Origin: Imperialibacter sp. EC-SDR9
Lineage (GTDB): Bacteria; Bacteroidota; Bacteroidia; Cytophagales; Cyclobacteriaceae
Direction of reading: 5' to 3'
NCBI RefSeq assembly: GCF_902498805.1
Contig: NZ_LR701574.1
Coordinates: 62,001-126,000, forward strand
DNA: 64,000 nt
The notes below the pieces were generated by a model. The model was not told the DNA's origin. It saw nothing but the letters and a program-made list of their open reading frames with translations, and made no database searches. The position numbers were made by a program, and so were the translations under genes. How positions within the stretch are numbered: position 1 is the stretch's first letter; each line of letters begins with the position of its first letter. This document shows, one piece after another, positions 1 to 64,000 of this stretch.

Positions 1-1
1 T

Positions 2-385
2 GACAAGCCAGCCAGACCTGAAAGGCCTTCGAGACCTGAAAGAAGTGACAGGCCTGTGAGATCTGAGAGCAACGACCGGCCAGTGAGGTCGGAGAGACGG
101 GAACGGACAAATAGTGAAACTGGTTCGGGACCAGCAGGTAAGGGTATGGATCGCTTTTTCATCAACATCGGAAGCATGGATCAGGTGAATAAGGGAGAAT
201 TGCTCAAATTCATTTGTGACCAGACGAAACTAAGAAAGGACGATATTGGGCAGATCCAACTCAACAAGAGCCATTCGTTTTTCGAAGTGGACGCCAAGAG
301 CGCCGGCAAAGTGGCGAACAGCTTCAAGGGGCTTGTTATCGACGGCCGGGAACTGAGAGTCAATAAAGACGAACCGAAAGGATAA
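2..385 (+). CDS. DEAD/DEAH-box RNA helicase, C-terminal fragment (DbpA-type RNA-binding domain)
   Basis: The frame is open from the window edge, so only the C-terminal 127 residues are present and the helicase core lies outside. The first ~45 residues are an Arg/Pro/Ser/Glu-rich low-complexity linker with repeated RPER/SDRPV units, typical of the basic tails of Bacteroidota DEAD-box helicases. From about residue 50 comes a compact domain beginning DRFFINIGSMDQ and containing SFFEVDA, which fits the RRM-like DbpA RNA-binding domain found at the end of ribosome-assembly or cold-shock helicases. That the missing part is a helicase is inferred from this domain and the linker. The gene ends just before a strong symmetric terminator and faces a convergent gene. 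Confidence 0.8.
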   Translation, partial: DKPARPERPSRPERSDRPVRSESNDRPVRSERRERTNSETGSGPAGKGMDRFFINIGSMDQVNKGELLKFICDQTKLRKDDIGQIQLNKSHSFFEVDAKSAGKVANSFKGLVIDGRELRVNKDEPKG

Positions 386-390
386 AACAT

Positions 391-424
391 AAAAAAAGCC
401 TGGTATCGTCCAGGCTTTTTTGTT
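391..424. terminator. bidirectional intrinsic terminator
   Basis: A 6-bp GC-rich stem (GCCTGG at 398-403, CCAGGC at 410-415) is preceded by seven A and followed by six T. It therefore works on paper in both directions. It sits between the helicase end and the convergent gene that ends at 426. Confidence 0.85.
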
Positions 425-425
425 T

Positions 426-3400
426 CTATTTCTCTGTAATTATTCTGGGCACGTTTTCTTTTTCCAGCAACTTATTGAAAGCAGGGAAGTCAGTCGTCAA
501 TACTTCATCATACGGCTTTCTCAGTTCAATAAACTGTTTTTTGAGATCGTCGTAGCGCTCGAGCATGCCTGCCGTTGGTTTATTGTGATCGTCAATCACC
601 ACACCGTAAAGCCTGGCGATGTGGTTAGTGAACTTCCTCTCAAAATTAATTTCGTCCTGGCTGGTTTCAATCTGATTTTGGAAGATAGCATCTTCTGCTT
701 CGGTCAGCTTCTTATTCAGCGCTGCTGCCTTATCTTTAATTTCGGACGAATAGCCAGCTTTTTCCGACCTTTCTGCAATAGCCTTTGCCTGCTCCCTGAT
801 CGCCCTCATGTTTCTGATCAAATCCTGGCTTTTGGTGATGTAGTCGGTCATTTCGGAAGCGAGATCAAATTGGGCCTGGTAGTCGGCTGTTGTAATGTGA
901 GGCCAGCGAGGGTCTGCCTTTAACTCAAAGGTCTCGGTTTGGGAATAGTCTCCAGCCTTTAGTTTCACGGAGTAGGTGCCAGGCACAGCTTTTGGGCCTG
1001 GCGTTCTGTTGGCGCTGAACACCATCGCCATAAAGTTGTCAGCCATTTTCGGGCCGGGGTACATCAGGTTCCACGACAGGCTGTTCATGCCTTCTTTTAT
1101 TTCGAGCTCTTTTTCTCCCTTAGCCTTGTCGGGCTTGCTTGAGTAAACTACCGGCGTGACACCTTTGGCATCCATTATTTCTAAAGTGACTTTGTCGTCG
1201 GTATTACTCACAAAGAAGTTGATATCTGCTGACCGCCCGTTCCAGCCTCCTACATTGGTTCGGTAGGTGTCTCTCGGCTTATAAAGGAAGGCATCCTTTG
1301 CCATCAGGGCATCGTTGAGCTGATGTAGTGGCGTCAGGTCGTCCAGTATCCAGAAAGCCCGGCCCTGGGTGCTGATGACAAGGTCTTTCTCATGCACCTC
1401 CATATCGGTAATGGGCGTTACGGGTAAATTAAGCTGAAACGGCTGCCAGTTTTTACCCTCATCGAAGGACATGTACATACCGAATTCTGTGCCGGCGTAG
1501 AGGAGCCCTTTTCTGTCAGGGTCTTCAGCAACGGCACGCACGAAGTGATTGGCAGGTATGCCGTTTTTGCCATTGGTCAGTGTCGACCAGGTAGCGCCAA
1601 AATCGTTTGTCATGAAAATGTAAGGACTGAAATCCTTCCTGCGGTATTTGTACACAGCCACAAACGCCCGCCCGGCCTGATGAGACGACAACTCAATCTT
1701 GTTCACAGTGCCCATAGCAGGCATGCCCGGAGGGGTGATGTTTTTCCACGACTTGCCGCCGTCTCTGGTGATGTGCACCAGCCCATCGTCTGAACCAGCC
1801 CACAGCTCGCCTTCATTGAAGGGTGACTCCTCCAGTGCAAAAATGCTTGAGTACACCTCCACGCCAGTGCCGTCGTGCTGAATAGGGCCACCAGGGATAC
1901 CCAACGTTTCAGCGAACTTAGTGGTAAGATCCGGGCTTATCACATCCCACGACTGCCCTTTGTTGGTTGATTTGTGCACATAGTTGGAGCCGTCGTAAAT
2001 GACGTTTGTGTTAAATTTTGAAATCAGCACAGGAAAATTCCACTGCCAGCGGTATTTGAGCTTTCTTTGCTCTGTACCTTCCGTGTAGTGAGGGTAGGCC
2101 GTTACCTGGCGCATTTCGCCGGTCTTTTTGTTGTAGAAAGTGATCTCGCCGCTATAGCTTGTTGCGTAGATGATGTCTGGGTTTGTTGGATCGACTGCCA
2201 CATCAGCTGATTCGCCGCCGCCAACACCGAACCACTCTTCGGTATCAGTGAGGGAGCCGGATGAGTAGGAGGGAACGGAGATGGTGGTGTTGTCCTGCTG
2301 GCCGGCGTACAGGCGGTAGGGAAACTGATTATCGACAGTTACCCTGTAGAACTCTGAAGTAGGTTGGTTTTGCTGGTGCGACCAGCTTTTGCCTCCGTTG
2401 ATGGAAACTGTAGCACCACCATCGTTGCAATGGATCATGATGTCCGTATTGTCGGGATTGATCCAGAGGCCGTGGTTATCGCCATGCGGCACTCTTATGC
2501 GGGTATCGAATGTTTTGCCACCGTCAATCGATTTGTAGAAGCCCACGTTGTTGACGTAAACCGTATTGGGATCTTTAGGGTCGGCGGTGATATGGGTATA
2601 GTACCAGCCTCGTTGGCGAAGTTCATGATCCCGATTGATTTTCTTCCAGGAATTACCGGCATCATCGGTTCGGTACACCCCGCCTTTGCTTTCGTCGGCC
2701 GTTTGTATCAGTGCCCAAACACGATCAGGTTGAGCAGGTGAAATGGCCAGTCCAATACGGCCAAGAAGGCCAGTTGGCAGTCCGCCTTCCAGCTTTTCCC
2801 AGGTCTCGCCCATGTCTTTGGACTTCCAGATGCCGCCTTCCATACCGCCGTCGGTCATGGCCCATGGCTTGCGGTCGGCCCGCCACATCGCCGCATACAT
2901 GATGCGAGGGTTGGCGGGATTCATTTCAATGTCAATTGCACCTGTGCTGTCGCTGACGAAAAGGGTTTTCTCCCAGTTTTTCCCGCCATCAGTCGTTTTA
3001 TATACGCCCCGGTCTGGGTTAGGACCAAAGGCGTTGCCAAGCGCCGCTACCATGGCCACGTCCGGGTTAGAGGGATGTATGATAATTTTGCCGATCTGCC
3101 CGGCATTGGGCAACCCAATAAAATCCCAGGTTTTCCCTTCGTCCATGGTTTTGTACACACCGATGCCAGGCGAAACATTGCCTCTGAGACAGGCAGAGCC
3201 TGTGCCGACGTAGATCACATTTGGGTCGGAAGGAGCCACGGTAATAGCACCAATAGAGCCCACCTGAAACTGGCCATCGGTAATGTTTTCCCAGTTCCAG
3301 CCTGCGTCGTCCGTTTTCCAAACGCCGCCCCCTTGCGATCCCATGTAGAAGGTGAAAGGATTTTGAGGTATGCCAGCTACTGCAGTAGCTCTTCCGCCTC

Positions 3401-3545
3401 TGGAGGGGCCAACTGACCTGTATTTCATTTCCGAGAAATACTTTTGGTCAATGGTTTTTGGAGGTTGGGTTGTCTGGGCTTTTCGTTGTGCGAGGGCGGT
3501 CACTGCAAAAGTCAATAGCAGTAAAGGGAACGCTAGTCTTTTCAT
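426..3545 (-). CDS. secreted sortilin-like/BNR (Asp-box) beta-propeller protein
   Basis: A 1039-residue protein of the VPS10/sortilin-like glycosyl-hydrolase-related family that is common in Bacteroidota. The start at 3545 is chosen because it gives a clean Sec signal peptide (MKRLAFPLLLLTFAVTALAQ); the frame stays open 45 codons further upstream without sensible N-terminal sequence. At least ten Asp-box motifs (S/T-x-D-x-G-x-x-W) are visible, for example KTDDAGWNW, KTMDEGKTW, KTTDGGKNW, RTDDAGNSW and ITRDGGKSW, consistent with one or two beta-propellers. The C-terminal ~200 residues are a non-propeller, charged helical region ending at a KENVP-type tail. No T9SS sorting domain is seen, so it is probably periplasmic. 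Such proteins are often annotated as glycosyl hydrolases, but no catalytic residues can be assigned and the substrate is unknown. It lies downstream of, and on the same strand as, the T9SS protein. Confidence 0.8.
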   Translation of the reverse strand: MKRLAFPLLLLTFAVTALAQRKAQTTQPPKTIDQKYFSEMKYRSVGPSRGGRATAVAGIPQNPFTFYMGSQGGGVWKTDDAGWNWENITDGQFQVGSIGAITVAPSDPNVIYVGTGSACLRGNVSPGIGVYKTMDEGKTWDFIGLPNAGQIGKIIIHPSNPDVAMVAALGNAFGPNPDRGVYKTTDGGKNWEKTLFVSDSTGAIDIEMNPANPRIMYAAMWRADRKPWAMTDGGMEGGIWKSKDMGETWEKLEGGLPTGLLGRIGLAISPAQPDRVWALIQTADESKGGVYRTDDAGNSWKKINRDHELRQRGWYYTHITADPKDPNTVYVNNVGFYKSIDGGKTFDTRIRVPHGDNHGLWINPDNTDIMIHCNDGGATVSINGGKSWSHQQNQPTSEFYRVTVDNQFPYRLYAGQQDNTTISVPSYSSGSLTDTEEWFGVGGGESADVAVDPTNPDIIYATSYSGEITFYNKKTGEMRQVTAYPHYTEGTEQRKLKYRWQWNFPVLISKFNTNVIYDGSNYVHKSTNKGQSWDVISPDLTTKFAETLGIPGGPIQHDGTGVEVYSSIFALEESPFNEGELWAGSDDGLVHITRDGGKSWKNITPPGMPAMGTVNKIELSSHQAGRAFVAVYKYRRKDFSPYIFMTNDFGATWSTLTNGKNGIPANHFVRAVAEDPDRKGLLYAGTEFGMYMSFDEGKNWQPFQLNLPVTPITDMEVHEKDLVISTQGRAFWILDDLTPLHQLNDALMAKDAFLYKPRDTYRTNVGGWNGRSADINFFVSNTDDKVTLEIMDAKGVTPVVYSSKPDKAKGEKELEIKEGMNSLSWNLMYPGPKMADNFMAMVFSANRTPGPKAVPGTYSVKLKAGDYSQTETFELKADPRWPHITTADYQAQFDLASEMTDYITKSQDLIRNMRAIREQAKAIAERSEKAGYSSEIKDKAAALNKKLTEAEDAIFQNQIETSQDEINFERKFTNHIARLYGVVIDDHNKPTAGMLERYDDLKKQFIELRKPYDEVLTTDFPAFNKLLEKENVPRIITEK

Positions 3546-3701
3546 GGTTAAGTTGTTTTCTATGGTTGCTAAGGCAAATTGAAAGATAGCGAAATCGAAG
3601 AGATGGAAAAGCCATTTTTGGAAGACCGGGAGACGGGAAAAGATGAGCGGAGCTTTCCCGTAGAAAGAACCAATCGACAATCAGAGAATTAAGCGGTGGT
3701 G

Positions 3702-6700
3702 CTACTTTTTAATCAGTTTGAAGACTCTGTTATTTTCAGGCGAAGTAATATAAAGGACGAAGATGCCCGGCGGCAGCTTTCTAACATCAGCCACAAGATC
3801 GTCGCCCTGGATGGAGAACGGAATAGCCAACAGCTCTCCGGACAGCCGGAAGACTTTCGCTTGTGTCTTATCAATACTTTTTAACCCACGTATATGGACT
3901 TCATCTCTTGCAGGGTTCGGGAAAATGGTGACCGACTGGAGCTTATTTTCAAAGGTAGCTTTTCTGACCTCTGAATAGGTAAAAGTGCCATCAAAGTCTG
4001 TTTGTTTTAGCCGATAGTAGGAGGTGCCTGGCAGCGGATTTGTGTCGTAATACAGGTAGTTTAGCACCTTTTCGGAGTTGCCAGCACCGTTCACTCGTTT
4101 TATTTCTTTATAGGCTAAACCGTCGGCAGACCGCTCCACAGAGAAAAAGTCGTTATTCGTTTCTGTGGCCGTTTCCCACTCCAGCTTCACGTTGCCATTC
4201 TCTTCTTTTATTACAAAGCTTAACAACTCTATAGGTAGAGGAGCCTCACTCAAATCTGTGCTACCCACTGTGAAATAGAATTCCGATCCCGCACTGAAGT
4301 CATTATCAAAGGACACTGTTTGTGCCGTATTATCGTAGGAAAAAGGATAGACGATTGAAGCATTTGTAAAGTCGCCATCATCGTCAACCAGTAAGGCAGT
4401 ATATGAAAGGTCATTTGTGCCAGGGCCAGCCGAGCCTTCCACGCTGATCATATCAAATTCAAGATTCACGGTTCCGATGGTTCCGGTTTTTTGAGCAAGC
4501 CAAACTCTCTCCAGTCTCGACACTATTCCCGAAGGCAAGTCGGTGGAGCCGGTGCTTTCCAGGGCTGCGTTATCGTTGCCCCATACGAGGTAGTCATAAT
4601 TAGCGCTGAATCCGCCACCATTGTCCATCGTCAAAACACTTCCCGCACTTTCGCTTTTGGATTTAGTTTGATTCAGCCCTGCCGGATAATCCCTTCCTAT
4701 TCCTGCCACATTGTTGTGATAGGCATTGTTGCTGGAGTAGTCCCAAATAACGGTGCCATTGTTAGCTATGTAGTCACGTTCGTCTATCAGTGCAGTTGCT
4801 CCATCATCCACGCCCGTCCTTGTTATTCCATATTTCACCGCCAGCATCGACTCTATCTGGGCTTTTTCCTCTTCGGTCATAGTGGAGTTGTACACTAACA
4901 CCTCACTAATCAGCCCATTGTAAAATTGTGTACCACTGCTTCTGGCTCCTATTCGGAAGTTGTTAGCTCCTGAGTTGCTGTAGGTCGCATTTCCAGATAA
5001 CAGCGCACTACCGCCATTACTATGGATACTCACAGCACTTCCATTGCCCAAATGATCGATTCTACCTATTACGGGATCGTTGTCGGCCAGTTTTTCACCA
5101 TAATAGGCCGTAGGGTCGGCAAGACCGATCCAGCTGCCACCTGCGCCCAAAAGTGTGCCATATGGGCCGAGATGATCCATGAGCAAGGCATGATTATCGG
5201 TGCCGACGTTCCAGGCGAAGATGGCCCCGTCGCCATCGTCGAACCGGCCGACCCAGAACATTTCAAAGCCCTGCGTGAAATCGAGGTTCACTCCGGAAAC
5301 ATTGAAGTAGTCGTTGGAGGTTTCAATCGCTGGGTTGAAATTGATTTGGTCAGCACTGTAAATGGGGTTATTGACAACAGAAACCGAATAGCTGTTCAGG
5401 CTTCTATCTCCCCATGAGGTAATGGTGCAGCCGTCGGAGATGCAGTTGGTGTTGTTGGTAACACTCAGCCAAAGTTTCAGGGCTCCTACAGGGCCACCTG
5501 GGTTAGGGGTGACAAGATTAGTGGCCAGGGTAAAGTAATCGCCCTCGCTAAAGGTAACGCCAGTGAAGGTGAGCGTATCACCTGATATGACTGCACCTGT
5601 AGTATGTGGGGTAACGCCAGTACTAAAATCGGTATCTGAATTCTTAATGAGCAGTGCGTAATCTGTTTCATCTCCCGAATTTCCAATGCCACCTGTTAAA
5701 AGGAACCTGACTGAAACAGCGCCCGGTGTGCCTGTCAGGTCAGCTCGCCAGATTCTTTCGATTCTGTAGCTGTAGCTGGGGTGGATATTGGTCAGGGTTG
5801 TTGTAGTGGGGGCACCGTCATTTCCCCACACGAGAAAATCAAAGTCGCTGGAAAAGATTCCTCCTTTTTCTACAATCAGTTGATCGCCGTCGTTGATAGA
5901 CCTCGTCTGGCTCAAGCCCGAAGCGTCATCTCTGCCGATCCCAGCGACGCCACTGCTATAAGCCGAGTAAGCCGACACGGCGTCGAATATTGTTGTTCCG
6001 TTCGACGCAATGTAGTTCTGAGGAGTTGTCTGATCCAGCCCAATGCCGTATTTAATGGCCAGGTAGCTGTTGATTTTCAGAAAATCTGTAGCTGACGGAT
6101 ACTGCGAATACACTATTACTTCTGCAATATCGCCATCCAGCCCACCGTTGGTGGTTGTGGCATGTCGCCCAAGCCGCATGTCCGGCGGAGTGAGGGCATT
6201 CGTGTTGCTGGCAATGGTGGTTTTAGTGCCGCCATTGAGGCTTAAGCCAAATTCAACATTGTAGTCTCTATGGTATTCGGCAATGTACCTGTTTCCTGCC
6301 GACACCGACCTGGTAGGGCCGCCAAGGCCGCTCCCGTTGTTATAACGGGTTTGATAAAGCAGGTTGGGGCCTGCAATGAATTTGAGGCTGGTTAAATCAT
6401 TTGTACCGGTAGTCCTGTCAATGATGTAGTCGCCACTTCCATCAGTGGTTCCTCCCGTCGTAATGCTATTGGGTTCAAAAACGATGAAGTAGGTATAGTC
6501 GCTCGTAGAGCCAATGCCGAATGTTGCTGTCACATCAAGAAATTGGTTTTTGGAGAAGGTGAGTACTGGGTTGAAGTTGGCAACCCGTGTTCGGTATATG
6601 GGCCTATTGGCTAGTGTGGATTGACTGAGATTGTTAGATGAAGGCGACTGATCATTCCATTGAGTGGTGGTTTGGCCATTGGTGGCCAGGGTTGTTCCTC

Positions 6701-6860
6701 CATCGAAATAGACGCTGGCATCGGCTTTAAGCCAAAGATTGAGGCCAGTGGAAACACCGCCCGGGTTTTGTGCCAATGCGGCAAAAGGGAAAACAAGTGC
6801 GAAGGCAAGTAGCAGAAGGAAAGTTCGGGCGTGAGAAGCCAATTTCAAAAGATAAGTCAC
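3702..6860 (-). CDS. T9SS-secreted LamG-like/DUF8202 surface protein
   Basis: A 1052-residue secreted protein. A signal peptide (TFLLLLAFALVFPFAALAQ) covers the first ~31 residues. The body has two copies of one module, each a concanavalin-A/LamG-like jellyroll starting with GLNLWLKAD or ALKLWLSVT and leading to a Bacteroidota DUF8202-like segment with VAGIGRDDASGLSQT and VAGIGRDYPAGLNQT. A third beta-rich stretch (ELLSFVIKEENGNVKLEWET) precedes a typical type A T9SS sorting domain in the last ~75 residues (TIFPNPARDEVHIRG ... VFKLIKK). The C-terminal lysines and the NPARD motif are classic for T9SS export and surface anchoring. Its ligand is unknown; adhesion or polysaccharide binding is an inference from the jellyroll fold. 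Confidence 0.85.
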   Translation of the reverse strand: MTYLLKLASHARTFLLLLAFALVFPFAALAQNPGGVSTGLNLWLKADASVYFDGGTTLATNGQTTTQWNDQSPSSNNLSQSTLANRPIYRTRVANFNPVLTFSKNQFLDVTATFGIGSTSDYTYFIVFEPNSITTGGTTDGSGDYIIDRTTGTNDLTSLKFIAGPNLLYQTRYNNGSGLGGPTRSVSAGNRYIAEYHRDYNVEFGLSLNGGTKTTIASNTNALTPPDMRLGRHATTTNGGLDGDIAEVIVYSQYPSATDFLKINSYLAIKYGIGLDQTTPQNYIASNGTTIFDAVSAYSAYSSGVAGIGRDDASGLSQTRSINDGDQLIVEKGGIFSSDFDFLVWGNDGAPTTTTLTNIHPSYSYRIERIWRADLTGTPGAVSVRFLLTGGIGNSGDETDYALLIKNSDTDFSTGVTPHTTGAVISGDTLTFTGVTFSEGDYFTLATNLVTPNPGGPVGALKLWLSVTNNTNCISDGCTITSWGDRSLNSYSVSVVNNPIYSADQINFNPAIETSNDYFNVSGVNLDFTQGFEMFWVGRFDDGDGAIFAWNVGTDNHALLMDHLGPYGTLLGAGGSWIGLADPTAYYGEKLADNDPVIGRIDHLGNGSAVSIHSNGGSALLSGNATYSNSGANNFRIGARSSGTQFYNGLISEVLVYNSTMTEEEKAQIESMLAVKYGITRTGVDDGATALIDERDYIANNGTVIWDYSSNNAYHNNVAGIGRDYPAGLNQTKSKSESAGSVLTMDNGGGFSANYDYLVWGNDNAALESTGSTDLPSGIVSRLERVWLAQKTGTIGTVNLEFDMISVEGSAGPGTNDLSYTALLVDDDGDFTNASIVYPFSYDNTAQTVSFDNDFSAGSEFYFTVGSTDLSEAPLPIELLSFVIKEENGNVKLEWETATETNNDFFSVERSADGLAYKEIKRVNGAGNSEKVLNYLYYDTNPLPGTSYYRLKQTDFDGTFTYSEVRKATFENKLQSVTIFPNPARDEVHIRGLKSIDKTQAKVFRLSGELLAIPFSIQGDDLVADVRKLPPGIFVLYITSPENNRVFKLIKK

Positions 6861-7084
6861 TAGGTCAGGTATTTGCTCAATGGTAAAATAAGCAATCGTT
6901 TTTAATAAGCTGACATTTTTTCGATGGGTTTGTGGTATGAATCGATAAACTACTCAAAAAAGCAGGCCCAATTTAGCGATTAGGCAACATTGTTTAATGC
7001 TAAAAAGTCCACAGGCAAGTATCAATTGAATCACTTCCCCACAAAGAGCTATATTGCCCTACTTTTAAGAAACCCCTTTTTCAA

Positions 7085-9217
7085 ATGAAGAATGCCATCT
7101 ATGTAGCATGCTTTTTTTCCCTGGCGCTCACACTTTCCTGTAGCAGGCAGGTAACAAAAGAAGCGCAGGAGACAACCACCTGGCCCGACTCAATTCCCTG
7201 GTGGAAGGCGAATAACCTTCGCACTATGCAGACCAATCTCCCTGCCTATGAGGCTGATCTTAATGTTGACTCTCTTATCAATGACCTCAAAGGCTTCTCA
7301 GTGAATACGTTGATCATCAATGCCGGTGGCATTATGGCCTTTTACCCCACCAAACTGGAAGACCAGTACACGAACCCTTTTATGAATGAAAATATGCTGG
7401 GTGACGTAATCAGTAAATGCCATGATAACGATATCCGAGTGATTGTCAGGTTTGATTTCAGCCGGGCGCACGAGAGCATTTTTTACAGGCATCCTGATTG
7501 GTTTTATTTGTCGCCAAAAGGAGAGCGGATCAGGAACGACGATATGTATGTGATTTCCATCAATGCCCCGTATGAGCAGCAAGTCCTGTTCGACATAGTG
7601 GGTGAAGTGATAGATATGTATCCTATCGATGGCATTTTTATTAACATGCCGGGTTATCAAACACGAAATGCTTATGAAGGTGTTTATCACGGCATAGACC
7701 AAAATCCCTACGATAAAGAGCGGTTTATGGCGTACAGCGGCATGAAGCTGCCGTTGGTCGAGGACGACAAAGATCCGGCGTTTCAAAAATACCAGGAGTT
7801 CAAGAAATTCACTGTGGACGACCTGATGAAGCGACTACACAACGTGGTCAAGGCAAAAAATGAGCAGATCGCCATTTGCACGTATATGGGGAATTATGTT
7901 GACATCATCAGACATGAGTCGCACCCAAGTGGCCTGCCTTACTGGCCCTATTCGGCCTCTGACAATGTCAACAATGTAGAAAACAGCTACCCTGACCACA
8001 TCGTAAGCAACGCAAGTATCCAACAGATTTCTTTTCAGTCGAGGTACAACGCCGTGGAACCTGAGGAGTCGGCCATCAGGCTGTATCAAAACATAGCCAA
8101 CGGCTCAGGGCTCGACATGAGCATTATGGGCGACTTTCAGGGGAATGAAGACGAAAGAAGCTATGCCGTATTCAGGGAGGTATATGCTCACCACAAGGCT
8201 TTCGAAAAATACTATGGCCATTATGTTTCCCCGGCCGAAATCGCCCTAGTATCGCCGGGCTATTGGCCTGGTGGAAAGCCTATGCAAGAATACAGAGGCA
8301 TTCAGCTAATGCTGAAGGAGGCTCACCTTCAATTTGACCTCATAGAAGATGCCCAATTGTCGAAGCTGGGAGATAAGATGAAAGGCTACAAAGTGATCAT
8401 TCTACCGGAAATTGTAAACCTGGATGAGCAGGCTCTAGCTGTAATTAAGGCAGCAGTTGCAGGCGGCACACACCTGATTGCTACCAATCAGTCGTTGAGC
8501 GGCAACCCGGATGCGTTGCTTGAACTGTTTGGTGCAAAGGCTATTCAGCCAAATCATGATGGAGCGGGATATTACCTGGCCCCTGACAACAAGTCAATCT
8601 TTAAAAGCTTTGATTTACAGAGTCTTATTATGTTTAAGTTTAATCTGGGCTTTTATAATTTTGACCAGGCCGACGAGACTTATTTGCCCATTTATACACC
8701 CGGCAGGCCTGGCCCTCCGGAGAAAATAGGTGGCCATGAGCCCACAGGCTACAAGGCCGTTGCTGTGAAACATCATCCAGCAAGCAAAGCTGTTTTGATG
8801 CCCATCAACCTGGGCAGACTGTATTATATACATGGCTATGAGGAGCATAAGCAAATACTGCTTGATATGATCAATTACCTGGAGCCTAACATCAGTGATT
8901 TGCTAACGACCAATGCTCACCCGAGAGTAGAAGCCGTGTTGCAAAAATATGTGGAGAATACACCTGAAAACTTTGGTAGCCAGGACGAAGACGGCGTCAT
9001 TTTGCATCTGGTGAATATTACAGGGTTTAGTGGCAATACGTTTTTTGAGCCTTTGGAGGTAAGGGATTTGGAATTCAGGATACGCTGCGACTTTCAACCG
9101 GGACGCATTTTTACCATGGCAGGTCGGCAACCGGTAGAATACAGCATGAACAGTGGCTACATTACTTTTAAATTGGATAAGGTTGGGCAATATGAGGCAG
9201 TTGTCGTAGAAAAGTAA
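7085..9217 (+). CDS. lipoprotein, putative glycoside hydrolase (GHL6-like TIM barrel with beta-galactosidase trimerisation-like domain)
   Basis: A 710-residue protein with a lipoprotein signal (LALTLSC, predicted acylated Cys at residue 19), so probably anchored to the outer membrane. Residues ~40-380 resemble hypothetical glycosyl hydrolase 6 / alpha-amylase-like TIM barrels: NTLIINAGGIMAFYP, then IRVIVRFDFSRAHESIF and HPDWF, then PIDGIFINMPGYQT. Residues ~380-520 resemble a glutamine-amidotransferase-like beta-galactosidase trimerisation domain (EIALVSPGYWPGG ... YKVIILPEIVNLDEQAL). The C-terminus is beta-rich. Family membership is judged from these patterns; the sugar substrate cannot be deduced. 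Two genes downstream on the same strand is another glycosidase-like protein, so the pair may act on the same polysaccharide. Confidence 0.65.
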   Translation: MKNAIYVACFFSLALTLSCSRQVTKEAQETTTWPDSIPWWKANNLRTMQTNLPAYEADLNVDSLINDLKGFSVNTLIINAGGIMAFYPTKLEDQYTNPFMNENMLGDVISKCHDNDIRVIVRFDFSRAHESIFYRHPDWFYLSPKGERIRNDDMYVISINAPYEQQVLFDIVGEVIDMYPIDGIFINMPGYQTRNAYEGVYHGIDQNPYDKERFMAYSGMKLPLVEDDKDPAFQKYQEFKKFTVDDLMKRLHNVVKAKNEQIAICTYMGNYVDIIRHESHPSGLPYWPYSASDNVNNVENSYPDHIVSNASIQQISFQSRYNAVEPEESAIRLYQNIANGSGLDMSIMGDFQGNEDERSYAVFREVYAHHKAFEKYYGHYVSPAEIALVSPGYWPGGKPMQEYRGIQLMLKEAHLQFDLIEDAQLSKLGDKMKGYKVIILPEIVNLDEQALAVIKAAVAGGTHLIATNQSLSGNPDALLELFGAKAIQPNHDGAGYYLAPDNKSIFKSFDLQSLIMFKFNLGFYNFDQADETYLPIYTPGRPGPPEKIGGHEPTGYKAVAVKHHPASKAVLMPINLGRLYYIHGYEEHKQILLDMINYLEPNISDLLTTNAHPRVEAVLQKYVENTPENFGSQDEDGVILHLVNITGFSGNTFFEPLEVRDLEFRIRCDFQPGRIFTMAGRQPVEYSMNSGYITFKLDKVGQYEAVVVEK

Positions 9218-9318
9218 CGAAAAGTTATTCAGGCGAAAGCACATATATTTTCTTTTCACTGACGCAAGATATTCTGAGGCTTTTGCGTAGCTTTCATCAA
9301 CCAATGATTTTTAAAACT

Positions 9319-9810
9319 ATGAAAACATTTTTTTCTGTTATTTTATTGTCCCTCACTGCCCACCTGGCCATTGGGCAGGATGATGGTACTAAAACCGAAA
9401 AATTCGGCAATGCTACTATCGACAAATACATTGCCTCCGTTACTGAGTTTGCTGGCAAACAAAAGGGGCTGTCTTCGACCCTGGCAAAGCTGGATGGAGA
9501 TGTTGATAAAGCGTCAAAGGAGGAGGACGAGAGTGCTATCGATGGCCTGCTCACCAGGTTCAAAGACCTCGAAGGCTCCTACAAATCCCTGGATGCGGAC
9601 TCGAAGCAACTTTCCAGTGAGGGAACGAGCGCTTCGAAGGCCAGCTCGCAGTGCGGCACCAAGGCTCCAAAATGCGCTGAGGGAGTGAAGAAGGCCACCG
9701 CATTGCTTGATGGTTCGGCCAAGGCTATTGTTACCGACAAAATCAAAATGACTGAGCTAAAAGCTAAGGCCGAGGCAGTCAAAAAGAAGTTTGGCGGTTC
9801 GGGGGAATGA
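9319..9810 (+). CDS. small secreted helical protein, function unknown
   Basis: 163 residues, starting at the second in-frame ATG because MKTFFSVILLSLTAHLAIGQ is a good signal peptide. The mature protein is Lys/Asp/Glu/Ala-rich and predicted helical (KAEAVKKKFGGSGE end), with two cysteines (QCGTKAPKCAEG) nine residues apart that could form a disulfide in the periplasm. I do not recognise a family. It lies 100 bp after the lipoprotein glycosidase and is followed by its own terminator, so it is probably an independent unit or the last gene of that unit. Confidence 0.7.
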   Translation: MKTFFSVILLSLTAHLAIGQDDGTKTEKFGNATIDKYIASVTEFAGKQKGLSSTLAKLDGDVDKASKEEDESAIDGLLTRFKDLEGSYKSLDADSKQLSSEGTSASKASSQCGTKAPKCAEGVKKATALLDGSAKAIVTDKIKMTELKAKAEAVKKKFGGSGE

Positions 9811-9833
9811 CATTCTAATCATTAAGCAATTGT

Positions 9834-9868
9834 AAAACGCTATGATGCTTCAATCATGGCGTTTTTTT
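9834..9868 (+). terminator. intrinsic terminator immediately upstream of the next gene
   Basis: Stem AAAACGC-ATGAT (9834-9846) pairs with ATCAT-GCGTTTT (9853-9865) with one bulged base per arm and a short loop, and the T-run continues to 9868. The U-tract ends only 13 bp before the ATG at 9882 of the following gene. Confidence 0.75.
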
Positions 9869-9881
9869 GTTAGTTTCAGGT

Positions 9882-11978
9882 ATGCTGAGAAATTGTACTC
9901 TGTTATTCTGCCTTCAGCTGGCGATGTTTTACGCAGCTGCCCAAACCATCAATTACCCGGCGGAAATTCCCGGAATGGAGCGCTTGATTGTGAAGACCAA
10001 AGACGTGCTTGCCGCCAATGGAGTCGACGACTATGATATAATCATTGAGTTTGGAGGCCATGCCACCCTAAAAATGGAAGGCTACCGGATAGACTGGAGT
10101 GGGAATCAGACGATCATTTCAGCCAATGACTTCTCGGGTGCCCGGTACGGCCTCCTGGCTTTTACCGAGGAAATTGCCAACGGTCGGAAACCAGACCAAA
10201 TAAATGGAAGGCAGGTCAACCCATCCATGGAAGTCCGGGCTATCAAGTTCAACCTGCCCTGGGATGCCTACAGAGAAAGCCTCAGCATGGACTACCACCT
10301 GAGCACGTGCCGGGATTTGAAGTTTTGGGAGGCATTCCTCGATATGATGATGGACAACCGCTTCAATCAGCTGGCTTTGTACAACATGCACCCTTTTCAA
10401 TACATGGTGAAGTTGCCCAACTATCCGGAAGCCAGTCCTTTTACCGATCAGGAAATGGCCGACTGGCAGGTGTTCTGGAAAGGGCTGTTCCGTATGGCCA
10501 AAGAAAGAGGGGTTGAGGTATTTATTGTCAACTGGAATATTGTGGTGCCTGAGTCTTTTGCCAAACACCACGGCGTGAAAACCCTCAACGATACTTCGCA
10601 AGTGGTGAGGGACTATACAAGAGAGGCGGTGACCGCTGTCATTGATACCTACGACGACCTGTCAGGCCTCGGTGTAACCCTGGCCGACTGGATGACAAAA
10701 ATGACAGCAGCAGAGCGGGAGGACTGGATTGCAGAGACGTTTGTAGCAGGCATGAAAGCGGCAAACAGGCCGGTGAAGTTTCTGCACAGGGCCGTGTTGT
10801 CGGGCTCAAGCAATGAAATGAGAAGGATACTGGATGCTGCTGATTTTCAGGATCCTGTGCAGGTAGAAGTGAAGTTCAACTGGAGCCACGGGCATTCAAC
10901 GCCAAAGCTTTTGATCACCCACGCCAGCGAGTCAGGCGCCGTGAATACCGGCTATTGGAATCCGGCCCCTGAGAACTACAAAATAGAGTGGATGGTGCGC
11001 AACGAGGACTTCTTTATTCTCCGGTGGGGCGAGCCAGACTTTATCCGTAGCCACATCAAAACCAATACAGCCGACTTCATGAACGGGTATTATATTGGTT
11101 CTGAGGGTTATATACCTGCTTTCGAATACTTCACCAAACCCGAAATTGGGCGCACCTGGAACTACGCCTTCGAGCGGCAGTGGTTGTTTTACAGTCTTTG
11201 GGGCAGGCTGCTGTACGATATCAACACGCCTGATACGGTATTTGAAGAACAGTTCAATCGAAAATACCGGATGGATCAAGGGCGGCAGATGCTGCATGCG
11301 TATAAGCTGGTGAGTAAGATGCCTTTAAGGCTGGCTTCGTTCTTTGGCTCTACCTGGGACTACACACTTTACGCAGAAGGCTTTATGTCGCCGGTGACGC
11401 CTCCGGGGTATGGTTTTGATGATAAAGCCTCCTTCTTTATTTCATTGGAAGAGCTAATGGATCGTAAAGTGCTGGATCCAGGCTACCTTTCTATCAAGGA
11501 TTATGTGGCTATTCAGGCTGAAAAGGAAAAAGTGGCCGAGAACAAAAAGACGCCATTGGACTTAGCAAACGAATTGACTGCGAATGCGACGGAGGCGGAC
11601 ATGCTGATAAGGTCTTTGGCTGCAAATGGGTCAGTTTACACCAGCGAATACAATCAGGAAATAGATGATTTGCGGGCCTGGTCACTGTTGAGCCGCTATT
11701 TCGCCAGGAAGCTAGAAGCGGGGGTTTATCTTGGGCTTTTTAGAAAAACCGGAGACACCTCCCAAAAACAGCAGGCCGTCAGCGCTCTGGAAGAGGCTCT
11801 TGTTACCTGGAAAGACCTTTCGGAGGTAACCTCCAAAAACTACATCGAAGTGCCCTACATTGTCGGCGGTGTTTTTGGCTTTCAGGATGAAAGGAAAGAT
11901 TACTTTTCATGGAGAAGCCTTATTCCGGAAGTGGAAAGAGATATTGAGGTGGCTAAATCTGCCAGTTTTCAAAAGTGA
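9882..11978 (+). CDS. secreted glycoside hydrolase-like protein (alpha-glucuronidase/GH20-like N-terminal domain plus TIM barrel)
   Basis: 698 residues. The start at 9882 gives a signal peptide (MLRNCTLLFCLQLAMFYAAAQ); a TTG five codons upstream is unlikely. Residues ~25-110 form an alpha/beta unit (GYRIDWSGNQTIISANDFSGARYGLLAF split over two strands) like the non-catalytic domain 2 of GH20 hexosaminidases and the N-terminal domain of alpha-glucuronidases, followed by a barrel-like region (FWEAFLDMMMDNRFNQLALY, GVEVFIVNWNIV, LGVTLADW). The C-terminal ~180 residues are helical. Family assignment to GH20/GH67/GH115-like barrels is tentative and the catalytic acids cannot be named. The gene begins 13 bp behind a terminator hairpin, which is odd for normal initiation. 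Confidence 0.55.
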   Translation: MLRNCTLLFCLQLAMFYAAAQTINYPAEIPGMERLIVKTKDVLAANGVDDYDIIIEFGGHATLKMEGYRIDWSGNQTIISANDFSGARYGLLAFTEEIANGRKPDQINGRQVNPSMEVRAIKFNLPWDAYRESLSMDYHLSTCRDLKFWEAFLDMMMDNRFNQLALYNMHPFQYMVKLPNYPEASPFTDQEMADWQVFWKGLFRMAKERGVEVFIVNWNIVVPESFAKHHGVKTLNDTSQVVRDYTREAVTAVIDTYDDLSGLGVTLADWMTKMTAAEREDWIAETFVAGMKAANRPVKFLHRAVLSGSSNEMRRILDAADFQDPVQVEVKFNWSHGHSTPKLLITHASESGAVNTGYWNPAPENYKIEWMVRNEDFFILRWGEPDFIRSHIKTNTADFMNGYYIGSEGYIPAFEYFTKPEIGRTWNYAFERQWLFYSLWGRLLYDINTPDTVFEEQFNRKYRMDQGRQMLHAYKLVSKMPLRLASFFGSTWDYTLYAEGFMSPVTPPGYGFDDKASFFISLEELMDRKVLDPGYLSIKDYVAIQAEKEKVAENKKTPLDLANELTANATEADMLIRSLAANGSVYTSEYNQEIDDLRAWSLLSRYFARKLEAGVYLGLFRKTGDTSQKQQAVSALEEALVTWKDLSEVTSKNYIEVPYIVGGVFGFQDERKDYFSWRSLIPEVERDIEVAKSASFQK

Positions 11979-12108
11979 CCTTTCGAGAAAACTATCCTCA
12001 GAATAAGTAATCTCTTTTTGGAGTGAGAGGCCACTTCATGCGTTAAAGTTTCGAAAACGCCCTTCATGCCTTTCGGGAAGACAAAATATAAGATTGGTAT
12101 TCCATTTC

Positions 12109-12137
12109 TTTAACCAATGCTAAATCCCCTATATTTA
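12109..12137 (+). promoter_or_regulatory. possible Bacteroidota-type promoter
   Basis: TTTA at 12109-12112 and TATATTTA at 12130-12137 are 17 bp apart and each differs by one base from the Bacteroidota TTTG / TAnnTTTG consensus. They lie 15 bp upstream of the ATG at 12152. Confidence 0.3.
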
Positions 12138-12151
12138 CATTTTAGTCAAAA

Positions 12152-12538
12152 ATGAAAGTCAGGGACTACATATTCACACGCAAATTCCTCGCTTACTTCC
12201 TCGCCCTCTATTTGCTGAACTATAGCATCGATGGCAGGGACGCTCAGCCTGATCATGTGGCCGAGGATTTGACCCACAACGATATTGAGAGTATACTGGA
12301 ATTTGCTCTGGAGTCAGTGCTCGGTATCGAAAATGCCATGCAGGAGCACGATGAACAGGATGGCGAAAATGGGAACCTGGTCGTTCACCAGGTAGTCTAC
12401 TGTCAGCAGTCAACTCCCATACCAACAGCGTTCGACAGCGACTTTGTAATCGTCGTTCATACCTTCAAAAATCCTTCTCTTCACATACCTCAAAACTTTC
12501 TGGAGATCAGCTCTCCACCTCCCAGGATCAGCGCCTGA
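12152..12538 (+). CDS. small hypothetical protein with N-terminal hydrophobic segment
   Basis: 128 residues. It has a short hydrophobic stretch (FLAYFLALYLLNYSIDG, residues ~12-28), then an acidic segment rich in Asp/Glu/His (IESILEFALESVLGIENAMQEHDEQDGENGN) and a Pro/Ser-rich tail (SPPPRISA). Similar small, His/Asp-rich exported proteins are frequent in Bacteroidota genomes, often near metal-efflux genes, but none is adjacent here. A promoter-like motif precedes it. I do not recognise a named family; the gene call rests on position, start context and composition. Confidence 0.5.
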   Translation: MKVRDYIFTRKFLAYFLALYLLNYSIDGRDAQPDHVAEDLTHNDIESILEFALESVLGIENAMQEHDEQDGENGNLVVHQVVYCQQSTPIPTAFDSDFVIVVHTFKNPSLHIPQNFLEISSPPPRISA

Positions 12539-12779
12539 CGCCAAAGTTTCCTGAGTTCAGCTTTTAGCTCTTGCATTTTTGCATCATATTGAACTTGAGG
12601 AATTTTGGTGACCTGCTCCTGTAGCCAAGATGCCATATTGAGACTAACCGGTAGCCTGATAGGTTATTTGTGTTGCTGGTATAGTCCATCGATATTTTTC
12701 CTTTGTGGCGAATTTCGGAGTAGTAGAGTGCAGACAAAAATGTTTTTCTAAGGCAAATTCTGTCAAAAAGTTTCTTCAA

Positions 12780-14693
12780 ATGAAAAATTACCCTTTTCGG
12801 GAAAAACTAAATTATAAGTTCGATAATTTGATGTCGGCCGGTCCGGTGGCCCTCATAACGTATCTCACTATTTTCTCTACAGTTATACTTTCTGTTTTTA
12901 CCTGCATTCTCTTTTTTGCTAACATTCATCCCGATGAAGCCCTGCCCGACGGCTATATCAATATACTATGGTTCGGCTTGATGCATACGCTTGATCCTGG
13001 CACATTGGCAGAGCATGAGGGCGACTGGATTTACAAGTTCTGGATGTTTGTGGTCACGGGTTACGGCATCATAGCGCTCAGTACACTGATTGGTTTGATT
13101 TCAAATGGAATCATGGACAAAATTGATCGACTGCGCAAAGGAAGGTCCCGTATTGTTGACGAGGGCCATGTGTTGATTCTTGGCTGGTCCTCGAAAATCT
13201 ACACTATTGTTTCTGAACTGATAATAGCCAATGAAAACCAGAAGCATCCTCTTATTGTGATTTTGGCTGACAAGGACAAGATCGAGATGGAGGACAAGAT
13301 TCGTGATAAAATACCCGACCATAAAAACACCAAGATTGTTTGTCGAACCGGGGATCCGATTGACCTGCATGACCTGGACATCGGCAATCCCTCAGGATCA
13401 AAGTCAATCATTATTCTTGACAAGGAGAATGAGAATTCAGACAGCCAGATTATTAAGACAATTCTGGCAATTACCTCGAGCGATACCAGAAGGGAAACTC
13501 CCTACCACATCACCGCTGAGATAAAGCACACCGAGAATTATGAGGTGGCCAAGATGGTAGGGAAGGAGGAAGTAGAGCTGATTCTTTCGGATGAATTTGT
13601 ATCGAAGGTGATGGTGCAAACTAGTTTGCAATCGGGGCTTTCTGTTGTTTACACAGAGTTGATGGATTTCGGAGGGGACGAGATCTATTTTATGGAGGAG
13701 CCAAAACTCATAGGCAAAACCTTCAGAGAGGCCATTTTTAGCTATGAAGACTCGGCTATCATTGGCATGCAGTCGGCCGACGAAGTCGAGATACTGATCA
13801 ACCCACCGATGAACAAACTCATTCAAAAGGGAGATAAGCTCATTGGTATTACCGAGGATGACGACACCATGGTTGTTTCGGGCAAGCCGTTTGTGATTGA
13901 TGAGCAGCAGATAGTGAGGAGAGAAAGAAAACCAAGCGTCGTGGAGTCTATTCTCGTTATTGGCTGGAATCACAAAGCTAGCCTTGTGATCAGGGAATTG
14001 GATAATTATGTGGATGAAGGATCCACTGTTCATATTATTTCAAAATTTAAGCTTAGCGAAGAACGCCTGGCTAAGCTTCAGGCTGCTTTAGTGAATATCC
14101 GGTTGGAATTTCAGCACAGCGACACGACTGACAGAACAGAGCTTGAAAAGCTCAATTGCCAGCAGTACAATTACATTATCATGCTATGCTATCAGGACGA
14201 CTTTCCTCTGCAGGAGGCAGACGCACAAACACTTATTACGCTTCTGCATCTCAGGAATATACTGGAAAGTGCACCGGCAAAAGTGAATCTGGTTTCGGAG
14301 ATGATGGATATCCGCAATCGCCAGCTGGCCGATGTAACCAGTGCCGACGACTTCATTGTGAGTGATAAGCTACTCAGTTTGCTCATGACCCAGGTGGCGG
14401 AGAACAAGTACCTGATGCGTGTCTTTGAAGAGCTACTGGACGCCGACGGGGCTGAAATATATATCAAGCCAATTACGGACTATATCTCCCTGGAGGCAAA
14501 CAGCATGGTGACGACCAATTTTTACACGGTGTTGGAGTCAGCTGCCCGCCAAAATGAAATTGCTATCGGCTACCGCCGGATGGCGGATGCAAAAAATGTG
14601 GAGATGGGCTATGGAGTGGTGGTCAACCCGAAAAAGTCAGACCTGATAGAGTTTAGCTGGAAGGACAGAGTAATTGTGATTTCGGAGAGCTAG
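12780..14693 (+). CDS. CASTOR/POLLUX-type ion channel with RCK-like domains
   Basis: 637 residues. The start at 12780 is preferred over an upstream in-frame codon because MKNYPFREKLNYKFD matches the cytosolic start of this family. Two membrane segments are clear (LITYLTIFSTVILSVFTCILFF at residues ~20-42 and FWMFVVTGYGIIALSTLIGL at ~88-107), with a pore-like loop between (FGLMHTLDPGTLAEHEGDW). The rest is cytosolic, with two Rossmann/RCK-like halves starting HVLILGWSSKIYTIVSEL and ILVIGWNHKASLVIREL. The architecture matches bacterial relatives of plant CASTOR/POLLUX/DMI1 channels, which gate cation flow through the RCK gating ring. The ion is not determinable here; calcium or potassium are family precedents. 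The neighbours give no functional hint. Confidence 0.8.
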   Translation: MKNYPFREKLNYKFDNLMSAGPVALITYLTIFSTVILSVFTCILFFANIHPDEALPDGYINILWFGLMHTLDPGTLAEHEGDWIYKFWMFVVTGYGIIALSTLIGLISNGIMDKIDRLRKGRSRIVDEGHVLILGWSSKIYTIVSELIIANENQKHPLIVILADKDKIEMEDKIRDKIPDHKNTKIVCRTGDPIDLHDLDIGNPSGSKSIIILDKENENSDSQIIKTILAITSSDTRRETPYHITAEIKHTENYEVAKMVGKEEVELILSDEFVSKVMVQTSLQSGLSVVYTELMDFGGDEIYFMEEPKLIGKTFREAIFSYEDSAIIGMQSADEVEILINPPMNKLIQKGDKLIGITEDDDTMVVSGKPFVIDEQQIVRRERKPSVVESILVIGWNHKASLVIRELDNYVDEGSTVHIISKFKLSEERLAKLQAALVNIRLEFQHSDTTDRTELEKLNCQQYNYIIMLCYQDDFPLQEADAQTLITLLHLRNILESAPAKVNLVSEMMDIRNRQLADVTSADDFIVSDKLLSLLMTQVAENKYLMRVFEELLDADGAEIYIKPITDYISLEANSMVTTNFYTVLESAARQNEIAIGYRRMADAKNVEMGYGVVVNPKKSDLIEFSWKDRVIVISES

Positions 14694-14722
14694 TTCAATG
14701 TTTGGGGAAAAGAGCAAGGCAG

Positions 14723-16003
14723 CTAGAAGTTTTCTTCAAACACCAGCTCCTTATCTTTTCCCCAAAGCTTTACGTAATTGATGCTCCCGGTTCCCTGAAA
14801 CCGGAATTTCAAACCAACTACCTCGACCGGCCCAAAATGTAGGTTCAGGCTGTCGTATGCCAATTCATCGTTGATAAAGAGCCGTCCGGTCATATCGTTC
14901 ACCTCATACCTCACCTTTACCCAATCTGAGAAATTTACTCCCAGGGGTGTGGGGTCTTCCACTTTTCCATCCACGTCGTACAGCGCCAGGCCGGAAATAC
15001 AGCCCTTGATGGCAAGTGGAACAATCAGTGCCCCTCCTGCCAGCAGGAGATGAATCTCAGTATGCTGACAAATGCCTGCGCCTTCTCTGAAATCATTCCG
15101 TATTTCTGTTTCGAACACCAAATTGTCGGACTTCACTCTGTCAAATGGCCTGACATAGAAATAGGATGTCCAGGGCGTTTCTGGTTGCAGGTGAATATTG
15201 TTACTGGTCAGCTTTTCAATTGGAAGCGACAAAGCCCCATTGCCTTTGATCACATCTTCCACTTTGAAATACACCGGCACCTTTTCCTGCTCCACCAAAG
15301 GTAGCCAACCCATTGAGGTGATATAAACGGGGTGCTGTTTCACAATACTGTCGTTGACTACCAGCTTTGCCTGGAAGTAGCCAGGGTAGTAGTAGATAGA
15401 GGTGTGCACCTTTTTATCGTGGGGTACCTGCTGGCGAAGCCTTTCGTCCCAGCTTTGTTGGATAAAGACCGTGTCGGTGGCGCTGGCGGGCGATGCATCG
15501 TAATCGAAAATCACAGAATTGGGCACACCTTCTGACACTGCCTGCTTACTGCTGAAGCTGAACAGACTGGCATCAGGCAGAGGCTTTACCTCTTCCTGGT
15601 CTTTGTTCGAAATATAAAACAGCAGCCATGCCCCCAATGGAAGTATGATGAGAAGTGAAACGATAATGCCAATGGGACGCTTTTTTTTCGCCGGGGCTGA
15701 AGCATGCTTTTTTTGGATGTCTTCTTTCGGCAGGCTGCTGGCGTATTGATAGGCCTTCCAGTTCTCATGACCAAGGTACTGAGCAAGTGCATTGAGTGTG
15801 GTAGCTGTTGGCTTGCTTTGGTAGTCGATAGTGCCCCACAAGCGCTTCAACGTAGCCACGCTAAGGTTGGTGCCAGTGGCAGCATGGACCTTGTCACTAA
15901 GTGCCTTGAAATCGTTGGTAGTCCACGCTTCGCCAGGCCCCCAGTTGAGCTGCCTCTCTATTTCAACAAGACATCCTTTTATATTGATATCGTCTGACTC
16001 CAT
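14723..16003 (-). CDS. membrane protein with XRE-like N-terminal domain and LamG-like C-terminal domain
   Basis: 426 residues, starting at the ATG at 16003 (a TTG two codons upstream is also open). Residues ~15-95 are helix-rich and resemble a DNA-binding or Death-like helical module (LSDKVHAATGTNLSVATLKRLW, TLNALAQYLGHENW). One membrane segment (PIGIIVSLLIILPLGAWLLF) is at about 112-131. The remaining ~290 residues are beta-rich and end in a jellyroll-like segment (VKVRYEVNDMTGRLFINDE). The layout is cytosolic helical head, single membrane span and extracytoplasmic sugar-binding-like domain, so it could be a one-component signalling protein. This is an inference; the family is common but uncharacterised in Cytophagales. 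It is divergent from the PQQ-propeller gene, 134 bp apart. Confidence 0.65.
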   Translation of the reverse strand: MESDDINIKGCLVEIERQLNWGPGEAWTTNDFKALSDKVHAATGTNLSVATLKRLWGTIDYQSKPTATTLNALAQYLGHENWKAYQYASSLPKEDIQKKHASAPAKKKRPIGIIVSLLIILPLGAWLLFYISNKDQEEVKPLPDASLFSFSSKQAVSEGVPNSVIFDYDASPASATDTVFIQQSWDERLRQQVPHDKKVHTSIYYYPGYFQAKLVVNDSIVKQHPVYITSMGWLPLVEQEKVPVYFKVEDVIKGNGALSLPIEKLTSNNIHLQPETPWTSYFYVRPFDRVKSDNLVFETEIRNDFREGAGICQHTEIHLLLAGGALIVPLAIKGCISGLALYDVDGKVEDPTPLGVNFSDWVKVRYEVNDMTGRLFINDELAYDSLNLHFGPVEVVGLKFRFQGTGSINYVKLWGKDKELVFEENF

Positions 16004-16137
16004 GCCCAAAATTTAGCTGAATAGGGTTAGAAAAAATAGTTGAACCGACTTGAGCAGGTTTGAACAGACAAGTCCGGGCGTTTTTCGACAGTCTGTCATT
16101 CTTTTCGATTGATTTGTTGAAACCAAAACTCAAAAGT

Positions 16138-17886
16138 ATGCAAAGAATATTACTTATTCTGCTGGCGCTCGCAGCACTTCCCAACCTAATCATTGCCAAT
16201 GGCTCACTCAACCATCCGCAAATCAAATGGAGGTTTGAAACAGGTGCTCCCATCAGAGGCACAGTTTCAGTTAGCAATGGCAAGCTTTACTTCGGAAACT
16301 CGGCGGGTACCTTATACTGTCTCGAAAAAGTGTCGGCTAAAGAAATCTGGCGCTTCCAGACAGAAGGAGCCATTGTTTCGCAGCCTCTTTTGGTGGGCGG
16401 AAAGGCCATTTTCCAGGCGAGAGACAACAAGGTGTATGCTATTGATGCCGGTACCGGAAAGCTTTCATGGTCATTTCAAATGGAAAAGCCTGTTCCACAC
16501 ACCTGGGGCTGGGACTATTACGATGCGTCGCCGGTTGCTCACGGCAGCAATGTGTTGATTGGTTCAGGAGACAACAATCTCTATGCGCTCAATTTGCAGA
16601 GTGGAAAACTTGCCTGGAAATTCTCTACAGCTGATAAGATAAGAGCTACACCACTTGTGAGCGGGAATAAAGTATATGTACCTGACTTCAATGGATTTCT
16701 TTATGTGGTGAATGCCACAAGTGGTGAAGAGGAAGGGAAATATGAGACGGAGGGCGTAAGTTACTACAACAAAGTGTATGGTTGGGACAGAACATCGCTG
16801 ATCTCCAGGCCAGCCATGAAGGACAATCAGGTGGTCTTTGGTGCAAGAGATGGTGGCTTGTATAGTATTGATGCCAGGTCGCTGAAAAAAAAATGGAGGT
16901 TTACTTACGGATCCTCCTGGGTCGGGAGCTCGCCAACAATTGATGGAAATACGGTATATGTTGGGTGGTCCGATGCGCTCGCTGTTTCCGCAGTGGATAT
17001 GACAAGTGGGAAGGAACTGTGGAAATTCGATGGAGGATCCTATTTCTACTCCACACCAGTGGTGGACGAAAAGCATGTGTATATCGGCTCGTTTACCGGG
17101 TTGGTTTATGCATTTGAAAAAGCAACCGGGAGGGTGGTGTGGAAGTACCAGACTGAAGGTGCTGTGATGTCGTCTCCCATTATTGAAGAAGGAACCCTCT
17201 ATGTTGGGAGCGACGATGGTTCCCTGTATGCCTTTGAAGAAGGAGACGAAAGAATGCTTGCTGTCTATTACCCTGAACTGAGGGCGCAAAAAGAGATGAT
17301 AAGCTCAGAAATGATTTCACCATACCTGGAGCCCTTGGGCTATGCCCGGCTGGATACCGCTACGCTTACCACGTTCATGAGAGATCGGATTGCCGATAAA
17401 AGGCAGAGCAGCATCATATTTGCCCATCAATATATGCCTAGGGCGGTGGTAGGAAAAGAAGCAGGGGGAAGCCTGTTGAACCAATATATGGAGACAGGCG
17501 GCAGGGTAGTCTGGCTTGGTTATTTCCCTAACTATTGGGTGACCAACAAGGATTTCAATATTGTGGCATCCAATGCCCAGTACTCCGTCGATTTATTGGG
17601 AATAAATTTTGATGTCAATATGGACTTTGGTGTTTACCACGCAAGGGCAACGCCAGAAGGCCACAATTGGGGGCTCCCTGAGTCGTTTGCCTCTTTGGGC
17701 TCTTCGATCTTGGGTGGCGAGGGCATTGTGCCGCTGGCAGTGAATGAGCATGGGCGGGTGGCTGCTTTTTGGAAGCCAATTGGTAGTATGAAAGGTGGCT
17801 GTATTTCGTTTTGTTCATGGCACTATATGCCGATTCGCCAAGCCGATTTGGAAACAATAAGAAAGCTGGCCGAACACGGACTTTAA
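16138..17886 (+). CDS. secreted PQQ-like beta-propeller protein with C-terminal amidotransferase-like domain
   Basis: 582 residues. The start at 16138 gives the signal peptide MQRILLILLALAALPNLIIA. Residues ~25-375 contain at least seven PQQ/BamB-type blade repeats ending in W-x-F/Y motifs (EIWRFQTEG, LSWSFQMEK, LAWKFST, KKWRFTYGSS, ELWKFDGGS, VVWKYQTEG) with YVGS/YIGS strands. From about residue 380 a different alpha/beta domain begins (MLAVYYPEL ... SIIFAHQYMPRAVVGKEAGG ... GGRVVWLGYFPNYWV), reminiscent of class I glutamine-amidotransferase-like or ThuA-like folds without an obvious catalytic Cys. The propeller probably serves as a binding scaffold in the periplasm; no enzymatic role can be asserted. 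Confidence 0.7.
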   Translation: MQRILLILLALAALPNLIIANGSLNHPQIKWRFETGAPIRGTVSVSNGKLYFGNSAGTLYCLEKVSAKEIWRFQTEGAIVSQPLLVGGKAIFQARDNKVYAIDAGTGKLSWSFQMEKPVPHTWGWDYYDASPVAHGSNVLIGSGDNNLYALNLQSGKLAWKFSTADKIRATPLVSGNKVYVPDFNGFLYVVNATSGEEEGKYETEGVSYYNKVYGWDRTSLISRPAMKDNQVVFGARDGGLYSIDARSLKKKWRFTYGSSWVGSSPTIDGNTVYVGWSDALAVSAVDMTSGKELWKFDGGSYFYSTPVVDEKHVYIGSFTGLVYAFEKATGRVVWKYQTEGAVMSSPIIEEGTLYVGSDDGSLYAFEEGDERMLAVYYPELRAQKEMISSEMISPYLEPLGYARLDTATLTTFMRDRIADKRQSSIIFAHQYMPRAVVGKEAGGSLLNQYMETGGRVVWLGYFPNYWVTNKDFNIVASNAQYSVDLLGINFDVNMDFGVYHARATPEGHNWGLPESFASLGSSILGGEGIVPLAVNEHGRVAAFWKPIGSMKGGCISFCSWHYMPIRQADLETIRKLAEHGL

Positions 17887-17964
17887 GGCGGCGAGATTTG
17901 GAGAGAAGAACGAGATTAGCAAACTTGGCGGCAGCAACAACCAAAGCTCAAATTCTGCCAGCCA

Positions 17965-18522
17965 ATGTTTGCAAGCATAACCAAATCACTGCTTCAGTTA
18001 CATCCTTTTTCGGCGCATGAGCTCGACCTGATCACAGTTCGTGTTGATACCACTCCGCTGAAGAAGGGGGAATTCTTACTAAAAGCGGGACAGATTTGCG
18101 GAGGCGTTCACTTTCTTGACAGGGGAAGCCTGGTTCAATACCGGCAGCAGGATGACACAGATACTATCGACGGTCTCTATTTGCCTGGCGACTGGGTAAT
18201 TGATAACCTTAGTTTTGTTTCCAGAAAACCAGCGCTGGCCAGCATTGCGGCTTTTGAAGACTCGATGGTGTTTGGCCTTGGTGTCAGGGCAATTCATGAA
18301 CTTATAGGCATTTCTCCAGTTTTCTTTGTGCTCGGGAAGCTTCTTGAGCACAACTTCATTGGGGTGGAGGGCAAGTTAAGTACCAAATCGATCGACGAAA
18401 GATACCTGGAGTTACTCGCCAACAGGCCATTGCTCTTTCAGGTATTTCCCCTGAAACACATTGCATCGTATCTCCAGATCACACCTGAAACGCTAAGCAG
18501 AGTCCGCTCCCGCATTAAGTAA
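17965..18522 (+). CDS. Crp/Fnr-family transcriptional regulator
   Basis: 185 residues. An N-terminal cyclic-nucleotide-binding-like beta-roll (LKKGEFLLKAGQICGGVHFL, GLYLPGDWVIDNLSF) is followed by a dimerisation helix and a C-terminal winged helix (FPLKHIASYLQITPETLSRV), the usual order for this family. The Bacteroidota subfamily is slightly shorter than E. coli Crp. No cysteine cluster for an FNR-type iron-sulfur centre is present, so the ligand is unknown. The gene is followed 8 bp later by a perfect TTGAT-N4-ATCAA palindrome and then by a membrane-protein gene, a probable target. Confidence 0.85.
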   Translation: MFASITKSLLQLHPFSAHELDLITVRVDTTPLKKGEFLLKAGQICGGVHFLDRGSLVQYRQQDDTDTIDGLYLPGDWVIDNLSFVSRKPALASIAAFEDSMVFGLGVRAIHELIGISPVFFVLGKLLEHNFIGVEGKLSTKSIDERYLELLANRPLLFQVFPLKHIASYLQITPETLSRVRSRIK

Positions 18523-18530
18523 TGCACTTC

Positions 18531-18544
18531 TTGATTGCGATCAA
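18531..18544. promoter_or_regulatory. FNR-box-like palindrome TTGATTGCGATCAA
   Basis: This is an exact match to the FNR consensus TTGAT-N4-ATCAA, with the two 5-bp arms fully complementary. It lies 8 bp after the Crp/Fnr-regulator stop and 53 bp before the ATG of the next gene. It may be the operator for that gene, bound by the adjacent regulator. Confidence 0.5.
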
Positions 18545-18597
18545 GTGGTTCCATTTGCAAATCCTTTATTATTGTTCATCATTCAAAATAACGAAAG

Positions 18598-19245
18598 ATG
18601 GACAGAAGACTGGAGAAATCAAGCGGAGTGGCCATTATCATCGGCTCAGTATTCATGGTGCTCACAATGGTGTTGCATCCTACAGGCGGCGATGCAGCCC
18701 ACATCAGACAAATGTCTGACATCACCATCGCCAGCCACTCTCTGGCAATTCTGTCAATCATTGTGCTGTCCTATGGCATGGTAGGACTCGCAATCAAGCT
18801 CAAATCCGACATTGTCTTGTCCTATGGAGGTGCAGTGCTCTTTGCCTTTAGTGCTGTAGCTGTGATGATGGCAGCGACATTGAATGGCCTCGCAGTACCA
18901 TTTTTCCTGGAGCGAATGGGTGAGATCACCAGCGAAAACAATGACATGATCAGAGCTGTGCTGATCTACAATTATTCACTCAATAAAGCTTTTGACCTCG
19001 TCTTTATCCTGGCTTTGTCTGGCGCCGCCATACTTTGGTCGTGGGCCATCGTGAGAACGGGGTTGTTAAAAAAGTGGCTAGGATTTCTCGGATTGGTGGT
19101 TGGCATCCTGGCCATTGCCATGACGCTTTTCGGTTTCGTTTTTACCGATTTGCAGGGCCTTCGCATTTTTATCGGGGCTTTTGTGGTTTGGCTTGTTGCC
19201 GTTGGTGTGGCGTTGGCCAGGAGACCTGCTACCTTGCAGGCCTGA
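18598..19245 (+). CDS. multi-pass membrane protein, function unknown
   Basis: 215 residues with about six hydrophobic segments (AIIIGSVFMVLTMVLH, HSLAILSIIVLSYGMVGL, VLFAFSAVAVMMAATLNGLA, LVFILALSGAAILWSWAIV, WLGFLGLVVGILAIAMTLFG, IFIGAFVVWLVAVGVALA). It resembles small DUF4386-like membrane proteins but I cannot place it firmly. It follows a Crp/Fnr regulator and an FNR-like palindrome and is therefore probably controlled by that regulator. Its 3' end overlaps by 17 bp the end of the convergent methyltransferase gene. Confidence 0.75.
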   Translation: MDRRLEKSSGVAIIIGSVFMVLTMVLHPTGGDAAHIRQMSDITIASHSLAILSIIVLSYGMVGLAIKLKSDIVLSYGGAVLFAFSAVAVMMAATLNGLAVPFFLERMGEITSENNDMIRAVLIYNYSLNKAFDLVFILALSGAAILWSWAIVRTGLLKKWLGFLGLVVGILAIAMTLFGFVFTDLQGLRIFIGAFVVWLVAVGVALARRPATLQA

Positions 19246-19783
19246 TGAGCACACTGTAAATACCGCCTCTCTGAAACTGTGAAGGAGTGGTGGCCAGCCT
19301 GGTAGCAAATCCCGCCGATGTTTTGGCTAACAAATTACTCAGCGAATTGAAACTTAGCGGATAGGGCACCCACGTATTTCCTCTGTCCGTGTCATATTCT
19401 ACCACGATCAGCCTGCCGCCTGGCAGCAGGCTGTCCAGCACTTTCTTAAGAAAGTCTTCCTGATCCTTCACATAATGGAGAGAGTTTGCCATCAAAAGGC
19501 CATTCACGTTCAAATCTTCTGAGCGCAATGTGGTGAAATCTGCAACCCTGGTTTCGATACGGGTGGTGCCCTGGAGGTCGTTTTTGGTTGGGGAGAATGA
19601 ACTGCTTTTATCAATAGCAGTAACAACACTGCCAGAAGGCAGCATTGATGCCAGCGCTCTTGTGAACAGGCCATTGCCAGCACCCAAATCAAGCCAGGAT
19701 TGGGCATCCCCGGTGTTGGACACGCCATTCTCTATCAGTTTGATTGCGGTGCTTAGTTCCATTTCTGTGTGGAAACTAAACAT
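19229..19783 (-). CDS. class I SAM-dependent methyltransferase
   Basis: 184 residues. Motif I is clear (SWLDLGAGNGLFTRAL, residues ~27-42), followed by the acidic motif II end (VVTAIDKSSS), a motif III-like stretch (GLLMANSLHYVKDQEDFL) and a post-motif (LLPGGRLIVVEYD). This is the standard Rossmann methyltransferase order. The substrate is not evident. It is divergent from the small membrane protein at 19825 (41 bp between starts) and converges on the membrane protein ending at 19245. Confidence 0.85.
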   Translation of the reverse strand: MFSFHTEMELSTAIKLIENGVSNTGDAQSWLDLGAGNGLFTRALASMLPSGSVVTAIDKSSSFSPTKNDLQGTTRIETRVADFTTLRSEDLNVNGLLMANSLHYVKDQEDFLKKVLDSLLPGGRLIVVEYDTDRGNTWVPYPLSFNSLSNLLAKTSAGFATRLATTPSQFQRGGIYSVLIRPAR

Positions 19784-19824
19784 CGAAAGCCTGAGAAATA
19801 GTTTATCTTGTTCATAAAAACATC

Positions 19825-20172
19825 ATGGTACTGAAAATCATCAATTCAATTCTCATCCTTTTCTCCGTCTACATGGGTTTCAAGCATGGCTGGGGAATGG
19901 TAAGTGCCGATCCCAAAATGCTTGAGATGTTTGGCAAATGGGGCATGAGTAAGCATGCCATTATCATTTTTGGTGCTGTGGGTATTTTTGCCACAGTATT
20001 GATTCTGTTTCCCAGAACCTTCTTTCTGGGTAATTTTATCACGGCTGCTAGTCTTTTGTTAATTGTGGCCCTCTGCCTGCAGCAGCGTGACTTCAAAACG
20101 GCTCTTATTGAGTTACCCTTCATGATTTTGCCCCTTGTTATGATTTATTTAAAGCACCCATTGGCTAAATAA
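19825..20172 (+). CDS. small membrane protein (DoxX-like)
   Basis: 115 residues with four hydrophobic segments (KIINSILILFSVYMGF, HAIIIFGAVGIFATVLILF, FFLGNFITAASLLLIVALC, ALIELPFMILPLVMIYL), the size and layout of DoxX-like proteins. No redox or ligand motif is visible. It shares a 41-bp divergent control region with the methyltransferase. Confidence 0.65.
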   Translation: MVLKIINSILILFSVYMGFKHGWGMVSADPKMLEMFGKWGMSKHAIIIFGAVGIFATVLILFPRTFFLGNFITAASLLLIVALCLQQRDFKTALIELPFMILPLVMIYLKHPLAK

Positions 20173-20243
20173 AAGATTGACGGTCGCTGTAATCCAGAAT
20201 TCAGGGTTTAATTTTGTGCAGGAAAAAGCAATTTGAAGGCAGC

Positions 20244-21053
20244 ATGTTGTCAGAGCTAGAACAAGAAAAACTAATCAGGCGTTTGCACAAGAAGGTGTGG
20301 GCCGTGCAGGAAGACTTCGGTATTATCGAGGCGGGCGATAAGGTAATGGTGTGTCTTTCCGGTGGCAAAGACAGCTACACCATGCTCGACATGCTGCTGC
20401 ACGTTCAAAAGTCGAGGCAGTACGACTTCGATATCATAGCCGTGAACCTCGATCAAAAGCAACCTGGCTTTCCTGAGGAAGTGTTGCCCAACTATCTAAG
20501 TGACCTTGGTGTTGAGTTTCGTATTGTAGAAAGAGATACCTATTCGGTGGTGGTTGATAAGGTGCCGGAAGGAAAAACCATGTGCAGCCTTTGTTCCAGG
20601 CTCAGGAGAGGTATTCTTTATACCATAGCTGAGGAGCTAGGTGCTACAAAAATTGCACTGGGACATCACAGGGAGGATGTACTGGAAACTTTTTTCCTCA
20701 ATATGTTTTTCAGCGGCAAGCTCGAAGCCATGCCAGCGAAGTACCGTACCGACGACGGTAAGCATGTGGTGATACGCCCGCTGGCCTATTGCAAAGAGGA
20801 AGATATCATCCAGTATGCTGAACTAAAGCAGTTTCCGATCATTCCCTGCAACCTGTGCGGCTCTCAGCCCAATATGCAGCGCAAGGTGATCAAGCAAATG
20901 ATGAAGCAATGGGAGCAGCAATTCCCCGACCGCACGGAGATCATGCTCACAGCGTTGAAGAACGTTTCACCATCCCATTTATTCGATAAGGATATTTTCG
21001 ACTTTGATGAGCTGGTTTCGAAGGTCGGAAGGGTAGATGAGTTTGTGCCGTAG
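20244..21053 (+). CDS. ttcA: tRNA 2-thiocytidine(32) synthetase TtcA
   Basis: 269 residues from the ATG at 20244 (a TTG ten codons upstream is not needed). The PP-loop ATPase motif is CLSGGKDSY. The two CxxC pairs that hold the iron-sulfur cluster are MCSLCSR and PCNLCGS, in the expected order and spacing for TtcA, with [14 protein letters not shown] between them. The enzyme activates and thiolates cytidine 32 of several tRNAs in the cytosol, using sulfur from a cysteine desulfurase. No operon partner is visible; the next gene is convergent. Confidence 0.9.
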
Positions 21054-21236
21054 GCTCCTCCCACACAAGGAAACGACCGAGTTGATCACATCTGAAAGGC
21101 AGATGGACTGCTCAACATCACTGGCACTTTTCCGCCCTGGCACCTTGCTGGGTATGTGAGAAGCTATGGTGATTACCTTGTTAGTTTCGAAATAAGGCTT
21201 GGTGAGTAGTGACCAGCATCCACCAGCCAACTCAGT

Positions 21237-22574
21237 CTAAAGAGCCAGGTCGGCTTCGCCGGTTTTTGTGGTTATTTCGCTTTTTCTAGCCAGAATAGCC
21301 AGCCCGAACGTTAGTACGCCCAGACGCCCCACGAACATCGTAAAAATAATTACCACTTTACCCCATGAGGTAAGGCCGCCTGTGATGCCCGTGCTCAAAC
21401 CCACGGTCCCAATAGCCGATGTGGTTTCAAACAAGATTTGGTGCAGCGGAAAATCTTCAGTCATAGCCAATAGAAATGTTGACATAAACAGCACCATAGC
21501 GTATAGCATAAAAACAGAAGTGGCCACATACAACCTTTCCAGTGGAATCACTCTCCCGAAAAAAGTAACCTGTTTGTGGTTTCTGATCCTGTTCCACATA
21601 ATGGCCACCAGGGCGGTGAGCGTTGTCGACTTCATGCCCCCACCTGTTCCTGAAGGCGAAGCGCCCACATACATCAGAAAAGTGGTTACCAGCAAAACGC
21701 CCAAACAAAAATTTCCAATAGGAACAGTATTGAAGCCTACTGTTGTAAGCGCCGTCATGGACTGGAAAAAGGAGGCCATTAGTTGATCCTCTCCCAAATG
21801 GCTAATCGATGGTTCAAAATAGTAAATCATAACAGTACCCAGTACGAGAAGCAAAATGGTGACGCCAAATATCGTTTTGGTCGTGAATGTTATTGCTTTT
21901 GTTTTTCCTGAAAGCCTGTTCCAAAAATCGGTGACCACAATGAAGCCCAGCGAGCCACAGATAGCCAAAACGGAAATGAGTATATTAAGGAACGTGTTAC
22001 CGGCAAATTGCTCAAAACTGTCGTTGTACAGGCCGAAGCCAGCGGTGCAAAATGCCGAAACACTGTGATAGATGCTGCTCCATACGGCGAAATTGGGTTC
22101 CACACCAGCCCGGATGAACGCTATGTAAAAACACAATGCCCCAATGGTTTCAATAACAACCGTGAAAATGATAATGGACTTTAAAAAATCCCTGATATCA
22201 AAGCCTTTTGGCATGGCAAACTCGGCATTCAGCACCCGCTGGTGCCAGTGCGACAGTGGGTTCTTTTTGGAAAGAAGCACAAAAGAGGTGAATGTCATGT
22301 AACCGATGCCGCCGATTTGGAACAAGGTCATGACGATGAACTGCCCCAACCAATTGTAGGTGTCAAACACGCTCACTGTTACCAGGCCTGTCGTTGAAAT
22401 GGCAGAAGTGGCAATAAATAAACTATCCAAAGCCGATACCGCTTGTTTGTGGACGAACGGCACACACAACAGAAGCCAGCCCATAAAAGTATAGCTCAAA
22501 AAACCATACAGCAGGTTTTGTTGTGGTGAAAGCGTCAGCTGAAATTTCCGGTATTTTTTAATTAGCCTATGCAT
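21237..22574 (-). CDS. trkH: TrkH/KtrB-family potassium uptake channel subunit
   Basis: 445 residues and multi-pass. Selectivity-filter-type segments typical of TrkH/KtrB are visible: AISTTGLVTVSVFD, SAFCTAGFGLYND, ALTTVGFNTVPIG and AIGTVGLSTGITGG. GASPSGTGGGMKSTT marks the family region near the intramembrane loop. The length is closer to KtrB than to long TrkH. It moves potassium (possibly with sodium) across the inner membrane, normally with an RCK subunit (TrkA/KtrA), which is not next to it here. It is the last gene of a unit with a KdpD/KdpE-like pair and a 49-residue membrane protein 6 bp upstream. Confidence 0.85.
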   Translation of the reverse strand: MHRLIKKYRKFQLTLSPQQNLLYGFLSYTFMGWLLLCVPFVHKQAVSALDSLFIATSAISTTGLVTVSVFDTYNWLGQFIVMTLFQIGGIGYMTFTSFVLLSKKNPLSHWHQRVLNAEFAMPKGFDIRDFLKSIIIFTVVIETIGALCFYIAFIRAGVEPNFAVWSSIYHSVSAFCTAGFGLYNDSFEQFAGNTFLNILISVLAICGSLGFIVVTDFWNRLSGKTKAITFTTKTIFGVTILLLVLGTVMIYYFEPSISHLGEDQLMASFFQSMTALTTVGFNTVPIGNFCLGVLLVTTFLMYVGASPSGTGGGMKSTTLTALVAIMWNRIRNHKQVTFFGRVIPLERLYVATSVFMLYAMVLFMSTFLLAMTEDFPLHQILFETTSAIGTVGLSTGITGGLTSWGKVVIIFTMFVGRLGVLTFGLAILARKSEITTKTGEADLAL

Positions 22575-22580
22575 GTCTGT

Positions 22581-22730
22581 TTATGAATGAAAATGTTTTG
22601 CGCAGGTATAAAGAGCAATTGCAACGCCCACTGCAATGATAGCAGGCCAAATCAAGTGCCTGATTTCCCTGTACCAATCGTGAATGGAATCGTAAAATTT
22701 GTGATTGTCTTCGTCGTAGAAAAAGTTCAT
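22581..22730 (-). CDS. 49-residue single-span membrane protein upstream of trkH
   Basis: This short frame starts at the ATG at 22730 and stops 6 bp before the trkH ATG. The head is acidic/aromatic and cytosolic (MNFFYDEDNHKFYDSIHDWY), followed by one hydrophobic span (LIWPAIIAVGVAIALYTCA) and a short basic tail (KHFHS). The size and position recall KdpF, the small subunit that stabilises KdpABC, but there is no sequence similarity that I can claim. Translational coupling to trkH and placement behind a predicted regulator site suggest a small partner or stabiliser of the TrkH channel (inference). Confidence 0.65.
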   Translation of the reverse strand: MNFFYDEDNHKFYDSIHDWYREIRHLIWPAIIAVGVAIALYTCAKHFHS

Positions 22731-22787
22731 TTGACCCTGTAGCTACCTGCTACTACAAAGGTCGGGCGGGAGGGGTATGTGAAAAAT

Positions 22788-22823
22788 CAAGGTTTAGCAG
22801 CCTGGCATAAAGATTTCATAAAG
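22788..22823 (-). promoter_or_regulatory. predicted KdpE-type operator and promoter for the small protein-trkH genes
   Basis: On the minus strand a direct repeat CTTTATGAAATCTTTATGC (22805-22823) has 11-bp spacing between the two CTTTATG units, as expected for OmpR-family regulators. Eight bases downstream is a weak -7-like TAAACCTTG (22788-22796). The block is a near copy of the one before the kinase gene (24589-24624): 17 of 19 bases match. It starts right after the response-regulator stop codon. Confidence 0.55.
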
Positions 22824-22824
22824 G

Positions 22825-23502
22825 CTATTGAAACCGATAGCCAACGCCGCTTTCGGTAATGATGTGCTGAGGGTTGTTTGGATTCTGCTCAATCTTTTTG
22901 CGAAGTGTGCCAACAAACACCCTCAGGTATTGGGTTTCTGTTTGATAGGTATATCCCCAAATTTCTTTCAGGAGATATTGGTGTGTCAACACTTTCCCTT
23001 CATTCTTTGCAAACAACGACAGCAAATTGTATTCGGTAGAGGTGAGCTTGACGATGGTTCCATTTCTTTTCACCAGCCGGGCAACCAGGTCAACCTCAAT
23101 GTCGCCACAAATAATCACGGCATTGTTTTCGGTGTTTTGGCTTCGCCTGATGGCAGAGCGAATCCTGGCCAGCAGCTCACCGGTTCGGAACGGCTTGCTC
23201 AGGTAGTCGGTGGCTCCGGTATCAAGGGCGGAAACAATATCGGTTTCGTTGTTCTGAACCGAAAGGATGATAATAGGTTTGTCGTACCATTCTCTAAGCT
23301 CCTTCAGCACCTGGTGCCCGCTTTTGTCAGGCAAACCAATATCCAGCAAAATCAGGTCTGGCGGATGGGCGGCCGATAACATCAGCCCTTCCTGCCCGGT
23401 AGCTGCTTGCACGATCTTATAGCCGTTGCCTTCCAAATTAATTTGCAGCAATTTCCTGATTGGCGCTTCGTCGTCGATGATCAGTATCTCAGCCTTATTC
23501 AT
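22825..23502 (-). CDS. kdpE: KdpE-like OmpR-family response regulator
   Basis: 225 residues from the ATG at 23502. The receiver domain has the acidic pair and phosphorylation site in place (LIIDDEAP; LILLDIGLPDKSG; the conserved Lys in YLSKPF). A C-terminal winged helix follows (LTSTEYNLLSLFAKNEGKVL, QYLRVFVGTLRKKIEQ). This is the normal length for OmpR/KdpE proteins. The start codon overlaps the last 8 bp of the kinase gene, so the pair is translationally coupled. With trkH downstream, a role in controlling potassium uptake is the natural reading. Confidence 0.85.
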   Translation of the reverse strand: MNKAEILIIDDEAPIRKLLQINLEGNGYKIVQAATGQEGLMLSAAHPPDLILLDIGLPDKSGHQVLKELREWYDKPIIILSVQNNETDIVSALDTGATDYLSKPFRTGELLARIRSAIRRSQNTENNAVIICGDIEVDLVARLVKRNGTIVKLTSTEYNLLSLFAKNEGKVLTHQYLLKEIWGYTYQTETQYLRVFVGTLRKKIEQNPNNPQHIITESGVGYRFQ

Positions 23503-24508
23503 TGTCCATGTCGGTATTTTGGGAAAACTCACAGGGAATCTCGATGGTGAATTTCGCTCCGCCCTCAGGCAGATTTTCCAGCAGCACCTGTCCGTTCATG
23601 GCTTCTGTAAAACCTTTTACAATGGGCAGGCCCAGTCCCGTGCCGCCTGATGCCGCATTTCGAAGCCGGTAAAATTTATCAAATACAAAATCAATTTCAT
23701 TTTCAGGAAAGCCATTTCCGTTGTCTGACACATGAATGACGCAGTGCGTTTCGCTGTGAGTCACACCAAGGCTAATAGTGGAATCGTTGGGTGTGTGGTG
23801 CAATGCATTGTGAATGAGATTGTGAAGTATTTGCTCAATCAGTCCGCTGTCTACTTTAAACAAGGGCAAGTCATTGTCGGGGGTGAATTCAATTTTATGC
23901 TGCCCGGTATCATCGGTGTTGTCTTTGATGGCGGAAAACACCAGCTCATTCATATCGCACCAGTCAGCTTTGGGCTGAATAAACCCAGCTTCAAGTCTGC
24001 TCATACTCAGAAGGTTTTCAACCTGCCTGTTCAGCCGGATGCCCGCCGTTTCAATCGCTGCATACAGTGCTTGTTTGTTGGCTTCCGAAAGGTCGATTTG
24101 ACCGTCTTTTATTGTGTCGACGGCGCCGATAATGGTGGAAATGGGTGTTCTCAATTCGTGGGACAATGAGTTGAGTATCGTGTTATAAAGCTTTATAGCC
24201 TTTGCCTTTTCTTCTTCATCTCTTTCCTTCTGCTCAAACTCCCTGAATTTGTAAGTGAGCACAGCATTGATGGAGGCAATGACAAAATACATCAGAAACA
24301 TCAGGCCATCTTCGGCTGTTCCGATATGGAAGGTGAGCGTGGGTGGGATAAAGAAAAAATTCCAAATCAACGCACTCAGCAGGGCCGAAAGCATCACCGG
24401 AAGGATGTCGAACAAAATAGCATTAAGTGAAACAGCCAGCAAAAGTATCAGTGCCACAGCGCTGTAGCCGATAAAATCAGTCAACAAAAAACACGCAGCG
24501 GCGGTCAA
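23495..24508 (-). CDS. KdpD-like sensor histidine kinase lacking the N-terminal KdpD/Usp domains
   Basis: About 337 residues counted from a TTG at 24508. The N-terminal hydrophobic spans (VALILLLAVSLNAILFDILP, FFIPP, FLMYFVIASINAVLTYKF) match the four-span DUF4118 sensor of KdpD. The kinase core follows: H-box SLSHELRTPI, N-box HNLIHNALHHTPN, G-boxes VSDNGNGFPE and GTGLGLPIVKG. The ~400-residue cytosolic KdpD and universal-stress domains of E. coli KdpD are absent. No in-frame ATG exists near the 5' end; the frame stays open upstream through YLISVLLIVL, which looks like the first membrane span, so the true start is probably a non-ATG codon within the ~70 bp upstream of 24508. Confidence 0.8.
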   Translation of the reverse strand: MTAAACFLLTDFIGYSAVALILLLAVSLNAILFDILPVMLSALLSALIWNFFFIPPTLTFHIGTAEDGLMFLMYFVIASINAVLTYKFREFEQKERDEEEKAKAIKLYNTILNSLSHELRTPISTIIGAVDTIKDGQIDLSEANKQALYAAIETAGIRLNRQVENLLSMSRLEAGFIQPKADWCDMNELVFSAIKDNTDDTGQHKIEFTPDNDLPLFKVDSGLIEQILHNLIHNALHHTPNDSTISLGVTHSETHCVIHVSDNGNGFPENEIDFVFDKFYRLRNAASGGTGLGLPIVKGFTEAMNGQVLLENLPEGGAKFTIEIPCEFSQNTDMDNE

Positions 24509-24588
24509 TACAATAAGTAAAACGCTTATCAGGTATTGATTTCTTTTACTATAGTTTCTTGTTATTAGTATGTCCAGCTTTTTTGTTA

Positions 24589-24624
24589 CAAAGGTAGCTA
24601 CTGGCGCATAAAGATTTTGTAAAG
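24589..24624 (-). promoter_or_regulatory. predicted KdpE-type operator and promoter for the kinase-regulator genes
   Basis: Minus strand: CTTTACAAAATCTTTATGC (24606-24624), a direct repeat with 11-bp spacing, followed nine bases later by TACCTTTG (24589-24596), an exact match to the Bacteroidota -7 consensus TAnnTTTG. There is no -33 TTTG; the repeat occupies that place, as expected for an activator-dependent promoter. Confidence 0.55.
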
Positions 24625-25287
24625 ATGTAGGGCCGATGAGCGCTGATAAGGTTGGTGCCGTTTACAAAGCCCACTTCAAACCCTGCTAATATCCATCATT
24701 AATCGCAGCGGATCAGCAGATGGAAACCATTGAAACTACGTCATTAACGATACTTCACAAACCATCTTTTTTAATGCTTCACACCCGACAATTGGCCACT
24801 TGCAGCCACTCAGCTCACCCTACGGTATTCCTCGTATTTTCACCTTTTTTAACGTAGAGACCTGGATGAAGGGAAACAGGACTGGCTTTGCTGAGTCTGA
24901 GCTTGGGTAGACAGCCATGGCTCATAAATTTTTTTCAGCTCCCAAATTTGCCTTGGCAGGCTGAAAACCAGCACCTATATGCCGTACCTACGGCACTCGC
25001 TGTAGATGTGGTTGCTATCGGTTGAGCTGACCGTTATGTCGTCCCTACTGGACTAACTAGGTTGTCAGGCGTTGGTACGGCGGGGAAGGCCATTGAGCAG
25101 CGGCCGTCAGCCGCCGGAGTGATGGCAGAAAGGCAGCTATTTAAAGAAGAGCAACCTCTCAGAGCCGAATGTAATTAAAGGGGTTACTCTCACCACTCTG
25201 CAAGTGTAACCCCTTTAATGATCAGAGCGACAAAGGTCTTTATCCATAGTGACGATATCCATTTAGGGCCAGCAGAAGCCAGGCACT
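24625..25287. other. non-coding stretch with degenerate repeat material
   Basis: No credible gene was found. The segment 24886-25054 resembles 28117-28260 (shared GAGCTTGGGT, then ACAGCC, then TATGTCGTCCCTA), and 25104-25136 carries the motif CCGTCAGCCGCC also found at 27894-27908 and 54.6-54.8 kb. The palindromic repeat copy 1 is at its right end, 70 bp beyond the stop of the caspase-family gene. Confidence 0.6.
25174..25219 (+). repeat. palindromic spacer repeat, copy 1 of 6
   Basis: Arms ATTAAAGGGGTTAC (25174-25187) and GTAACCCCTTTAAT (25206-25219) are perfect inverted repeats around an 18-base loop TCTCACCACTCTGCAAGT. Conserved flanks: CAGAGCCGAATGTA on the left, GAGCGACAAAGGTCTTT on the right. 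Confidence 0.9.
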
Positions 25288-27681
25288 CTACTTGTCATAC
25301 ACCACCAGCGGAAAATCGTTGCCATAGGAATAGCCTGAAGGGAATTGTGGCTTTCCCTTGTGGGTTTGCGATAGCTCTGGTACCCGTGATTCTACCCACG
25401 CACTCAGTTCCTTGATGGTTATCTGCTGGTCGGCATTGGTGCCGTCGGCAGCGCCTGCCAGTCCTTCCAGCAACGCATAGGTAAACACCCCATGCCCCAG
25501 CGATTCGAACTCAGTGGCAAATTGCTCCGAACCTGCCGCCATCAACCAGAACGTGCCAGTGCTCCTGGCCAGCCGGGCAATAGCCCTTTCCTCCGCCGCA
25601 CCCCTCGCTGCGACGGCACCCAGGGCGGCAGCCGACTGGCATGCGTCGAGGATATAGACCTGCTTTTGGGCGTTAATGGTCTGAGCAATGTCTTTGAGCT
25701 CGTTAGCAGATAAGGCCTGTTCAAACAGCTCTTCGTCTTTGCCATACAGGTGGGTAATGTTGTGCGGCACCAGGAAAAAGTCGGACGGACGTGTGCCGCC
25801 TTCCGACATCACACCGTGGCCGGCATAGTAGAACACAAAAAGATCCTGTTCGTGTGCCGATTGACCAATACTTTCCAGCGCTTTCATCACGCCTTCCCGG
25901 GTAAAGTCACCATTGCGAATAGTGATGGTTTCCACCTCGCTGAATACACCGGAGGCGCCTTGCTCCATCGTTTGTGCGAAGGCATCAGCATCGGCAGTGG
26001 CATAATTGAGGTTGTATTTCGGGTTCAGGTAGCTGTCAACCCCAACGGTGAGCAGGTATAGTTTTGGTGGATCATCACTTTTGCCCTGATAGCGCACCAC
26101 GAGTTTTTTCTTTTCCGACTCCAGGCCATCAGCCGTTGCTGCCACCGCATAGAAGTAGTTTTCCTCCCCAAATGTAGTAGTCAGGTTCACATCAAAATCT
26201 GCTGTCCCTTTGACGGGCTCAGTGCTGCCCACCAGCTTGTTATTGTGAAACAGCTTGAGCTGACTGGCATTTTCAACGTTTTCGGTTACTTCAAGGGTGA
26301 TGGACGAAGCCCGGGTGGCCGACTTCACCTTCGGCATTTCCTGGGTTTCCGAAATGGCTGTGCCATTGAAAGACTTGATCCTGAGTGAAGGCACGCTTGC
26401 CATCTGTGCTTCCAGGTCCACTTCAGGGATGGCGGCTTCACCCGTCATCAGCTCAGCCAGCAAGCCGGGACTGAACTGTTGATTGAAAGTGCTCTCCAGC
26501 TTTGTCCGGGTAAGTGATTTCCTGGCCGCCCAGTACAGCTTCTCCGATGCATCGGCAGTGCCGTCGAACCGGCCATCTCTGGCCACTACCGCCAGGCTGC
26601 CTCCGGCATCCACAAAGATGTAACCGACGATGGCATTCTGTGAGGCGCTGTATATCTGATTAATATTATCACCGTAGGCATTGACGAGCACCTTGTCGTC
26701 GCTAAGGGCGTAATGTGGATGCGCAATGTATGTTTTGAGGTTGAGCTTGCGGTTTCTTTCGTTCAGGCTCACTTTGGTGGTAAACACCTTACCGCTGCCG
26801 TGGATGTCGAAAACACTGAAGCCACGGAAGCCGACTGTGCCCAACACCTTGTCTTTAACCCTAAGAAAAGTCAGGTAGAAACCAATGTCGTCCCGCTGTT
26901 CGTTGGACTTGCCATCCACTACGCCAAGAATAAATAGCTCGGTACCAGCGTCGGGGTTGCCGGGAGGCGCATGCCTCAGCACCGGAACAGAGATGGCTGT
27001 TTCTACCGGCCTGTTCTTCCATCCGATAACCTGGCCTTTTTCAAGGTGGTCGTAGTCTCCCAGGTAGATGCCTTCGTATTTCCGTAGCAGTGTACCGGTT
27101 TCATACACGTATTCGAGGGAGTAGCGCTTCTTGAAGGCACTAATGGCAGGCGTAATCAGTATTTTCTTTTCAAAAGGACTGAACGAAGCGATAGGGATTC
27201 TTTTGTCGAGGGCAATGGTGGTGGTCAGGCTTTTGGTAGTGGCGTCCCAAATGAAGACCTTTTTGTCAGATACGATAGCAAAGTGATTACTCACAATCCC
27301 TATATCCGTAGTTTTGATAAAATCTTTGGTAGTCTGTGTAAGGGTGGTTTCACCGGTTTCGAGGTCTACCAGTCGAAAACTGCTTTCTTCCACAACCAGG
27401 ATGCTTTGCTGGTCTTGTGTGAAAACGATCTCTTTAACATCTCCAATCTCTATTTTGAAAGTTTTAACGAAGGTGGTATGTAGCAGATCTAGTACGCTGA
27501 GCTCTCCGTTGCTCAGCAGAAAGGCCGCCAGCTTTTTATCCGACGACACTGTCATGCCCAGCTGCCGGGCCTGAAGAGCGTCTTCATCATATTCCAGCCG
27601 GGTGGCGTCTACTACCTGACCTTGAAGGCTCCATGCAGAAAGCAGTAACAGAAAAAATATGGAACAGGTGAGCTGTTTCAT
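25288..27681 (-). CDS. secreted caspase-family (peptidase C14-like) protein with WD40-like N-terminal region
   Basis: 797 residues with a signal peptide (LTCSIFFLLLLSAWSLQGQ). Residues ~25-400 form WD40/YVTN-like strands (ELSVLDLLHTTFVKTFKIE, ESSFRLVDLETGETTLTQ). A short Ig-like segment (TLEVTENVENASQLKLFHNN) links to the caspase-like domain at ~525-797. The catalytic dyad is present: His622 in FYYAGHGV and Cys681 in ILDACQSAA. Caspase-like proteases cut after Asp or Arg; the substrate of this periplasmic one is unknown. Bacterial relatives serve in conflict, programmed death or envelope signalling; with a signal peptide and no toxin neighbours, an envelope role is more likely. It stands alone between repeat copies 1 and 2. 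Confidence 0.85.
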   Translation of the reverse strand: MKQLTCSIFFLLLLSAWSLQGQVVDATRLEYDEDALQARQLGMTVSSDKKLAAFLLSNGELSVLDLLHTTFVKTFKIEIGDVKEIVFTQDQQSILVVEESSFRLVDLETGETTLTQTTKDFIKTTDIGIVSNHFAIVSDKKVFIWDATTKSLTTTIALDKRIPIASFSPFEKKILITPAISAFKKRYSLEYVYETGTLLRKYEGIYLGDYDHLEKGQVIGWKNRPVETAISVPVLRHAPPGNPDAGTELFILGVVDGKSNEQRDDIGFYLTFLRVKDKVLGTVGFRGFSVFDIHGSGKVFTTKVSLNERNRKLNLKTYIAHPHYALSDDKVLVNAYGDNINQIYSASQNAIVGYIFVDAGGSLAVVARDGRFDGTADASEKLYWAARKSLTRTKLESTFNQQFSPGLLAELMTGEAAIPEVDLEAQMASVPSLRIKSFNGTAISETQEMPKVKSATRASSITLEVTENVENASQLKLFHNNKLVGSTEPVKGTADFDVNLTTTFGEENYFYAVAATADGLESEKKKLVVRYQGKSDDPPKLYLLTVGVDSYLNPKYNLNYATADADAFAQTMEQGASGVFSEVETITIRNGDFTREGVMKALESIGQSAHEQDLFVFYYAGHGVMSEGGTRPSDFFLVPHNITHLYGKDEELFEQALSANELKDIAQTINAQKQVYILDACQSAAALGAVAARGAAEERAIARLARSTGTFWLMAAGSEQFATEFESLGHGVFTYALLEGLAGAADGTNADQQITIKELSAWVESRVPELSQTHKGKPQFPSGYSYGNDFPLVVYDK

Positions 27682-28480
27682 AAAAGGAAGGTAACAAATT
27701 TTTGAAGGCTATGCCAGTAAAGAACGGTTAGGAATACAATCGGATTAGTTATCACCGTGGGAGTAACCGATCAGAGGTTGGGTCTTATTCTCTGATTACA
27801 GCCACCTCTTCCACACCGGCGTCATATCAAACCGAGGAACGAGAGAGATATCCATAGGTGATGGCACTGAGCCGGACAAAGACACTGAGTTGCCGTCGTC
27901 AGCCGCCGGGGTGGTGGCAGAAAGGCAGCAGTCTGGTGTGATGCTATGAAGTGAAAGTAGGGAAGTAGTAGTACCCTTGCAGAGCCGAATGTAATTAAAG
28001 GGGTTACTCTCGCCGCCATGAAAGTGTAACCCCTTTAATTTTCGAAGCGACAAAGGTTTTTTTTCACGGTGCCAGCCTTCATTTTGCGACTCGGTGTGTG
28101 GGAAGCGTCGACTGGATTTGCTCAATCGGAGCTTGGGTGGACAGCCAAGGCTCCTCCATTTGTCTTTGGCAGGCCAAAAACCAGCGCTTATATGTCGGCA
28201 CTTACGGGGGGAGTTGAATTCTATTGGCGGAGCTTACCGCTATGTCGTCCCTATAGGACTGGGTTCAGGGGTCGATATCGCAGGAAGGCCATAGGGCGGC
28301 GCAGGTAAGGCATATTACTTTCCTTAGAGTCTCCTGTAGGCGAGTGTTAGTATTAAAAGCTCGGCAGTGTTACTTCTTCCGCCAGTAATAACTATTTCAG
28401 ACTGGGTATTGAGACAGTTGAGAGAGAATAGACATAGAAGGGCTGATTGATTATTGTGCCCGATTAACCCAAGCCAACTA
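27682..28480. other. non-coding stretch with repeat copy 2 and its long flanks
   Basis: No supported gene. It holds repeat copy 2 and an extended degenerate block (28117-28260) shared with 24886-25054. The frames seen here are short and composed of repeat sequence. Confidence 0.6.
27994..28039 (+). repeat. palindromic spacer repeat, copy 2 of 6
   Basis: The 14-bp arms are the same as copy 1 (27994-28007 and 28026-28039), with the most divergent loop TCTCGCCGCCATGAAAGT. Flanks AGAGCCGAATGTA and GAAGCGACAAAGGTTTT are conserved. Same orientation as copy 1. Confidence 0.9.
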
Positions 28481-30643
28481 TCAAACCACACTCATCGGCA
28501 ACTCTCTCACACGCTTGCCGGTGATTCTGTATGCTGCATTGGCAATGGCTGCTGCTATGGGTCCAAGAGGTGGTTCGCCTACTGCACCAGGCACCCCCGT
28601 GCCGTTGATGATTTCCACGTCGATTTCCCGGGGAGCGTCCCTCATGAGGGCCATGCGGTAAGGGCCATAAATGATAGGCTTTAGCTCACTTTTTTCCACA
28701 TACATACGCTCAAACAGCGATGCACTTATGCCCATGATGATACTGCCCTCGCATTGCGCTTTGACCTGATCCGGATTAACAGCAAAACCCGGGTCCATCA
28801 CACAAGTTACTTTATGCACCCGGATAGTGCCATCCGTTAACGACACCTCGGCCACATGGGCGCAGGGGGTGCCGGCGTCGGTAGAACAGGCAAATCCCAT
28901 GGCCCGATTGTTCACAGCGGTATTTTGATAGCCTGACTTTGTGCTAGCAGTTTTAATGACTTGTTTGAGCCGGTTGCCAGCCACGTCGTCGCTAATGTGA
29001 TCGAGCCTGAAGACTATCGGGTCTTTGCCCGCCAGCTCTGCCAGCTCATCCATAAAGCTTTCAATGGCAAAGGTGTTGGCCAGCAGGCCCAGACTCCTCC
29101 ACCAGCTGGTGGAGAAGGGGAGTTGTACACGCCACGACACAGCACGGAAACTTGGTATGTTGCGGTAGTGGAAAGAGCCACCCCGGATGGCTCCACCATC
29201 TGCGCCCAGAATGGTACCAACCACCGGAGGCAACAGGGCTGAACCAAACATGACGTCACCACTCGAGAATTGATGCTCTATAGCCACAATCTTGCCGTTT
29301 TCGTCAAGTTTTCCTTTCATCACATGGTGAGTAGGCGGACGGAAAGTATCGTTTTGAAACTCTTCCTGGCGGCTAAAAAAGCACTTGACCGGCTTGCCGA
29401 CTGCCTTGGAAAGCACAGCTGCCTGAATTGCATTAGGTGTATGCAAGCGGCGACCAAAGCCGCCTCCCAAATAAGTAGGGATAATATTCACTTGTGCGTC
29501 TTCCAGCCCAAGTCGTTTCGCCACTTCGGAGCGGGTTATCCCAACTACCTGCGTGGAAATCATTACAGTAGCCTTGTCAGCTTCTACATAGGCCACCGCA
29601 CCATTAGGCTCTATTTGAGCGTGGGCGCCAATGGGGGACTTGTATTCGGAGCGCAACACGCTACTGGTATTTTCATCGGCAAGTTCGCCTTCGGCATCTC
29701 CCTCTTTTTGAATCACCATGGCCTTGCCTTTGCCAACGAGCAGCATGTCCTCAATGTCTTTGGTGTTCCATTCTCTGTCCGTTTCCCATTCTGCTAAAAT
29801 GGCCTTCTTGGCGTTTTCAGCCTCCGTCATTGAGGTGGCCACCACGCCCACAAAGTCGTCTTCCTGCACCACCTTTACCACACCGGGCCTGCCCGCTGCT
29901 TTGGACACGTCAGCACCTTTGAATTTGGCACCAATCTTTGATGGCCGCACCACAGAGCCATATAGCATATCGGGCATCTGCGCATCCATGCCAAACATCG
30001 GTGTGCCCATCACTTTGTCTACAAGATCAACCCGGCTGACGGGCTTTCCAATGTACTTGTAGTCTTTCAAGTCTTTTAGTGGCGGTGCGTCCGGGACTTC
30101 CCATTCGGTCACACCTTCCACCACTTCTCCGTAGCTTAAACTGCCCATGGGGCCAATGATGGTTCCTGCTGAGGCCCGTACCTGATCGACAGCCACGCTC
30201 AGCTTTTTTGCCCCTTCGGCCTTTAGCATTTCCCGCAGTGTGGCGGAGAGTTCACGCAAGGGTTGCCACAGTCCTGCAACCGAGGTGCTTCCTCCCGTAC
30301 TCAAACCGTCGATATTTCCCGTTGCCGAGGTAGCATGCACAATCTGCATCTGGCTGATGTCCAGCTCCAGCTCGTCGCAGGCGATCTGCACCATGCTGGT
30401 GAAGGTTCCCTGGCCCATTTCCACTTTTGGACTATGCAGAATGACCTGGTTAGCTTTCGTCACCTCGAACCACATGAAAGGCTGACTGGTGTCTCCGCTG
30501 TACGCCAGCATAGATGGATCGTCCAACAAATCGTAGAGCTGGCGACGAAGTGGATTTCTGGCCAGATAGGTGGCACCTACAAGTACGCCAGCCCCTCCAA
30601 TCAGTGACCTTACAATGAATTTTCTCCTCGATACTTTTGCCAT
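28481..30643 (-). CDS. isoquinoline 1-oxidoreductase-type molybdopterin-binding large subunit
   Basis: 720 residues. A twin-arginine-type signal (VSRRKFIVRSLIGGAGVLVG) directs the folded, cofactor-loaded protein to the periplasm. The xanthine-dehydrogenase-like molybdenum fold is seen from motifs YLGGGFGRR (residues ~385-395), KVEMGQGTFTSMVQIACDEL and AVGEPPLGPIAAAIANA near the end. In the single-component IorB type the two molybdenum domains are on one chain of this length. It hydroxylates N-heteroaromatics or oxidises aldehydes in known relatives; the substrate here is open. It sits 4 bp behind the 2Fe-2S subunit and in one unit with a di-haem cytochrome. Confidence 0.88.
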   Translation of the reverse strand: MAKVSRRKFIVRSLIGGAGVLVGATYLARNPLRRQLYDLLDDPSMLAYSGDTSQPFMWFEVTKANQVILHSPKVEMGQGTFTSMVQIACDELELDISQMQIVHATSATGNIDGLSTGGSTSVAGLWQPLRELSATLREMLKAEGAKKLSVAVDQVRASAGTIIGPMGSLSYGEVVEGVTEWEVPDAPPLKDLKDYKYIGKPVSRVDLVDKVMGTPMFGMDAQMPDMLYGSVVRPSKIGAKFKGADVSKAAGRPGVVKVVQEDDFVGVVATSMTEAENAKKAILAEWETDREWNTKDIEDMLLVGKGKAMVIQKEGDAEGELADENTSSVLRSEYKSPIGAHAQIEPNGAVAYVEADKATVMISTQVVGITRSEVAKRLGLEDAQVNIIPTYLGGGFGRRLHTPNAIQAAVLSKAVGKPVKCFFSRQEEFQNDTFRPPTHHVMKGKLDENGKIVAIEHQFSSGDVMFGSALLPPVVGTILGADGGAIRGGSFHYRNIPSFRAVSWRVQLPFSTSWWRSLGLLANTFAIESFMDELAELAGKDPIVFRLDHISDDVAGNRLKQVIKTASTKSGYQNTAVNNRAMGFACSTDAGTPCAHVAEVSLTDGTIRVHKVTCVMDPGFAVNPDQVKAQCEGSIIMGISASLFERMYVEKSELKPIIYGPYRMALMRDAPREIDVEIINGTGVPGAVGEPPLGPIAAAIANAAYRITGKRVRELPMSVV

Positions 30644-30647
30644 AGTC

Positions 30648-31124
30648 TTATGATTGGATAGTGGAACCAGCTTGAATTTGCGCCGCTTTTTTGATCGCTT
30701 TCCGCATACGGTAATAGGTGCCGCAGCGGCAAACGTTCACAATGTTCTGGTCGATATCGTCATCGCTGGGGTTCGGGTGCTTGTTGAGCAAAGCAGCAGT
30801 GGCCATCATAAATCCGGGCTGACAGTAGCCACACTGAGGCACTATTTCTTCGATCCAGGCTTGTTGCACAGGATGAGGGCTTTCGGACGTGCCCAGGCCT
30901 TCGATGGTGGTGATTTGTTTACCCTCTGCCATTTTTGCGGGATAGGAACATGACCGCACCGCATCGCCGTCGACCAGGATTGTGCAAGCCCCACAGGCTG
31001 CTTTGCCGCAGCCAAATTTTGTTCCTTTCAAATCCAGTACGTCCCGGATGACCCACAACAGGGGCATGTCCCCATCTACATCGACGGTGCCGGGCCTATT
31101 ATTGATATTGAGTGATAGCTTCAT
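30648..31124 (-). CDS. isoquinoline 1-oxidoreductase-type 2Fe-2S small subunit
   Basis: 158 residues with two [2Fe-2S] domains. The plant-ferredoxin-type cluster ligands are in FGCGKAACGACTILVDG and the later RSC; the second cluster ligands are in CGYCQPGF and VCRCGTY. This passes electrons from the molybdenum centre to the external acceptor. No signal peptide is present, as expected if it is carried through the Tat system together with the large subunit. The stop is 4 bp upstream of the large-subunit start. Confidence 0.9.
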   Translation of the reverse strand: MKLSLNINNRPGTVDVDGDMPLLWVIRDVLDLKGTKFGCGKAACGACTILVDGDAVRSCSYPAKMAEGKQITTIEGLGTSESPHPVQQAWIEEIVPQCGYCQPGFMMATAALLNKHPNPSDDDIDQNIVNVCRCGTYYRMRKAIKKAAQIQAGSTIQS

Positions 31125-31148
31125 GATTGTTAGTTAGTTGAGTGTGCC

Positions 31149-31766
31149 CTATTCGCTTTCTGGTATTACAGCACCCAGCGATATCCATTTCTTTACCGCA
31201 GCAATGTAGTCGGCTTTGGGCACGGGGGGTTTCTCCCGGGGATTGCCCGCTGCATCCACGCCGGGCTCCCATGCCCACAGCACCAATTCGTGTTCTGTAA
31301 GGTGATGCATGATGTCGTCAGGCGTACGGTTGCCATTGTTAGCCCGATTCATCATTGATTGTGCAATCTCAATGCGGGAAAGGCCTTCCCATCGCATTTT
31401 ATGGGGAGCCAGGCCCCATTCCGGAGCACCGGGTACGCCAGAATAGGCATTGTTTTCCTTTTGATGACAGGTATTGCAATTGGTAGCATTGCCAGCGTTT
31501 GCCCGGGTAATACCAAAATTATGGGCATGGCTGTCAAGTCCCTGCTTGGGTACATTGTCCGATGGATGGCAATTCATACACCGCTGATGAGTAACCACAT
31601 CCATCATCGTATTGAAAGCAATCAGGCTCTCCTCTGTAGATGCTATTTTCTGGCTCTCCTGTTCAGTAGAGGCGACCCAGGGCTCATTGGTGCTGTGGTG
31701 ACGATTGACCCATCCCACCGAAACGACGAAAGTGATCAGTATGGGGATGATGAAGGCTTTTTTCAT
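31149..31766 (-). CDS. periplasmic c-type cytochrome of the isoquinoline-oxidoreductase unit
   Basis: 205 residues with an N-terminal signal/anchor (AFIIPILITFVVSVGWV). Two haem-binding CxxCH motifs, QRCMNCHPS and TNCNTCHQK, mark a di-haem cytochrome; several Met and His residues could supply distal ligands. Proteins of this type accompany IorA/IorB genes in Bacteroidota and probably accept their electrons in the periplasm (inference from linkage). The gap to the 2Fe-2S subunit is 24 bp, so co-transcription is likely. Confidence 0.82.
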   Translation of the reverse strand: MKKAFIIPILITFVVSVGWVNRHHSTNEPWVASTEQESQKIASTEESLIAFNTMMDVVTHQRCMNCHPSDNVPKQGLDSHAHNFGITRANAGNATNCNTCHQKENNAYSGVPGAPEWGLAPHKMRWEGLSRIEIAQSMMNRANNGNRTPDDIMHHLTEHELVLWAWEPGVDAAGNPREKPPVPKADYIAAVKKWISLGAVIPESE

Positions 31767-31908
31767 GTGTAATGGTTTGGTAGCAATGGCTCGTGGTAGC
31801 TGGTTAAAACAATGAGTTACTTTTCATTTGTCAATTTCCGTTTTATCTACCGCCTTTGTTTGCTTAAAAATATCTTTTTACTTGCCTGTTTATGTCAACA
31901 CCCAGAAA

Positions 31909-32748
31909 CTAGCGTGATGCCCTGGCATTCAGTTCGGAAGGGTTCAATCCAAAATAAGCTTTGAACGATCGGCTGAAGTGGGAAAGATCTTCAAATCCCA
32001 CCTCCATGAACACATCGCTGGCCGAAAGCTTGTTTTGAATCATCAGCTGGCGGGCCAGCTCCAGCCTTTGCTCCCTGATCCATTGCCTGGGTGTTTGGTT
32101 GATCGCCATGCGGAAATCCCGGTTAAAAGTGGACAGACTTCTGCCTGAGAGCTCTGCAAACTGCCTGAGTGTGAGATTTCTGGGATAATTATAGTTCATG
32201 AACTCGACAAGGTCGGCCCGCTGGCTGGTTGAAAAATCGTTGAACACGTGAATCAAATCCGGTCTTTGGTGAGACAGTGCATAAAGGGCCTCCATGGTTT
32301 TGATCCTGATGAGCTGGCGATTAACAGGCGCCTGGCCGGTGATATACACTTCTATGGATTTCATAAGTCCGGTGAGTACCGGCGATTGCTTTAGCTGAAT
32401 CAGCGGTAGGGCATAGGGTAAATAGTCTTTAGGCACCTCAAACTCTCGGATGGCCTCCCTGATAAAGCTGTCGTAAAGTAAAAAAATATGTTCCCGAAAG
32501 CAGGCTTCACTTTCTTGCCATGATTTCACAAACACGCCCTTGGTATGTTTGCGAATGAGCGCAAACTCTCCGGCACGGATTGTATAGGTGTGATTTTCGA
32601 TTTTCAAGTCCAGCCTGCCTTGCTCAACAAACACCAGCACATTGGCAGGGTAGTAAATAGGGTGGGAGTCGCCCTGCATGTTGGTTTCGGCGGTGGCAGC
32701 AATCATGAAGCCATCACACTCGATCATTTTCAATTTTCGATAGTCCAT
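31909..32748 (-). CDS. AraC-family transcriptional regulator
   Basis: 279 residues. An N-terminal cupin-like sensing domain (VLVFVEQGRLDLKIENHTYT, AGEFALIRKHTKG) is followed by two helix-turn-helix units in the last ~90 residues (LTLRQFAELSGRSLSTFNRDF; VFMEVGFEDLSHFSRSFKAY), the AraC signature order. It precedes the cytochrome and oxidoreductase genes on the same strand by 142 bp and is the probable regulator of that unit. The inducer is unknown. Confidence 0.85.
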   Translation of the reverse strand: MDYRKLKMIECDGFMIAATAETNMQGDSHPIYYPANVLVFVEQGRLDLKIENHTYTIRAGEFALIRKHTKGVFVKSWQESEACFREHIFLLYDSFIREAIREFEVPKDYLPYALPLIQLKQSPVLTGLMKSIEVYITGQAPVNRQLIRIKTMEALYALSHQRPDLIHVFNDFSTSQRADLVEFMNYNYPRNLTLRQFAELSGRSLSTFNRDFRMAINQTPRQWIREQRLELARQLMIQNKLSASDVFMEVGFEDLSHFSRSFKAYFGLNPSELNARASR

Positions 32749-32919
32749 ATCATAGGGCCTTATGGCATAAAGTTACCGTGATTACCTCAGCCTTGCATGC
32801 CTCTTCGTATCATTTAACTTGCTTGTGCGTGTCAATGTTCAAAGGAAAGAGCGGTGTTGGTTCGACTTTACCACCGGTGCGGGCAGGGAAGTAATAACAC
32901 CGTTTCAGAGCCGAATGTA

Positions 32920-32965
32920 ATTAAAGGGGTTACTCTAGCCACTCTGCAAGTGTAACCCCTTTAAT
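32920..32965 (+). repeat. palindromic spacer repeat, copy 3 of 6
   Basis: Perfect 14-bp arms (32920-32933, 32952-32965), loop TCTAGCCACTCTGCAAGT. It lies between divergently transcribed genes (AraC regulator leftward, SGNH hydrolase rightward). Downstream, the motif CGGACACTAGCGCCAG (33038-33053) recurs in altered form after copy 4. Confidence 0.9.
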
Positions 32966-33166
32966 GACCGGAGCGATAAAGGTCTTTTTCATGGTGCCAG
33001 CTTCCAGAACGGGTGACTTCTTTTTGATCCCGACACCGGCGGACACTAGCGCCAGGGGGGCAGTTGGGTGTGTGTAAGGCTTGTTAAATACTGAAAAGTT
33101 AGTATTGTATTGACTATTAGTGAGTTGTACCTTAGTAAACCATCTCTCTTATTAGATACATTCAAA

Positions 33167-34315
33167 ATGAGCGACCTCGAAACACTTAAGTCAAAAGCAC
33201 TTGATAACCCGGTTAGCTTTTCCCTAGTTGATGCACGCCAGCTGCGTGACCATATCCTTAAGGATAAGAAAAAAATGCTTCATATCAGGGAAATGATCCT
33301 GCGGGTGTATGATATCAATGATCGAATTTTGTTAGAGCTGTCGGACGCAACGAAGGGCTTCCTGGGCAAACAAAACAAAAAAAGCACCGATAAAAGGATC
33401 AAGGAATACTATCGAAGAATAAAAGGTGGACTCAGGAAAGATCCCAAAGGGAAAGTGATCCTTGCTGAAGGAGACTCCTGGTTTCAATTCCCTCTATTGA
33501 TTGACGACATAATCGATTCTCTGAACAATTATGACACCAATGCTATATATAGCATAGCCTATGGAGGCGATTGGATTACAAATATTATTTATCAGGAGGA
33601 TTATGTAAGCGAGTTACCCGTGCATGATCCGGATATTTTTCTTGTAAGTGGTGGAGGAAATGACCTTGTTGGCGGGAATAGACTAGCAACAATGGTAGAC
33701 AGGCGGCCGCAACCCTTCAAGTACACATCAATAGATCAACTTATGGCGTTGACTGATCTCAGTGACACCGAACGACGCTACATTATAGAAGCCCAACCAT
33801 TTATTCGAAAAGAGTTCTATGCCTTCATCAACACGCTAATGGTGATGTATCTGTCCATTTTTCAGAGCATCATAAATTCCGGCAAATACAATGAAATGCT
33901 GATCCTGACCCATGGTTATGATGCGCCATTTCCGAGATGGAAGTCAACAAATTTGTTCAATTTGGGCCATTTTATTGAGCAGAGACTGGTGAATAGTGGA
34001 CGGTGGCTGAAAAGGCCACTGTCAATTAAAGGTATACCAGAAGACAAGCATCGGGCTATATTGGTTTCTATGATTTTTGAAGTCAACCAAATGTTCAAAA
34101 GCGTTGCCAAAGAGTTTCAAAATGTCTACCACATTGATTGCCGGGGAGTTGCACCAAACCAAAAAGATTGGGTAGATGAATTGCATCTTACCAGCAAAAA
34201 CTTCAAAAAAATAGGTGCAGTGTACCAGAAGTTTGTTGATGGTTCTATTCGGAACCATCAGAATTGGCCACAGATTTCTCAGACAAAGGTAGCTCGGGTC
34301 ACCGAAATAATTTGA
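33167..34315 (+). CDS. SGNH/GDSL-type hydrolase, cytosolic
   Basis: 382 residues from the ATG at 33167; no signal peptide. The first ~95 residues are helical and highly charged (KKMLHIREMILRVYDINDRI; KKSTDKRIKEYYRRIKGGLR). The SGNH core then shows block I LAEGDSWFQF (Ser104 as nucleophile), block III SGGGNDLVGG (Asn165) and block V DELHLTS (Asp337, His340), so all catalytic residues are present. Possible substrates are acyl esters; the cytosolic location and charged N-terminal extension are unusual for secreted GDSL lipases. It is an isolated gene flanked by repeat copies 3 and 4, with lower GC than the left part of the window. Confidence 0.78.
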   Translation: MSDLETLKSKALDNPVSFSLVDARQLRDHILKDKKKMLHIREMILRVYDINDRILLELSDATKGFLGKQNKKSTDKRIKEYYRRIKGGLRKDPKGKVILAEGDSWFQFPLLIDDIIDSLNNYDTNAIYSIAYGGDWITNIIYQEDYVSELPVHDPDIFLVSGGGNDLVGGNRLATMVDRRPQPFKYTSIDQLMALTDLSDTERRYIIEAQPFIRKEFYAFINTLMVMYLSIFQSIINSGKYNEMLILTHGYDAPFPRWKSTNLFNLGHFIEQRLVNSGRWLKRPLSIKGIPEDKHRAILVSMIFEVNQMFKSVAKEFQNVYHIDCRGVAPNQKDWVDELHLTSKNFKKIGAVYQKFVDGSIRNHQNWPQISQTKVARVTEII

Positions 34316-34379
34316 TAAAACAATTCTGTGAGGTCTTGATTCATGACCTCGGCCCGGAGCCAGCTGGGGAATGATAATA

Positions 34380-34928
34380 CTAACCACACCTGTTTTTCAC
34401 ACTCACAGTAATCGTGTAATCCTCCAGCCATTCCGTATTGTACTTGACTAGCTCCTTATAATCCCTGGCATAAATATTCACATCCACGATAGTGAATATA
34501 AGTTGGCCATACACTTCAAATTCATTGTGAGCCAATGAATAGTCCATGTCTGGCAAATTGCAAACAGGGTGGGAGGAAGAAATCAAGGGGTGCTTTTCCT
34601 CGCATTTATAAAAGCTAAAGTAGGGGATGTCGACGCTGCATGCTGTAGTGACAAGAGACAAATGGACTGTAGACTCCGAATCACAGTAGCCACAGGTGTC
34701 TAAAGAACAATTGTCAGAGATCTTGTCGAATTTGAGGTAAACATCGGAGATCTGGGTTAGTTGCACACTGTCACCAAAGCTGATTGTCAGTAGTGTGTCT
34801 TGCTTCACGGTAAGCGAGGAAAAAAGATGGTCGCATTCGGAGCCGACAGACTCTTCTTTGTCGCAGGCCAACAAGCCAACTATTAGAATGATAAAAGCTA
34901 TATATTTTGCTACCGTCATTTTTTCCAT
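34380..34928 (-). CDS. cysteine-rich lipoprotein, function unknown
   Basis: 182 residues with a lipoprotein signal (FIILIVGLLACDKEE; acylated Cys at residue ~22). The mature part is beta-rich with several further Cys (CSLDTCGYCDSES, CSVD, YKCEEKHP, PVCNLP, NRCG), suggesting disulfides in the periplasm or on the surface. I do not recognise the family. It converges with the SGNH gene (64 bp between stops) inside the segment bounded by repeat copies 3 and 4. Confidence 0.6.
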   Translation of the reverse strand: MEKMTVAKYIAFIILIVGLLACDKEESVGSECDHLFSSLTVKQDTLLTISFGDSVQLTQISDVYLKFDKISDNCSLDTCGYCDSESTVHLSLVTTACSVDIPYFSFYKCEEKHPLISSSHPVCNLPDMDYSLAHNEFEVYGQLIFTIVDVNIYARDYKELVKYNTEWLEDYTITVSVKNRCG

Positions 34929-35566
34929 TACGACAGGTATTTAACGAAAAAGTAGTGCAAAATAGACATTTTAGCGCTTAAAACTTATCGAACAGTTTCT
35001 GTTTCAGTAGACTGGCCTCGCAATCACTTTGTTTTGGTATAGCGCCCTAAAAAGATGACTTAATTCACCCACACTTTCCACGCTCGTGGCACCTACGCCC
35101 TGCATGTCCGAACAAATGGCGATTACCTCTTTACCAATGAAGTAAGAGTAGGGAAGTAGCAGCACCCTTCCGGAGCCAAATGCTATAATTAAAGGTCTTA
35201 CTCTCACCACTCTGCAAGTGTAACCCCTTTAATGACCAGAGCGACAAGGGCTATATGGGCAGCCAAACATGCCGAACGGGTCACTTCTTTTTGATCCCGC
35301 CACCAGCGGACGCTGGCGCCAGTTTGGATTCGAGTTTCAATACCCTCTGCTTGAGGAAGCACTTGAAAATATTTTGAAGGAATGAACCCTGTCAGCTTGC
35401 TGCGGAATAGTTCATTGAAAGGGTATTAAATGGACGTGTAATTACGTGTATGTGTGGTGATGTTAAATTCTATTAAAAGATACATAGTATACTAAATATA
35501 TGTCATATACTTATAAATAGGTATTTCATAGTAGAATATATATAGTGATATTTCGGTATAATTTTT
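34929..35566. other. non-coding stretch with repeat copy 4 and a very AT-rich right half
   Basis: It holds repeat copy 4 with its flanks, then at about 35410-35566 an AT-rich run that probably contains the promoter of the lipoprotein at 35567. No gene supported. Confidence 0.55.
35188..35233 (+). repeat. palindromic spacer repeat, copy 4 of 6 (imperfect)
   Basis: The left arm ATTAAAGGTCTTAC (35188-35201) carries two mismatches against the intact right arm GTAACCCCTTTAAT (35220-35233). The loop is identical to copy 1. Located between divergently transcribed lipoprotein genes; the stem is weakened, so this copy may be decaying. Confidence 0.85.
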
Positions 35567-36331
35567 ATGCATCGCACTATGGCCACAATTTTTTTATCCA
35601 GGGGATTCGAGTATAAGAAGTACTCGTTCCGCTCTATTAAATCCCTTATTTTTTTCTTTTGTCTGTTAGGTATCGAAGGCTGCGTTGAGCCATTTGAAAA
35701 CAAGTATGACCCGGACAAGAAGACTTCTTCCTTTCAAATCTTTCTCACCCCGGTAGGAGCATTCGATTTTTACCTAAACAAAAGAAACGGAATCGAAAAA
35801 AAATACCTCATCATCACTAATCACAGCTCTGCTGATATCTCCAATCTAAATTTTGTATTGAGCTACCAAAGTACTGAGGGTAAATTAATGATTAGAAATG
35901 TGTATCGAGAATACAAGATCTCCTCACAGCAGCTTTCAGACTCAATTTTTCTTGATAAAATTCCCTTCAATCTGTTTCAAAAAGAACGGATATCTGTAGA
36001 AGTTCTCGCCGTGAGCGACTCTAGTGCTGGCAATCTTTATACTGGAGAATACTTGTTAAAGACTGATTCTGGAAGCTATTACGGAATCATGAACGGGCTT
36101 ATCAATTACCAGAACAAAGCTTTTTTTTCTCTCGAAGGCTTTGAAAATGACTTTGACTCATTGAATGGGTTTATAGTTTCCAGTGGCATAGCCAATGTAA
36201 TTCTTCATAGAAAAAGTGGCAATGATTATCGTCTATCGGGTGAGACGTCGCTACCAGGTGTCGAAAAGGACACAATTTTACTACTGCACAATATGGACTC
36301 ACTATTTATTAAGCTAAACATAGAGCAATGA
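35567..36331 (+). CDS. lipoprotein, function unknown, coupled to the following envelope protein
   Basis: 254 residues. A lipoprotein-type signal with a longer than usual N-terminal part (SLIFFFCLLGIEGCVEPFE, Cys at ~39) is followed by a beta-rich protein without recognised motifs. The start at 35567 is the first ATG; a later start is possible. The stop codon overlaps the ATG of the next gene (ATGA at 36328-36331), so the two proteins are made together and may form an envelope complex. Codon use and AT content differ from the left part of the window. Confidence 0.6.
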   Translation: MHRTMATIFLSRGFEYKKYSFRSIKSLIFFFCLLGIEGCVEPFENKYDPDKKTSSFQIFLTPVGAFDFYLNKRNGIEKKYLIITNHSSADISNLNFVLSYQSTEGKLMIRNVYREYKISSQQLSDSIFLDKIPFNLFQKERISVEVLAVSDSSAGNLYTGEYLLKTDSGSYYGIMNGLINYQNKAFFSLEGFENDFDSLNGFIVSSGIANVILHRKSGNDYRLSGETSLPGVEKDTILLLHNMDSLFIKLNIEQ

Positions 36332-38985
36332 AAAAGATATTATTTGCCATTTCACTCTTGGTTGCTGCCTCTCATAGTGGGTTAACACAAACGCCCGTTG
36401 AACTTCCTACCTTCAATTTTTTTGATAGTGCGAGTTATAAGATCACTGGGTTTAAGTTTGATCAGGAGTTGAAATATAAATTTAGCGTAACCGTAAGAGA
36501 TGCCGAAGAAGTTTTTGTTTTGGAAACAATTACTCCAGAGACTTTCGCTAGCAGTTTTATTGCTACTTATAACAAGCTAGAAAATGGTAACGCCCTTTCA
36601 AAGCTAGATAAGGAAGCAGAAGCCAGGAAGTTGTTTTTCATGTTTATAGCAGCATCAAAAGCAATTAACATTGGTGATAACCCAAAAGCCGGTGATTTGG
36701 TGCTAAATAGTGAGGTATATATCACAAGACAATTCACTAGTCAGGATCAGAAGAATTACAGACGTGATGCTCGACTTCTATTAAAAAAAAGCACAAATAT
36801 AGGCGTCAAGCATTTGTTTATTTTTTGGCCAAGATATCAGATTAACACAGAAGACCCTGATAATCTGCCAAGCTGGAAGGGAAGTGTGAGCCGGAGCAAG
36901 GCAGTAGAATTAATTGTGAATTTCAAAAAGGAATTGCTGACACGTTCTGTAGAGTCTTCGATTCAAAAGGAAGCATTATTAGTTGATAGCTTAAACTCTA
37001 AAAAGCAAACACTTGATGATGCCATCAAAAATATAAAATCTACTATTACCTTATTAAGTGTTGAGAAAAGTGAGCTTTTAGCTCAAGAGAGTAAACTCAG
37101 AAATAAGGTGCTTCAGGATAGGAGGCGTATGGAAATAATGCTGAAGAGTGACATATACTCGAATAGCAATGTAGGTCAATTAATTGATGAACAAAGACAG
37201 GTAAAGAGTAGCCTTATTGAGCTTGAGGGGATGTTGTTAGTGACATTACCAGAGGCGAAAGAACCGTTAATTAACCTTGATACAACGGCACTATATTTAT
37301 CCAGGGTCAAACAACTTCAAAATGTTCTACGAGTTCTCAAATTGTACGACGAAACGGCGCCAATTGATGGAATTTATGACAATGAAATAAAAACCCTAGT
37401 AGCACAAGTGCAAAGTCTAAGTAGCAAACTAGTAGCAGATGGCATTTATGGGCCAGATACGAAAAATCTTCTTCAAACGATGCTTGACGATCGGTTTAAA
37501 GAAATCAGCAATGAGATTCTGATTCTTAAAAATAAAGAGAAAGCCTTAGACGATGTTTTTAATTCCATGCGTGGAGTTGATGCCCTTTACGATTCAATTG
37601 AGGTGGCAGACTCTATTTTAAAAGTGTTGTCAGATGATTTAAAACATAACAATTCACAACTTAGTGAGCAGCGGCAACAATTAGCTCCATTCGAAAAGGA
37701 AAAAAAAGAGATTGAACAAAAACTTGAGCGACACATAGCCAACCTCAAACAACAGGAACAATTAAAGTTTACGCATAAATTTTTGATTGATTCCATCCAG
37801 CTAGAGTTTAAAGATGGATTCATAGAAAATATTCGTGTCACCGGCCAAGTTGAGTCAATACATAATTTAATTGGTAGACGACTTAAATTTGATAATTCCT
37901 ATCCTTTTGGGTTTTCCAGGAAATCGGATTTTCAAAACATCATGCATAATGAAAACTGGAACCTGCAGGCATATTCGAACCTGTTTCAGAACGCCAAAGG
38001 AGAAAGTGATCGTTTTCAACTAAGAACGAATCAGTTTATAAACAATTATATCCAAGAGCATCAAGTGGGTCGAAGAGACTATAGCCCTCGAAATTCAGTA
38101 CACATAGTTACGTTCGATAAACAAAAGATATCTACTTTAACGCTCCATAAAACAGAGAGGTCAAGACTATTTGAAGCTCGTGTGTATTCGGACTTTGTTG
38201 GGTTTCAGAAAGGAAGCGAAAATGGCATTCTTCAAACTGAAATATCTAAGCAGCTCAATATTATGACTGGTAGGTTCCCACGGAGAATATTTAATTGGAC
38301 CATAGTAAATTTCGGTTTATTCTCTCAGGTAACGCCTAACCTTACAATCTCTAAAATAGAAGCCGATAATAAGACTTTGCAGCTTCGATACAGAGATGAC
38401 TTCATAAATGGTGGCTACGAGCCTGTTAAATATGTTTCTACTTTAGACTTAAGAAGTCATGAAAACCTTTCTGTCGGGTTTGATTTCAATTCGTTTCTAT
38501 GGGATATACCTGACGTTAAATCCACTTTTTCGTTCGATCACGGTTTCCGTTATGGTCGAGTCGATATTCTGGACTCCACAAGGGTGGCGGATCAAGGCAC
38601 TCCAAAGATGTCTGGTAAAGTTGACGAATTTGGAGTTGATACATTCAGAGCGATGTGGATTCGTGCAAATTGGCACTTACAAACAGTTGAAGATTTTCAA
38701 TTTGATTTTAACTGGTCCTTAAATAGTATGTACTTGCGAGATGACCGATTTCAGCAGGTTGGGAAATATGAGGATTTCGAAAATAGTGATCGTAGAACAG
38801 CGCCATTAAGCGAAAGCACCTATTACAGAATTGAGTTAAATGCTCAGTGGAATCCTGCAGGTGAAATCAACGGGAAAATATTTTTCAGGTATCGATATTT
38901 TTGGGAAAATGGCTTCTGGAGAACAGGGTTTAACCAAGCCCAGGTAGGCTATTCCTTTTTTCTTACCAAGATGATAGAATCGTGA
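36328..38985 (+). CDS. large exported coiled-coil protein with peptidoglycan-binding-like repeats
   Basis: 885 residues with a signal peptide (ILFAISLLVAASHSGLTQ). Residues ~190-330 and ~385-500 are long charged helices, probably coiled coils (KKQTLDDAIKNIKSTITLLS; DDLKHNNSQLSEQRQQLAPF). Between them two short repeats, APIDGIYDNEIKTL (~345) and VADGIYGPDTKNLL (~369), resemble the D-G-x-Y-G-x-x-T motif of PG_binding_1 domains. The C-terminal ~350 residues are beta-strand-rich with alternating aromatic residues and end GYSFFLTKMIES, which could be an outer-membrane barrel. It is translationally coupled to the lipoprotein upstream. No known family is recognised; a role bridging outer membrane and peptidoglycan is an inference. 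Confidence 0.6.
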   Translation: MKKILFAISLLVAASHSGLTQTPVELPTFNFFDSASYKITGFKFDQELKYKFSVTVRDAEEVFVLETITPETFASSFIATYNKLENGNALSKLDKEAEARKLFFMFIAASKAINIGDNPKAGDLVLNSEVYITRQFTSQDQKNYRRDARLLLKKSTNIGVKHLFIFWPRYQINTEDPDNLPSWKGSVSRSKAVELIVNFKKELLTRSVESSIQKEALLVDSLNSKKQTLDDAIKNIKSTITLLSVEKSELLAQESKLRNKVLQDRRRMEIMLKSDIYSNSNVGQLIDEQRQVKSSLIELEGMLLVTLPEAKEPLINLDTTALYLSRVKQLQNVLRVLKLYDETAPIDGIYDNEIKTLVAQVQSLSSKLVADGIYGPDTKNLLQTMLDDRFKEISNEILILKNKEKALDDVFNSMRGVDALYDSIEVADSILKVLSDDLKHNNSQLSEQRQQLAPFEKEKKEIEQKLERHIANLKQQEQLKFTHKFLIDSIQLEFKDGFIENIRVTGQVESIHNLIGRRLKFDNSYPFGFSRKSDFQNIMHNENWNLQAYSNLFQNAKGESDRFQLRTNQFINNYIQEHQVGRRDYSPRNSVHIVTFDKQKISTLTLHKTERSRLFEARVYSDFVGFQKGSENGILQTEISKQLNIMTGRFPRRIFNWTIVNFGLFSQVTPNLTISKIEADNKTLQLRYRDDFINGGYEPVKYVSTLDLRSHENLSVGFDFNSFLWDIPDVKSTFSFDHGFRYGRVDILDSTRVADQGTPKMSGKVDEFGVDTFRAMWIRANWHLQTVEDFQFDFNWSLNSMYLRDDRFQQVGKYEDFENSDRRTAPLSESTYYRIELNAQWNPAGEINGKIFFRYRYFWENGFWRTGFNQAQVGYSFFLTKMIES

Positions 38986-39163
38986 CCAAAAAGAGTTCAA
39001 TCTCGTAGATAACTTTCCAAATTTCTCCACGATTGCGCCCAGCAACTGTGCCCACAACAACGTCATCCCGCTTCGCTACGATGACGGTGCTTTTGGGATG
39101 CTTTGCTGTTTAGCGCCATAAGCTTCCCCCGCCCGCAGCACCCTCCCGAAGCCAAATGGTTTG

Positions 39164-39209
39164 ATTAAAGGGGTTACTCTCGCCACTCTGCAAGTGTAAC
39201 CCCTTTAAT
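39164..39209 (+). repeat. palindromic spacer repeat, copy 5 of 6
   Basis: Perfect arms (39164-39177, 39196-39209), loop TCTCGCCACTCTGCAAGT. The right flank ATGACCGGAGCGATAAAGG is identical to copy 3. Left flank shared with copy 6. Confidence 0.9.
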
Positions 39210-39397
39210 GACCGGAGCGATAAAGGTCTTTTTCATGGTGCCAGCTGGCCAGCGCTGCCCAGACTACAAAAGTTTGGGAGCCCAGCCAGCGCAGGTTTTT
39301 CGTGGCACAGCTGACAGGCAATTAGTAATCAGGTGCTATTCCCACATCCAGCAACTGCCCCCACAACAACGTCATCCCGATTGCGAGGAACGAGCGA

Positions 39398-39496
39398 GCC
39401 GGCGTGGAACCCGACGCCGGAACGGGATCCCCCGGGTAATGGCAGAAGGCCGGATAACCGCACTGCCAGGTCTTGGGGATTCCGTTCCACGTCGGC
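39398..39496. repeat. REP-like palindromic element inserted next to copy 6
   Basis: Arms GGAACGGGATCCCC (39419-39432) and GGGGATTCCGTTCC (39475-39488) match at 13 of 14 bases; outer arms GCCGGCGTGGAAC (39398-39410) and GTTCCACGTCGGC (39484-39496) match at 12 of 13. The copy 5 leader lacks this block, so it appears as an insertion of roughly 120 bp. Confidence 0.65.
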
Positions 39497-39595
39497 ACCG
39501 CTTCGCTACGAAATGACGGCGGTTTTAGGGTGCTTTGCTGTTTAGCGCCATAAGCTTCCCCCGCCCGCAGCACCCTCACGGAGCCAAATGCTATA

Positions 39596-39641
39596 ATTAA
39601 AGGGGTTACTCTCACCACCCTGCAAGTGTAACCCCTTTAAT
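39596..39641 (+). repeat. palindromic spacer repeat, copy 6 of 6
   Basis: Perfect arms (39596-39609, 39628-39641), loop TCTCACCACCCTGCAAGT. Left flank as in copy 5, right flank CTTCGAAGCGACAAGG as in copy 2. Confidence 0.9.
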
Positions 39642-39949
39642 CTTCGAAGCGACAAGGCTCTTTGTTCACAGTGCCAGCCAACATGCCTGGCAACCTCCCA
39701 AAAAACCACCACAACCACCCCTTAAGTCCCAAAACCCCACATTTTTTCTGAAAACACCGGAAATAGAACTTTTCAAAGACAAATTGATACTTCTTCAATG
39801 AGAACTTTCAAATGGCTTTTGTATTTATCCAATATTAAGCACTTAAATAGTATGTTGTTACGTAAAAATAATTAAACAAATAGTTTGTTTTTTTAATGTA
39901 AAATTCTGAATTACAGTAAGTAATAATTTTTTAACTAAACAAAATACTT

Positions 39950-40375
39950 ATGAGCATTGCAATTAACATTGTGGGAAGGAAGAATCCCATTGACCAGAGT
40001 GCACCGGCAAAGTTCTATGCCGTAGTGAACGCCACAGGAGAAGTTAACCAGCGGGGTATTTCGCAGGAAATCGCTGAAAGATCTACTGTAACACCTACCG
40101 ACAGCATGGCTGTGGTAGAAGCTTTGCTTACCATGATTCCCAAAATGCTTGCCGATGGCAAGATTGTCAGGCTGGGGGACTTGGGTACCTTTTACACCAG
40201 TGTAAAATCACAAGGAGCCGCCACCCCCGAAGAGTTCAAAAAGAGTAATATCCTGGCAACCACCGTAAGGTTCAAGCCGGGTAAAATCTTTATGAGAACG
40301 CTTCAAGCAGCTGACTTTAAGCGGATCAACAACGGCACCATGCCAGCCGAACCCAACAACGGTAGCACTCCCTGA
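39950..40375 (+). CDS. HU-family DNA-binding protein (Bacteroidota histone-like variant)
   Basis: 141 residues. The fold starts MSIAINIVGRKNPIDQS and continues with the helix pair (VNQRGISQEIAERSTVTPTD, MAVVEALLTMIPKMLADGKI) and the DNA-arm region (VRLGDLGTFYTSVKSQG, TTVRFKPGKIF). This matches the long HU-like proteins that Bacteroidota carry in many copies. It bends or compacts DNA. The tail after residue ~120 is Asn/Pro/Ser-rich. The GC-balanced gene sits at the border between the repeat-rich block and the defence operon and is followed by a nested palindrome and a terminator. Confidence 0.85.
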   Translation: MSIAINIVGRKNPIDQSAPAKFYAVVNATGEVNQRGISQEIAERSTVTPTDSMAVVEALLTMIPKMLADGKIVRLGDLGTFYTSVKSQGAATPEEFKKSNILATTVRFKPGKIFMRTLQAADFKRINNGTMPAEPNNGSTP

Positions 40376-40387
40376 TTTGGGGCCTGA

Positions 40388-40468
40388 AAAAGTTGGTGAA
40401 GAGTTGAAAAATGATGGCCAACTTTCCGGAAAAGTTGGCCGGAAAACCAAAACTCAACGCCAACTTTT
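40388..40468. repeat. nested palindrome downstream of the HU gene
   Basis: The inner perfect stem GGCCAACTTT (40416-40425) / AAAGTTGGCC (40431-40440) has a 5-base loop. It is enclosed by AAAGTTGG (40389-40396) and CCAACTTT (40460-40467), which could pair with each other or with the inner arms. The structure begins 12 bp after the HU stop and may be an RNA 3' end structure or a protein-binding site. Confidence 0.6.
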
Positions 40469-40526
40469 AAAGACCCGACGTAAAAAGCCCCGGAAGTGAG
40501 CAGTTTCACTGCCGGTTAAGATGATG

Positions 40527-40551
40527 AAAAAGGCCTTCGGGCCTTTTTTTT
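40527..40551 (+). terminator. intrinsic terminator
   Basis: AAGGCC-TTCG-GGCCTT stem-loop (40530-40545), with a UUCG tetraloop, A-run before and a run of eight T after. It probably ends the HU transcript and insulates the defence operon. Confidence 0.8.
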
Positions 40552-41067
40552 GTGACTTAATTTGGAGGACAATAGTAAGATTTGACACTGCTCTCCGAAG
40601 CTCCAGGGTTTGACTCAAACCCCAACAAACTTCAAGGTAACCTGGCAAGCAGACCAGAGATCGAGCGTTATTACCCGGCTCCACATGAGCAGACTAATAT
40701 GTCTGGCAGCGCATTTCTTTTTGATATAGACACCAGGGGGGAGGCTGTGCAGCGACATTGGATCAATAGAATATAAGTTCAACCAACACTAGTTCGATTT
40801 GGCAGTCATTTGGTGATAGCAGGTGCCCAACATGGCGCAGCAAAGTAGATTTAACTTCCTCATTATTGCCCACGAGGACAATTTTTGCAAGCTTTGACCG
40901 CCAGACGAATGTGTTCACAGCGAATTTACTAATGTGTTTCTTTCTAAAAGTATGAAGGCTTTAATAGTATATGTTGCAAGTTTTTGTTGCACCTCATAAA
41001 ACTCAACAATGTCATATTGTTGTCCCTTAATGAATTAAAGAATAAATTGTAATAAAATATTACTGCT

Positions 41068-42252
41068 ATGAGTGAGCATTCTGCCGCAGGCTCGTTTGCT
41101 GGTTATCTCTATCAAATAGAGAGGGTCTTATATTGGGTAAGTAAATCGGATGTTAGATTGGTAGCATTGGAAACTGAAGATGATGTAGTTGCTCAATTTT
41201 CCGGTTCATCTAATCCAAAAAAGATTCTAGAACAGGCTAAACATTCTCTTTCGGATAAGATTCCCTACTCAAATAGAAGCGTAGATCTCTGGAAATCATT
41301 GAGCATCTGGGTCTCGCAAGTAATGGATTCTGAGTATGATCATTCAAAGGACTATTATTCTTTAGTTTCGAGCAAATCGATGTCATCTAGTCGATTGATA
41401 AAGAGAATCGTAGACAGCAAATCTGATCCCATAATTTTTGAAACATGTGTTGACGAGTTATTAGATATCGCAAACAGTCCATCGACTAGTATTAAGGAGT
41501 TTACCGACACTGTTCTCCTTTGTCCACGAAAAGATTTAGAATCCTTGCTTAAAAAAGTTGAGATTCACGACCAAACCGAAACTGCTAATACAAAACAACT
41601 TAAAGAGTTTCTTCGCTTAAACCTTTCGATCGGTAAGAATGTACCAATTGAAGCAGTGTTTAGAGCATTGATTGGATTTGTAACTGAACAGATTATGACT
41701 AAGTGGCGATTGGGGGAGGATTTTGTTATTGAAAGAGATAGTATAGTCAATGAGACTAACAGACTGATCGTTTTATATCACAACAAGAGTTTTATCGAAA
41801 AAACGGTCGAATCAATACCTATTTCGGACGCCGCAATTGAAAGCGAAAGGCAAAGCTTGTTTGTTGAGCAATTGAGACTAATTGAGGGAGAGGATCAGGA
41901 GATATTGAATGCGATCAATAATTTCTTGAGAGCTGAGGCTGAAAAAAGTCGCTTTGCGGTTGAGGGAGAAATTTTGCCCTCCGCATTCCAGAATTACTAT
42001 GATGATTTGAAGCAAAAATGGTTTTCGGTCTTCAAACCAAAAAAGAGATTAGGTTCCGGTAAGGATCGACTCGAAGATGTCGGTTATGACATTTACTATA
42101 GTACTATATCGTATAAAGGAAAACTGAATGGGCAAGAGCCGCAACAGACCTATACTCACGAAGGCGCATATCACTTTCTAGCCAACCGACTAGAAATCGG
42201 ATGGCATCCAAACTGGAGCGAACTACTGGCCCAAATTGAAGCCTTAAAATGA
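41068..42252 (+). CDS. ABC-3C system effector: Cap4/DUF4297-like nuclease domain with ABC-3C C-terminal domain
   Basis: 394 residues, cytosolic. The N-terminus has the pattern of DUF4297/Cap4-type PD-(D/E)xK nucleases: GSFAGYLYQIERVLYW (residues 8-23), then Glu35 and Asp38-Asp39 in LETEDDVV, then Glu55-Gln56-Ala57-Lys58 in EQAKHS, the expected acidic and E-x-K elements of the active site. The rest is helical and ends with a conserved-looking block (LPSAFQNYYDDLKQKWF ... RLEIGWHPNWSELL) that fits the C-terminal domain of ABC-three-component effectors. By family knowledge such nucleases cut DNA when the system is triggered. The stop overlaps the next start (ATGA), and all four genes run in one operon. 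That this particular protein cuts DNA is inference. Confidence 0.75.
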   Translation: MSEHSAAGSFAGYLYQIERVLYWVSKSDVRLVALETEDDVVAQFSGSSNPKKILEQAKHSLSDKIPYSNRSVDLWKSLSIWVSQVMDSEYDHSKDYYSLVSSKSMSSSRLIKRIVDSKSDPIIFETCVDELLDIANSPSTSIKEFTDTVLLCPRKDLESLLKKVEIHDQTETANTKQLKEFLRLNLSIGKNVPIEAVFRALIGFVTEQIMTKWRLGEDFVIERDSIVNETNRLIVLYHNKSFIEKTVESIPISDAAIESERQSLFVEQLRLIEGEDQEILNAINNFLRAEAEKSRFAVEGEILPSAFQNYYDDLKQKWFSVFKPKKRLGSGKDRLEDVGYDIYYSTISYKGKLNGQEPQQTYTHEGAYHFLANRLEIGWHPNWSELLAQIEALK

Positions 42253-42731
42253 ACAGTTTCGAAACGGTACAAAATGAGGCTTTAGGTGCCCATGCTATTT
42301 GGGAGTATTCCCGATTTTATAACGAATACAGTGAAACGCATGAATATTCGCCAGTGATTCTTGCGCTACCTGTTCTGCCCATAGTATTTAACGCTAGGGC
42401 ACGGGGCGAAATTTGTAATAGAAACTTTAGAGAGGGCAGCCTTTTGAGGACAATTTCTGATACTAGAGATCTATACTCCGGCCTGCAAGACAGGATGGAG
42501 GGATTGGTTGGGCTGACTTTAAAATCTTTATATTTGGCAAGTGCGGTTGATTTAGTTCAATATGACGAACGTGACTCATTGATCATCCCAAAGCGAAAGA
42601 CGCCTCTGAATATAGAATTGAGCTATGGAAAAGAATATGATCAAATTATTCAAGCCTCAAGACGGATCGGAGCATGGTTCGGGCAGCTTGATATCAGCGA
42701 AATAATGATTCACTTCAACGTTGTTTTCTAA
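42249..42731 (+). CDS. ABC-3C system middle component
   Basis: 160 residues. Its position, size and start (FETVQNEALGAHAIWEYSRFY) fit the small middle component of ABC-three-component systems, which links effector and ATPase. Other visible features are a hydrophobic helix (VILALPVLPIVFNARA) and a C-terminal block SRRIGAWFGQLDISEIMIHF. In known systems this component is thought to couple ATPase state to the effector. It overlaps both neighbours: ATGA with the effector and TAATG with the ATPase, indicating fixed stoichiometry. Confidence 0.75.
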   Translation: MNSFETVQNEALGAHAIWEYSRFYNEYSETHEYSPVILALPVLPIVFNARARGEICNRNFREGSLLRTISDTRDLYSGLQDRMEGLVGLTLKSLYLASAVDLVQYDERDSLIIPKRKTPLNIELSYGKEYDQIIQASRRIGAWFGQLDISEIMIHFNVVF

Positions 42732-44716
42732 TGCACTTCAAAATCAAAAATGTCATTCTATGGCCAAAGAACAAGGATAACAACCTCGTTAATATTGAGT
42801 TTGATCTATTTAGGGTAAATGTGATTACTGGCGGGAGCTCAAGAGGAAAGTCCGCTATTATTTCTATTATTGACTATTGCCTTGGTTCTGGTGTCTGTAG
42901 AATACCAACAAACGTCATCCGGGACAAAACAGCTTGGTTCGGTGTCATAGTTGAACTATCAGAAGGTAAAAAGCTACTTCTTGCTCGAAAAGAGCCTGGC
43001 AATCAAACTGTATCAAATGAAATGTACATGCGAGAATCATCGCAAGTTGACATACCTTATACTTTTGATAGCAATGTAAACACGCAACAGGTCAAAGCTA
43101 GACTTGATAGCATTGCTGGATTGACTAATCTAGGATTTGACGAAGAAAGTGAATCAACTGGATTTAACTCACGGGCAAGTTTTAGAGATCTAGTATCATT
43201 TAATTTTCAGCCTCAACACATCGTCGCAAACCAATCAACTCTATTCTATAAGACCGATAGCTTTGTTCATAGAGAGAAGCTACGAACCATATTCCCATAT
43301 GTCCTTGGCGCTGTTACAGACAGCTACCTAAAGGAAAAGGAGGAACTAAAAGATCTAAATAGACAGCTTCGAAGTCTAAAAAGTGAATTAGAAAAAAGGA
43401 GGAAAATCGTTACTCAATGGCTAGCTGAATTGAAGTCAAACTACGTCAAGGCTATCGAGTTCGGGCTATTAAATGCACCTTTTCCAGAAGATGATTGGAT
43501 GTCGGAAGTATACATCAATTATCTCAAACAAGTTGAAATTGGTTTTGATGAAAAAATACCCGTTATCAAGGAAGGAATATCTAACCGAGTTTCCAATCGA
43601 GTTACACAACTAGAAAAACAAGAAATCGAGCTTTCTCATGAATTATACCAACTAAAACATCGATATGAATTGGTTAGGAAGCTGGAAGAGTCGAATTTGG
43701 CTTATAAGAACAGTGTAATAAGCCAACTCGGGAGGATGAAATCAGTGGGTTGGTTTAATGAACATTTGTCACAGACCGATAACTGTCCATTTTGTGGGTC
43801 GGAAAATCTTATTGTCAAAGACCGTATCGCTAGACTTGTGGACGCCAATCAAAACGTCATTGCCAGAGGCGCTACTATAAACGATAACTACATAACTCTT
43901 TCCAATGAAGCTGAAAGGCTGAGAAGAGAGATCAGTGCAGCCGAAAACTCGATAAATTTACTTAGACGAGAAGTAGAGGGCTTAAGAAGCAAAGACGAAA
44001 CAACTAACAATAGTTTACAAAATTTGTACAGCATCTATCGGTTCGCCGGAAATCTACAAGCCGAAATTAAGAACTATGAGGCATTTAACGACAATTCTGA
44101 AATAACTATCAGAATTGAAAGGTTGGAGGAGCGAATACTTGAAATAGAAGAATCCTCAAACGAGAGTCAAGTCAAAAAACGGCTAGATAGGGCAAGAAGG
44201 CTTATATCCGACAATATTAAATTCTATGCTTCCATTTTTCAGGCAGAGTACTATCAAGATGCTATAAAGTTTGACGAAGATAACCTTACCCTTAGCTTCA
44301 TTTCCAAAGATGGTAGAGAAAATGCTCTTTATGAAATCGGGAGTGGCGCCAATTATATGGCTTATCACATCTCTACACTCGTTGGTATCCATCAGTACCT
44401 CCTAAAACAAAGACAGGGCCGATCTCCAGTACCCTCGTTTTTAATATTTGACCAACCAAGTCAGGTATATTTTCCGGATAGGTCATTTGCGAAGACAGAC
44501 CGAGAACAGGTCGAAAGAGAGGAAGATGTCGTTCGTGTAAAACGTATATTCCAAGCAATCTCCGAGGCCATAAAGAGAAATAATTCTGATCTACAGATCA
44601 TCGTAATTGAACACGTGGGAGAGTACGCTTGGTCCGATTTTGACAATATAAAAATGCTCAAGAGATGGCGTGGGAATGACCACGATGCATATTTAATACC
44701 GACAAGTTGGATTTAG
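42731..44716 (+). CDS. ABC-3C system SMC/Rad50-like ATPase (DUF3732 family)
   Basis: 661 residues. Walker A is GGSSRGKS (residues 34-41). A long coiled-coil middle (KEELKDLNRQLRSLKSELEK; EIELSHELYQLKHRYELVRK) is interrupted by a CxxC hook Cys352-Pro-Phe-Cys355 (DNCPFCGSENL), as in Rad50. The C-terminal ATPase half has a signature-like IGSGANYMAYHIS, a Walker B-like FLIFDQPSQVY in which Gln575 follows Asp574 where Glu is usual, and an H-loop IVIEHVGEYAW. The DUF3732 family is the ATPase of ABC-3C systems and is likely the sensor of invading DNA or phage products. It follows the middle component with a one-base stop/start overlap. Confidence 0.85.
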   Translation: MHFKIKNVILWPKNKDNNLVNIEFDLFRVNVITGGSSRGKSAIISIIDYCLGSGVCRIPTNVIRDKTAWFGVIVELSEGKKLLLARKEPGNQTVSNEMYMRESSQVDIPYTFDSNVNTQQVKARLDSIAGLTNLGFDEESESTGFNSRASFRDLVSFNFQPQHIVANQSTLFYKTDSFVHREKLRTIFPYVLGAVTDSYLKEKEELKDLNRQLRSLKSELEKRRKIVTQWLAELKSNYVKAIEFGLLNAPFPEDDWMSEVYINYLKQVEIGFDEKIPVIKEGISNRVSNRVTQLEKQEIELSHELYQLKHRYELVRKLEESNLAYKNSVISQLGRMKSVGWFNEHLSQTDNCPFCGSENLIVKDRIARLVDANQNVIARGATINDNYITLSNEAERLRREISAAENSINLLRREVEGLRSKDETTNNSLQNLYSIYRFAGNLQAEIKNYEAFNDNSEITIRIERLEERILEIEESSNESQVKKRLDRARRLISDNIKFYASIFQAEYYQDAIKFDEDNLTLSFISKDGRENALYEIGSGANYMAYHISTLVGIHQYLLKQRQGRSPVPSFLIFDQPSQVYFPDRSFAKTDREQVEREEDVVRVKRIFQAISEAIKRNNSDLQIIVIEHVGEYAWSDFDNIKMLKRWRGNDHDAYLIPTSWI

Positions 44717-44717
44717 C

Positions 44718-45872
44718 ATGGATACAAACACAAAGCTTCCAAACTTTGAATTGGACAAAAGCCAGAGACTGTGGCTGAACGAGCTTTATAAGCTCTATAA
44801 AGGATCATTAACACCTGATTATAAGGTTCTTAGAGTAAATTTATTGAAAAAAGTCCCGTTGGATTTTAACCCACAAAATATCAATAGGCACTTAGTTGAT
44901 TATAAAGGAGAAAGACTTACTTTACTCGGAATAAATGTGGTTGATCCAGAGGCGAAGATTCTTGATAAAGCAAATAACGTTATCCGATATATTAGAGAGG
45001 CTGTAATTTCCGATCCCACACATACCGAATTCCAAATTTCCGAAATTATAAGTAGTACAAAGCTAGAACCTTTTGAAATCCAAGTGATCTTGGATTCGAT
45101 AAACCGATTTGGGAGCTTCTGGACAGGGTCCTCTGGCTCGATAAATACTGGCGGTTATCGGTCAGTTAGTTTCAATCATGATGACGATAATAGGATTTTC
45201 GATCAATATATATCCTTCGACGGCATCGAAAAGCTGATACATAACTACTTCCAAAACGAAAAGAGGGAAGAGACTGCGGGCAATGGCCATTTCCCGAAAC
45301 CAACACAAAACCTAAAAACGTTCGATAGAATTTTTCGTGGTGATTCCAGTTTTGGCAATCAGCCAAATAATGAATCTCAAAAAACCTCCATTAATTTTAG
45401 TCCAATTTTTCAATCGAAAATAGAGCACATCGATCTTTCATTGTGTTTCGTATTGATGCCATTCACGCAAGGCTGGTCAAATAGAGTGTATAGAAAATTG
45501 ATTAAGCCAATGGTTGAATCTTTCGGCCTTCAATGCCTTAGAGCTGACAACCTAACAGGGCCAATAGTGATAGAAGACATTTGGGCGAAAATCAATCAAA
45601 GTGCTTTTATAATAGCAGACGTGACAGGTCGCAATCCAAATGTTATGTACGAATTAGGGTTGGTTCATACAATTGGGAAACCAGCAATTTTGATTACTCA
45701 AGAGATCGATAAAATACCGTTTGATTTTACACATCTACGTCACCATCCCTACGCTGATGATATTGAGGGATTTGAAGCCTTCGGAGAAAAACTGGAAGAA
45801 TTAATCTATGCATTGTATAGGGAAAATTTCCCCGAGTTCAAATTAACCAAAAGCCCACCACTAGCTCAGTAG
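44718..45872 (+). CDS. fourth component: protein with C-terminal nucleoside deoxyribosyltransferase/TIR-like domain
   Basis: 384 residues, beginning one base after the ATPase stop. The N-terminal ~150 residues are alpha-helical (SQRLWLNELYKLYKGSL, FEIQVILDSINRFG) with winged-helix-like spacing. After a linker, residues ~239-370 form a Rossmann-like domain: DLSLCFVLMPF, VYRKLIKPMVESFGLQCLRAD, then Ile299-Ala-Asp-Val-Thr-Gly-Arg-Asn-Pro-Asn ... Tyr-Glu-Leu-Gly314 and GKPAILITQEIDKIPF. The D-x-T-x-R-N-P-N-V-x-Y-E-L-G pattern is that of nucleoside 2-deoxyribosyltransferase/TIR-like domains used to bind or cleave nucleotides in conflict systems. A second effector or a signal-producing enzyme is inferred; catalysis cannot be proven from sequence. 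Confidence 0.7.
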   Translation: MDTNTKLPNFELDKSQRLWLNELYKLYKGSLTPDYKVLRVNLLKKVPLDFNPQNINRHLVDYKGERLTLLGINVVDPEAKILDKANNVIRYIREAVISDPTHTEFQISEIISSTKLEPFEIQVILDSINRFGSFWTGSSGSINTGGYRSVSFNHDDDNRIFDQYISFDGIEKLIHNYFQNEKREETAGNGHFPKPTQNLKTFDRIFRGDSSFGNQPNNESQKTSINFSPIFQSKIEHIDLSLCFVLMPFTQGWSNRVYRKLIKPMVESFGLQCLRADNLTGPIVIEDIWAKINQSAFIIADVTGRNPNVMYELGLVHTIGKPAILITQEIDKIPFDFTHLRHHPYADDIEGFEAFGEKLEELIYALYRENFPEFKLTKSPPLAQ

Positions 45873-45959
45873 TATTTTCGTGTAGGTCTTGGACATATAT
45901 TCCGCCTCAATACATAACGGCGACTTTGTAGTAATCGATGAAGATGATGCCAACATCAG

Positions 45960-46661
45960 TCAAATAAACCTCTCCCTGTACTGCAAATTATACATCCCAT
46001 ACAGCAGGCACAGGCTGGTGGCTACCAGCAGGTAGAGGCGGTTGCGGAAGATGATGGTGAGCCAGATGAACTCGCTCATGTCACGGGGTTCGCTGAAGGG
46101 GTTGAGGAACACGTTGTAGGGGCTGCTTTGCAGCGGGTTGGCAAACACAAAGAACATAAAAGCAATGATCACAATCACGATGGCGGTGCCGTTACCATTG
46201 CGGATGAGGGTAGACACCACAAAGGCCACCGACGAAAGGAACACAATGGGGAACATGACCTGGCCCAGCATTGGTAGTATGTCGAAGCGGAGCAGGGTGA
46301 AGTTGGCCAGCGCTGCCAGCACCACCAGAATAGCTGCTGCCACGCCGGCAGTGATCACAAAGCGCACCAGCCATACCTTGTAGCGGTAGTTGGGGATGCC
46401 AAAGATGGTCTCCAGCATTTTGGAGTCGTCGTCGTTTTGAATGCCGTAGGCCATGGGGTAGAAGATGAGCAGCAGGCCGGGGAACACCAGGAAGCCGTAA
46501 ATCACGGCCTCGTTGAAGTTGGGGTCGTCGAAGATGGCAATGAGCACGATAAACCCAAAAAACAGGAAGGCCGCCACCACAAAGTAGACAAACTTGTTGG
46601 CGAAGATCACCTTGATATTGTAGGTGATCAGTCTATACAGCAGAAACAGGTAGCTCTTCAT
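45960..46661 (-). CDS. ABC-2-type transporter permease, last gene of the efflux operon
   Basis: 233 residues with six predicted membrane spans (FVYFVVAAFLFFGFIVLIAI, VIYGFLVFPGLLLIFYPMAY, WLVRFVITAGVAAAILVVLA, MLGQVMFPIVFLSSVAFVVS, AIVIVIIAFMFFVFANPL, LYLLVATSLCLLYGMYNL), the usual ABC-2 fold. Its start overlaps the end of the RND-ABC fusion gene by 29 bp. It is thus the natural membrane partner of the ATPase domain fused to that RND pump (inference). It converges on the ABC-3C operon, with 87 bp between stops. Confidence 0.8.
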   Translation of the reverse strand: MKSYLFLLYRLITYNIKVIFANKFVYFVVAAFLFFGFIVLIAIFDDPNFNEAVIYGFLVFPGLLLIFYPMAYGIQNDDDSKMLETIFGIPNYRYKVWLVRFVITAGVAAAILVVLAALANFTLLRFDILPMLGQVMFPIVFLSSVAFVVSTLIRNGNGTAIVIVIIAFMFFVFANPLQSSPYNVFLNPFSEPRDMSEFIWLTIIFRNRLYLLVATSLCLLYGMYNLQYRERFI

Positions 46662-49600
46662 TCTTCTTGTTGTTTTTACTTTTCATTAACCACAGGTAGG
46701 CATCTTCGAGGTTGGCCCGCACCGGCGTGGCATCGGCCCGGGGCTGCTCACCCGCCAGGCATTTCACCCTGATCTTGTCGCCCTCCCGCATATGGTGCAC
46801 AATCACGTAGTGGCCTTTTTCTTCTTCAAACTGCTCAGGCGAGAGGTGGAACTCCCATACCTTGCCTTTGGCCAGCTCAGCCATGGAGGTAGGGCTACCG
46901 TTGTACTCGATATTGCCGGAGATAAGCACGGCCAGGTGGTTACAGCTGCTGGCAATGTCCTCAATGATGTGGGTGGAAAACACCACAATGCGCTCCCGGC
47001 TGAGCTCCACCAGCAGGTTGCGGAAGCGGATGCGCTCCAGAGGATCCAAACCGGCTGTCGGCTCATCTACCACCAGTATTTTGGGCAGGTGGAGCAAAAT
47101 CTGGGCAATGCCAATGCGCTGCTTCATACCGCCGGAAAAGGAGCCAATCTTTTTGTGCTGGTGCTCGTCCATGTGCACGGCTTTGAGCACGTATTGCACC
47201 CTGTCTTCTCTTTCCTTTTTGTTGCTGATCTTCCGCAGGATGGCCTGGTAGTCGAGGAACTGGTAGGGCGTCATGTTCTCATACGTGCCAAAGGCCTGGG
47301 GCAGGTAGCCGATAAGGCCCTGGAGTTCTTCCCGCTTCAGGGTGGTGTCGTGGCCGTTGATCCAGATTTTGCCATAGCTCTGGTCCATGATGCCGCACAA
47401 TATCCGCATGAGGGTGGTTTTGCCGGCACCATTGGGGCCCAGCAAGCCAAACATGCCCTGCTCAATGGTGAGGCTCACGCCCTTCAGCGCTTTGAACTGT
47501 GACTTTTTGGGCTTCACAAACGGAATAGCCAGGATCAGCTGCCAGTATAAGCGCCGGAGGCTCTTGAAGCGACCGGTAATCTGCTGCGGGTCTACTATTT
47601 TCTTAGCCAGCTTATTGGCCATGCGCATCAGGAACAGGCCAATGAACCAAAGCAGAATCAGCACAATGCCTAAGCCCTTTACCTGGATATCGGCATAGAG
47701 GTACACGGCACTGACGATAGGAAAGACCCAGTAGAGGAGTCCGCTCAGGAAGCTGAACAGCCGTGGTCGCTTGTCGTCGGCCCATTGCTCCACGTCGTGG
47801 AAGATGGAAAGGAGCAGGGCATGCAGGCCGATCATAAATACCAGCTGCCAGAAGGCTTTGTCGAGGAAGAAGTAGATAAAATAGACGAGGAAGCCCATCA
47901 GCGCCATTTGCCAGATCAGGTTTTGCAGAATGCTCTTGCCTGTGATGATTTCTTCGCCCCGCTCGTCAAACAGGCGCTTGTTGCCTTTCCATTCCCGCAG
48001 CCAGCGGCCGGGCCTGCCATACACCTTGGTGAGGTTTTGGATCTCAATATGCATTTTCTCGTCCTTGCTTACCATTTTGGCATTGGCCTGGCGCAAAGAG
48101 GTCATGATAAAATGGGTACCGCCCGGCACAAGGATCAGGGCAGATAGGAACCAGATGGACTGCCAGAGGAAGCCTTCTATTTGGGTAAATATGAGGACGG
48201 CAATCAAGGTCATCAGCCCGATCTGTGTGAATTTTATCACCGGCTTGAGTCCACGGAACCAGTCGAGCACACTTTCAAAGCCGGCACTCATGGTAGGGAT
48301 GTAAATCAGCGTGAGGATGGTGGCAAAGGCCAGGCCGCCCATCACGGTGATGGCAAAGGGCTGCCCAATGCTGACCACATATTCCGCTTCACCCAGGGCC
48401 AATGGCAGCATGGCCACAATGGTGGTGATGGACGTGATAAGGATGGGCCTGATGCGGGAAATGCCACTCATGATCAGAGCCCTGTACTTGTTGTAGCCCT
48501 GGCGGCGGAGCAAATGCGAATAGTCGATGAGGATAATGCCGTTGTTCACCACCACGCCCAGCAGGATGAGGAAGCCGATGAGGGTATTGGCGTTGAGCAG
48601 GGAGTTACCAGTAAAGGTGAGCCCGATAAAGGCCCCAATGGCAGCCAGCGGAATGGAGAACATGATCACCACGGGCAGATAGAGCGATTCAAACACAGCG
48701 GCCAGGATCATGAAGATGATGACGATGGCAGCAGCAATGAGGAAGTAAAACTCGTCGAACAGCCCTTCGTCGTGCACCACGTCCACCACAATGCCGGAGG
48801 GGATATTGATGCCGGCCACAATCTGGTCGATTTCCAGGCGGGAGGCTTCCAGCAGCGACTCGGAGGCCACCACTTCGTCGATAAAGCTGTAGGTGATCTC
48901 AATGCGTTTCTCCTGGTTCAGGCGCCTAATCCGGCTTTCACCCGCCGAGTAAATCACCGAGCCAATGTCTGACAGGGTATGCGTAGCGCCTGCCGCATTG
49001 GTGACGTCCATTTCCCGCAGGTCGTTCATGTCTTTGGCCGCCAGTTCCACCTGGTCCTGCGTGCGGATGGTGATTTCAAACTCTTCGTCGCCGCTCACAA
49101 AGTTGGAGCCGGAGGCAAAGGAGGGCTGGAAGTCGTTGAGACCGGTCGACACATCCTGCTGGGTGATGCTGTTGGCACTCATGCGGCGCTGGTCGAACAA
49201 AATATGGGCTTCAGGCCGCTCGGGGCTCACATTCACCGTGCTGCGCTCCACCGACTGCAGCCCTGCAACGAAGGTGTTGATGTCGTTGGCAATGGATTGC
49301 ATAGCCTCAAAGTCGCTTCCCTTGATGATGACCTGCTCGGAAGCGCTGCCAATGCCCAGCATGCGCTCAAAGTCGTCGGAAGGGGAGAAGCCACCACCGT
49401 CCTGGCCTGCGGAAGCAGGTGGCGCATCGAGGGAGATGTCGAGGTCTTCGAAGTCTTTGGCTATGGCACTGAGCCTGTTTCTCAGGTCGGCAGCAGAGAT
49501 GGTGTCCAGCTTATTGAAGCCTTCCACTACCTGCACGGTCAGCACGGAACTGCCTTCCGACACCTGGCTGATGAGCTTGTCCACCACCGGAATGGCCATC

Positions 49601-51366
49601 ACCTTTTCTTCGACCTTTTGGGTGAGCAAATCGGTAGAAGCCAGCGTGGCACCCTGAGGCATGGTCACGAACATGTTCATGTTCTCGGTTTCCACTTCAT
49701 TGAGGCTGGCCACGCTGATCAGCAGGCTGAGGCCAATGGTGATGAAGAACAGCACAATGCCGCCAATGATGGTGAAGGCGGGCCTTCTGAAGCACGACTT
49801 CAGGATGACCATGTACATTTGTATGGTGCGCTGACGGATGGAGGCGTTCTTAATTAATGGAGCCTTTGATTCGTCGGTCTTGTCGATGGCGGCATGGGCC
49901 AGCATGGGAATGAGCACCAGCGCCACCACCAGCGATACCAGCAGGGTGGAAATGATGGACACGCCTATTTGCGTGCCAATGGTGGTCGCCAGGAAGTTGG
50001 TAGAGAAAATAAAGGGCAGGAACACCGTGACGGTGGTGAGCGTAGCCGCTATGACCGACCGCATCACTTCTTTGGTGCCTGTCACTACCGCTTCTTCCGC
50101 TGGCTTTTTGTTCACCACGTGGCGGTAGATGTTTTCAATCACTACCACGCTGTTGTCGAGCAGCATGCCGATGGCCAGGGCCATGCCAATCAGCGTGAGA
50201 CTGTTGATGGAAATATCGTAGGCGTAGAAGAAGTTGAAGGCCGTGTACACCGAAATGGGAATGGCCAGGGCAATGCTGAGGATGAACTTGAGCCTGCGCA
50301 GGAACACCCACAGCACGAAGATGGCCAGCAGTCCGCCCGTGATAGCCAGTTGCTGGATCTGGTCGATGTTTTTGCTCATCGCCTCGGCCTGGTTGTTCTG
50401 CACCACTATCTGCACATCCATGGGCTCCAGCTCTTCGTTGAGCTCATCGATAGCGGCCAGTGTCTTGTCGGACAGGGCAATCAGGTTGGCCTGCCGGTCT
50501 TTGGAGAGGCGGATGGACACAGCGTCCTTGCCATTGACCCGGCTGAGGGTGGTTTGCTCTTTTACACCAAAGAAGACCTGGGCTACATCGCTGAGCAGCA
50601 AAGGCCCTTTGTCGGATACCACCAGGCTTTCGATGTTTTTGATGTCTTTGAGCTCGGCCGTTACGTTTACAAACACCTGCTGGCCGTTGAGTTCTACCTG
50701 CCCCACAAAGGCGCTCTTGTTGGAGTTTTGCGACAGTACGCCGCTGATGGTATTGGGCGTGATGCCATGGGCTTCGCACACAGCGTTGTCCATGATGATC
50801 TCCACGGTCTTTTGTCTGCCCCCAAACACTTCCACGCCACCCACGCCGTCGATCTCATTGAGGCGATCGGTGATGTACTGGTCGGTGACGTTCCGCACCC
50901 TGTCCACACCACCGCTGCCCAGCACCTGCACGTCCATAAAGGCGTTCGAGAACTGGTCGGTATCCACCTTGATGATGTTGACCACAAACTCCGGCGTGAG
51001 ACTGGCTTTAATGCTGGCTACCTTTTGCTCCAGCTTGAGGTAGGCGTATTTGGTATTGGTGCCCTGCACAAAGGAGATAAAGATCATTCCCTGGCGACTA
51101 TCGGCTGTGGCGCTGATTTCGTCAATGCCTTCCAGCGTGCCAATCACGCCTTCCAGCGGAATGATGGCCTGGCTTTCCATGTATTTGGGGTCTACCTCCG
51201 AGGCTGAACTCACCTGCACGATAAGTATGGGCAGCTCCACATTAGGGAACAGCTCCACCGGCAGCTTGTTGTACGAGATATAGCCCATCACCGAAAACCC
51301 GATGAAGAGCATCGATACCAGTACTTTTCGCTTGATGATGGTATGTAAAAGTCCGTTGTTAGGCAT
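46633..51366 (-). CDS. RND efflux pump fused to a membrane domain and an ABC ATPase
   Basis: 1577 residues, against about 1050 for a normal RND pump. Residues ~1-1050 are a complete RND transporter (LFPNVELPILIVQV; SLTLIGMALAIGMLLDNSVV; LNANTLIGFLILLGVVVNNG; FAITVMGGLAFATILTLIYI). In TM4 the acidic pair reads Asp-Asn. Residues ~1060-1260 add six or so membrane spans (ALILVPGGTHFIM; LIWQMALMGFLVYFIYFF; VFMIGLHALLLSIFHD; VLILLWFIGLFLM). The last ~300 residues are a full ABC ATPase: Walker A GPNGAGKTT (~1310), signature FSGGMKQRIGIAQ, Walker B LVVDEPTAGLDP, H-loop VFSTHIIED. The frame is continuous, so the fusion is real in this sequence. It overlaps the preceding RND gene by 8 bp and the following permease by 29 bp. 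Confidence 0.88.
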   Translation of the reverse strand: MPNNGLLHTIIKRKVLVSMLFIGFSVMGYISYNKLPVELFPNVELPILIVQVSSASEVDPKYMESQAIIPLEGVIGTLEGIDEISATADSRQGMIFISFVQGTNTKYAYLKLEQKVASIKASLTPEFVVNIIKVDTDQFSNAFMDVQVLGSGGVDRVRNVTDQYITDRLNEIDGVGGVEVFGGRQKTVEIIMDNAVCEAHGITPNTISGVLSQNSNKSAFVGQVELNGQQVFVNVTAELKDIKNIESLVVSDKGPLLLSDVAQVFFGVKEQTTLSRVNGKDAVSIRLSKDRQANLIALSDKTLAAIDELNEELEPMDVQIVVQNNQAEAMSKNIDQIQQLAITGGLLAIFVLWVFLRRLKFILSIALAIPISVYTAFNFFYAYDISINSLTLIGMALAIGMLLDNSVVVIENIYRHVVNKKPAEEAVVTGTKEVMRSVIAATLTTVTVFLPFIFSTNFLATTIGTQIGVSIISTLLVSLVVALVLIPMLAHAAIDKTDESKAPLIKNASIRQRTIQMYMVILKSCFRRPAFTIIGGIVLFFITIGLSLLISVASLNEVETENMNMFVTMPQGATLASTDLLTQKVEEKVMAIPVVDKLISQVSEGSSVLTVQVVEGFNKLDTISAADLRNRLSAIAKDFEDLDISLDAPPASAGQDGGGFSPSDDFERMLGIGSASEQVIIKGSDFEAMQSIANDINTFVAGLQSVERSTVNVSPERPEAHILFDQRRMSANSITQQDVSTGLNDFQPSFASGSNFVSGDEEFEITIRTQDQVELAAKDMNDLREMDVTNAAGATHTLSDIGSVIYSAGESRIRRLNQEKRIEITYSFIDEVVASESLLEASRLEIDQIVAGINIPSGIVVDVVHDEGLFDEFYFLIAAAIVIIFMILAAVFESLYLPVVIMFSIPLAAIGAFIGLTFTGNSLLNANTLIGFLILLGVVVNNGIILIDYSHLLRRQGYNKYRALIMSGISRIRPILITSITTIVAMLPLALGEAEYVVSIGQPFAITVMGGLAFATILTLIYIPTMSAGFESVLDWFRGLKPVIKFTQIGLMTLIAVLIFTQIEGFLWQSIWFLSALILVPGGTHFIMTSLRQANAKMVSKDEKMHIEIQNLTKVYGRPGRWLREWKGNKRLFDERGEEIITGKSILQNLIWQMALMGFLVYFIYFFLDKAFWQLVFMIGLHALLLSIFHDVEQWADDKRPRLFSFLSGLLYWVFPIVSAVYLYADIQVKGLGIVLILLWFIGLFLMRMANKLAKKIVDPQQITGRFKSLRRLYWQLILAIPFVKPKKSQFKALKGVSLTIEQGMFGLLGPNGAGKTTLMRILCGIMDQSYGKIWINGHDTTLKREELQGLIGYLPQAFGTYENMTPYQFLDYQAILRKISNKKEREDRVQYVLKAVHMDEHQHKKIGSFSGGMKQRIGIAQILLHLPKILVVDEPTAGLDPLERIRFRNLLVELSRERIVVFSTHIIEDIASSCNHLAVLISGNIEYNGSPTSMAELAKGKVWEFHLSPEQFEEEKGHYVIVHHMREGDKIRVKCLAGEQPRADATPVRANLEDAYLWLMKSKNNKKNEELPVSAV

Positions 51367-54300
51367 GAGAGGCTTTGGTAAGGCGGCGTTTTACATTGGC
51401 CAATCGTTCGACCATATTTTCAATGCTTTCATAAAAGCACGGGATTACAATCAGCGTGAGCACAGTGGACGTTACCAATCCACCGATGACGGCCACTGCC
51501 ATAGGTGCCCTGAGGGCGGCGCTCTCTCCAAACCCGAAGGTTAAAGGCAGGAGGGCCAGGATAGTGGTGAGGCTGGTCATGATAATGGGCCGGAACCGTC
51601 GCTGGCCTGCATCGAGAATAGCGTCCCGAATGGGCATGCCATCCCGCTTGTTTTTATTGATACTGTCGACCAGGATGATCGCATCGTTCACGGCAATACC
51701 CGCCAGCATAATGATGCCGATAAAAGCCATCATGTTCAGGGGCATCCCCAGGATAAAGAAGGAGAGGAGTGCCCCAACACCGGCCAGCGGAATGGTGAGC
51801 AAAATGGTGAAGGGGTGAAGCAGCGATTCAAACTGGGAGGCCAGCACCATGTACACCAGCACAATGGACAGGATGAGAGAGAAAGTGAGGTTCTGCATCG
51901 ATTCTTTGCGCTTCAGCTCCTGACCAGCTACTTTGATTTTGTACTGCGGTGGCACTGCCAATCCTGAAAGGCCATCCTCCAACGACTTCACCACTTTGTC
52001 GTAAGGCTTTTCCTGGTTCACCCTGGCGCTGATGAGCACCACCCGGTTTTGGTTTTTGCGGTAAATGGAGTTGGTGGCAAACTCTGTGGTGATGCGGGAA
52101 ATCTCACCTAATGGAATTTCCTGCTCCCCGTTTTTGATCCGCATATTGTCGAGGTCGGCCAGTGATACCTCAGGGACTTTGATCTCAATGTCCTGCATTT
52201 CACCGCTCCGCTCAATGGTGCCGGCATGCTTGCCTTCCAGCTGGTCTTTGATTTGGGTGACCACGTCTTCAATGGACAGCTTAAAGAGGCCAGCCCTGTA
52301 CTTGTCGACATCCACCTGGATCTGCGGCACGCCCTGCTCGAGGTTCGACATGGGTTCGTAGATGTCGGGGTTCCGGGTCATCACTGCTATCACGGAGTCT
52401 GACAACGAACCGAGGGTTTTGAAGTCGGTGCCACTGATTTCTACAGCCAAAGGCATTTGCTCATCGCCAAGCACGGCGTTCAAAGCGCTTTCATCGTTGG
52501 AAAAGGTGGCTTCCAGTCCAGGTATACTTTCGAAATAGGTGGACAACCTGTCGGTGATGGCCGCAATGGCCAGCTCCGTACTTTCATTGAAGATCAGCTT
52601 CAGGTTGGCGGTGTTTTCTTCGTACACATTCTCGTTTTCGATGCCCGACTGACTTTGCTCCGGCCCAATGTGCGCATACACTTTGTCAAGCTGGCCCTCA
52701 AAAAGCTGGAACAGCTGGGCCTCGATCTGTCCGACCGTTGATGACGTGCGGGCCAGTGCGGTGCCGTTGGCCAGCTTGAGGTCTACCGAGATGGCCCGTG
52801 TGCCCGACTGCGGCATGTATTCGCTGCCAATGACTGATACTAGCTGAAACGACCCCACCATCAGCACAAGGGAGGCGATGATGAAGGCGACACGGTATTT
52901 AAGGACGCCATCGAGGAAGCTGCGGTAGCGGGTAAACTTCAGGGGTTGCACTTCCAGCACGGTCTTGTCATTTTTGAAAACCCTGGCAAACAGGGTGGGA
53001 ATCACCAGGATGGCCACAGCCAGCGAAGAAAGCAGAGAAAAAGCCACCGTCCATGCCTGGTCACGGAACAGCTCACCGGACGGGCCTTGCAAGTAAACGA
53101 TGGGCAAGAACACGATGATGGTGGTGAGGGTAGAGGCGGTAATGGCTCCGCTTACCTCGGCGGTACCAGCAATGGCGGCGTCTATGACACTGAACCCTTC
53201 TTCCCGTTTGCGGAAGATGGCTTCCACCACCACAATGGCATTGTCGACCAGCATGCCCGCACCGAGGGCCAAGCCACCCAGCGTCATCACATTCAGGGTA
53301 AGCCCATTGAAATACATCAGGTTAAAAGTGGCAATGATGGAGATAGGAATGGCAATGCTGATGACCAGCGTGGAGCCGATCCGGCGGAGGAATACGAAAA
53401 GCACCAGCATGGCAAACAGGGCACCGTACAAGCCCGATTCTTTTACTTCGTCGATGGCTCCCTGTATGAATCTTCCCTGGTTCTGGATGATCACAAACTC
53501 ATAGCCAGGGACGGACGTCTTGAGGTCTTCCAGCACCCCGGTCAGCTCGTTCACAGCGTTCACCGTGTTGTACCTTGTTTCCTTATAAATGGACATGCCC
53601 AGGCTTCTGCGCTGGTTCACCCGCACGATGCTGCCGGCTTCTTTGTCCATGATTTTGAGGGTGGCGACTTCCCGAAGCAGTACTGGAATTTGATTACTGT
53701 TTACTGACTGATTACTAGGTGTTTGTGGTGCTTCAGTTGAAGTAGTTGTTACGGGTGTTGTGCTGGCTGCCGGTGTGGAAGTTCCTGCGGTCGTGTAGCC
53801 CACCACAAGATTTTCCAGGTCTTCGGGTTGCTCTATAATGCCCAGGCCTTTGATGATGTATTTTCTGCCCAGCTCTTCAATAAAGCCACCGGAAACGTTG
53901 CGGTTATAGCTTTGGATTTTGGCTACAAGGTCATTCACTGTAAGCCCAAAAGAAGCCAGCTGATGAGGGTCTGTTTCGAGCACAATTTCTTTTTCCTGCT
54001 CTCCGGAAAGGCGCACTTCGGCAATGCCCGGCAGGCGGATCAATTCATTACGGAAATTGGTTTCGGCTACTCTGCGGAGCGCATCAAAGTCGTTGGAGGC
54101 AGGGTTGTAGATGCCCAGGATCATGACCGGTGTGGCGTTGGGGTCGAACTGGGAAATGGCAAATTCGTCGATGTCGTCGTTCAGCGAATAGCTCGACAGC
54201 GACTTCTGCAGGTCGAGGAAAGCCTCGTCCATGTCTTTGCCCCAGTCGTAGTGCACAGTTACTCTGCCGTAGCCTGTCTGGCTGATGGAGCTCACTTCCA

Positions 54301-54535
54301 CCGCACCACTCTGGCGGATGGCGATGGATTCGATGTTTTCCACGAATTGTTTTTCGATCTCTGACGGCGGGCGGATGCCCGCTTTGAGCTCCACAAAGAG
54401 GGTGGGGTTCTTCAGGTCAGGGAACAGCTCTATCCCCAGCTTATCGAAGGAAATGGATCCAAGAAGGATGACCGCCATCACCATCATGAGGATGGTGATC
54501 GGGTAGGACACGGCCATAGAGACTATCTTTTTCAC
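51359..54535 (-). CDS. RND-family efflux pump
   Basis: 1058 residues, full length for HAE-type RND pumps. The start is a GTG at 54535 (VKKIVSMAVSYPITI read with fMet); an ATG six codons later is possible. Motifs: SFDKLGIELFPDLKNP after the first span, TLGGLALGAGMLVDNAIVVV in TM4, and the second half LPLTFGFGESAALRAPMAV. The porter-domain loop near residue 275 contains a Thr/Ser/Pro-rich insertion (TAGTSTPAASTTPVTTTSTE). The pump moves substrates from membrane or periplasm into a TolC channel, using proton flow. It lies between the fusion lipoprotein gene and the RND-ABC fusion, so two RND chains may form a hetero-trimer as in MdtBC. Confidence 0.9.
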   Translation of the reverse strand: MKKIVSMAVSYPITILMMVMAVILLGSISFDKLGIELFPDLKNPTLFVELKAGIRPPSEIEKQFVENIESIAIRQSGAVEVSSISQTGYGRVTVHYDWGKDMDEAFLDLQKSLSSYSLNDDIDEFAISQFDPNATPVMILGIYNPASNDFDALRRVAETNFRNELIRLPGIAEVRLSGEQEKEIVLETDPHQLASFGLTVNDLVAKIQSYNRNVSGGFIEELGRKYIIKGLGIIEQPEDLENLVVGYTTAGTSTPAASTTPVTTTSTEAPQTPSNQSVNSNQIPVLLREVATLKIMDKEAGSIVRVNQRRSLGMSIYKETRYNTVNAVNELTGVLEDLKTSVPGYEFVIIQNQGRFIQGAIDEVKESGLYGALFAMLVLFVFLRRIGSTLVISIAIPISIIATFNLMYFNGLTLNVMTLGGLALGAGMLVDNAIVVVEAIFRKREEGFSVIDAAIAGTAEVSGAITASTLTTIIVFLPIVYLQGPSGELFRDQAWTVAFSLLSSLAVAILVIPTLFARVFKNDKTVLEVQPLKFTRYRSFLDGVLKYRVAFIIASLVLMVGSFQLVSVIGSEYMPQSGTRAISVDLKLANGTALARTSSTVGQIEAQLFQLFEGQLDKVYAHIGPEQSQSGIENENVYEENTANLKLIFNESTELAIAAITDRLSTYFESIPGLEATFSNDESALNAVLGDEQMPLAVEISGTDFKTLGSLSDSVIAVMTRNPDIYEPMSNLEQGVPQIQVDVDKYRAGLFKLSIEDVVTQIKDQLEGKHAGTIERSGEMQDIEIKVPEVSLADLDNMRIKNGEQEIPLGEISRITTEFATNSIYRKNQNRVVLISARVNQEKPYDKVVKSLEDGLSGLAVPPQYKIKVAGQELKRKESMQNLTFSLILSIVLVYMVLASQFESLLHPFTILLTIPLAGVGALLSFFILGMPLNMMAFIGIIMLAGIAVNDAIILVDSINKNKRDGMPIRDAILDAGQRRFRPIIMTSLTTILALLPLTFGFGESAALRAPMAVAVIGGLVTSTVLTLIVIPCFYESIENMVERLANVKRRLTKASHA

Positions 54536-54610
54536 GCTTTTGGGGTTATTCGTTAAATGTTAATAGTTATTGGTTACTTCCTTCTTTCCCGGGCTTTTGC
54601 TACCCGACCC

Positions 54611-54660
54611 GGCGGCTGACGGTTTCCTTCGCACTTTCCATCGCTGCCGTACCGACGCCT
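54611..54660. repeat. 50-bp direct repeat, first copy
   Basis: Starts GGCGGCTGACGGTTTCCTTC and ends CCGTACCGACGCCT. 49 of 50 bases are identical to 54734-54783. Lies between the first RND gene and the membrane-fusion gene. Confidence 0.85.
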
Positions 54661-54733
54661 AATATTCCGACTTCCGACTTCCGTCTTCGGTCTTCCGTCT
54701 TCCGTCTTCGGTCTTCCAACTTCCAACCTTTCG
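54661..54733. repeat. short TTCCGAC/TTCCGTC pyrimidine-rich tandem tract
   Basis: Irregular tandem units of 6-7 bases of the type CTTCCGT/CTTCGGT run between the two 50-bp repeats, and a similar tract follows at 54784-54840. Such tracts are often seen between genes in Cytophagales. Confidence 0.7.
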
Positions 54734-54783
54734 GGCGGCTGACGGTTTCCTTCGCACTTTCCATCGCTACCGTACCGACGCCT
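54734..54783. repeat. 50-bp direct repeat, second copy
   Basis: Near-identical copy of 54611-54660 (one G to A change). The reverse complement shares GGTACGG at one end and CCGTCAGCCGCC at the other with the degenerate block at 25076-25115. Confidence 0.85.
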
Positions 54784-54844
54784 CATTCCGTCTTCCAACT
54801 TCGGTCTTCTCACTTCGGTCTTCCGTCTTCGGTCTCCTCACTTC

Positions 54845-56152
54845 CTACTGAATCACACTTACCTTGCTCTTATTCCTCAGCGTTTCAAAGCCGGTGACCA
54901 CCAGGCGGTCGTTGACTTTCAATCCGCTGATCACTTCAATCACATCCTGGTTTTCAAGTCCTGTGGTGATCTTCTTTTCTGTCGCAATACCATTCTCTAC
55001 CGTGAACACCACTTTGCCATCCTGGCGGGAGATGATGGTTTCCTTGGGGATGACGATGGTGCTGTCACGCTGCTCAGAAAGAATGGCTGCTTTGATGAAC
55101 ATGCCAGGGCGGAGCAGCTTCTTGTCGTTATTGATCTGCAATACGCTTTGGAAGGTCCTGGTTTCTGTGTCGATGACTGGCGAGATTTGGCTGATCTTTC
55201 CAATGATGGTGTCGGTGGCCAGGTTGTAGTTGGTGATCTGCACCCGCTGATTGAGCGTTACCTCTGGCAGGTGTTTTTCGGGCAGCTTCACATCCATGAG
55301 CAGGTGTTCGTACTCCATTACCTTGAAGAGCTCCTGGCCCTGATCGATGCGGACGCCATCGGTATGGTAGGGAATCGATACAATCACCCCGGTAAATGGC
55401 GCTTTTACGAACATTTTGGCTTTCTGGATCTCCGCATTTTCGTAGGCGTATTTCGAATTTACATAGTCAATTGACGCCTGGTTGAGTTCTGTTTGGGTCA
55501 CGCCGCCCTTTTCAAATAGCGACTTCTGCTTATTGAGATTGTTTTCTGACACCTCCAGGCTGAGCTTCTTTCCGTCGAGCTGCAGGTTGTTTTCAAACTC
55601 CTTGTCCTCCAGCCTGATGATGACCTGACCCGCCCTTACCATGTCGCCCAGCGCAAATGGCCTTCTGGTGGCCGGATTGGTTTGCAACCGGTAAATGCCA
55701 GTGAGCTCCGACTTGATGGCGCCTTCCTTGGAAGAGTAGACAGTGCCTGTGGTTTCGATAAACCTGGATATTGACTCAGGCTTGATGATGGTCACAGAAA
55801 CGGGAATTTTTATCTCGGTCTGGATATTCGATTCCTCGTTGTTGCAGGATGCGAAGGTGACGAGCATGGCAAGTGCGAGGATGGCATTTTTTAAGTACTT
55901 CCGCTTGATGATGGCAGTGGGGGCCTTCCATACCCCACCGTCATTCAGGGCCTTTAGCATAGGGTAGCGGGCAGCAAAGGCCCGTCCCGGGGGGTAGGAA
56001 TCTCCTGCCGGGGGATCCTCACGCCATTTCCCCAACCGCAGTATCCGGGGCTGAAATGGCTCAGGATGACGGCGGACGGTGGGTGTATGGAAGGCCCCGT
56101 CGACCATTCCGTTCCTATCTTGAAATCCGTTTTTATATTCTATCTGTTGCAT
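54845..56152 (-). CDS. HlyD/AcrA-type membrane fusion protein (lipoprotein) with a repeat-derived N-terminal extension
   Basis: 435 residues if started at the ATG at 56152 (GTG two codons earlier also open). A lipoprotein signal (YLKNAILALAMLVTFASC) appears only at about residue 85-102, preceded by ~75 residues encoded by a palindromic repeat (55919-56098). The mature part is a normal periplasmic adaptor: barrel-sandwich/lipoyl halves (ATTGTVYSS is seen as ETTGTVYSSKEGAIKSELTG; KAPFTGVIVSIPYHTDG), a helical hairpin (SENNLNKQKSLFEKGGVTQT), and beta-barrel and membrane-proximal domains (VQITNYNLATDTIIGKISQI, LVVTGFETLRNKSKVSVIQ). It links the RND pump to the TolC channel. The real start may be the ATG 33 codons before the signal. 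Confidence 0.8.
   Translation of the reverse strand: MQQIEYKNGFQDRNGMVDGAFHTPTVRRHPEPFQPRILRLGKWREDPPAGDSYPPGRAFAARYPMLKALNDGGVWKAPTAIIKRKYLKNAILALAMLVTFASCNNEESNIQTEIKIPVSVTIIKPESISRFIETTGTVYSSKEGAIKSELTGIYRLQTNPATRRPFALGDMVRAGQVIIRLEDKEFENNLQLDGKKLSLEVSENNLNKQKSLFEKGGVTQTELNQASIDYVNSKYAYENAEIQKAKMFVKAPFTGVIVSIPYHTDGVRIDQGQELFKVMEYEHLLMDVKLPEKHLPEVTLNQRVQITNYNLATDTIIGKISQISPVIDTETRTFQSVLQINNDKKLLRPGMFIKAAILSEQRDSTIVIPKETIISRQDGKVVFTVENGIATEKKITTGLENQDVIEVISGLKVNDRLVVTGFETLRNKSKVSVIQ
55919..56098. mobile_element. MITE/REP-like palindromic element inside the 5' end of the membrane fusion gene
   Basis: Near-perfect terminal inverted repeats: GGGGCCTTCCATACCCCACC starting at 55920 and GGTGGGTGTATGGAAGGCCCC ending at 56098 (one extra base in the right arm, written here in 5'-3' halves). 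The inner arms share ATGACGG-type sequence (TCATTCAGGGCC vs GGCTCAGGATGA). About 180 bp, no coding capacity of its own, but its frame is open in the host gene's direction. Confidence 0.7.
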
Positions 56153-56167
56153 GGTCACTTGTGGTTC

Positions 56168-57691
56168 TTAATTAGAATTAGGAATTACTGGTTGCTGATT
56201 CTCAAAATCGTAGAGCGACAGGATCTTCATGTTCAGCAACTCAATTTTATAGTTGATCAGCGCACTGGCCAGCGCACTTTTCTTGTCCGACAGCTGGCTC
56301 TGGAAGCGGTTGAGGTCGATGCTGGTCAGGTCACCATTTCGGTACCGCTCCAGATTGATCTCGTAGGTCAACTGCGCATTCTTTACGTTTTGCTGTGCTA
56401 TTTCGATTTGGTTCTCCAGGTTCTGCAGGCTCCGGTATGTCTTCCTGATATTGATAATGATATCATTCTTCTGGTTTTGCAGGTCTACTTTGGTGATCTC
56501 CAGGTTGGCGTTGCTGGCCTCCATGCGTGCCTTGTTTTCGCCCCAGTCCCAAATTGGAATAGAGAATGAGATTGCCACCCTTGGGTTGACAGTAGGCGAA
56601 TCGTATACCTGCGGGGCATTGATGTTGTCACCAAAGATCCCCATAGAGAGTGCCACTGCTCCTTTGAACTCGTTAAGCGATTTGGTTCTGGTCAGCTCAA
56701 ATTGTGAGCGTTCAATATCTATCGCACGCTGCCTCAGCTCGACCCGATTGCGCAGGCCCATCTCAATGGCCTGGTTGAGGTCAACTTCCCGGGTCACGAA
56801 CTTGATGTCGACCTGCACGGCAATCTCTTCGTCAAGGCCGATGCCCAGCAGGAGCTTTAGGTCGTCCGCAGCATTGTCAAGCGTTACCTGGTTGTTTTCC
56901 AGGGTGGACCGGGAGGTGGCCAGGTTGAGCTCGGCCTGGTACAGCTCTTCCATGGCGAGCAGGTCGGCGTCTACTTTGTTTTTGGTGATTTCGTAGCTGA
57001 TCTCCTGGTTTTCAAGTTCTGCTTTGGAAATCTCCAGGCTGTTCTGACTTTGGTAGAAGGAATAGAAGGTCTGGGTGACGTTTCGCTCCAGCGTAAGCAA
57101 CTGAAGAGCATTGCTGATCTGTGCGTTCTCCAGGTTGAGTTCCAATTCCCGTGTTTGCAGCTTGTTTCGGTTGTAGGTGAAAATGGGCTGGTCTACCTGC
57201 AGGTATAAATTATTGCTATAGGTCTTCGTTCTAACATCTTGAAATTCAGAGTAGTTATCCCTGTATCCAAACCTATTGATCAAGGAGACCGTGCCATCAG
57301 TAGCAGAGATGGGCTGAGAAACCGAGAAGTTGGCGAAGGAGTTATAGTCCTCGTTGGTGTTCCAGCGGGAGACCAGGTCGTTGAACAGCCTGGTTCTGTT
57401 ATAGTCGAACGGCGTCACGTCCAGGCCAAACCTCGACTTCATCGCCAGTCGCTGAGCATCCAGGCTTTTTCGGTTGCTGAACAGGTTGAGCCTGGATTTC
57501 TTGATATCCGGGCTGCTGGTCTGGGCTATCTCAATCGCTTCGTCGAGGGTAAGCACCCGCTGGGCAAAGGCCCTCTGTGCCGACAGCAGACTCAGCACGA
57601 TTACCGCCACTATGGCTCCAAGTATCAGGAGGGGCCGCTGGAAAGCATTTGGTCTCATAGGATTCGCTTTTGTTTGTCTGTTAAAGCTCAT
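56168..57691 (-). CDS. TolC-family outer-membrane efflux channel
   Basis: About 507 residues from the ATG at 57691, 5 bp after the upstream stop (a second ATG at 57712 overlaps that gene). The signal sequence is PLLILGAIVAVIVLSLLSAQ ending RAFAQ. The mature protein has the two-fold TolC repeat: LTLDEAIEIAQTSSPDIKKS and later VDLNQAIEMGLRNRVELRQR, each followed by long helices (ATSRSTLENNQVTLDNAADD; NLENQIEIAQQNVKNAQLTY) and beta strands (FSVSQPISA; ISFSIPIWDWG). It provides the exit duct for the RND/MFP complex. It is placed between the ABC-permease gene and the fusion gene in the same operon. Confidence 0.88.
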   Translation of the reverse strand: MSFNRQTKANPMRPNAFQRPLLILGAIVAVIVLSLLSAQRAFAQRVLTLDEAIEIAQTSSPDIKKSRLNLFSNRKSLDAQRLAMKSRFGLDVTPFDYNRTRLFNDLVSRWNTNEDYNSFANFSVSQPISATDGTVSLINRFGYRDNYSEFQDVRTKTYSNNLYLQVDQPIFTYNRNKLQTRELELNLENAQISNALQLLTLERNVTQTFYSFYQSQNSLEISKAELENQEISYEITKNKVDADLLAMEELYQAELNLATSRSTLENNQVTLDNAADDLKLLLGIGLDEEIAVQVDIKFVTREVDLNQAIEMGLRNRVELRQRAIDIERSQFELTRTKSLNEFKGAVALSMGIFGDNINAPQVYDSPTVNPRVAISFSIPIWDWGENKARMEASNANLEITKVDLQNQKNDIIINIRKTYRSLQNLENQIEIAQQNVKNAQLTYEINLERYRNGDLTSIDLNRFQSQLSDKKSALASALINYKIELLNMKILSLYDFENQQPVIPNSN

Positions 57692-57696
57692 ATCGT

Positions 57697-60600
57697 TTAT
57701 TGTTTCACCCATTTCACGGCGTCGGCATACACAGTTCCAAAGTCGCTCTCGTTGGTGAGTACTACCTTCCCACCAGTACGACCGAAGTAGTAGGAGCCCA
57801 GGTAGTTCCAGCCAAACTCTGCTTTGGAAATATTGAATTTGATATCGTCGGTGCCGTCGCTATGGTGGATTGTATAATCGTAGTTGAATTGCTGGTTATT
57901 GTCGTCCCGTCCGTTGAACTCATTTTGGTTTTTGCCCATCATGTACACGTAGACGTCGTAGAAGCCTTCGTCCTGCAGTGTGACCTCCCAGGTGGCCAGT
58001 TTGTCGCCGCCGCCCGCTCTTGTAAAGTGAGCCGACAAGATGGACTTACCGTAGAAATTGGAGCCTGTGGTGGCTCTCCACTTTGAGCGGGAGCGGTGCC
58101 AGCTACCGAAGTACTTTTGATCAGAAGGGCTTTTACTATCGAGATAGGCCCTCAGGTAGGTCGGCTCTACAGGGCTGAACGTGCTGAACCCTGGATCTTC
58201 ATTGTCGACAATCACTTCGCTTTGGCTGGTGGCTTCGGTGGGCGGTAGCACCTTTTCCCCTTCGAAGAGCGTGGTCAGCTTACGGGGACTAAAAGTGCCC
58301 GTTGACATGGTGATCACCGAAGGAATATTCCTCGAAATAAGTGTATTGATGGTTATCTTTTCTGGCTTCTCATCCAGCACAAATCCCAGCTGTTTTGTTT
58401 CGCCCAGTTTGATCACTGAAAGGTAGCCAGGCACTTCCTCTTTTACTTGCTGGGCCTCTCTTCGCCGGGAAAATTGATTGTCGTTTCCACCGTCATCAGC
58501 ATTGAATTTCACCTCAATCACTCCATCATTGTCGCCGGTGTTTTTAATATCAAGCAGCACCTGATAGCGCTTTCTGTCGCCATCGAGCACTTCAAACTTT
58601 TGTACATTGTCTATTTCAAACGCTGGTTGTGCGGTGCTGAAATACACCTGTCTGATTACCGGGTCAATGTCGAGGCCAAAGTGTTGCTGCAGCGCCGCCC
58701 GAAAATCACCGTAGCTGGTGAGCTGGCGCTGGTGGCCGTTGATCCAGTTTTGAACAAAACCCTTGAATTCATCTTGCCCCAGCAATTGCCCCAGGTAGGC
58801 AAACAGGTACTGGCCTTTCAGCGAGACGGACTTATTGATTTTGTTGAAATTTGTTTCGCTGGTCAGGATTTCGTTGATCATTGTCGTTCGCAGCAGCTCG
58901 TTACATTCTTCTTCAAAGGAGATCCCATTCATGTTTCTGGAATAGTCATTCTCCGTCTGAAGGTCTTTTCTCAGAAAGCTTGAAATACTGCGATTGAGCA
59001 GGGGCCAGTCACGACTCACTACACCGGAATTGTAGCTATATAGCTGGGGAAAGAGCGAGTAGTCAGGCTGATCTTCATCACGATTACCATAAAACCATAC
59101 GGTTCCCGACTGTTTGGTGAAAACCTTCTTGATCAGGTCTTTGAAAACGTTGGCCTGCTTTTCCTTGTCGCTCAGCACCTGGTTGTCCCGTTTGGCTTGC
59201 TCGTCCATGTCCTTCAGCTGCCTTCTGAAATCAAACTCCCGGATATCTCCGCCTTCTTCCGGCCAGTATACCGTTTCTGGTTGCAGATAGGCTTGCTGGT
59301 TTTCGTATATTTTATTGTAGGCAGCGAACAATAAGGGCGTTTCCACAAACTGCAATCTGCGAAAAGGGTAGGTGAGCTTCTGGCCATCCTCGTACTCATT
59401 CACAATATCCCTGATGAGCAGGCCAAGGGTGTCGGTCAATTGCCCGAGGTACTCCGAGGTGTAGTTGTCGTCGGGGTATTGATAGACTGCGTAAGTCACG
59501 CTGTCGACCGTGATTTCTTTTTTCTCGTAGGCGCCAATGGCCAGCGATATCTTCGGAAGTGGATATTCGGGCTGAAAACGGAAGACGTTCCCGTCTGTGA
59601 TAATCTCGCCCTGGGAGACGGCGGTTTGGCTTTCTTTTACCTTTACCTCCAGCTGAAAGTCGATAAACGACGTTCTTTCCTTTCTGGGTGACTCCCGGCT
59701 GTAGCCAATCTGTGTGTCGGGGTACCAAAGCACGTCAGAGGTCAGCAGCACATAGTCTGGCTGCAAATAGGCGTATTTTTTTGGCAGGGCAAACATCAGG
59801 TAGTCCCTTGGGAACTCGTACCGCTCCTGATCCACTTCAAGGTGGGCCACCGACTCCCAGATAGCACCCTCGTAGCTGATTTCTACATCTGCTTTTTCGC
59901 CTGGTTGAAGTGTTATGGCATTATTGATTGAAACCACCTGCAAATGCCGTTCAAAGTCCACTTTGGTATCATTCACGGTCAAGCTGCTGATGTCGAGGCC
60001 CGGGTTCAGTGTGAAATAGAAGCCTGCCAGGGGCTCACTACGGTTATTCTTTACCGTTAAGGCGGAAGTGGATATGAGTTTGTTTTCAACCTGCTCAAGG
60101 TGAATGAGGTGGGCGAGAATGTCCACGTTCGGCACCTCAGCCCACTGTCCATTAACAGCAATCATCTCTTGCCGCAGCGCTATGGGCGTTTCCCGCAGGG
60201 CAACCAGCCTAATCATGATGACGGCAGCGGCAGCAACCAATACCATTCCAACCAGCCCAGTGAGCAGCTTCACCCTTTTGTGGCTGGCGAGGCGGTCAAG
60301 GAAGAAGGCCGTAAGGAACAGAAAAGCCAACCCGGCCACCAGGTAGAATGCCCGCTGCCATAAGGCGAAATTAAGGTGGGCAAAGCCGGTCATCTCTGAC
60401 GCTAACATAGGCAGCCGGAAGGCCATGAAGTCGAGGATGTAGGAGAACTTGTCGAAGTAATAGATAAGCTCTACAGCCGAAAGGCCCAGCAGCAGCACAA
60501 TGGTGATGGGCTGGTTGCGCAGTAAGGTCACAAACAAAAAGGCGATGCCCGTTGTGAAAATGACGGATGGCAAACTTATCAGCAAGGGATAAATGACGAA

Positions 60601-61035
60601 GGCCAGCGGATTGAAGGCAGTGTTAGGGTTGGTCAGGTTGACAATCAGCGGAATACACAGAAGCAGCAGGTTCAGCCAAAAGAACAGGTTGAACAGGGCC
60701 AGTGCTTTGCCCAGCACGTAATCGAGGTTAGAGATCGGGCGGGCGAAGAATACCTCGTTGGTGTCGAGTTTCTTGTCCTTCTTGATCAAACCAGTAGCCA
60801 GGAAGACCACAGCGGCTGCCTGCGCAATGCTGATCATGACCATGGTGGTGTAGGGCATCATCCAGCTATTGGAAAGCTCAAACCGCCGGGGCTGGTCAAT
60901 TTCTGAGAAAATCGCCAGGTTAAAAATGACCACGAAGCCAATACCAGCCAGCGACACAATCCGGAAAAACCAGTTGCGCCAAACCACTTTCGATTCGTAG
61001 CGGGCGATGGTCAGTATGTTCGATACAGCACTCAT
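57697..61035 (-). CDS. ABC-2 permease fused to an M1-peptidase-like domain and a golvesin-like domain
   Basis: 1112 residues. Residues ~1-265 hold six to seven membrane spans of an ABC-2 permease (MVMISIAQAAAVVFLATGLI; LALFNLFFWLNLLLLCIPLI; QPITIVLLLGLSAVELIYYF). A further span (LLTGLVGMVLVAAAAVIMIR) leads into a periplasmic M1-aminopeptidase-like part (~300-830: LISTSALTVKNNRSEPLAGF; ISYEGAIWES; FPRDYLMFALPKKYAYLQPD). No HExxH zinc motif is found; the stretch QFVETPLLFAAYNKIYENQQ stands where the catalytic region is expected, so it is probably not an active peptidase. The last ~150 residues resemble a golvesin/CBM-like jellyroll (EGFYDVYVYMMG; YFGRTGGKVVLTNESDFGTV). The start overlaps the ATPase stop (ATGA). 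Confidence 0.8.
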   Translation of the reverse strand: MSAVSNILTIARYESKVVWRNWFFRIVSLAGIGFVVIFNLAIFSEIDQPRRFELSNSWMMPYTTMVMISIAQAAAVVFLATGLIKKDKKLDTNEVFFARPISNLDYVLGKALALFNLFFWLNLLLLCIPLIVNLTNPNTAFNPLAFVIYPLLISLPSVIFTTGIAFLFVTLLRNQPITIVLLLGLSAVELIYYFDKFSYILDFMAFRLPMLASEMTGFAHLNFALWQRAFYLVAGLAFLFLTAFFLDRLASHKRVKLLTGLVGMVLVAAAAVIMIRLVALRETPIALRQEMIAVNGQWAEVPNVDILAHLIHLEQVENKLISTSALTVKNNRSEPLAGFYFTLNPGLDISSLTVNDTKVDFERHLQVVSINNAITLQPGEKADVEISYEGAIWESVAHLEVDQERYEFPRDYLMFALPKKYAYLQPDYVLLTSDVLWYPDTQIGYSRESPRKERTSFIDFQLEVKVKESQTAVSQGEIITDGNVFRFQPEYPLPKISLAIGAYEKKEITVDSVTYAVYQYPDDNYTSEYLGQLTDTLGLLIRDIVNEYEDGQKLTYPFRRLQFVETPLLFAAYNKIYENQQAYLQPETVYWPEEGGDIREFDFRRQLKDMDEQAKRDNQVLSDKEKQANVFKDLIKKVFTKQSGTVWFYGNRDEDQPDYSLFPQLYSYNSGVVSRDWPLLNRSISSFLRKDLQTENDYSRNMNGISFEEECNELLRTTMINEILTSETNFNKINKSVSLKGQYLFAYLGQLLGQDEFKGFVQNWINGHQRQLTSYGDFRAALQQHFGLDIDPVIRQVYFSTAQPAFEIDNVQKFEVLDGDRKRYQVLLDIKNTGDNDGVIEVKFNADDGGNDNQFSRRREAQQVKEEVPGYLSVIKLGETKQLGFVLDEKPEKITINTLISRNIPSVITMSTGTFSPRKLTTLFEGEKVLPPTEATSQSEVIVDNEDPGFSTFSPVEPTYLRAYLDSKSPSDQKYFGSWHRSRSKWRATTGSNFYGKSILSAHFTRAGGGDKLATWEVTLQDEGFYDVYVYMMGKNQNEFNGRDDNNQQFNYDYTIHHSDGTDDIKFNISKAEFGWNYLGSYYFGRTGGKVVLTNESDFGTVYADAVKWVKQ

Positions 61036-61922
61036 ACCAGCGAAACGCCCAATTGATTTTCCATAAAATAGACGTAGGCGTGTTCCAGGTTAGGATTTAC
61101 ATTTTTTGCCTCCGGATGGGGCTGATTTGTGGCAATAAGTTGCGCTTCCCACAGGCCTTCCACGGGAATTGTGGAGACTACCGAATACTTGTTTTTCAAT
61201 GCTGTAAACTCTTCATCCCCAAGCGTTACCTGCCAAACGTGCCCACGCACCTGATCGATCATGCCCTCCGGCGAGCCTTTGAAAGCTACTTCTCCCTTGT
61301 TGAGCATAGCCATGTTGTGACAGGTACTGCTGATGTCACCCACAATGTGGGTGGAAAGGATGATGGTAACGTCTTTCTGACTGAGATCGGACAGGATATT
61401 CCTGAAGCGGATCCGCTCTTCCGGATCAAGGCCTGTGGTGGGTTCGTCAATCACCAGCAGTTTGGGGTCGCCAATCAAAGCCTGGGCAATGCCCAACCGT
61501 CGTTTCATACCGCCAGAGAGCTTGTTGGCCATGCGCTCCCTCACGTCGAGCAAACCCACCTGATCGAGTAGGTAATCCACTTTGATGAGCCTGTCTTTCT
61601 TCTTCAGGTTTGTCGCCAGTCGGGCAGCGTAGTCAAGAAATTCCCAAGTCTTCAGTTTGGAAAAAAAGGTAAAATCCTGTGGAAGGTAGCCAATCATTGC
61701 CCTGATCTTTTGGCGGTGCTCGTTGATGTCCATTCCTTCAATGAGAATAGAGCCAGAGGTGGCGCTTTGCAAGGTCACCAGGGTGCGCATGAAGCTTGAC
61801 TTGCCGGCGCCATTGGGCCCCAGCAGGCCAAACATGCCGCTGCCGATGTCGAGGTCGACGTTGCGAATGGCTGCGTGACCGTTGGGATATATTTTTGAAA
61901 GCCCTCTTATTTCAATGTTCAT
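61032..61922 (-). CDS. ABC transporter ATP-binding protein
   Basis: 296 residues. Walker A LLGPNGAGKSSFM (~33-45), Q-loop IGYLPQDF, signature KLSGGMKRRLGIAQ, Walker B LLVIDEPTTGLDPEER and H-loop ILSTHIVGD are all present, as in ABC-2 ATPases. It energises the permease encoded immediately downstream (4-base overlap). The ATPase is similar in motif detail to the one fused to the RND pump (FSGGMKQRIGIAQ; DEPTAGLDPLER), suggesting both descend from one duplication (inference). It is the first gene of the efflux operon, preceded by a MITE-like repeat. Confidence 0.9.
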   Translation of the reverse strand: MNIEIRGLSKIYPNGHAAIRNVDLDIGSGMFGLLGPNGAGKSSFMRTLVTLQSATSGSILIEGMDINEHRQKIRAMIGYLPQDFTFFSKLKTWEFLDYAARLATNLKKKDRLIKVDYLLDQVGLLDVRERMANKLSGGMKRRLGIAQALIGDPKLLVIDEPTTGLDPEERIRFRNILSDLSQKDVTIILSTHIVGDISSTCHNMAMLNKGEVAFKGSPEGMIDQVRGHVWQVTLGDEEFTALKNKYSVVSTIPVEGLWEAQLIATNQPHPEAKNVNPNLEHAYVYFMENQLGVSLV

Positions 61923-61944
61923 CAGCTACAGTTTGCTTACAATA

Positions 61945-62145
61945 ACGTGAGCTCGACATAAGAATGTCGTCATTCCGGAAAATATTGGCCTAAAATCAAA
62001 ATGGGCCAATATTTATCCGGAATCTCATATGTCTTGCGGCGGAGATTGCGGATAATTTTCTTCAGATGAGAAAAATATCTGAAGAAAATTTCCGCAATGA
62101 CGCACCTCGGTAATGTTATGTTACATTCTTATGTCAAACTCACGT
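61945..62145. mobile_element. MITE-like element with terminal inverted repeats and two internal hairpins
   Basis: Terminal repeats of 23 bp, ACGTGAG-ctc-GACATAAGAATGT (61945-61967) and ACATTCTTATGTC-aaa-CTCACGT (62123-62145), match at 20 of 23 bases. Inside are two long hairpins: ATTCCGG...GGCC / GGCC...CCGGAAT (61971-62022) and ATTGCGG...TCTTCAGAT / ATCTGAAGA...CCGCAAT (62045-62098). 201 bp with no gene. Lies between the GIN-domain gene and the ABC ATPase gene, in the probable promoter region of the efflux operon. Confidence 0.75.
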
Positions 62146-62228
62146 AACAATAGGTGCTTGTTTTCTTTCTGAGATTACAAGCTTGGTTGTCTGGAATACG
62201 AATTCAAATCGTGATACACAGTCCGCCC

Positions 62229-62924
62229 TTAGTCTTGGATTTGTATTTTGCTGCTTTTGTCTTTAGTGAATTGTATGTCGTCGACCCCGTCAAGCCTTAA
62301 AAAAGAATCATTAAGTATGCTGCCACGAAGCTGCACAACCGGTGACCAGATCATCACTTTCGAGTGATCCATCTGCACTGATAGTAGGTTTACACTTAAA
62401 CCACTGGCATCAAGGTTTGCATTGTCTGACGCTGCTATGCTCAGGCTCGTTACATTGACATCTCCATCCATTCTGATGCTGCCGCCGGACTGAGTAATTG
62501 ACAGCGTCGGCTGACTGAACTTCGTTATACTGGCAGATGCCCTGGTGGCTTGCAACCCTCTGAATGTATTTTCGGCCACATAGACAGTCACCTGAACCGG
62601 CTTGCCACTGATAATTTCGTTGATTTTGAGGTGCAAAGTGTCTCCTGTCATCTCGTAATTGAGACTCGATAGAAAACTACCATCAATGCTTTTTACTTCT
62701 ATGTGCGGCTCGTTCGACGAGCTTATGGTTACCCTGAGTTCCGAGTCTGACAGCACAATGTACCCGACGTTGCCAAGGGGTGCTTTTTCAACTTGCACTT
62801 CCGTACCACTCAAATCTCTTTTGTATCCCCGGAGCCTCACCTCGGTGAATGCTGCCATCATATAAATGAGGATGAATCCGAAGAACCCGATAAGTATCTT
62901 ATTGCTGAGCTTCATGGTGGTCAT
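62229..62924 (-). CDS. GIN-domain (DUF2807-like) exported protein
   Basis: 231 residues. An N-terminal anchor/signal (LIGFFGFILIYMMAAFTEV) precedes a beta-helical auto-transporter-adhesin-head-like domain, recognisable from regular strands with small residues (VNVTSLSIAASDNANLDASG, LSVNLLSVQMDHSKVMIWSP, VVQLRGSILNDSFLRLDGV). Such proteins are often encoded next to GntR/ABC genes in Bacteroidota and their function is not known. The start overlaps the GntR stop (ATGA at 62921-62924). Confidence 0.75.
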   Translation of the reverse strand: MTTMKLSNKILIGFFGFILIYMMAAFTEVRLRGYKRDLSGTEVQVEKAPLGNVGYIVLSDSELRVTISSSNEPHIEVKSIDGSFLSSLNYEMTGDTLHLKINEIISGKPVQVTVYVAENTFRGLQATRASASITKFSQPTLSITQSGGSIRMDGDVNVTSLSIAASDNANLDASGLSVNLLSVQMDHSKVMIWSPVVQLRGSILNDSFLRLDGVDDIQFTKDKSSKIQIQD

Positions 62925-63277
62925 TTTAAAGTTTCAATGTGTTTTTTCAATTCGCTTGACGTAATGCCAAGCATGGCCGCATGGCGCAGGAAGTCGGGCA
63001 GTACCTTGCTGAAGAACTCCTGCTTCTTACTTTCGAGAATAGTCTTTTGAGCGTCTTTGTTCACAAAGTACCCGATACCTCTTTGATTTTCGATGATGTC
63101 CATGGCTTGTAATTCACTATAAGTTCTCATGATCGTATTGGGATTGACCCCCATTTCTGCCGCCAGCTCCCGCACGGAGGGAATCTTCTCCCCAGCAGGA
63201 AACTCACCACTCACCACCTTGTCGGTGATGGTGTCTGCGATCTGCAGAAAAATGCTTTTACCGTTTTGAAATTCCAT
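62921..63277 (-). CDS. GntR-family regulator, YtrA-like
   Basis: 118 residues from the ATG at 63277. The N-terminal winged helix (IFLQIADTITDKVVSGEFPA; IPSVRELAAEMGVNPNTIMR; YSELQAMDIIENQRGIGYFV) is followed only by a ~40-residue helical tail, the size of the YtrA subfamily that controls adjacent ABC transporters. It sits between an ABC permease (1 bp upstream) and the GIN protein (overlap), so it probably represses this locus in response to membrane or antibiotic stress (inference from the subfamily). Confidence 0.87.
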   Translation of the reverse strand: MEFQNGKSIFLQIADTITDKVVSGEFPAGEKIPSVRELAAEMGVNPNTIMRTYSELQAMDIIENQRGIGYFVNKDAQKTILESKKQEFFSKVLPDFLRHAAMLGITSSELKKHIETLK

Positions 63278-63278
63278 A

Positions 63279-64000
63279 CTACACCTCCCTTTCTTTAAGT
63301 TTCCTGTAGGCCACAAATAGCATGACCGCATTGGCAATGATCACCGCCAAAGCGAAGAAGCGAAAAGCAGCACGCTCACTTGTTGGCACGAGCCACATCC
63401 CTTCTTCAGGATCAGGGTGATATTGATTGAGACCCAACGGTTCTGCCACCAGATAAATGACCGTAGAGTAGAAAATGACGATGACAGCCACCGAAAAAAG
63501 TGTTTTGACCAGGGGCTGCTTCGAAAATATGGCAGCACCGGTGAATGGAACCACAAAAAGCAACAGCGCCAGGCCAGTGATCATTGTACTGAACCAACCG
63601 ACAGAGTCAATCCCATTTGGCATTTCCACTGCAACCAGTTGTTGAATGCCGATAGGGTCGAAGGAAAATTCAGTGAACAGCGTGAAGAAGTATCCCTGTA
63701 GGTTAAAAGTGATCCAAAACAACAACGGAAGTGCCAGCAACATGAGTCCGATTCTGGTGACCAATTCGAACACGAATTTTTCCGCCAGCGATGCAGGCAC
63801 CAACAGGTAGTTCATAGTGCTTTCTTTCGAACGAAAAGCGGGAAATGAATAGCCCACATAGAGTAGCCCAAACACAATCACGAACCCAATAAGGAATCCC
63901 CTGAAATTGTCCAGATCATGAGGTCGAAGCCCCTCGCTGGCCTGAACGAACGACAGCAGGATAAACACCACACCAACATAAGCCCCTGCGGAAAAGCCCA
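63279..64000 (-). CDS. ABC-type permease-like membrane protein, 5' end outside the window
   Basis: The reading frame runs to the window edge, so the N-terminus is missing; at least 239 residues are seen. Predicted spans include FLIGFVIVFGLLYVGYSFPA, IGLMLLALPLLFWITFNL, TMITGLALLLFVVPFTGAAI, LFSVAVIVIFYSTVIYLVA and FFALAVIIANAVMLFVAY. FRSKESTMNYLLVPASLAEK matches the cytosolic loop seen in Bacteroidota ABC-2-type permeases next to YtrA-like regulators. The ATPase partner is presumably upstream of the window. Confidence 0.7.
   Translation of the reverse strand, partial: GFSAGAYVGVVFILLSFVQASEGLRPHDLDNFRGFLIGFVIVFGLLYVGYSFPAFRSKESTMNYLLVPASLAEKFVFELVTRIGLMLLALPLLFWITFNLQGYFFTLFTEFSFDPIGIQQLVAVEMPNGIDSVGWFSTMITGLALLLFVVPFTGAAIFSKQPLVKTLFSVAVIVIFYSTVIYLVAEPLGLNQYHPDPEEGMWLVPTSERAAFRFFALAVIIANAVMLFVAYRKLKEREV

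Follow-up and report, generated by a model that had tools for sequence, protein, structure and literature searches.

Putative operators of a KdpE-like regulator upstream of kinase and trkH genes in Imperialibacter and related Bacteroidota

On the minus strand of the window, as the whole analysed stretch of 64,000 nucleotides from Imperialibacter sp. EC-SDR9 is called here, two nearly identical 19-mers precede a sensor-kinase gene and a potassium-transporter gene pair, which raises the question of which regulator reads these direct repeats and what it controls through them. The comparisons described below make it highly probable that the adjacent KdpE-like regulator uses the two sites as its operators, such that a short kinase would sense K+ and the regulator would activate both the kinase and the transporter promoters. 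The regulator family and the operator are known; the target and the promoter layout are altered. Within the open-licence PMC literature, judged by title and the start of the abstract, no description of a KdpE-type Trk/Kup regulon in Bacteroidota was found.

Regulator, kinase and sites in the window

All features lie on the minus strand. The first site (CTTTACAAAATCTTTATGC, 24606..24624) is followed by the gene of a sensor kinase with the architecture DUF4118–HisKA–HATPase (23495..24577), in which DUF4118 is the KdpD-type membrane region, and by the overlapping gene of a 225-aa KdpE-like response regulator (22825..23502). The second site (CTTTATGAAATCTTTATGC, 22805..22823) starts one base past the stop codon of the regulator gene and precedes the genes of a 49-aa small membrane protein (22581..22730) and of the adjoining TrkH potassium transporter (21237..22574). 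The original prediction had placed two minus-strand 19-mers at these positions, differing at two bases and each built from half-sites spaced by 11 bp, and it is correct in all these respects. The half-sites are TTTACA-N5-TTTATG and TTTATG-N5-TTTATG. Both sites conform to the KdpE operator, i.e., two 6-bp TTTA(T/C)A direct half-sites separated by a 5-bp spacer, with the final A replaced by G in three of the four half-sites. The operator of kdpFABC in E. coli consists of TTTATA and TTTACA with a 5-bp spacer, as given in an excerpt of PMC3264566; the likeness, first described as a similarly T-rich E. coli KdpE site, therefore goes further and extends to an identical half-site and identical spacing.

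With up to three mismatches allowed, the two 19-mers are the sole matches in the 64-kb window (shuffle mean 0.07), and the complete 6.8-Mb genome contains exact matches only at these two sites. At two to three mismatches the whole genome yields 14 more matches against nine with the reversed pattern, and these inexact matches are thus background. A search of the genome for other potassium genes carrying the site, which had been proposed as a check, gave a negative answer in this organism: four TrkH genes are encoded, and the exact 19-mer occurs only at that of the window and at none of the three further ones.

The regulator is the closest homologue of E. coli KdpE in its genome, where the KdpE query retrieves it first (47% identity, 219 bits; the next match scores 127). 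Its top PDB matches are KdpE 4kny (219.9 bits), 6lgq (218.8) and KdpE 4kfc (217.2), followed by MtrA at 158.8; entry 6lgq is labelled merely as a DNA-binding response regulator, but the sequence printed for it almost matches KdpE. R193, R200 and T215, which are required in E. coli KdpE according to the excerpt of PMC3264566, are present in the window regulator and in 80/80, 80/80 and 79/80 of its relatives, respectively, with one gap at T215. By its rank in the genome and by these residues, the protein is a KdpE-type response regulator. Its best NCBIfam model is likewise KdpE, and since the score of 241.4 bits does not reach the cut-off of 325, it is named KdpE-like and not a KdpE equivalog.

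The window kinase lacks the N-terminal KdpD and Usp domains and hence does not qualify as a KdpD sensor kinase, and neither a KdpD-domain match nor a KdpA match was found in its genome. Its start codon is probably the CTG at 24577, because the frame aligns there with the GTG or TTG starts of many relatives. Many of the related kinase genes begin with GTG or TTG and few with ATG, 27–31 nt past the box, as the operator is called from here on.

Boxes and promoter layouts in related loci

A scan of GTDB genomes for the regulator returned 98 relatives, of which the best 80 were retained. In the best 80 of 98 regulator loci, the 19-mer pattern with up to three mismatches occurs at 95 sites and its reversed form at none. 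The operator consensus of the relatives is TTTATA-AAATC-TTTATA, and that of the weight matrix is CTTTATAAAATCTTTATAC. Scored with this matrix, which was trained on the same 80 loci plus the window in which the boxes were counted, 77 of the 80 loci contain a strong box of at least 19 bits, a cut-off chosen after the scores were seen. The exceptions are L061, with a box of just 18.2 bits, and L089 and L090, in which the regulator is present and no box was found. All 109 strong boxes lie upstream of a kinase gene (54), a TrkH/TrkA/Kup operon (52) or a porin gene (3), where genes were assigned by clustering and families by Pfam for examples only; of the ten boxes of 17–19 bits, five are unrelated. 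The expectation that other potassium genes should carry the site is therefore borne out across the relatives, at genes for TrkH, TrkA and Kup and additionally at porin genes.

Some arrangements separate the box from the regulator gene. An ABC-ATPase gene stands between the regulator and a box followed by kup in L046; the boxes of L091 and L100 lie upstream of TrkA or TrkH, with none behind the regulator; and in genome G129 the box is found upstream of kup, about 4.6 kb from the regulator. The box thus tracks the transporter and not merely the regulator. Additional boxes upstream of porin genes, at L057:6757-6775 (BBP2 by Pfam) and L062:6759-6777 (by clustering), suggest that an outer-membrane porin belongs to the putative K+ regulon.

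The boxes occur in two promoter layouts, which are distinguished by the position of the −7 box. In Bacteroidota, housekeeping promoters contain TAnnTTTG at −7 and TTTG near −33, as stated in an excerpt of PMC7366714. Type A, the layout of the kinase promoter, has one box, with TAnnTTTG ending 17 nt past it; in the window, the G of the −7 box TACCTTTG (24589..24596) lies 17 nt past the box, as in many relatives. Type B, the layout of the trkH promoter, pairs a strong distal box with a weak proximal repeat located 32 bp further on, and its −7 box ends 49 bp past the distal box; in the window, these elements are the site at 22805..22823, the repeat CTTGATTTTTCACATACCC (22773..22791), 32 bp from it, and GACCTTTG (22756..22763), the G of which lies 49 nt past the distal box. 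The original prediction had assigned a −7-like box to each site, TACCTTTG at nine and TAAACCTTG at eight bases past it. Both are present as written, and TACCTTTG occupies the −7 position of the relatives, whereas TAAACCTTG (22796-22788) does not. The latter, which overlaps the start of the proximal repeat (22791-22773), was rejected as the −7 box of trkH because at this place proximal repeats of CCTTGAT- or TTTTATA-like sequence are found in most relatives, and xACYTTTG recurs 49 nt past the distal box.

Layouts were counted in 71 non-redundant promoters. These derive from 121 boxes scoring 17 bits or more, those of the window among them, of which 111 had complete flanks and scored 19 bits or more; a −7 match was defined as at least five of the six positions of TAnnTTTG. 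The match ends exactly 17 nt past the box in 65% of the 37 kinase promoters and 49 nt past it in 35%, while it ends exactly 49 nt past the box in 76% of the 34 other promoters. Within 47–50 nt, 31 of these 34 non-redundant promoters have a −7 match, compared with a mean of 1.96 and a maximum of 6 in 200 shuffles; −7-like matches are also found elsewhere in them, at 24 nt in 29% and at 17–18 nt in 15–18%. Both main positions are matched in eleven of the 71 promoters, and a single promoter has no match at either. The second, weaker repeat, 31–32 bp downstream of the box in the non-kinase promoters, has a mean best score of −3.7 (shuffle mean −28.4, sd 1.7); at the kinase promoters, among which one in three has the 49-nt layout, the corresponding score is −15.2 against −30.4 for shuffled sequences. 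With this distance, successive half-sites are spaced by 11, 21 and 11 bp and approximately share one face of the helix; the register of the −7 box to the proximal repeat is the same as its register to the box in single-box promoters. The members of alignments A1 (27 rows) and A2 (23 rows) were picked by their −7 match, and their invariant columns are therefore partly an artefact of selection.

In comparison with the housekeeping promoter described in the excerpt of PMC7366714, the −7 box is alike, whereas the operator or the proximal repeat replaces the −33 element and the type-B −7 box often lacks its first T. On the assumption that the −7 box has its centre at −7, as it does in Bacteroides, the distal box would extend from about −71 to −52 relative to the predicted start, near the footprint from −72 to −50 at the E. 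coli kdpFABC operator that is cited in PMC3264566.

These positions also bear on the sign of regulation. The adjacent regulator might bind the boxes and yet act as a repressor that blocks RNA polymerase under K+ sufficiency: at the kinase promoter the −33 region falls under the box, and at the transporter promoter the proximal repeat lies just upstream of the −7 box, so that binding could obstruct core promoter elements. We consider repression unlikely, given that the distal box stands roughly at the position from which KdpE activates in E. coli (PMC3264566, as excerpted). Furthermore, the initial T of the −7 box is retained in 22 of 23 type-A (single-box) promoters and in only 14 of 36 type-B (tandem) promoters, both sets being selected by a −7 match of at least four of six positions, and a −7 box that is weak at position 1 is expected of an activator-dependent promoter. 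Activation by the KdpE-like regulator is therefore the preferred reading.

At the kinase gene, the start codons (CTG in the window; GTG or TTG in many relatives) are located about 11–12 nt past the last base of the −7 box, from which a nearly leaderless kinase mRNA is predicted for the window and many relatives.

Co-occurrence of promoter and regulator, and the Kdp loci

R1, a sequence-only tandem-promoter model of 27 sequences that include the promoter of the window, was searched against 198 Bacteroidia genomes under filters that may lose weak matches. Matches at E ≤3.4e-4, a cut-off set in the score gap after the scores were seen, were obtained in 17 genomes, all of them within the 18 that have a regulator match at E ≤1e-60 (17/18 versus 0/180; Fisher p = 1e-23). 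The best match among the 180 genomes without the regulator has an E of 0.0026, and at E up to 0.01 the matches comprise 27 genomes, ten without the regulator. Two of the 17 genomes, G041 and G125, appear to overlap the 80 loci (as L048 and L054), and the promoters of these two loci are absent from R1. In G124, the 18th regulator genome, the box that follows the regulator gene is degenerate (12.6 bits). Among the R1 matches in the ten genomes that lack a regulator match at E 1e-60, L122 and L125 each contain a box of 15–19 bits, and L130 has an exact copy of the first 19-mer of the window; this copy lies inside a long ORF and was set aside as a chance match.

In the Imperialibacter genome itself, R1 recovers the trkH promoter at E 9.4e-11 and the kinase promoter as a partial match at E 0.02. 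No further match below 0.2 was found, and the next ones, with E from 0.245 to 5.03, include no other convincing site; the next match in order, L103 (CTTTATAAAGTCTTTACTC), which coincides with L010, one of the 14 inexact pattern matches, was rejected since it lies antisense inside an ORF.

A second alternative is that a different OmpR/PhoB-family regulator encoded in the genome recognizes the boxes. Direct repeats spaced by about 11 bp are widespread in this family, of which the genome encodes several further members. For PhoP, 7-bp motifs with a 4-bp spacer are described in an excerpt of PMC4832192. Such a reader is nevertheless very improbable, as strong promoter matches co-occur with the adjacent regulator in the proportions given above, and as adjacency, the KdpE-type half-site and the KdpE-specific R193 (PMC3264566, in part) point to the same protein. 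It is scarcely credible that the sites are an ordinary AT-rich promoter element (a spacer or −33 region) with no specific binder, alike by chance or local duplication: random matches at two to three mismatches do exist in the genome, but only two exact ones occur in 6.8 Mb, 77 of 80 loci have a strong box, which mostly lies at a fixed distance from a −7 box, and the 180 sampled genomes without the regulator contain no strong promoter match. The earlier view of the sites as KdpE-like operators of an OmpR-family regulator, upstream of the kinase gene and of the small ORF–trkH pair, is strengthened by these comparisons.

The Kdp pump itself appears in a different setting. KdpA scores above its family cut-off in 17 of 119 genomes of Bacteroidia. 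Within about 1.5 kb around the 17 kdpA loci (L138–L154), no box above 15.4 bits was found, and a gene with sigma-54-activator domains lies upstream of kdpA in 13 of them (six of six plus seven of ten loci examined, with L151 outside both sets); one of the seven activator genes in the ten-locus set is reduced to the lid and Fis-type HTH domains. In the sampled Bacteroidia genomes, control of Kdp therefore seems to lie with another type of regulator. In a scan for sigma-54 −24/−12 promoters before kdpA, the best scores barely exceeded those of shuffled sequences at most of the 17 loci (with a wrong kdpA frame taken in L154), and no convincing promoter was found. The ten regulator genomes and the 17 KdpA genomes do not overlap among the 119, with membership inferred; since this is expected by chance at P = 0.20, mutual exclusion of the regulator and Kdp is not claimed.

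A proposed potassium circuit and its relation to Kdp

We propose that low K+ or a related osmotic signal would be sensed by the short KdpD-like kinase, which consists of the DUF4118 membrane region and the kinase core, and that this kinase would phosphorylate the KdpE-like regulator, a dimer of which would bind TTTA(T/C)(A/G)-N5-TTTA(T/C)(A/G). The single box of the kinase promoter, covering the −33 region just upstream of a good TAnnTTTG −7 box, would lead to autoregulation of the kinase–regulator operon. At the transporter promoter, the strong distal box, at about −71 to −52, would act together with the weak proximal repeat, which lies 32 bp further along on the same helix face, to recruit RNA polymerase to the weaker xAnnTTTG box. 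Expression of TrkH and of the small protein would thereby be switched on; the tandem promoters of relatives would do the same for Kup, TrkH–TrkA or a porin. The short kinase is plausible as a sensor because several truncated forms of E. coli KdpD, as reported in an excerpt of PMC2714519, respond to K+ limitation, although they cannot repress at higher K+. No structure of a KdpE activation complex was found in the open-licence PMC literature.

Analogous to the KdpE–kdpFABC operator of E. coli, as far as it is described in the excerpt of PMC3264566, the system of the window displays the half-site, the 11-bp period, the KdpE-type recognition residues and approximately the same separation between the distal box and the expected start. 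Contrary to the kdp operator, the boxes of the window and its relatives precede genes for TrkH, Kup, TrkA or a porin and not kdpFABC, and the system is accordingly not a KdpDE–Kdp system; moreover, it has a second weak repeat 32 bp downstream, a Bacteroidota-type −7 box and an extra single-box promoter upstream of the kinase gene.

Split KdpD, in which a KdpD/Usp serine-kinase chain is separate from a chain with the transmembrane, GAF and histidine-kinase regions, provides a second comparison, and the excerpt of PMC11018627 names Bacteroidota among the phyla with the short KdpD chain. The window kinase resembles this arrangement as a histidine kinase that has the KdpD membrane region and lacks the N-terminal KdpD/Usp part. 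That survey started from Kdp-annotated species, whereas the Imperialibacter genome is without KdpA and without a KdpD domain. The window kinase also has no GAF-sized region between DUF4118 and HisKA, unlike L091 and L100. In these more distant kinases (513–514 aa), about 150 residues occupy the interval in which KdpD has its GAF domain, and this interval is absent from the shorter kinases tested.

The KdpE-type regulator, its site and the promoter layout recur across Bacteroidota upstream of non-Kdp potassium transporters. With this pair at Trk and Kup genes and the box missing at the sampled kdpA loci, a known regulator–operator pair appears to have been retargeted from Kdp to Trk/Kup, which suggests that regulator and operator are common with proteobacterial Kdp and that the target transporter has changed. 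A broader proposal is a partner swap in Bacteroidota, in which the KdpE-type regulator and the ancestral operator would drive Trk, Kup and porin genes, sigma-54 activators would govern Kdp, and the two promoter geometries would set different thresholds; for this composite proposal, we see the case for and against as evenly balanced. The comparison yields a sequence-defined potassium regulon for Bacteroidota, with precise predicted operators, −7 boxes and start sites, and places an OmpR-family regulator relative to the unusual −7 box of this phylum. In addition, a natural kinase cut to the KdpD-type membrane region and the kinase core could be a useful tool for asking which part of KdpD senses K+.

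Several smaller observations concern the genes of the cassette. A single-span membrane protein of about 50 aa with the pattern FFYDE...DWY..I..LI lies just upstream of TrkH operons in nine of the 80 loci (tblastn E up to 0.003; L021:4771-4926, L032:4973-5128 and others), and it is possibly a Trk accessory, placed comparably to KdpF. In six of the nine loci (L021–L026) it is followed by a soluble protein of about 115 aa, the L022 copy of which has no Pfam match.

In genome G158, locus L113 contains an unlinked, complete tandem-box promoter followed by 56 codons like the start of a DUF4118 kinase and then by stops, and the single DUF4118 match of this genome is elsewhere. L113 was rejected as a new target, as it resembles a truncated kinase start; it is probably a partial duplication of a kinase promoter region.

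Finally, the window regulator shares 87% identity with Flavobacteriaceae proteins (L021, L022) and only 62% with that of G158, a genome of its own family, while the own-family genomes G014, G095 and G127 have no match at E 1e-60. Because identity is higher to Flavobacteriaceae than within its own family, the cassette at 21237-24624 may have been acquired by horizontal transfer.
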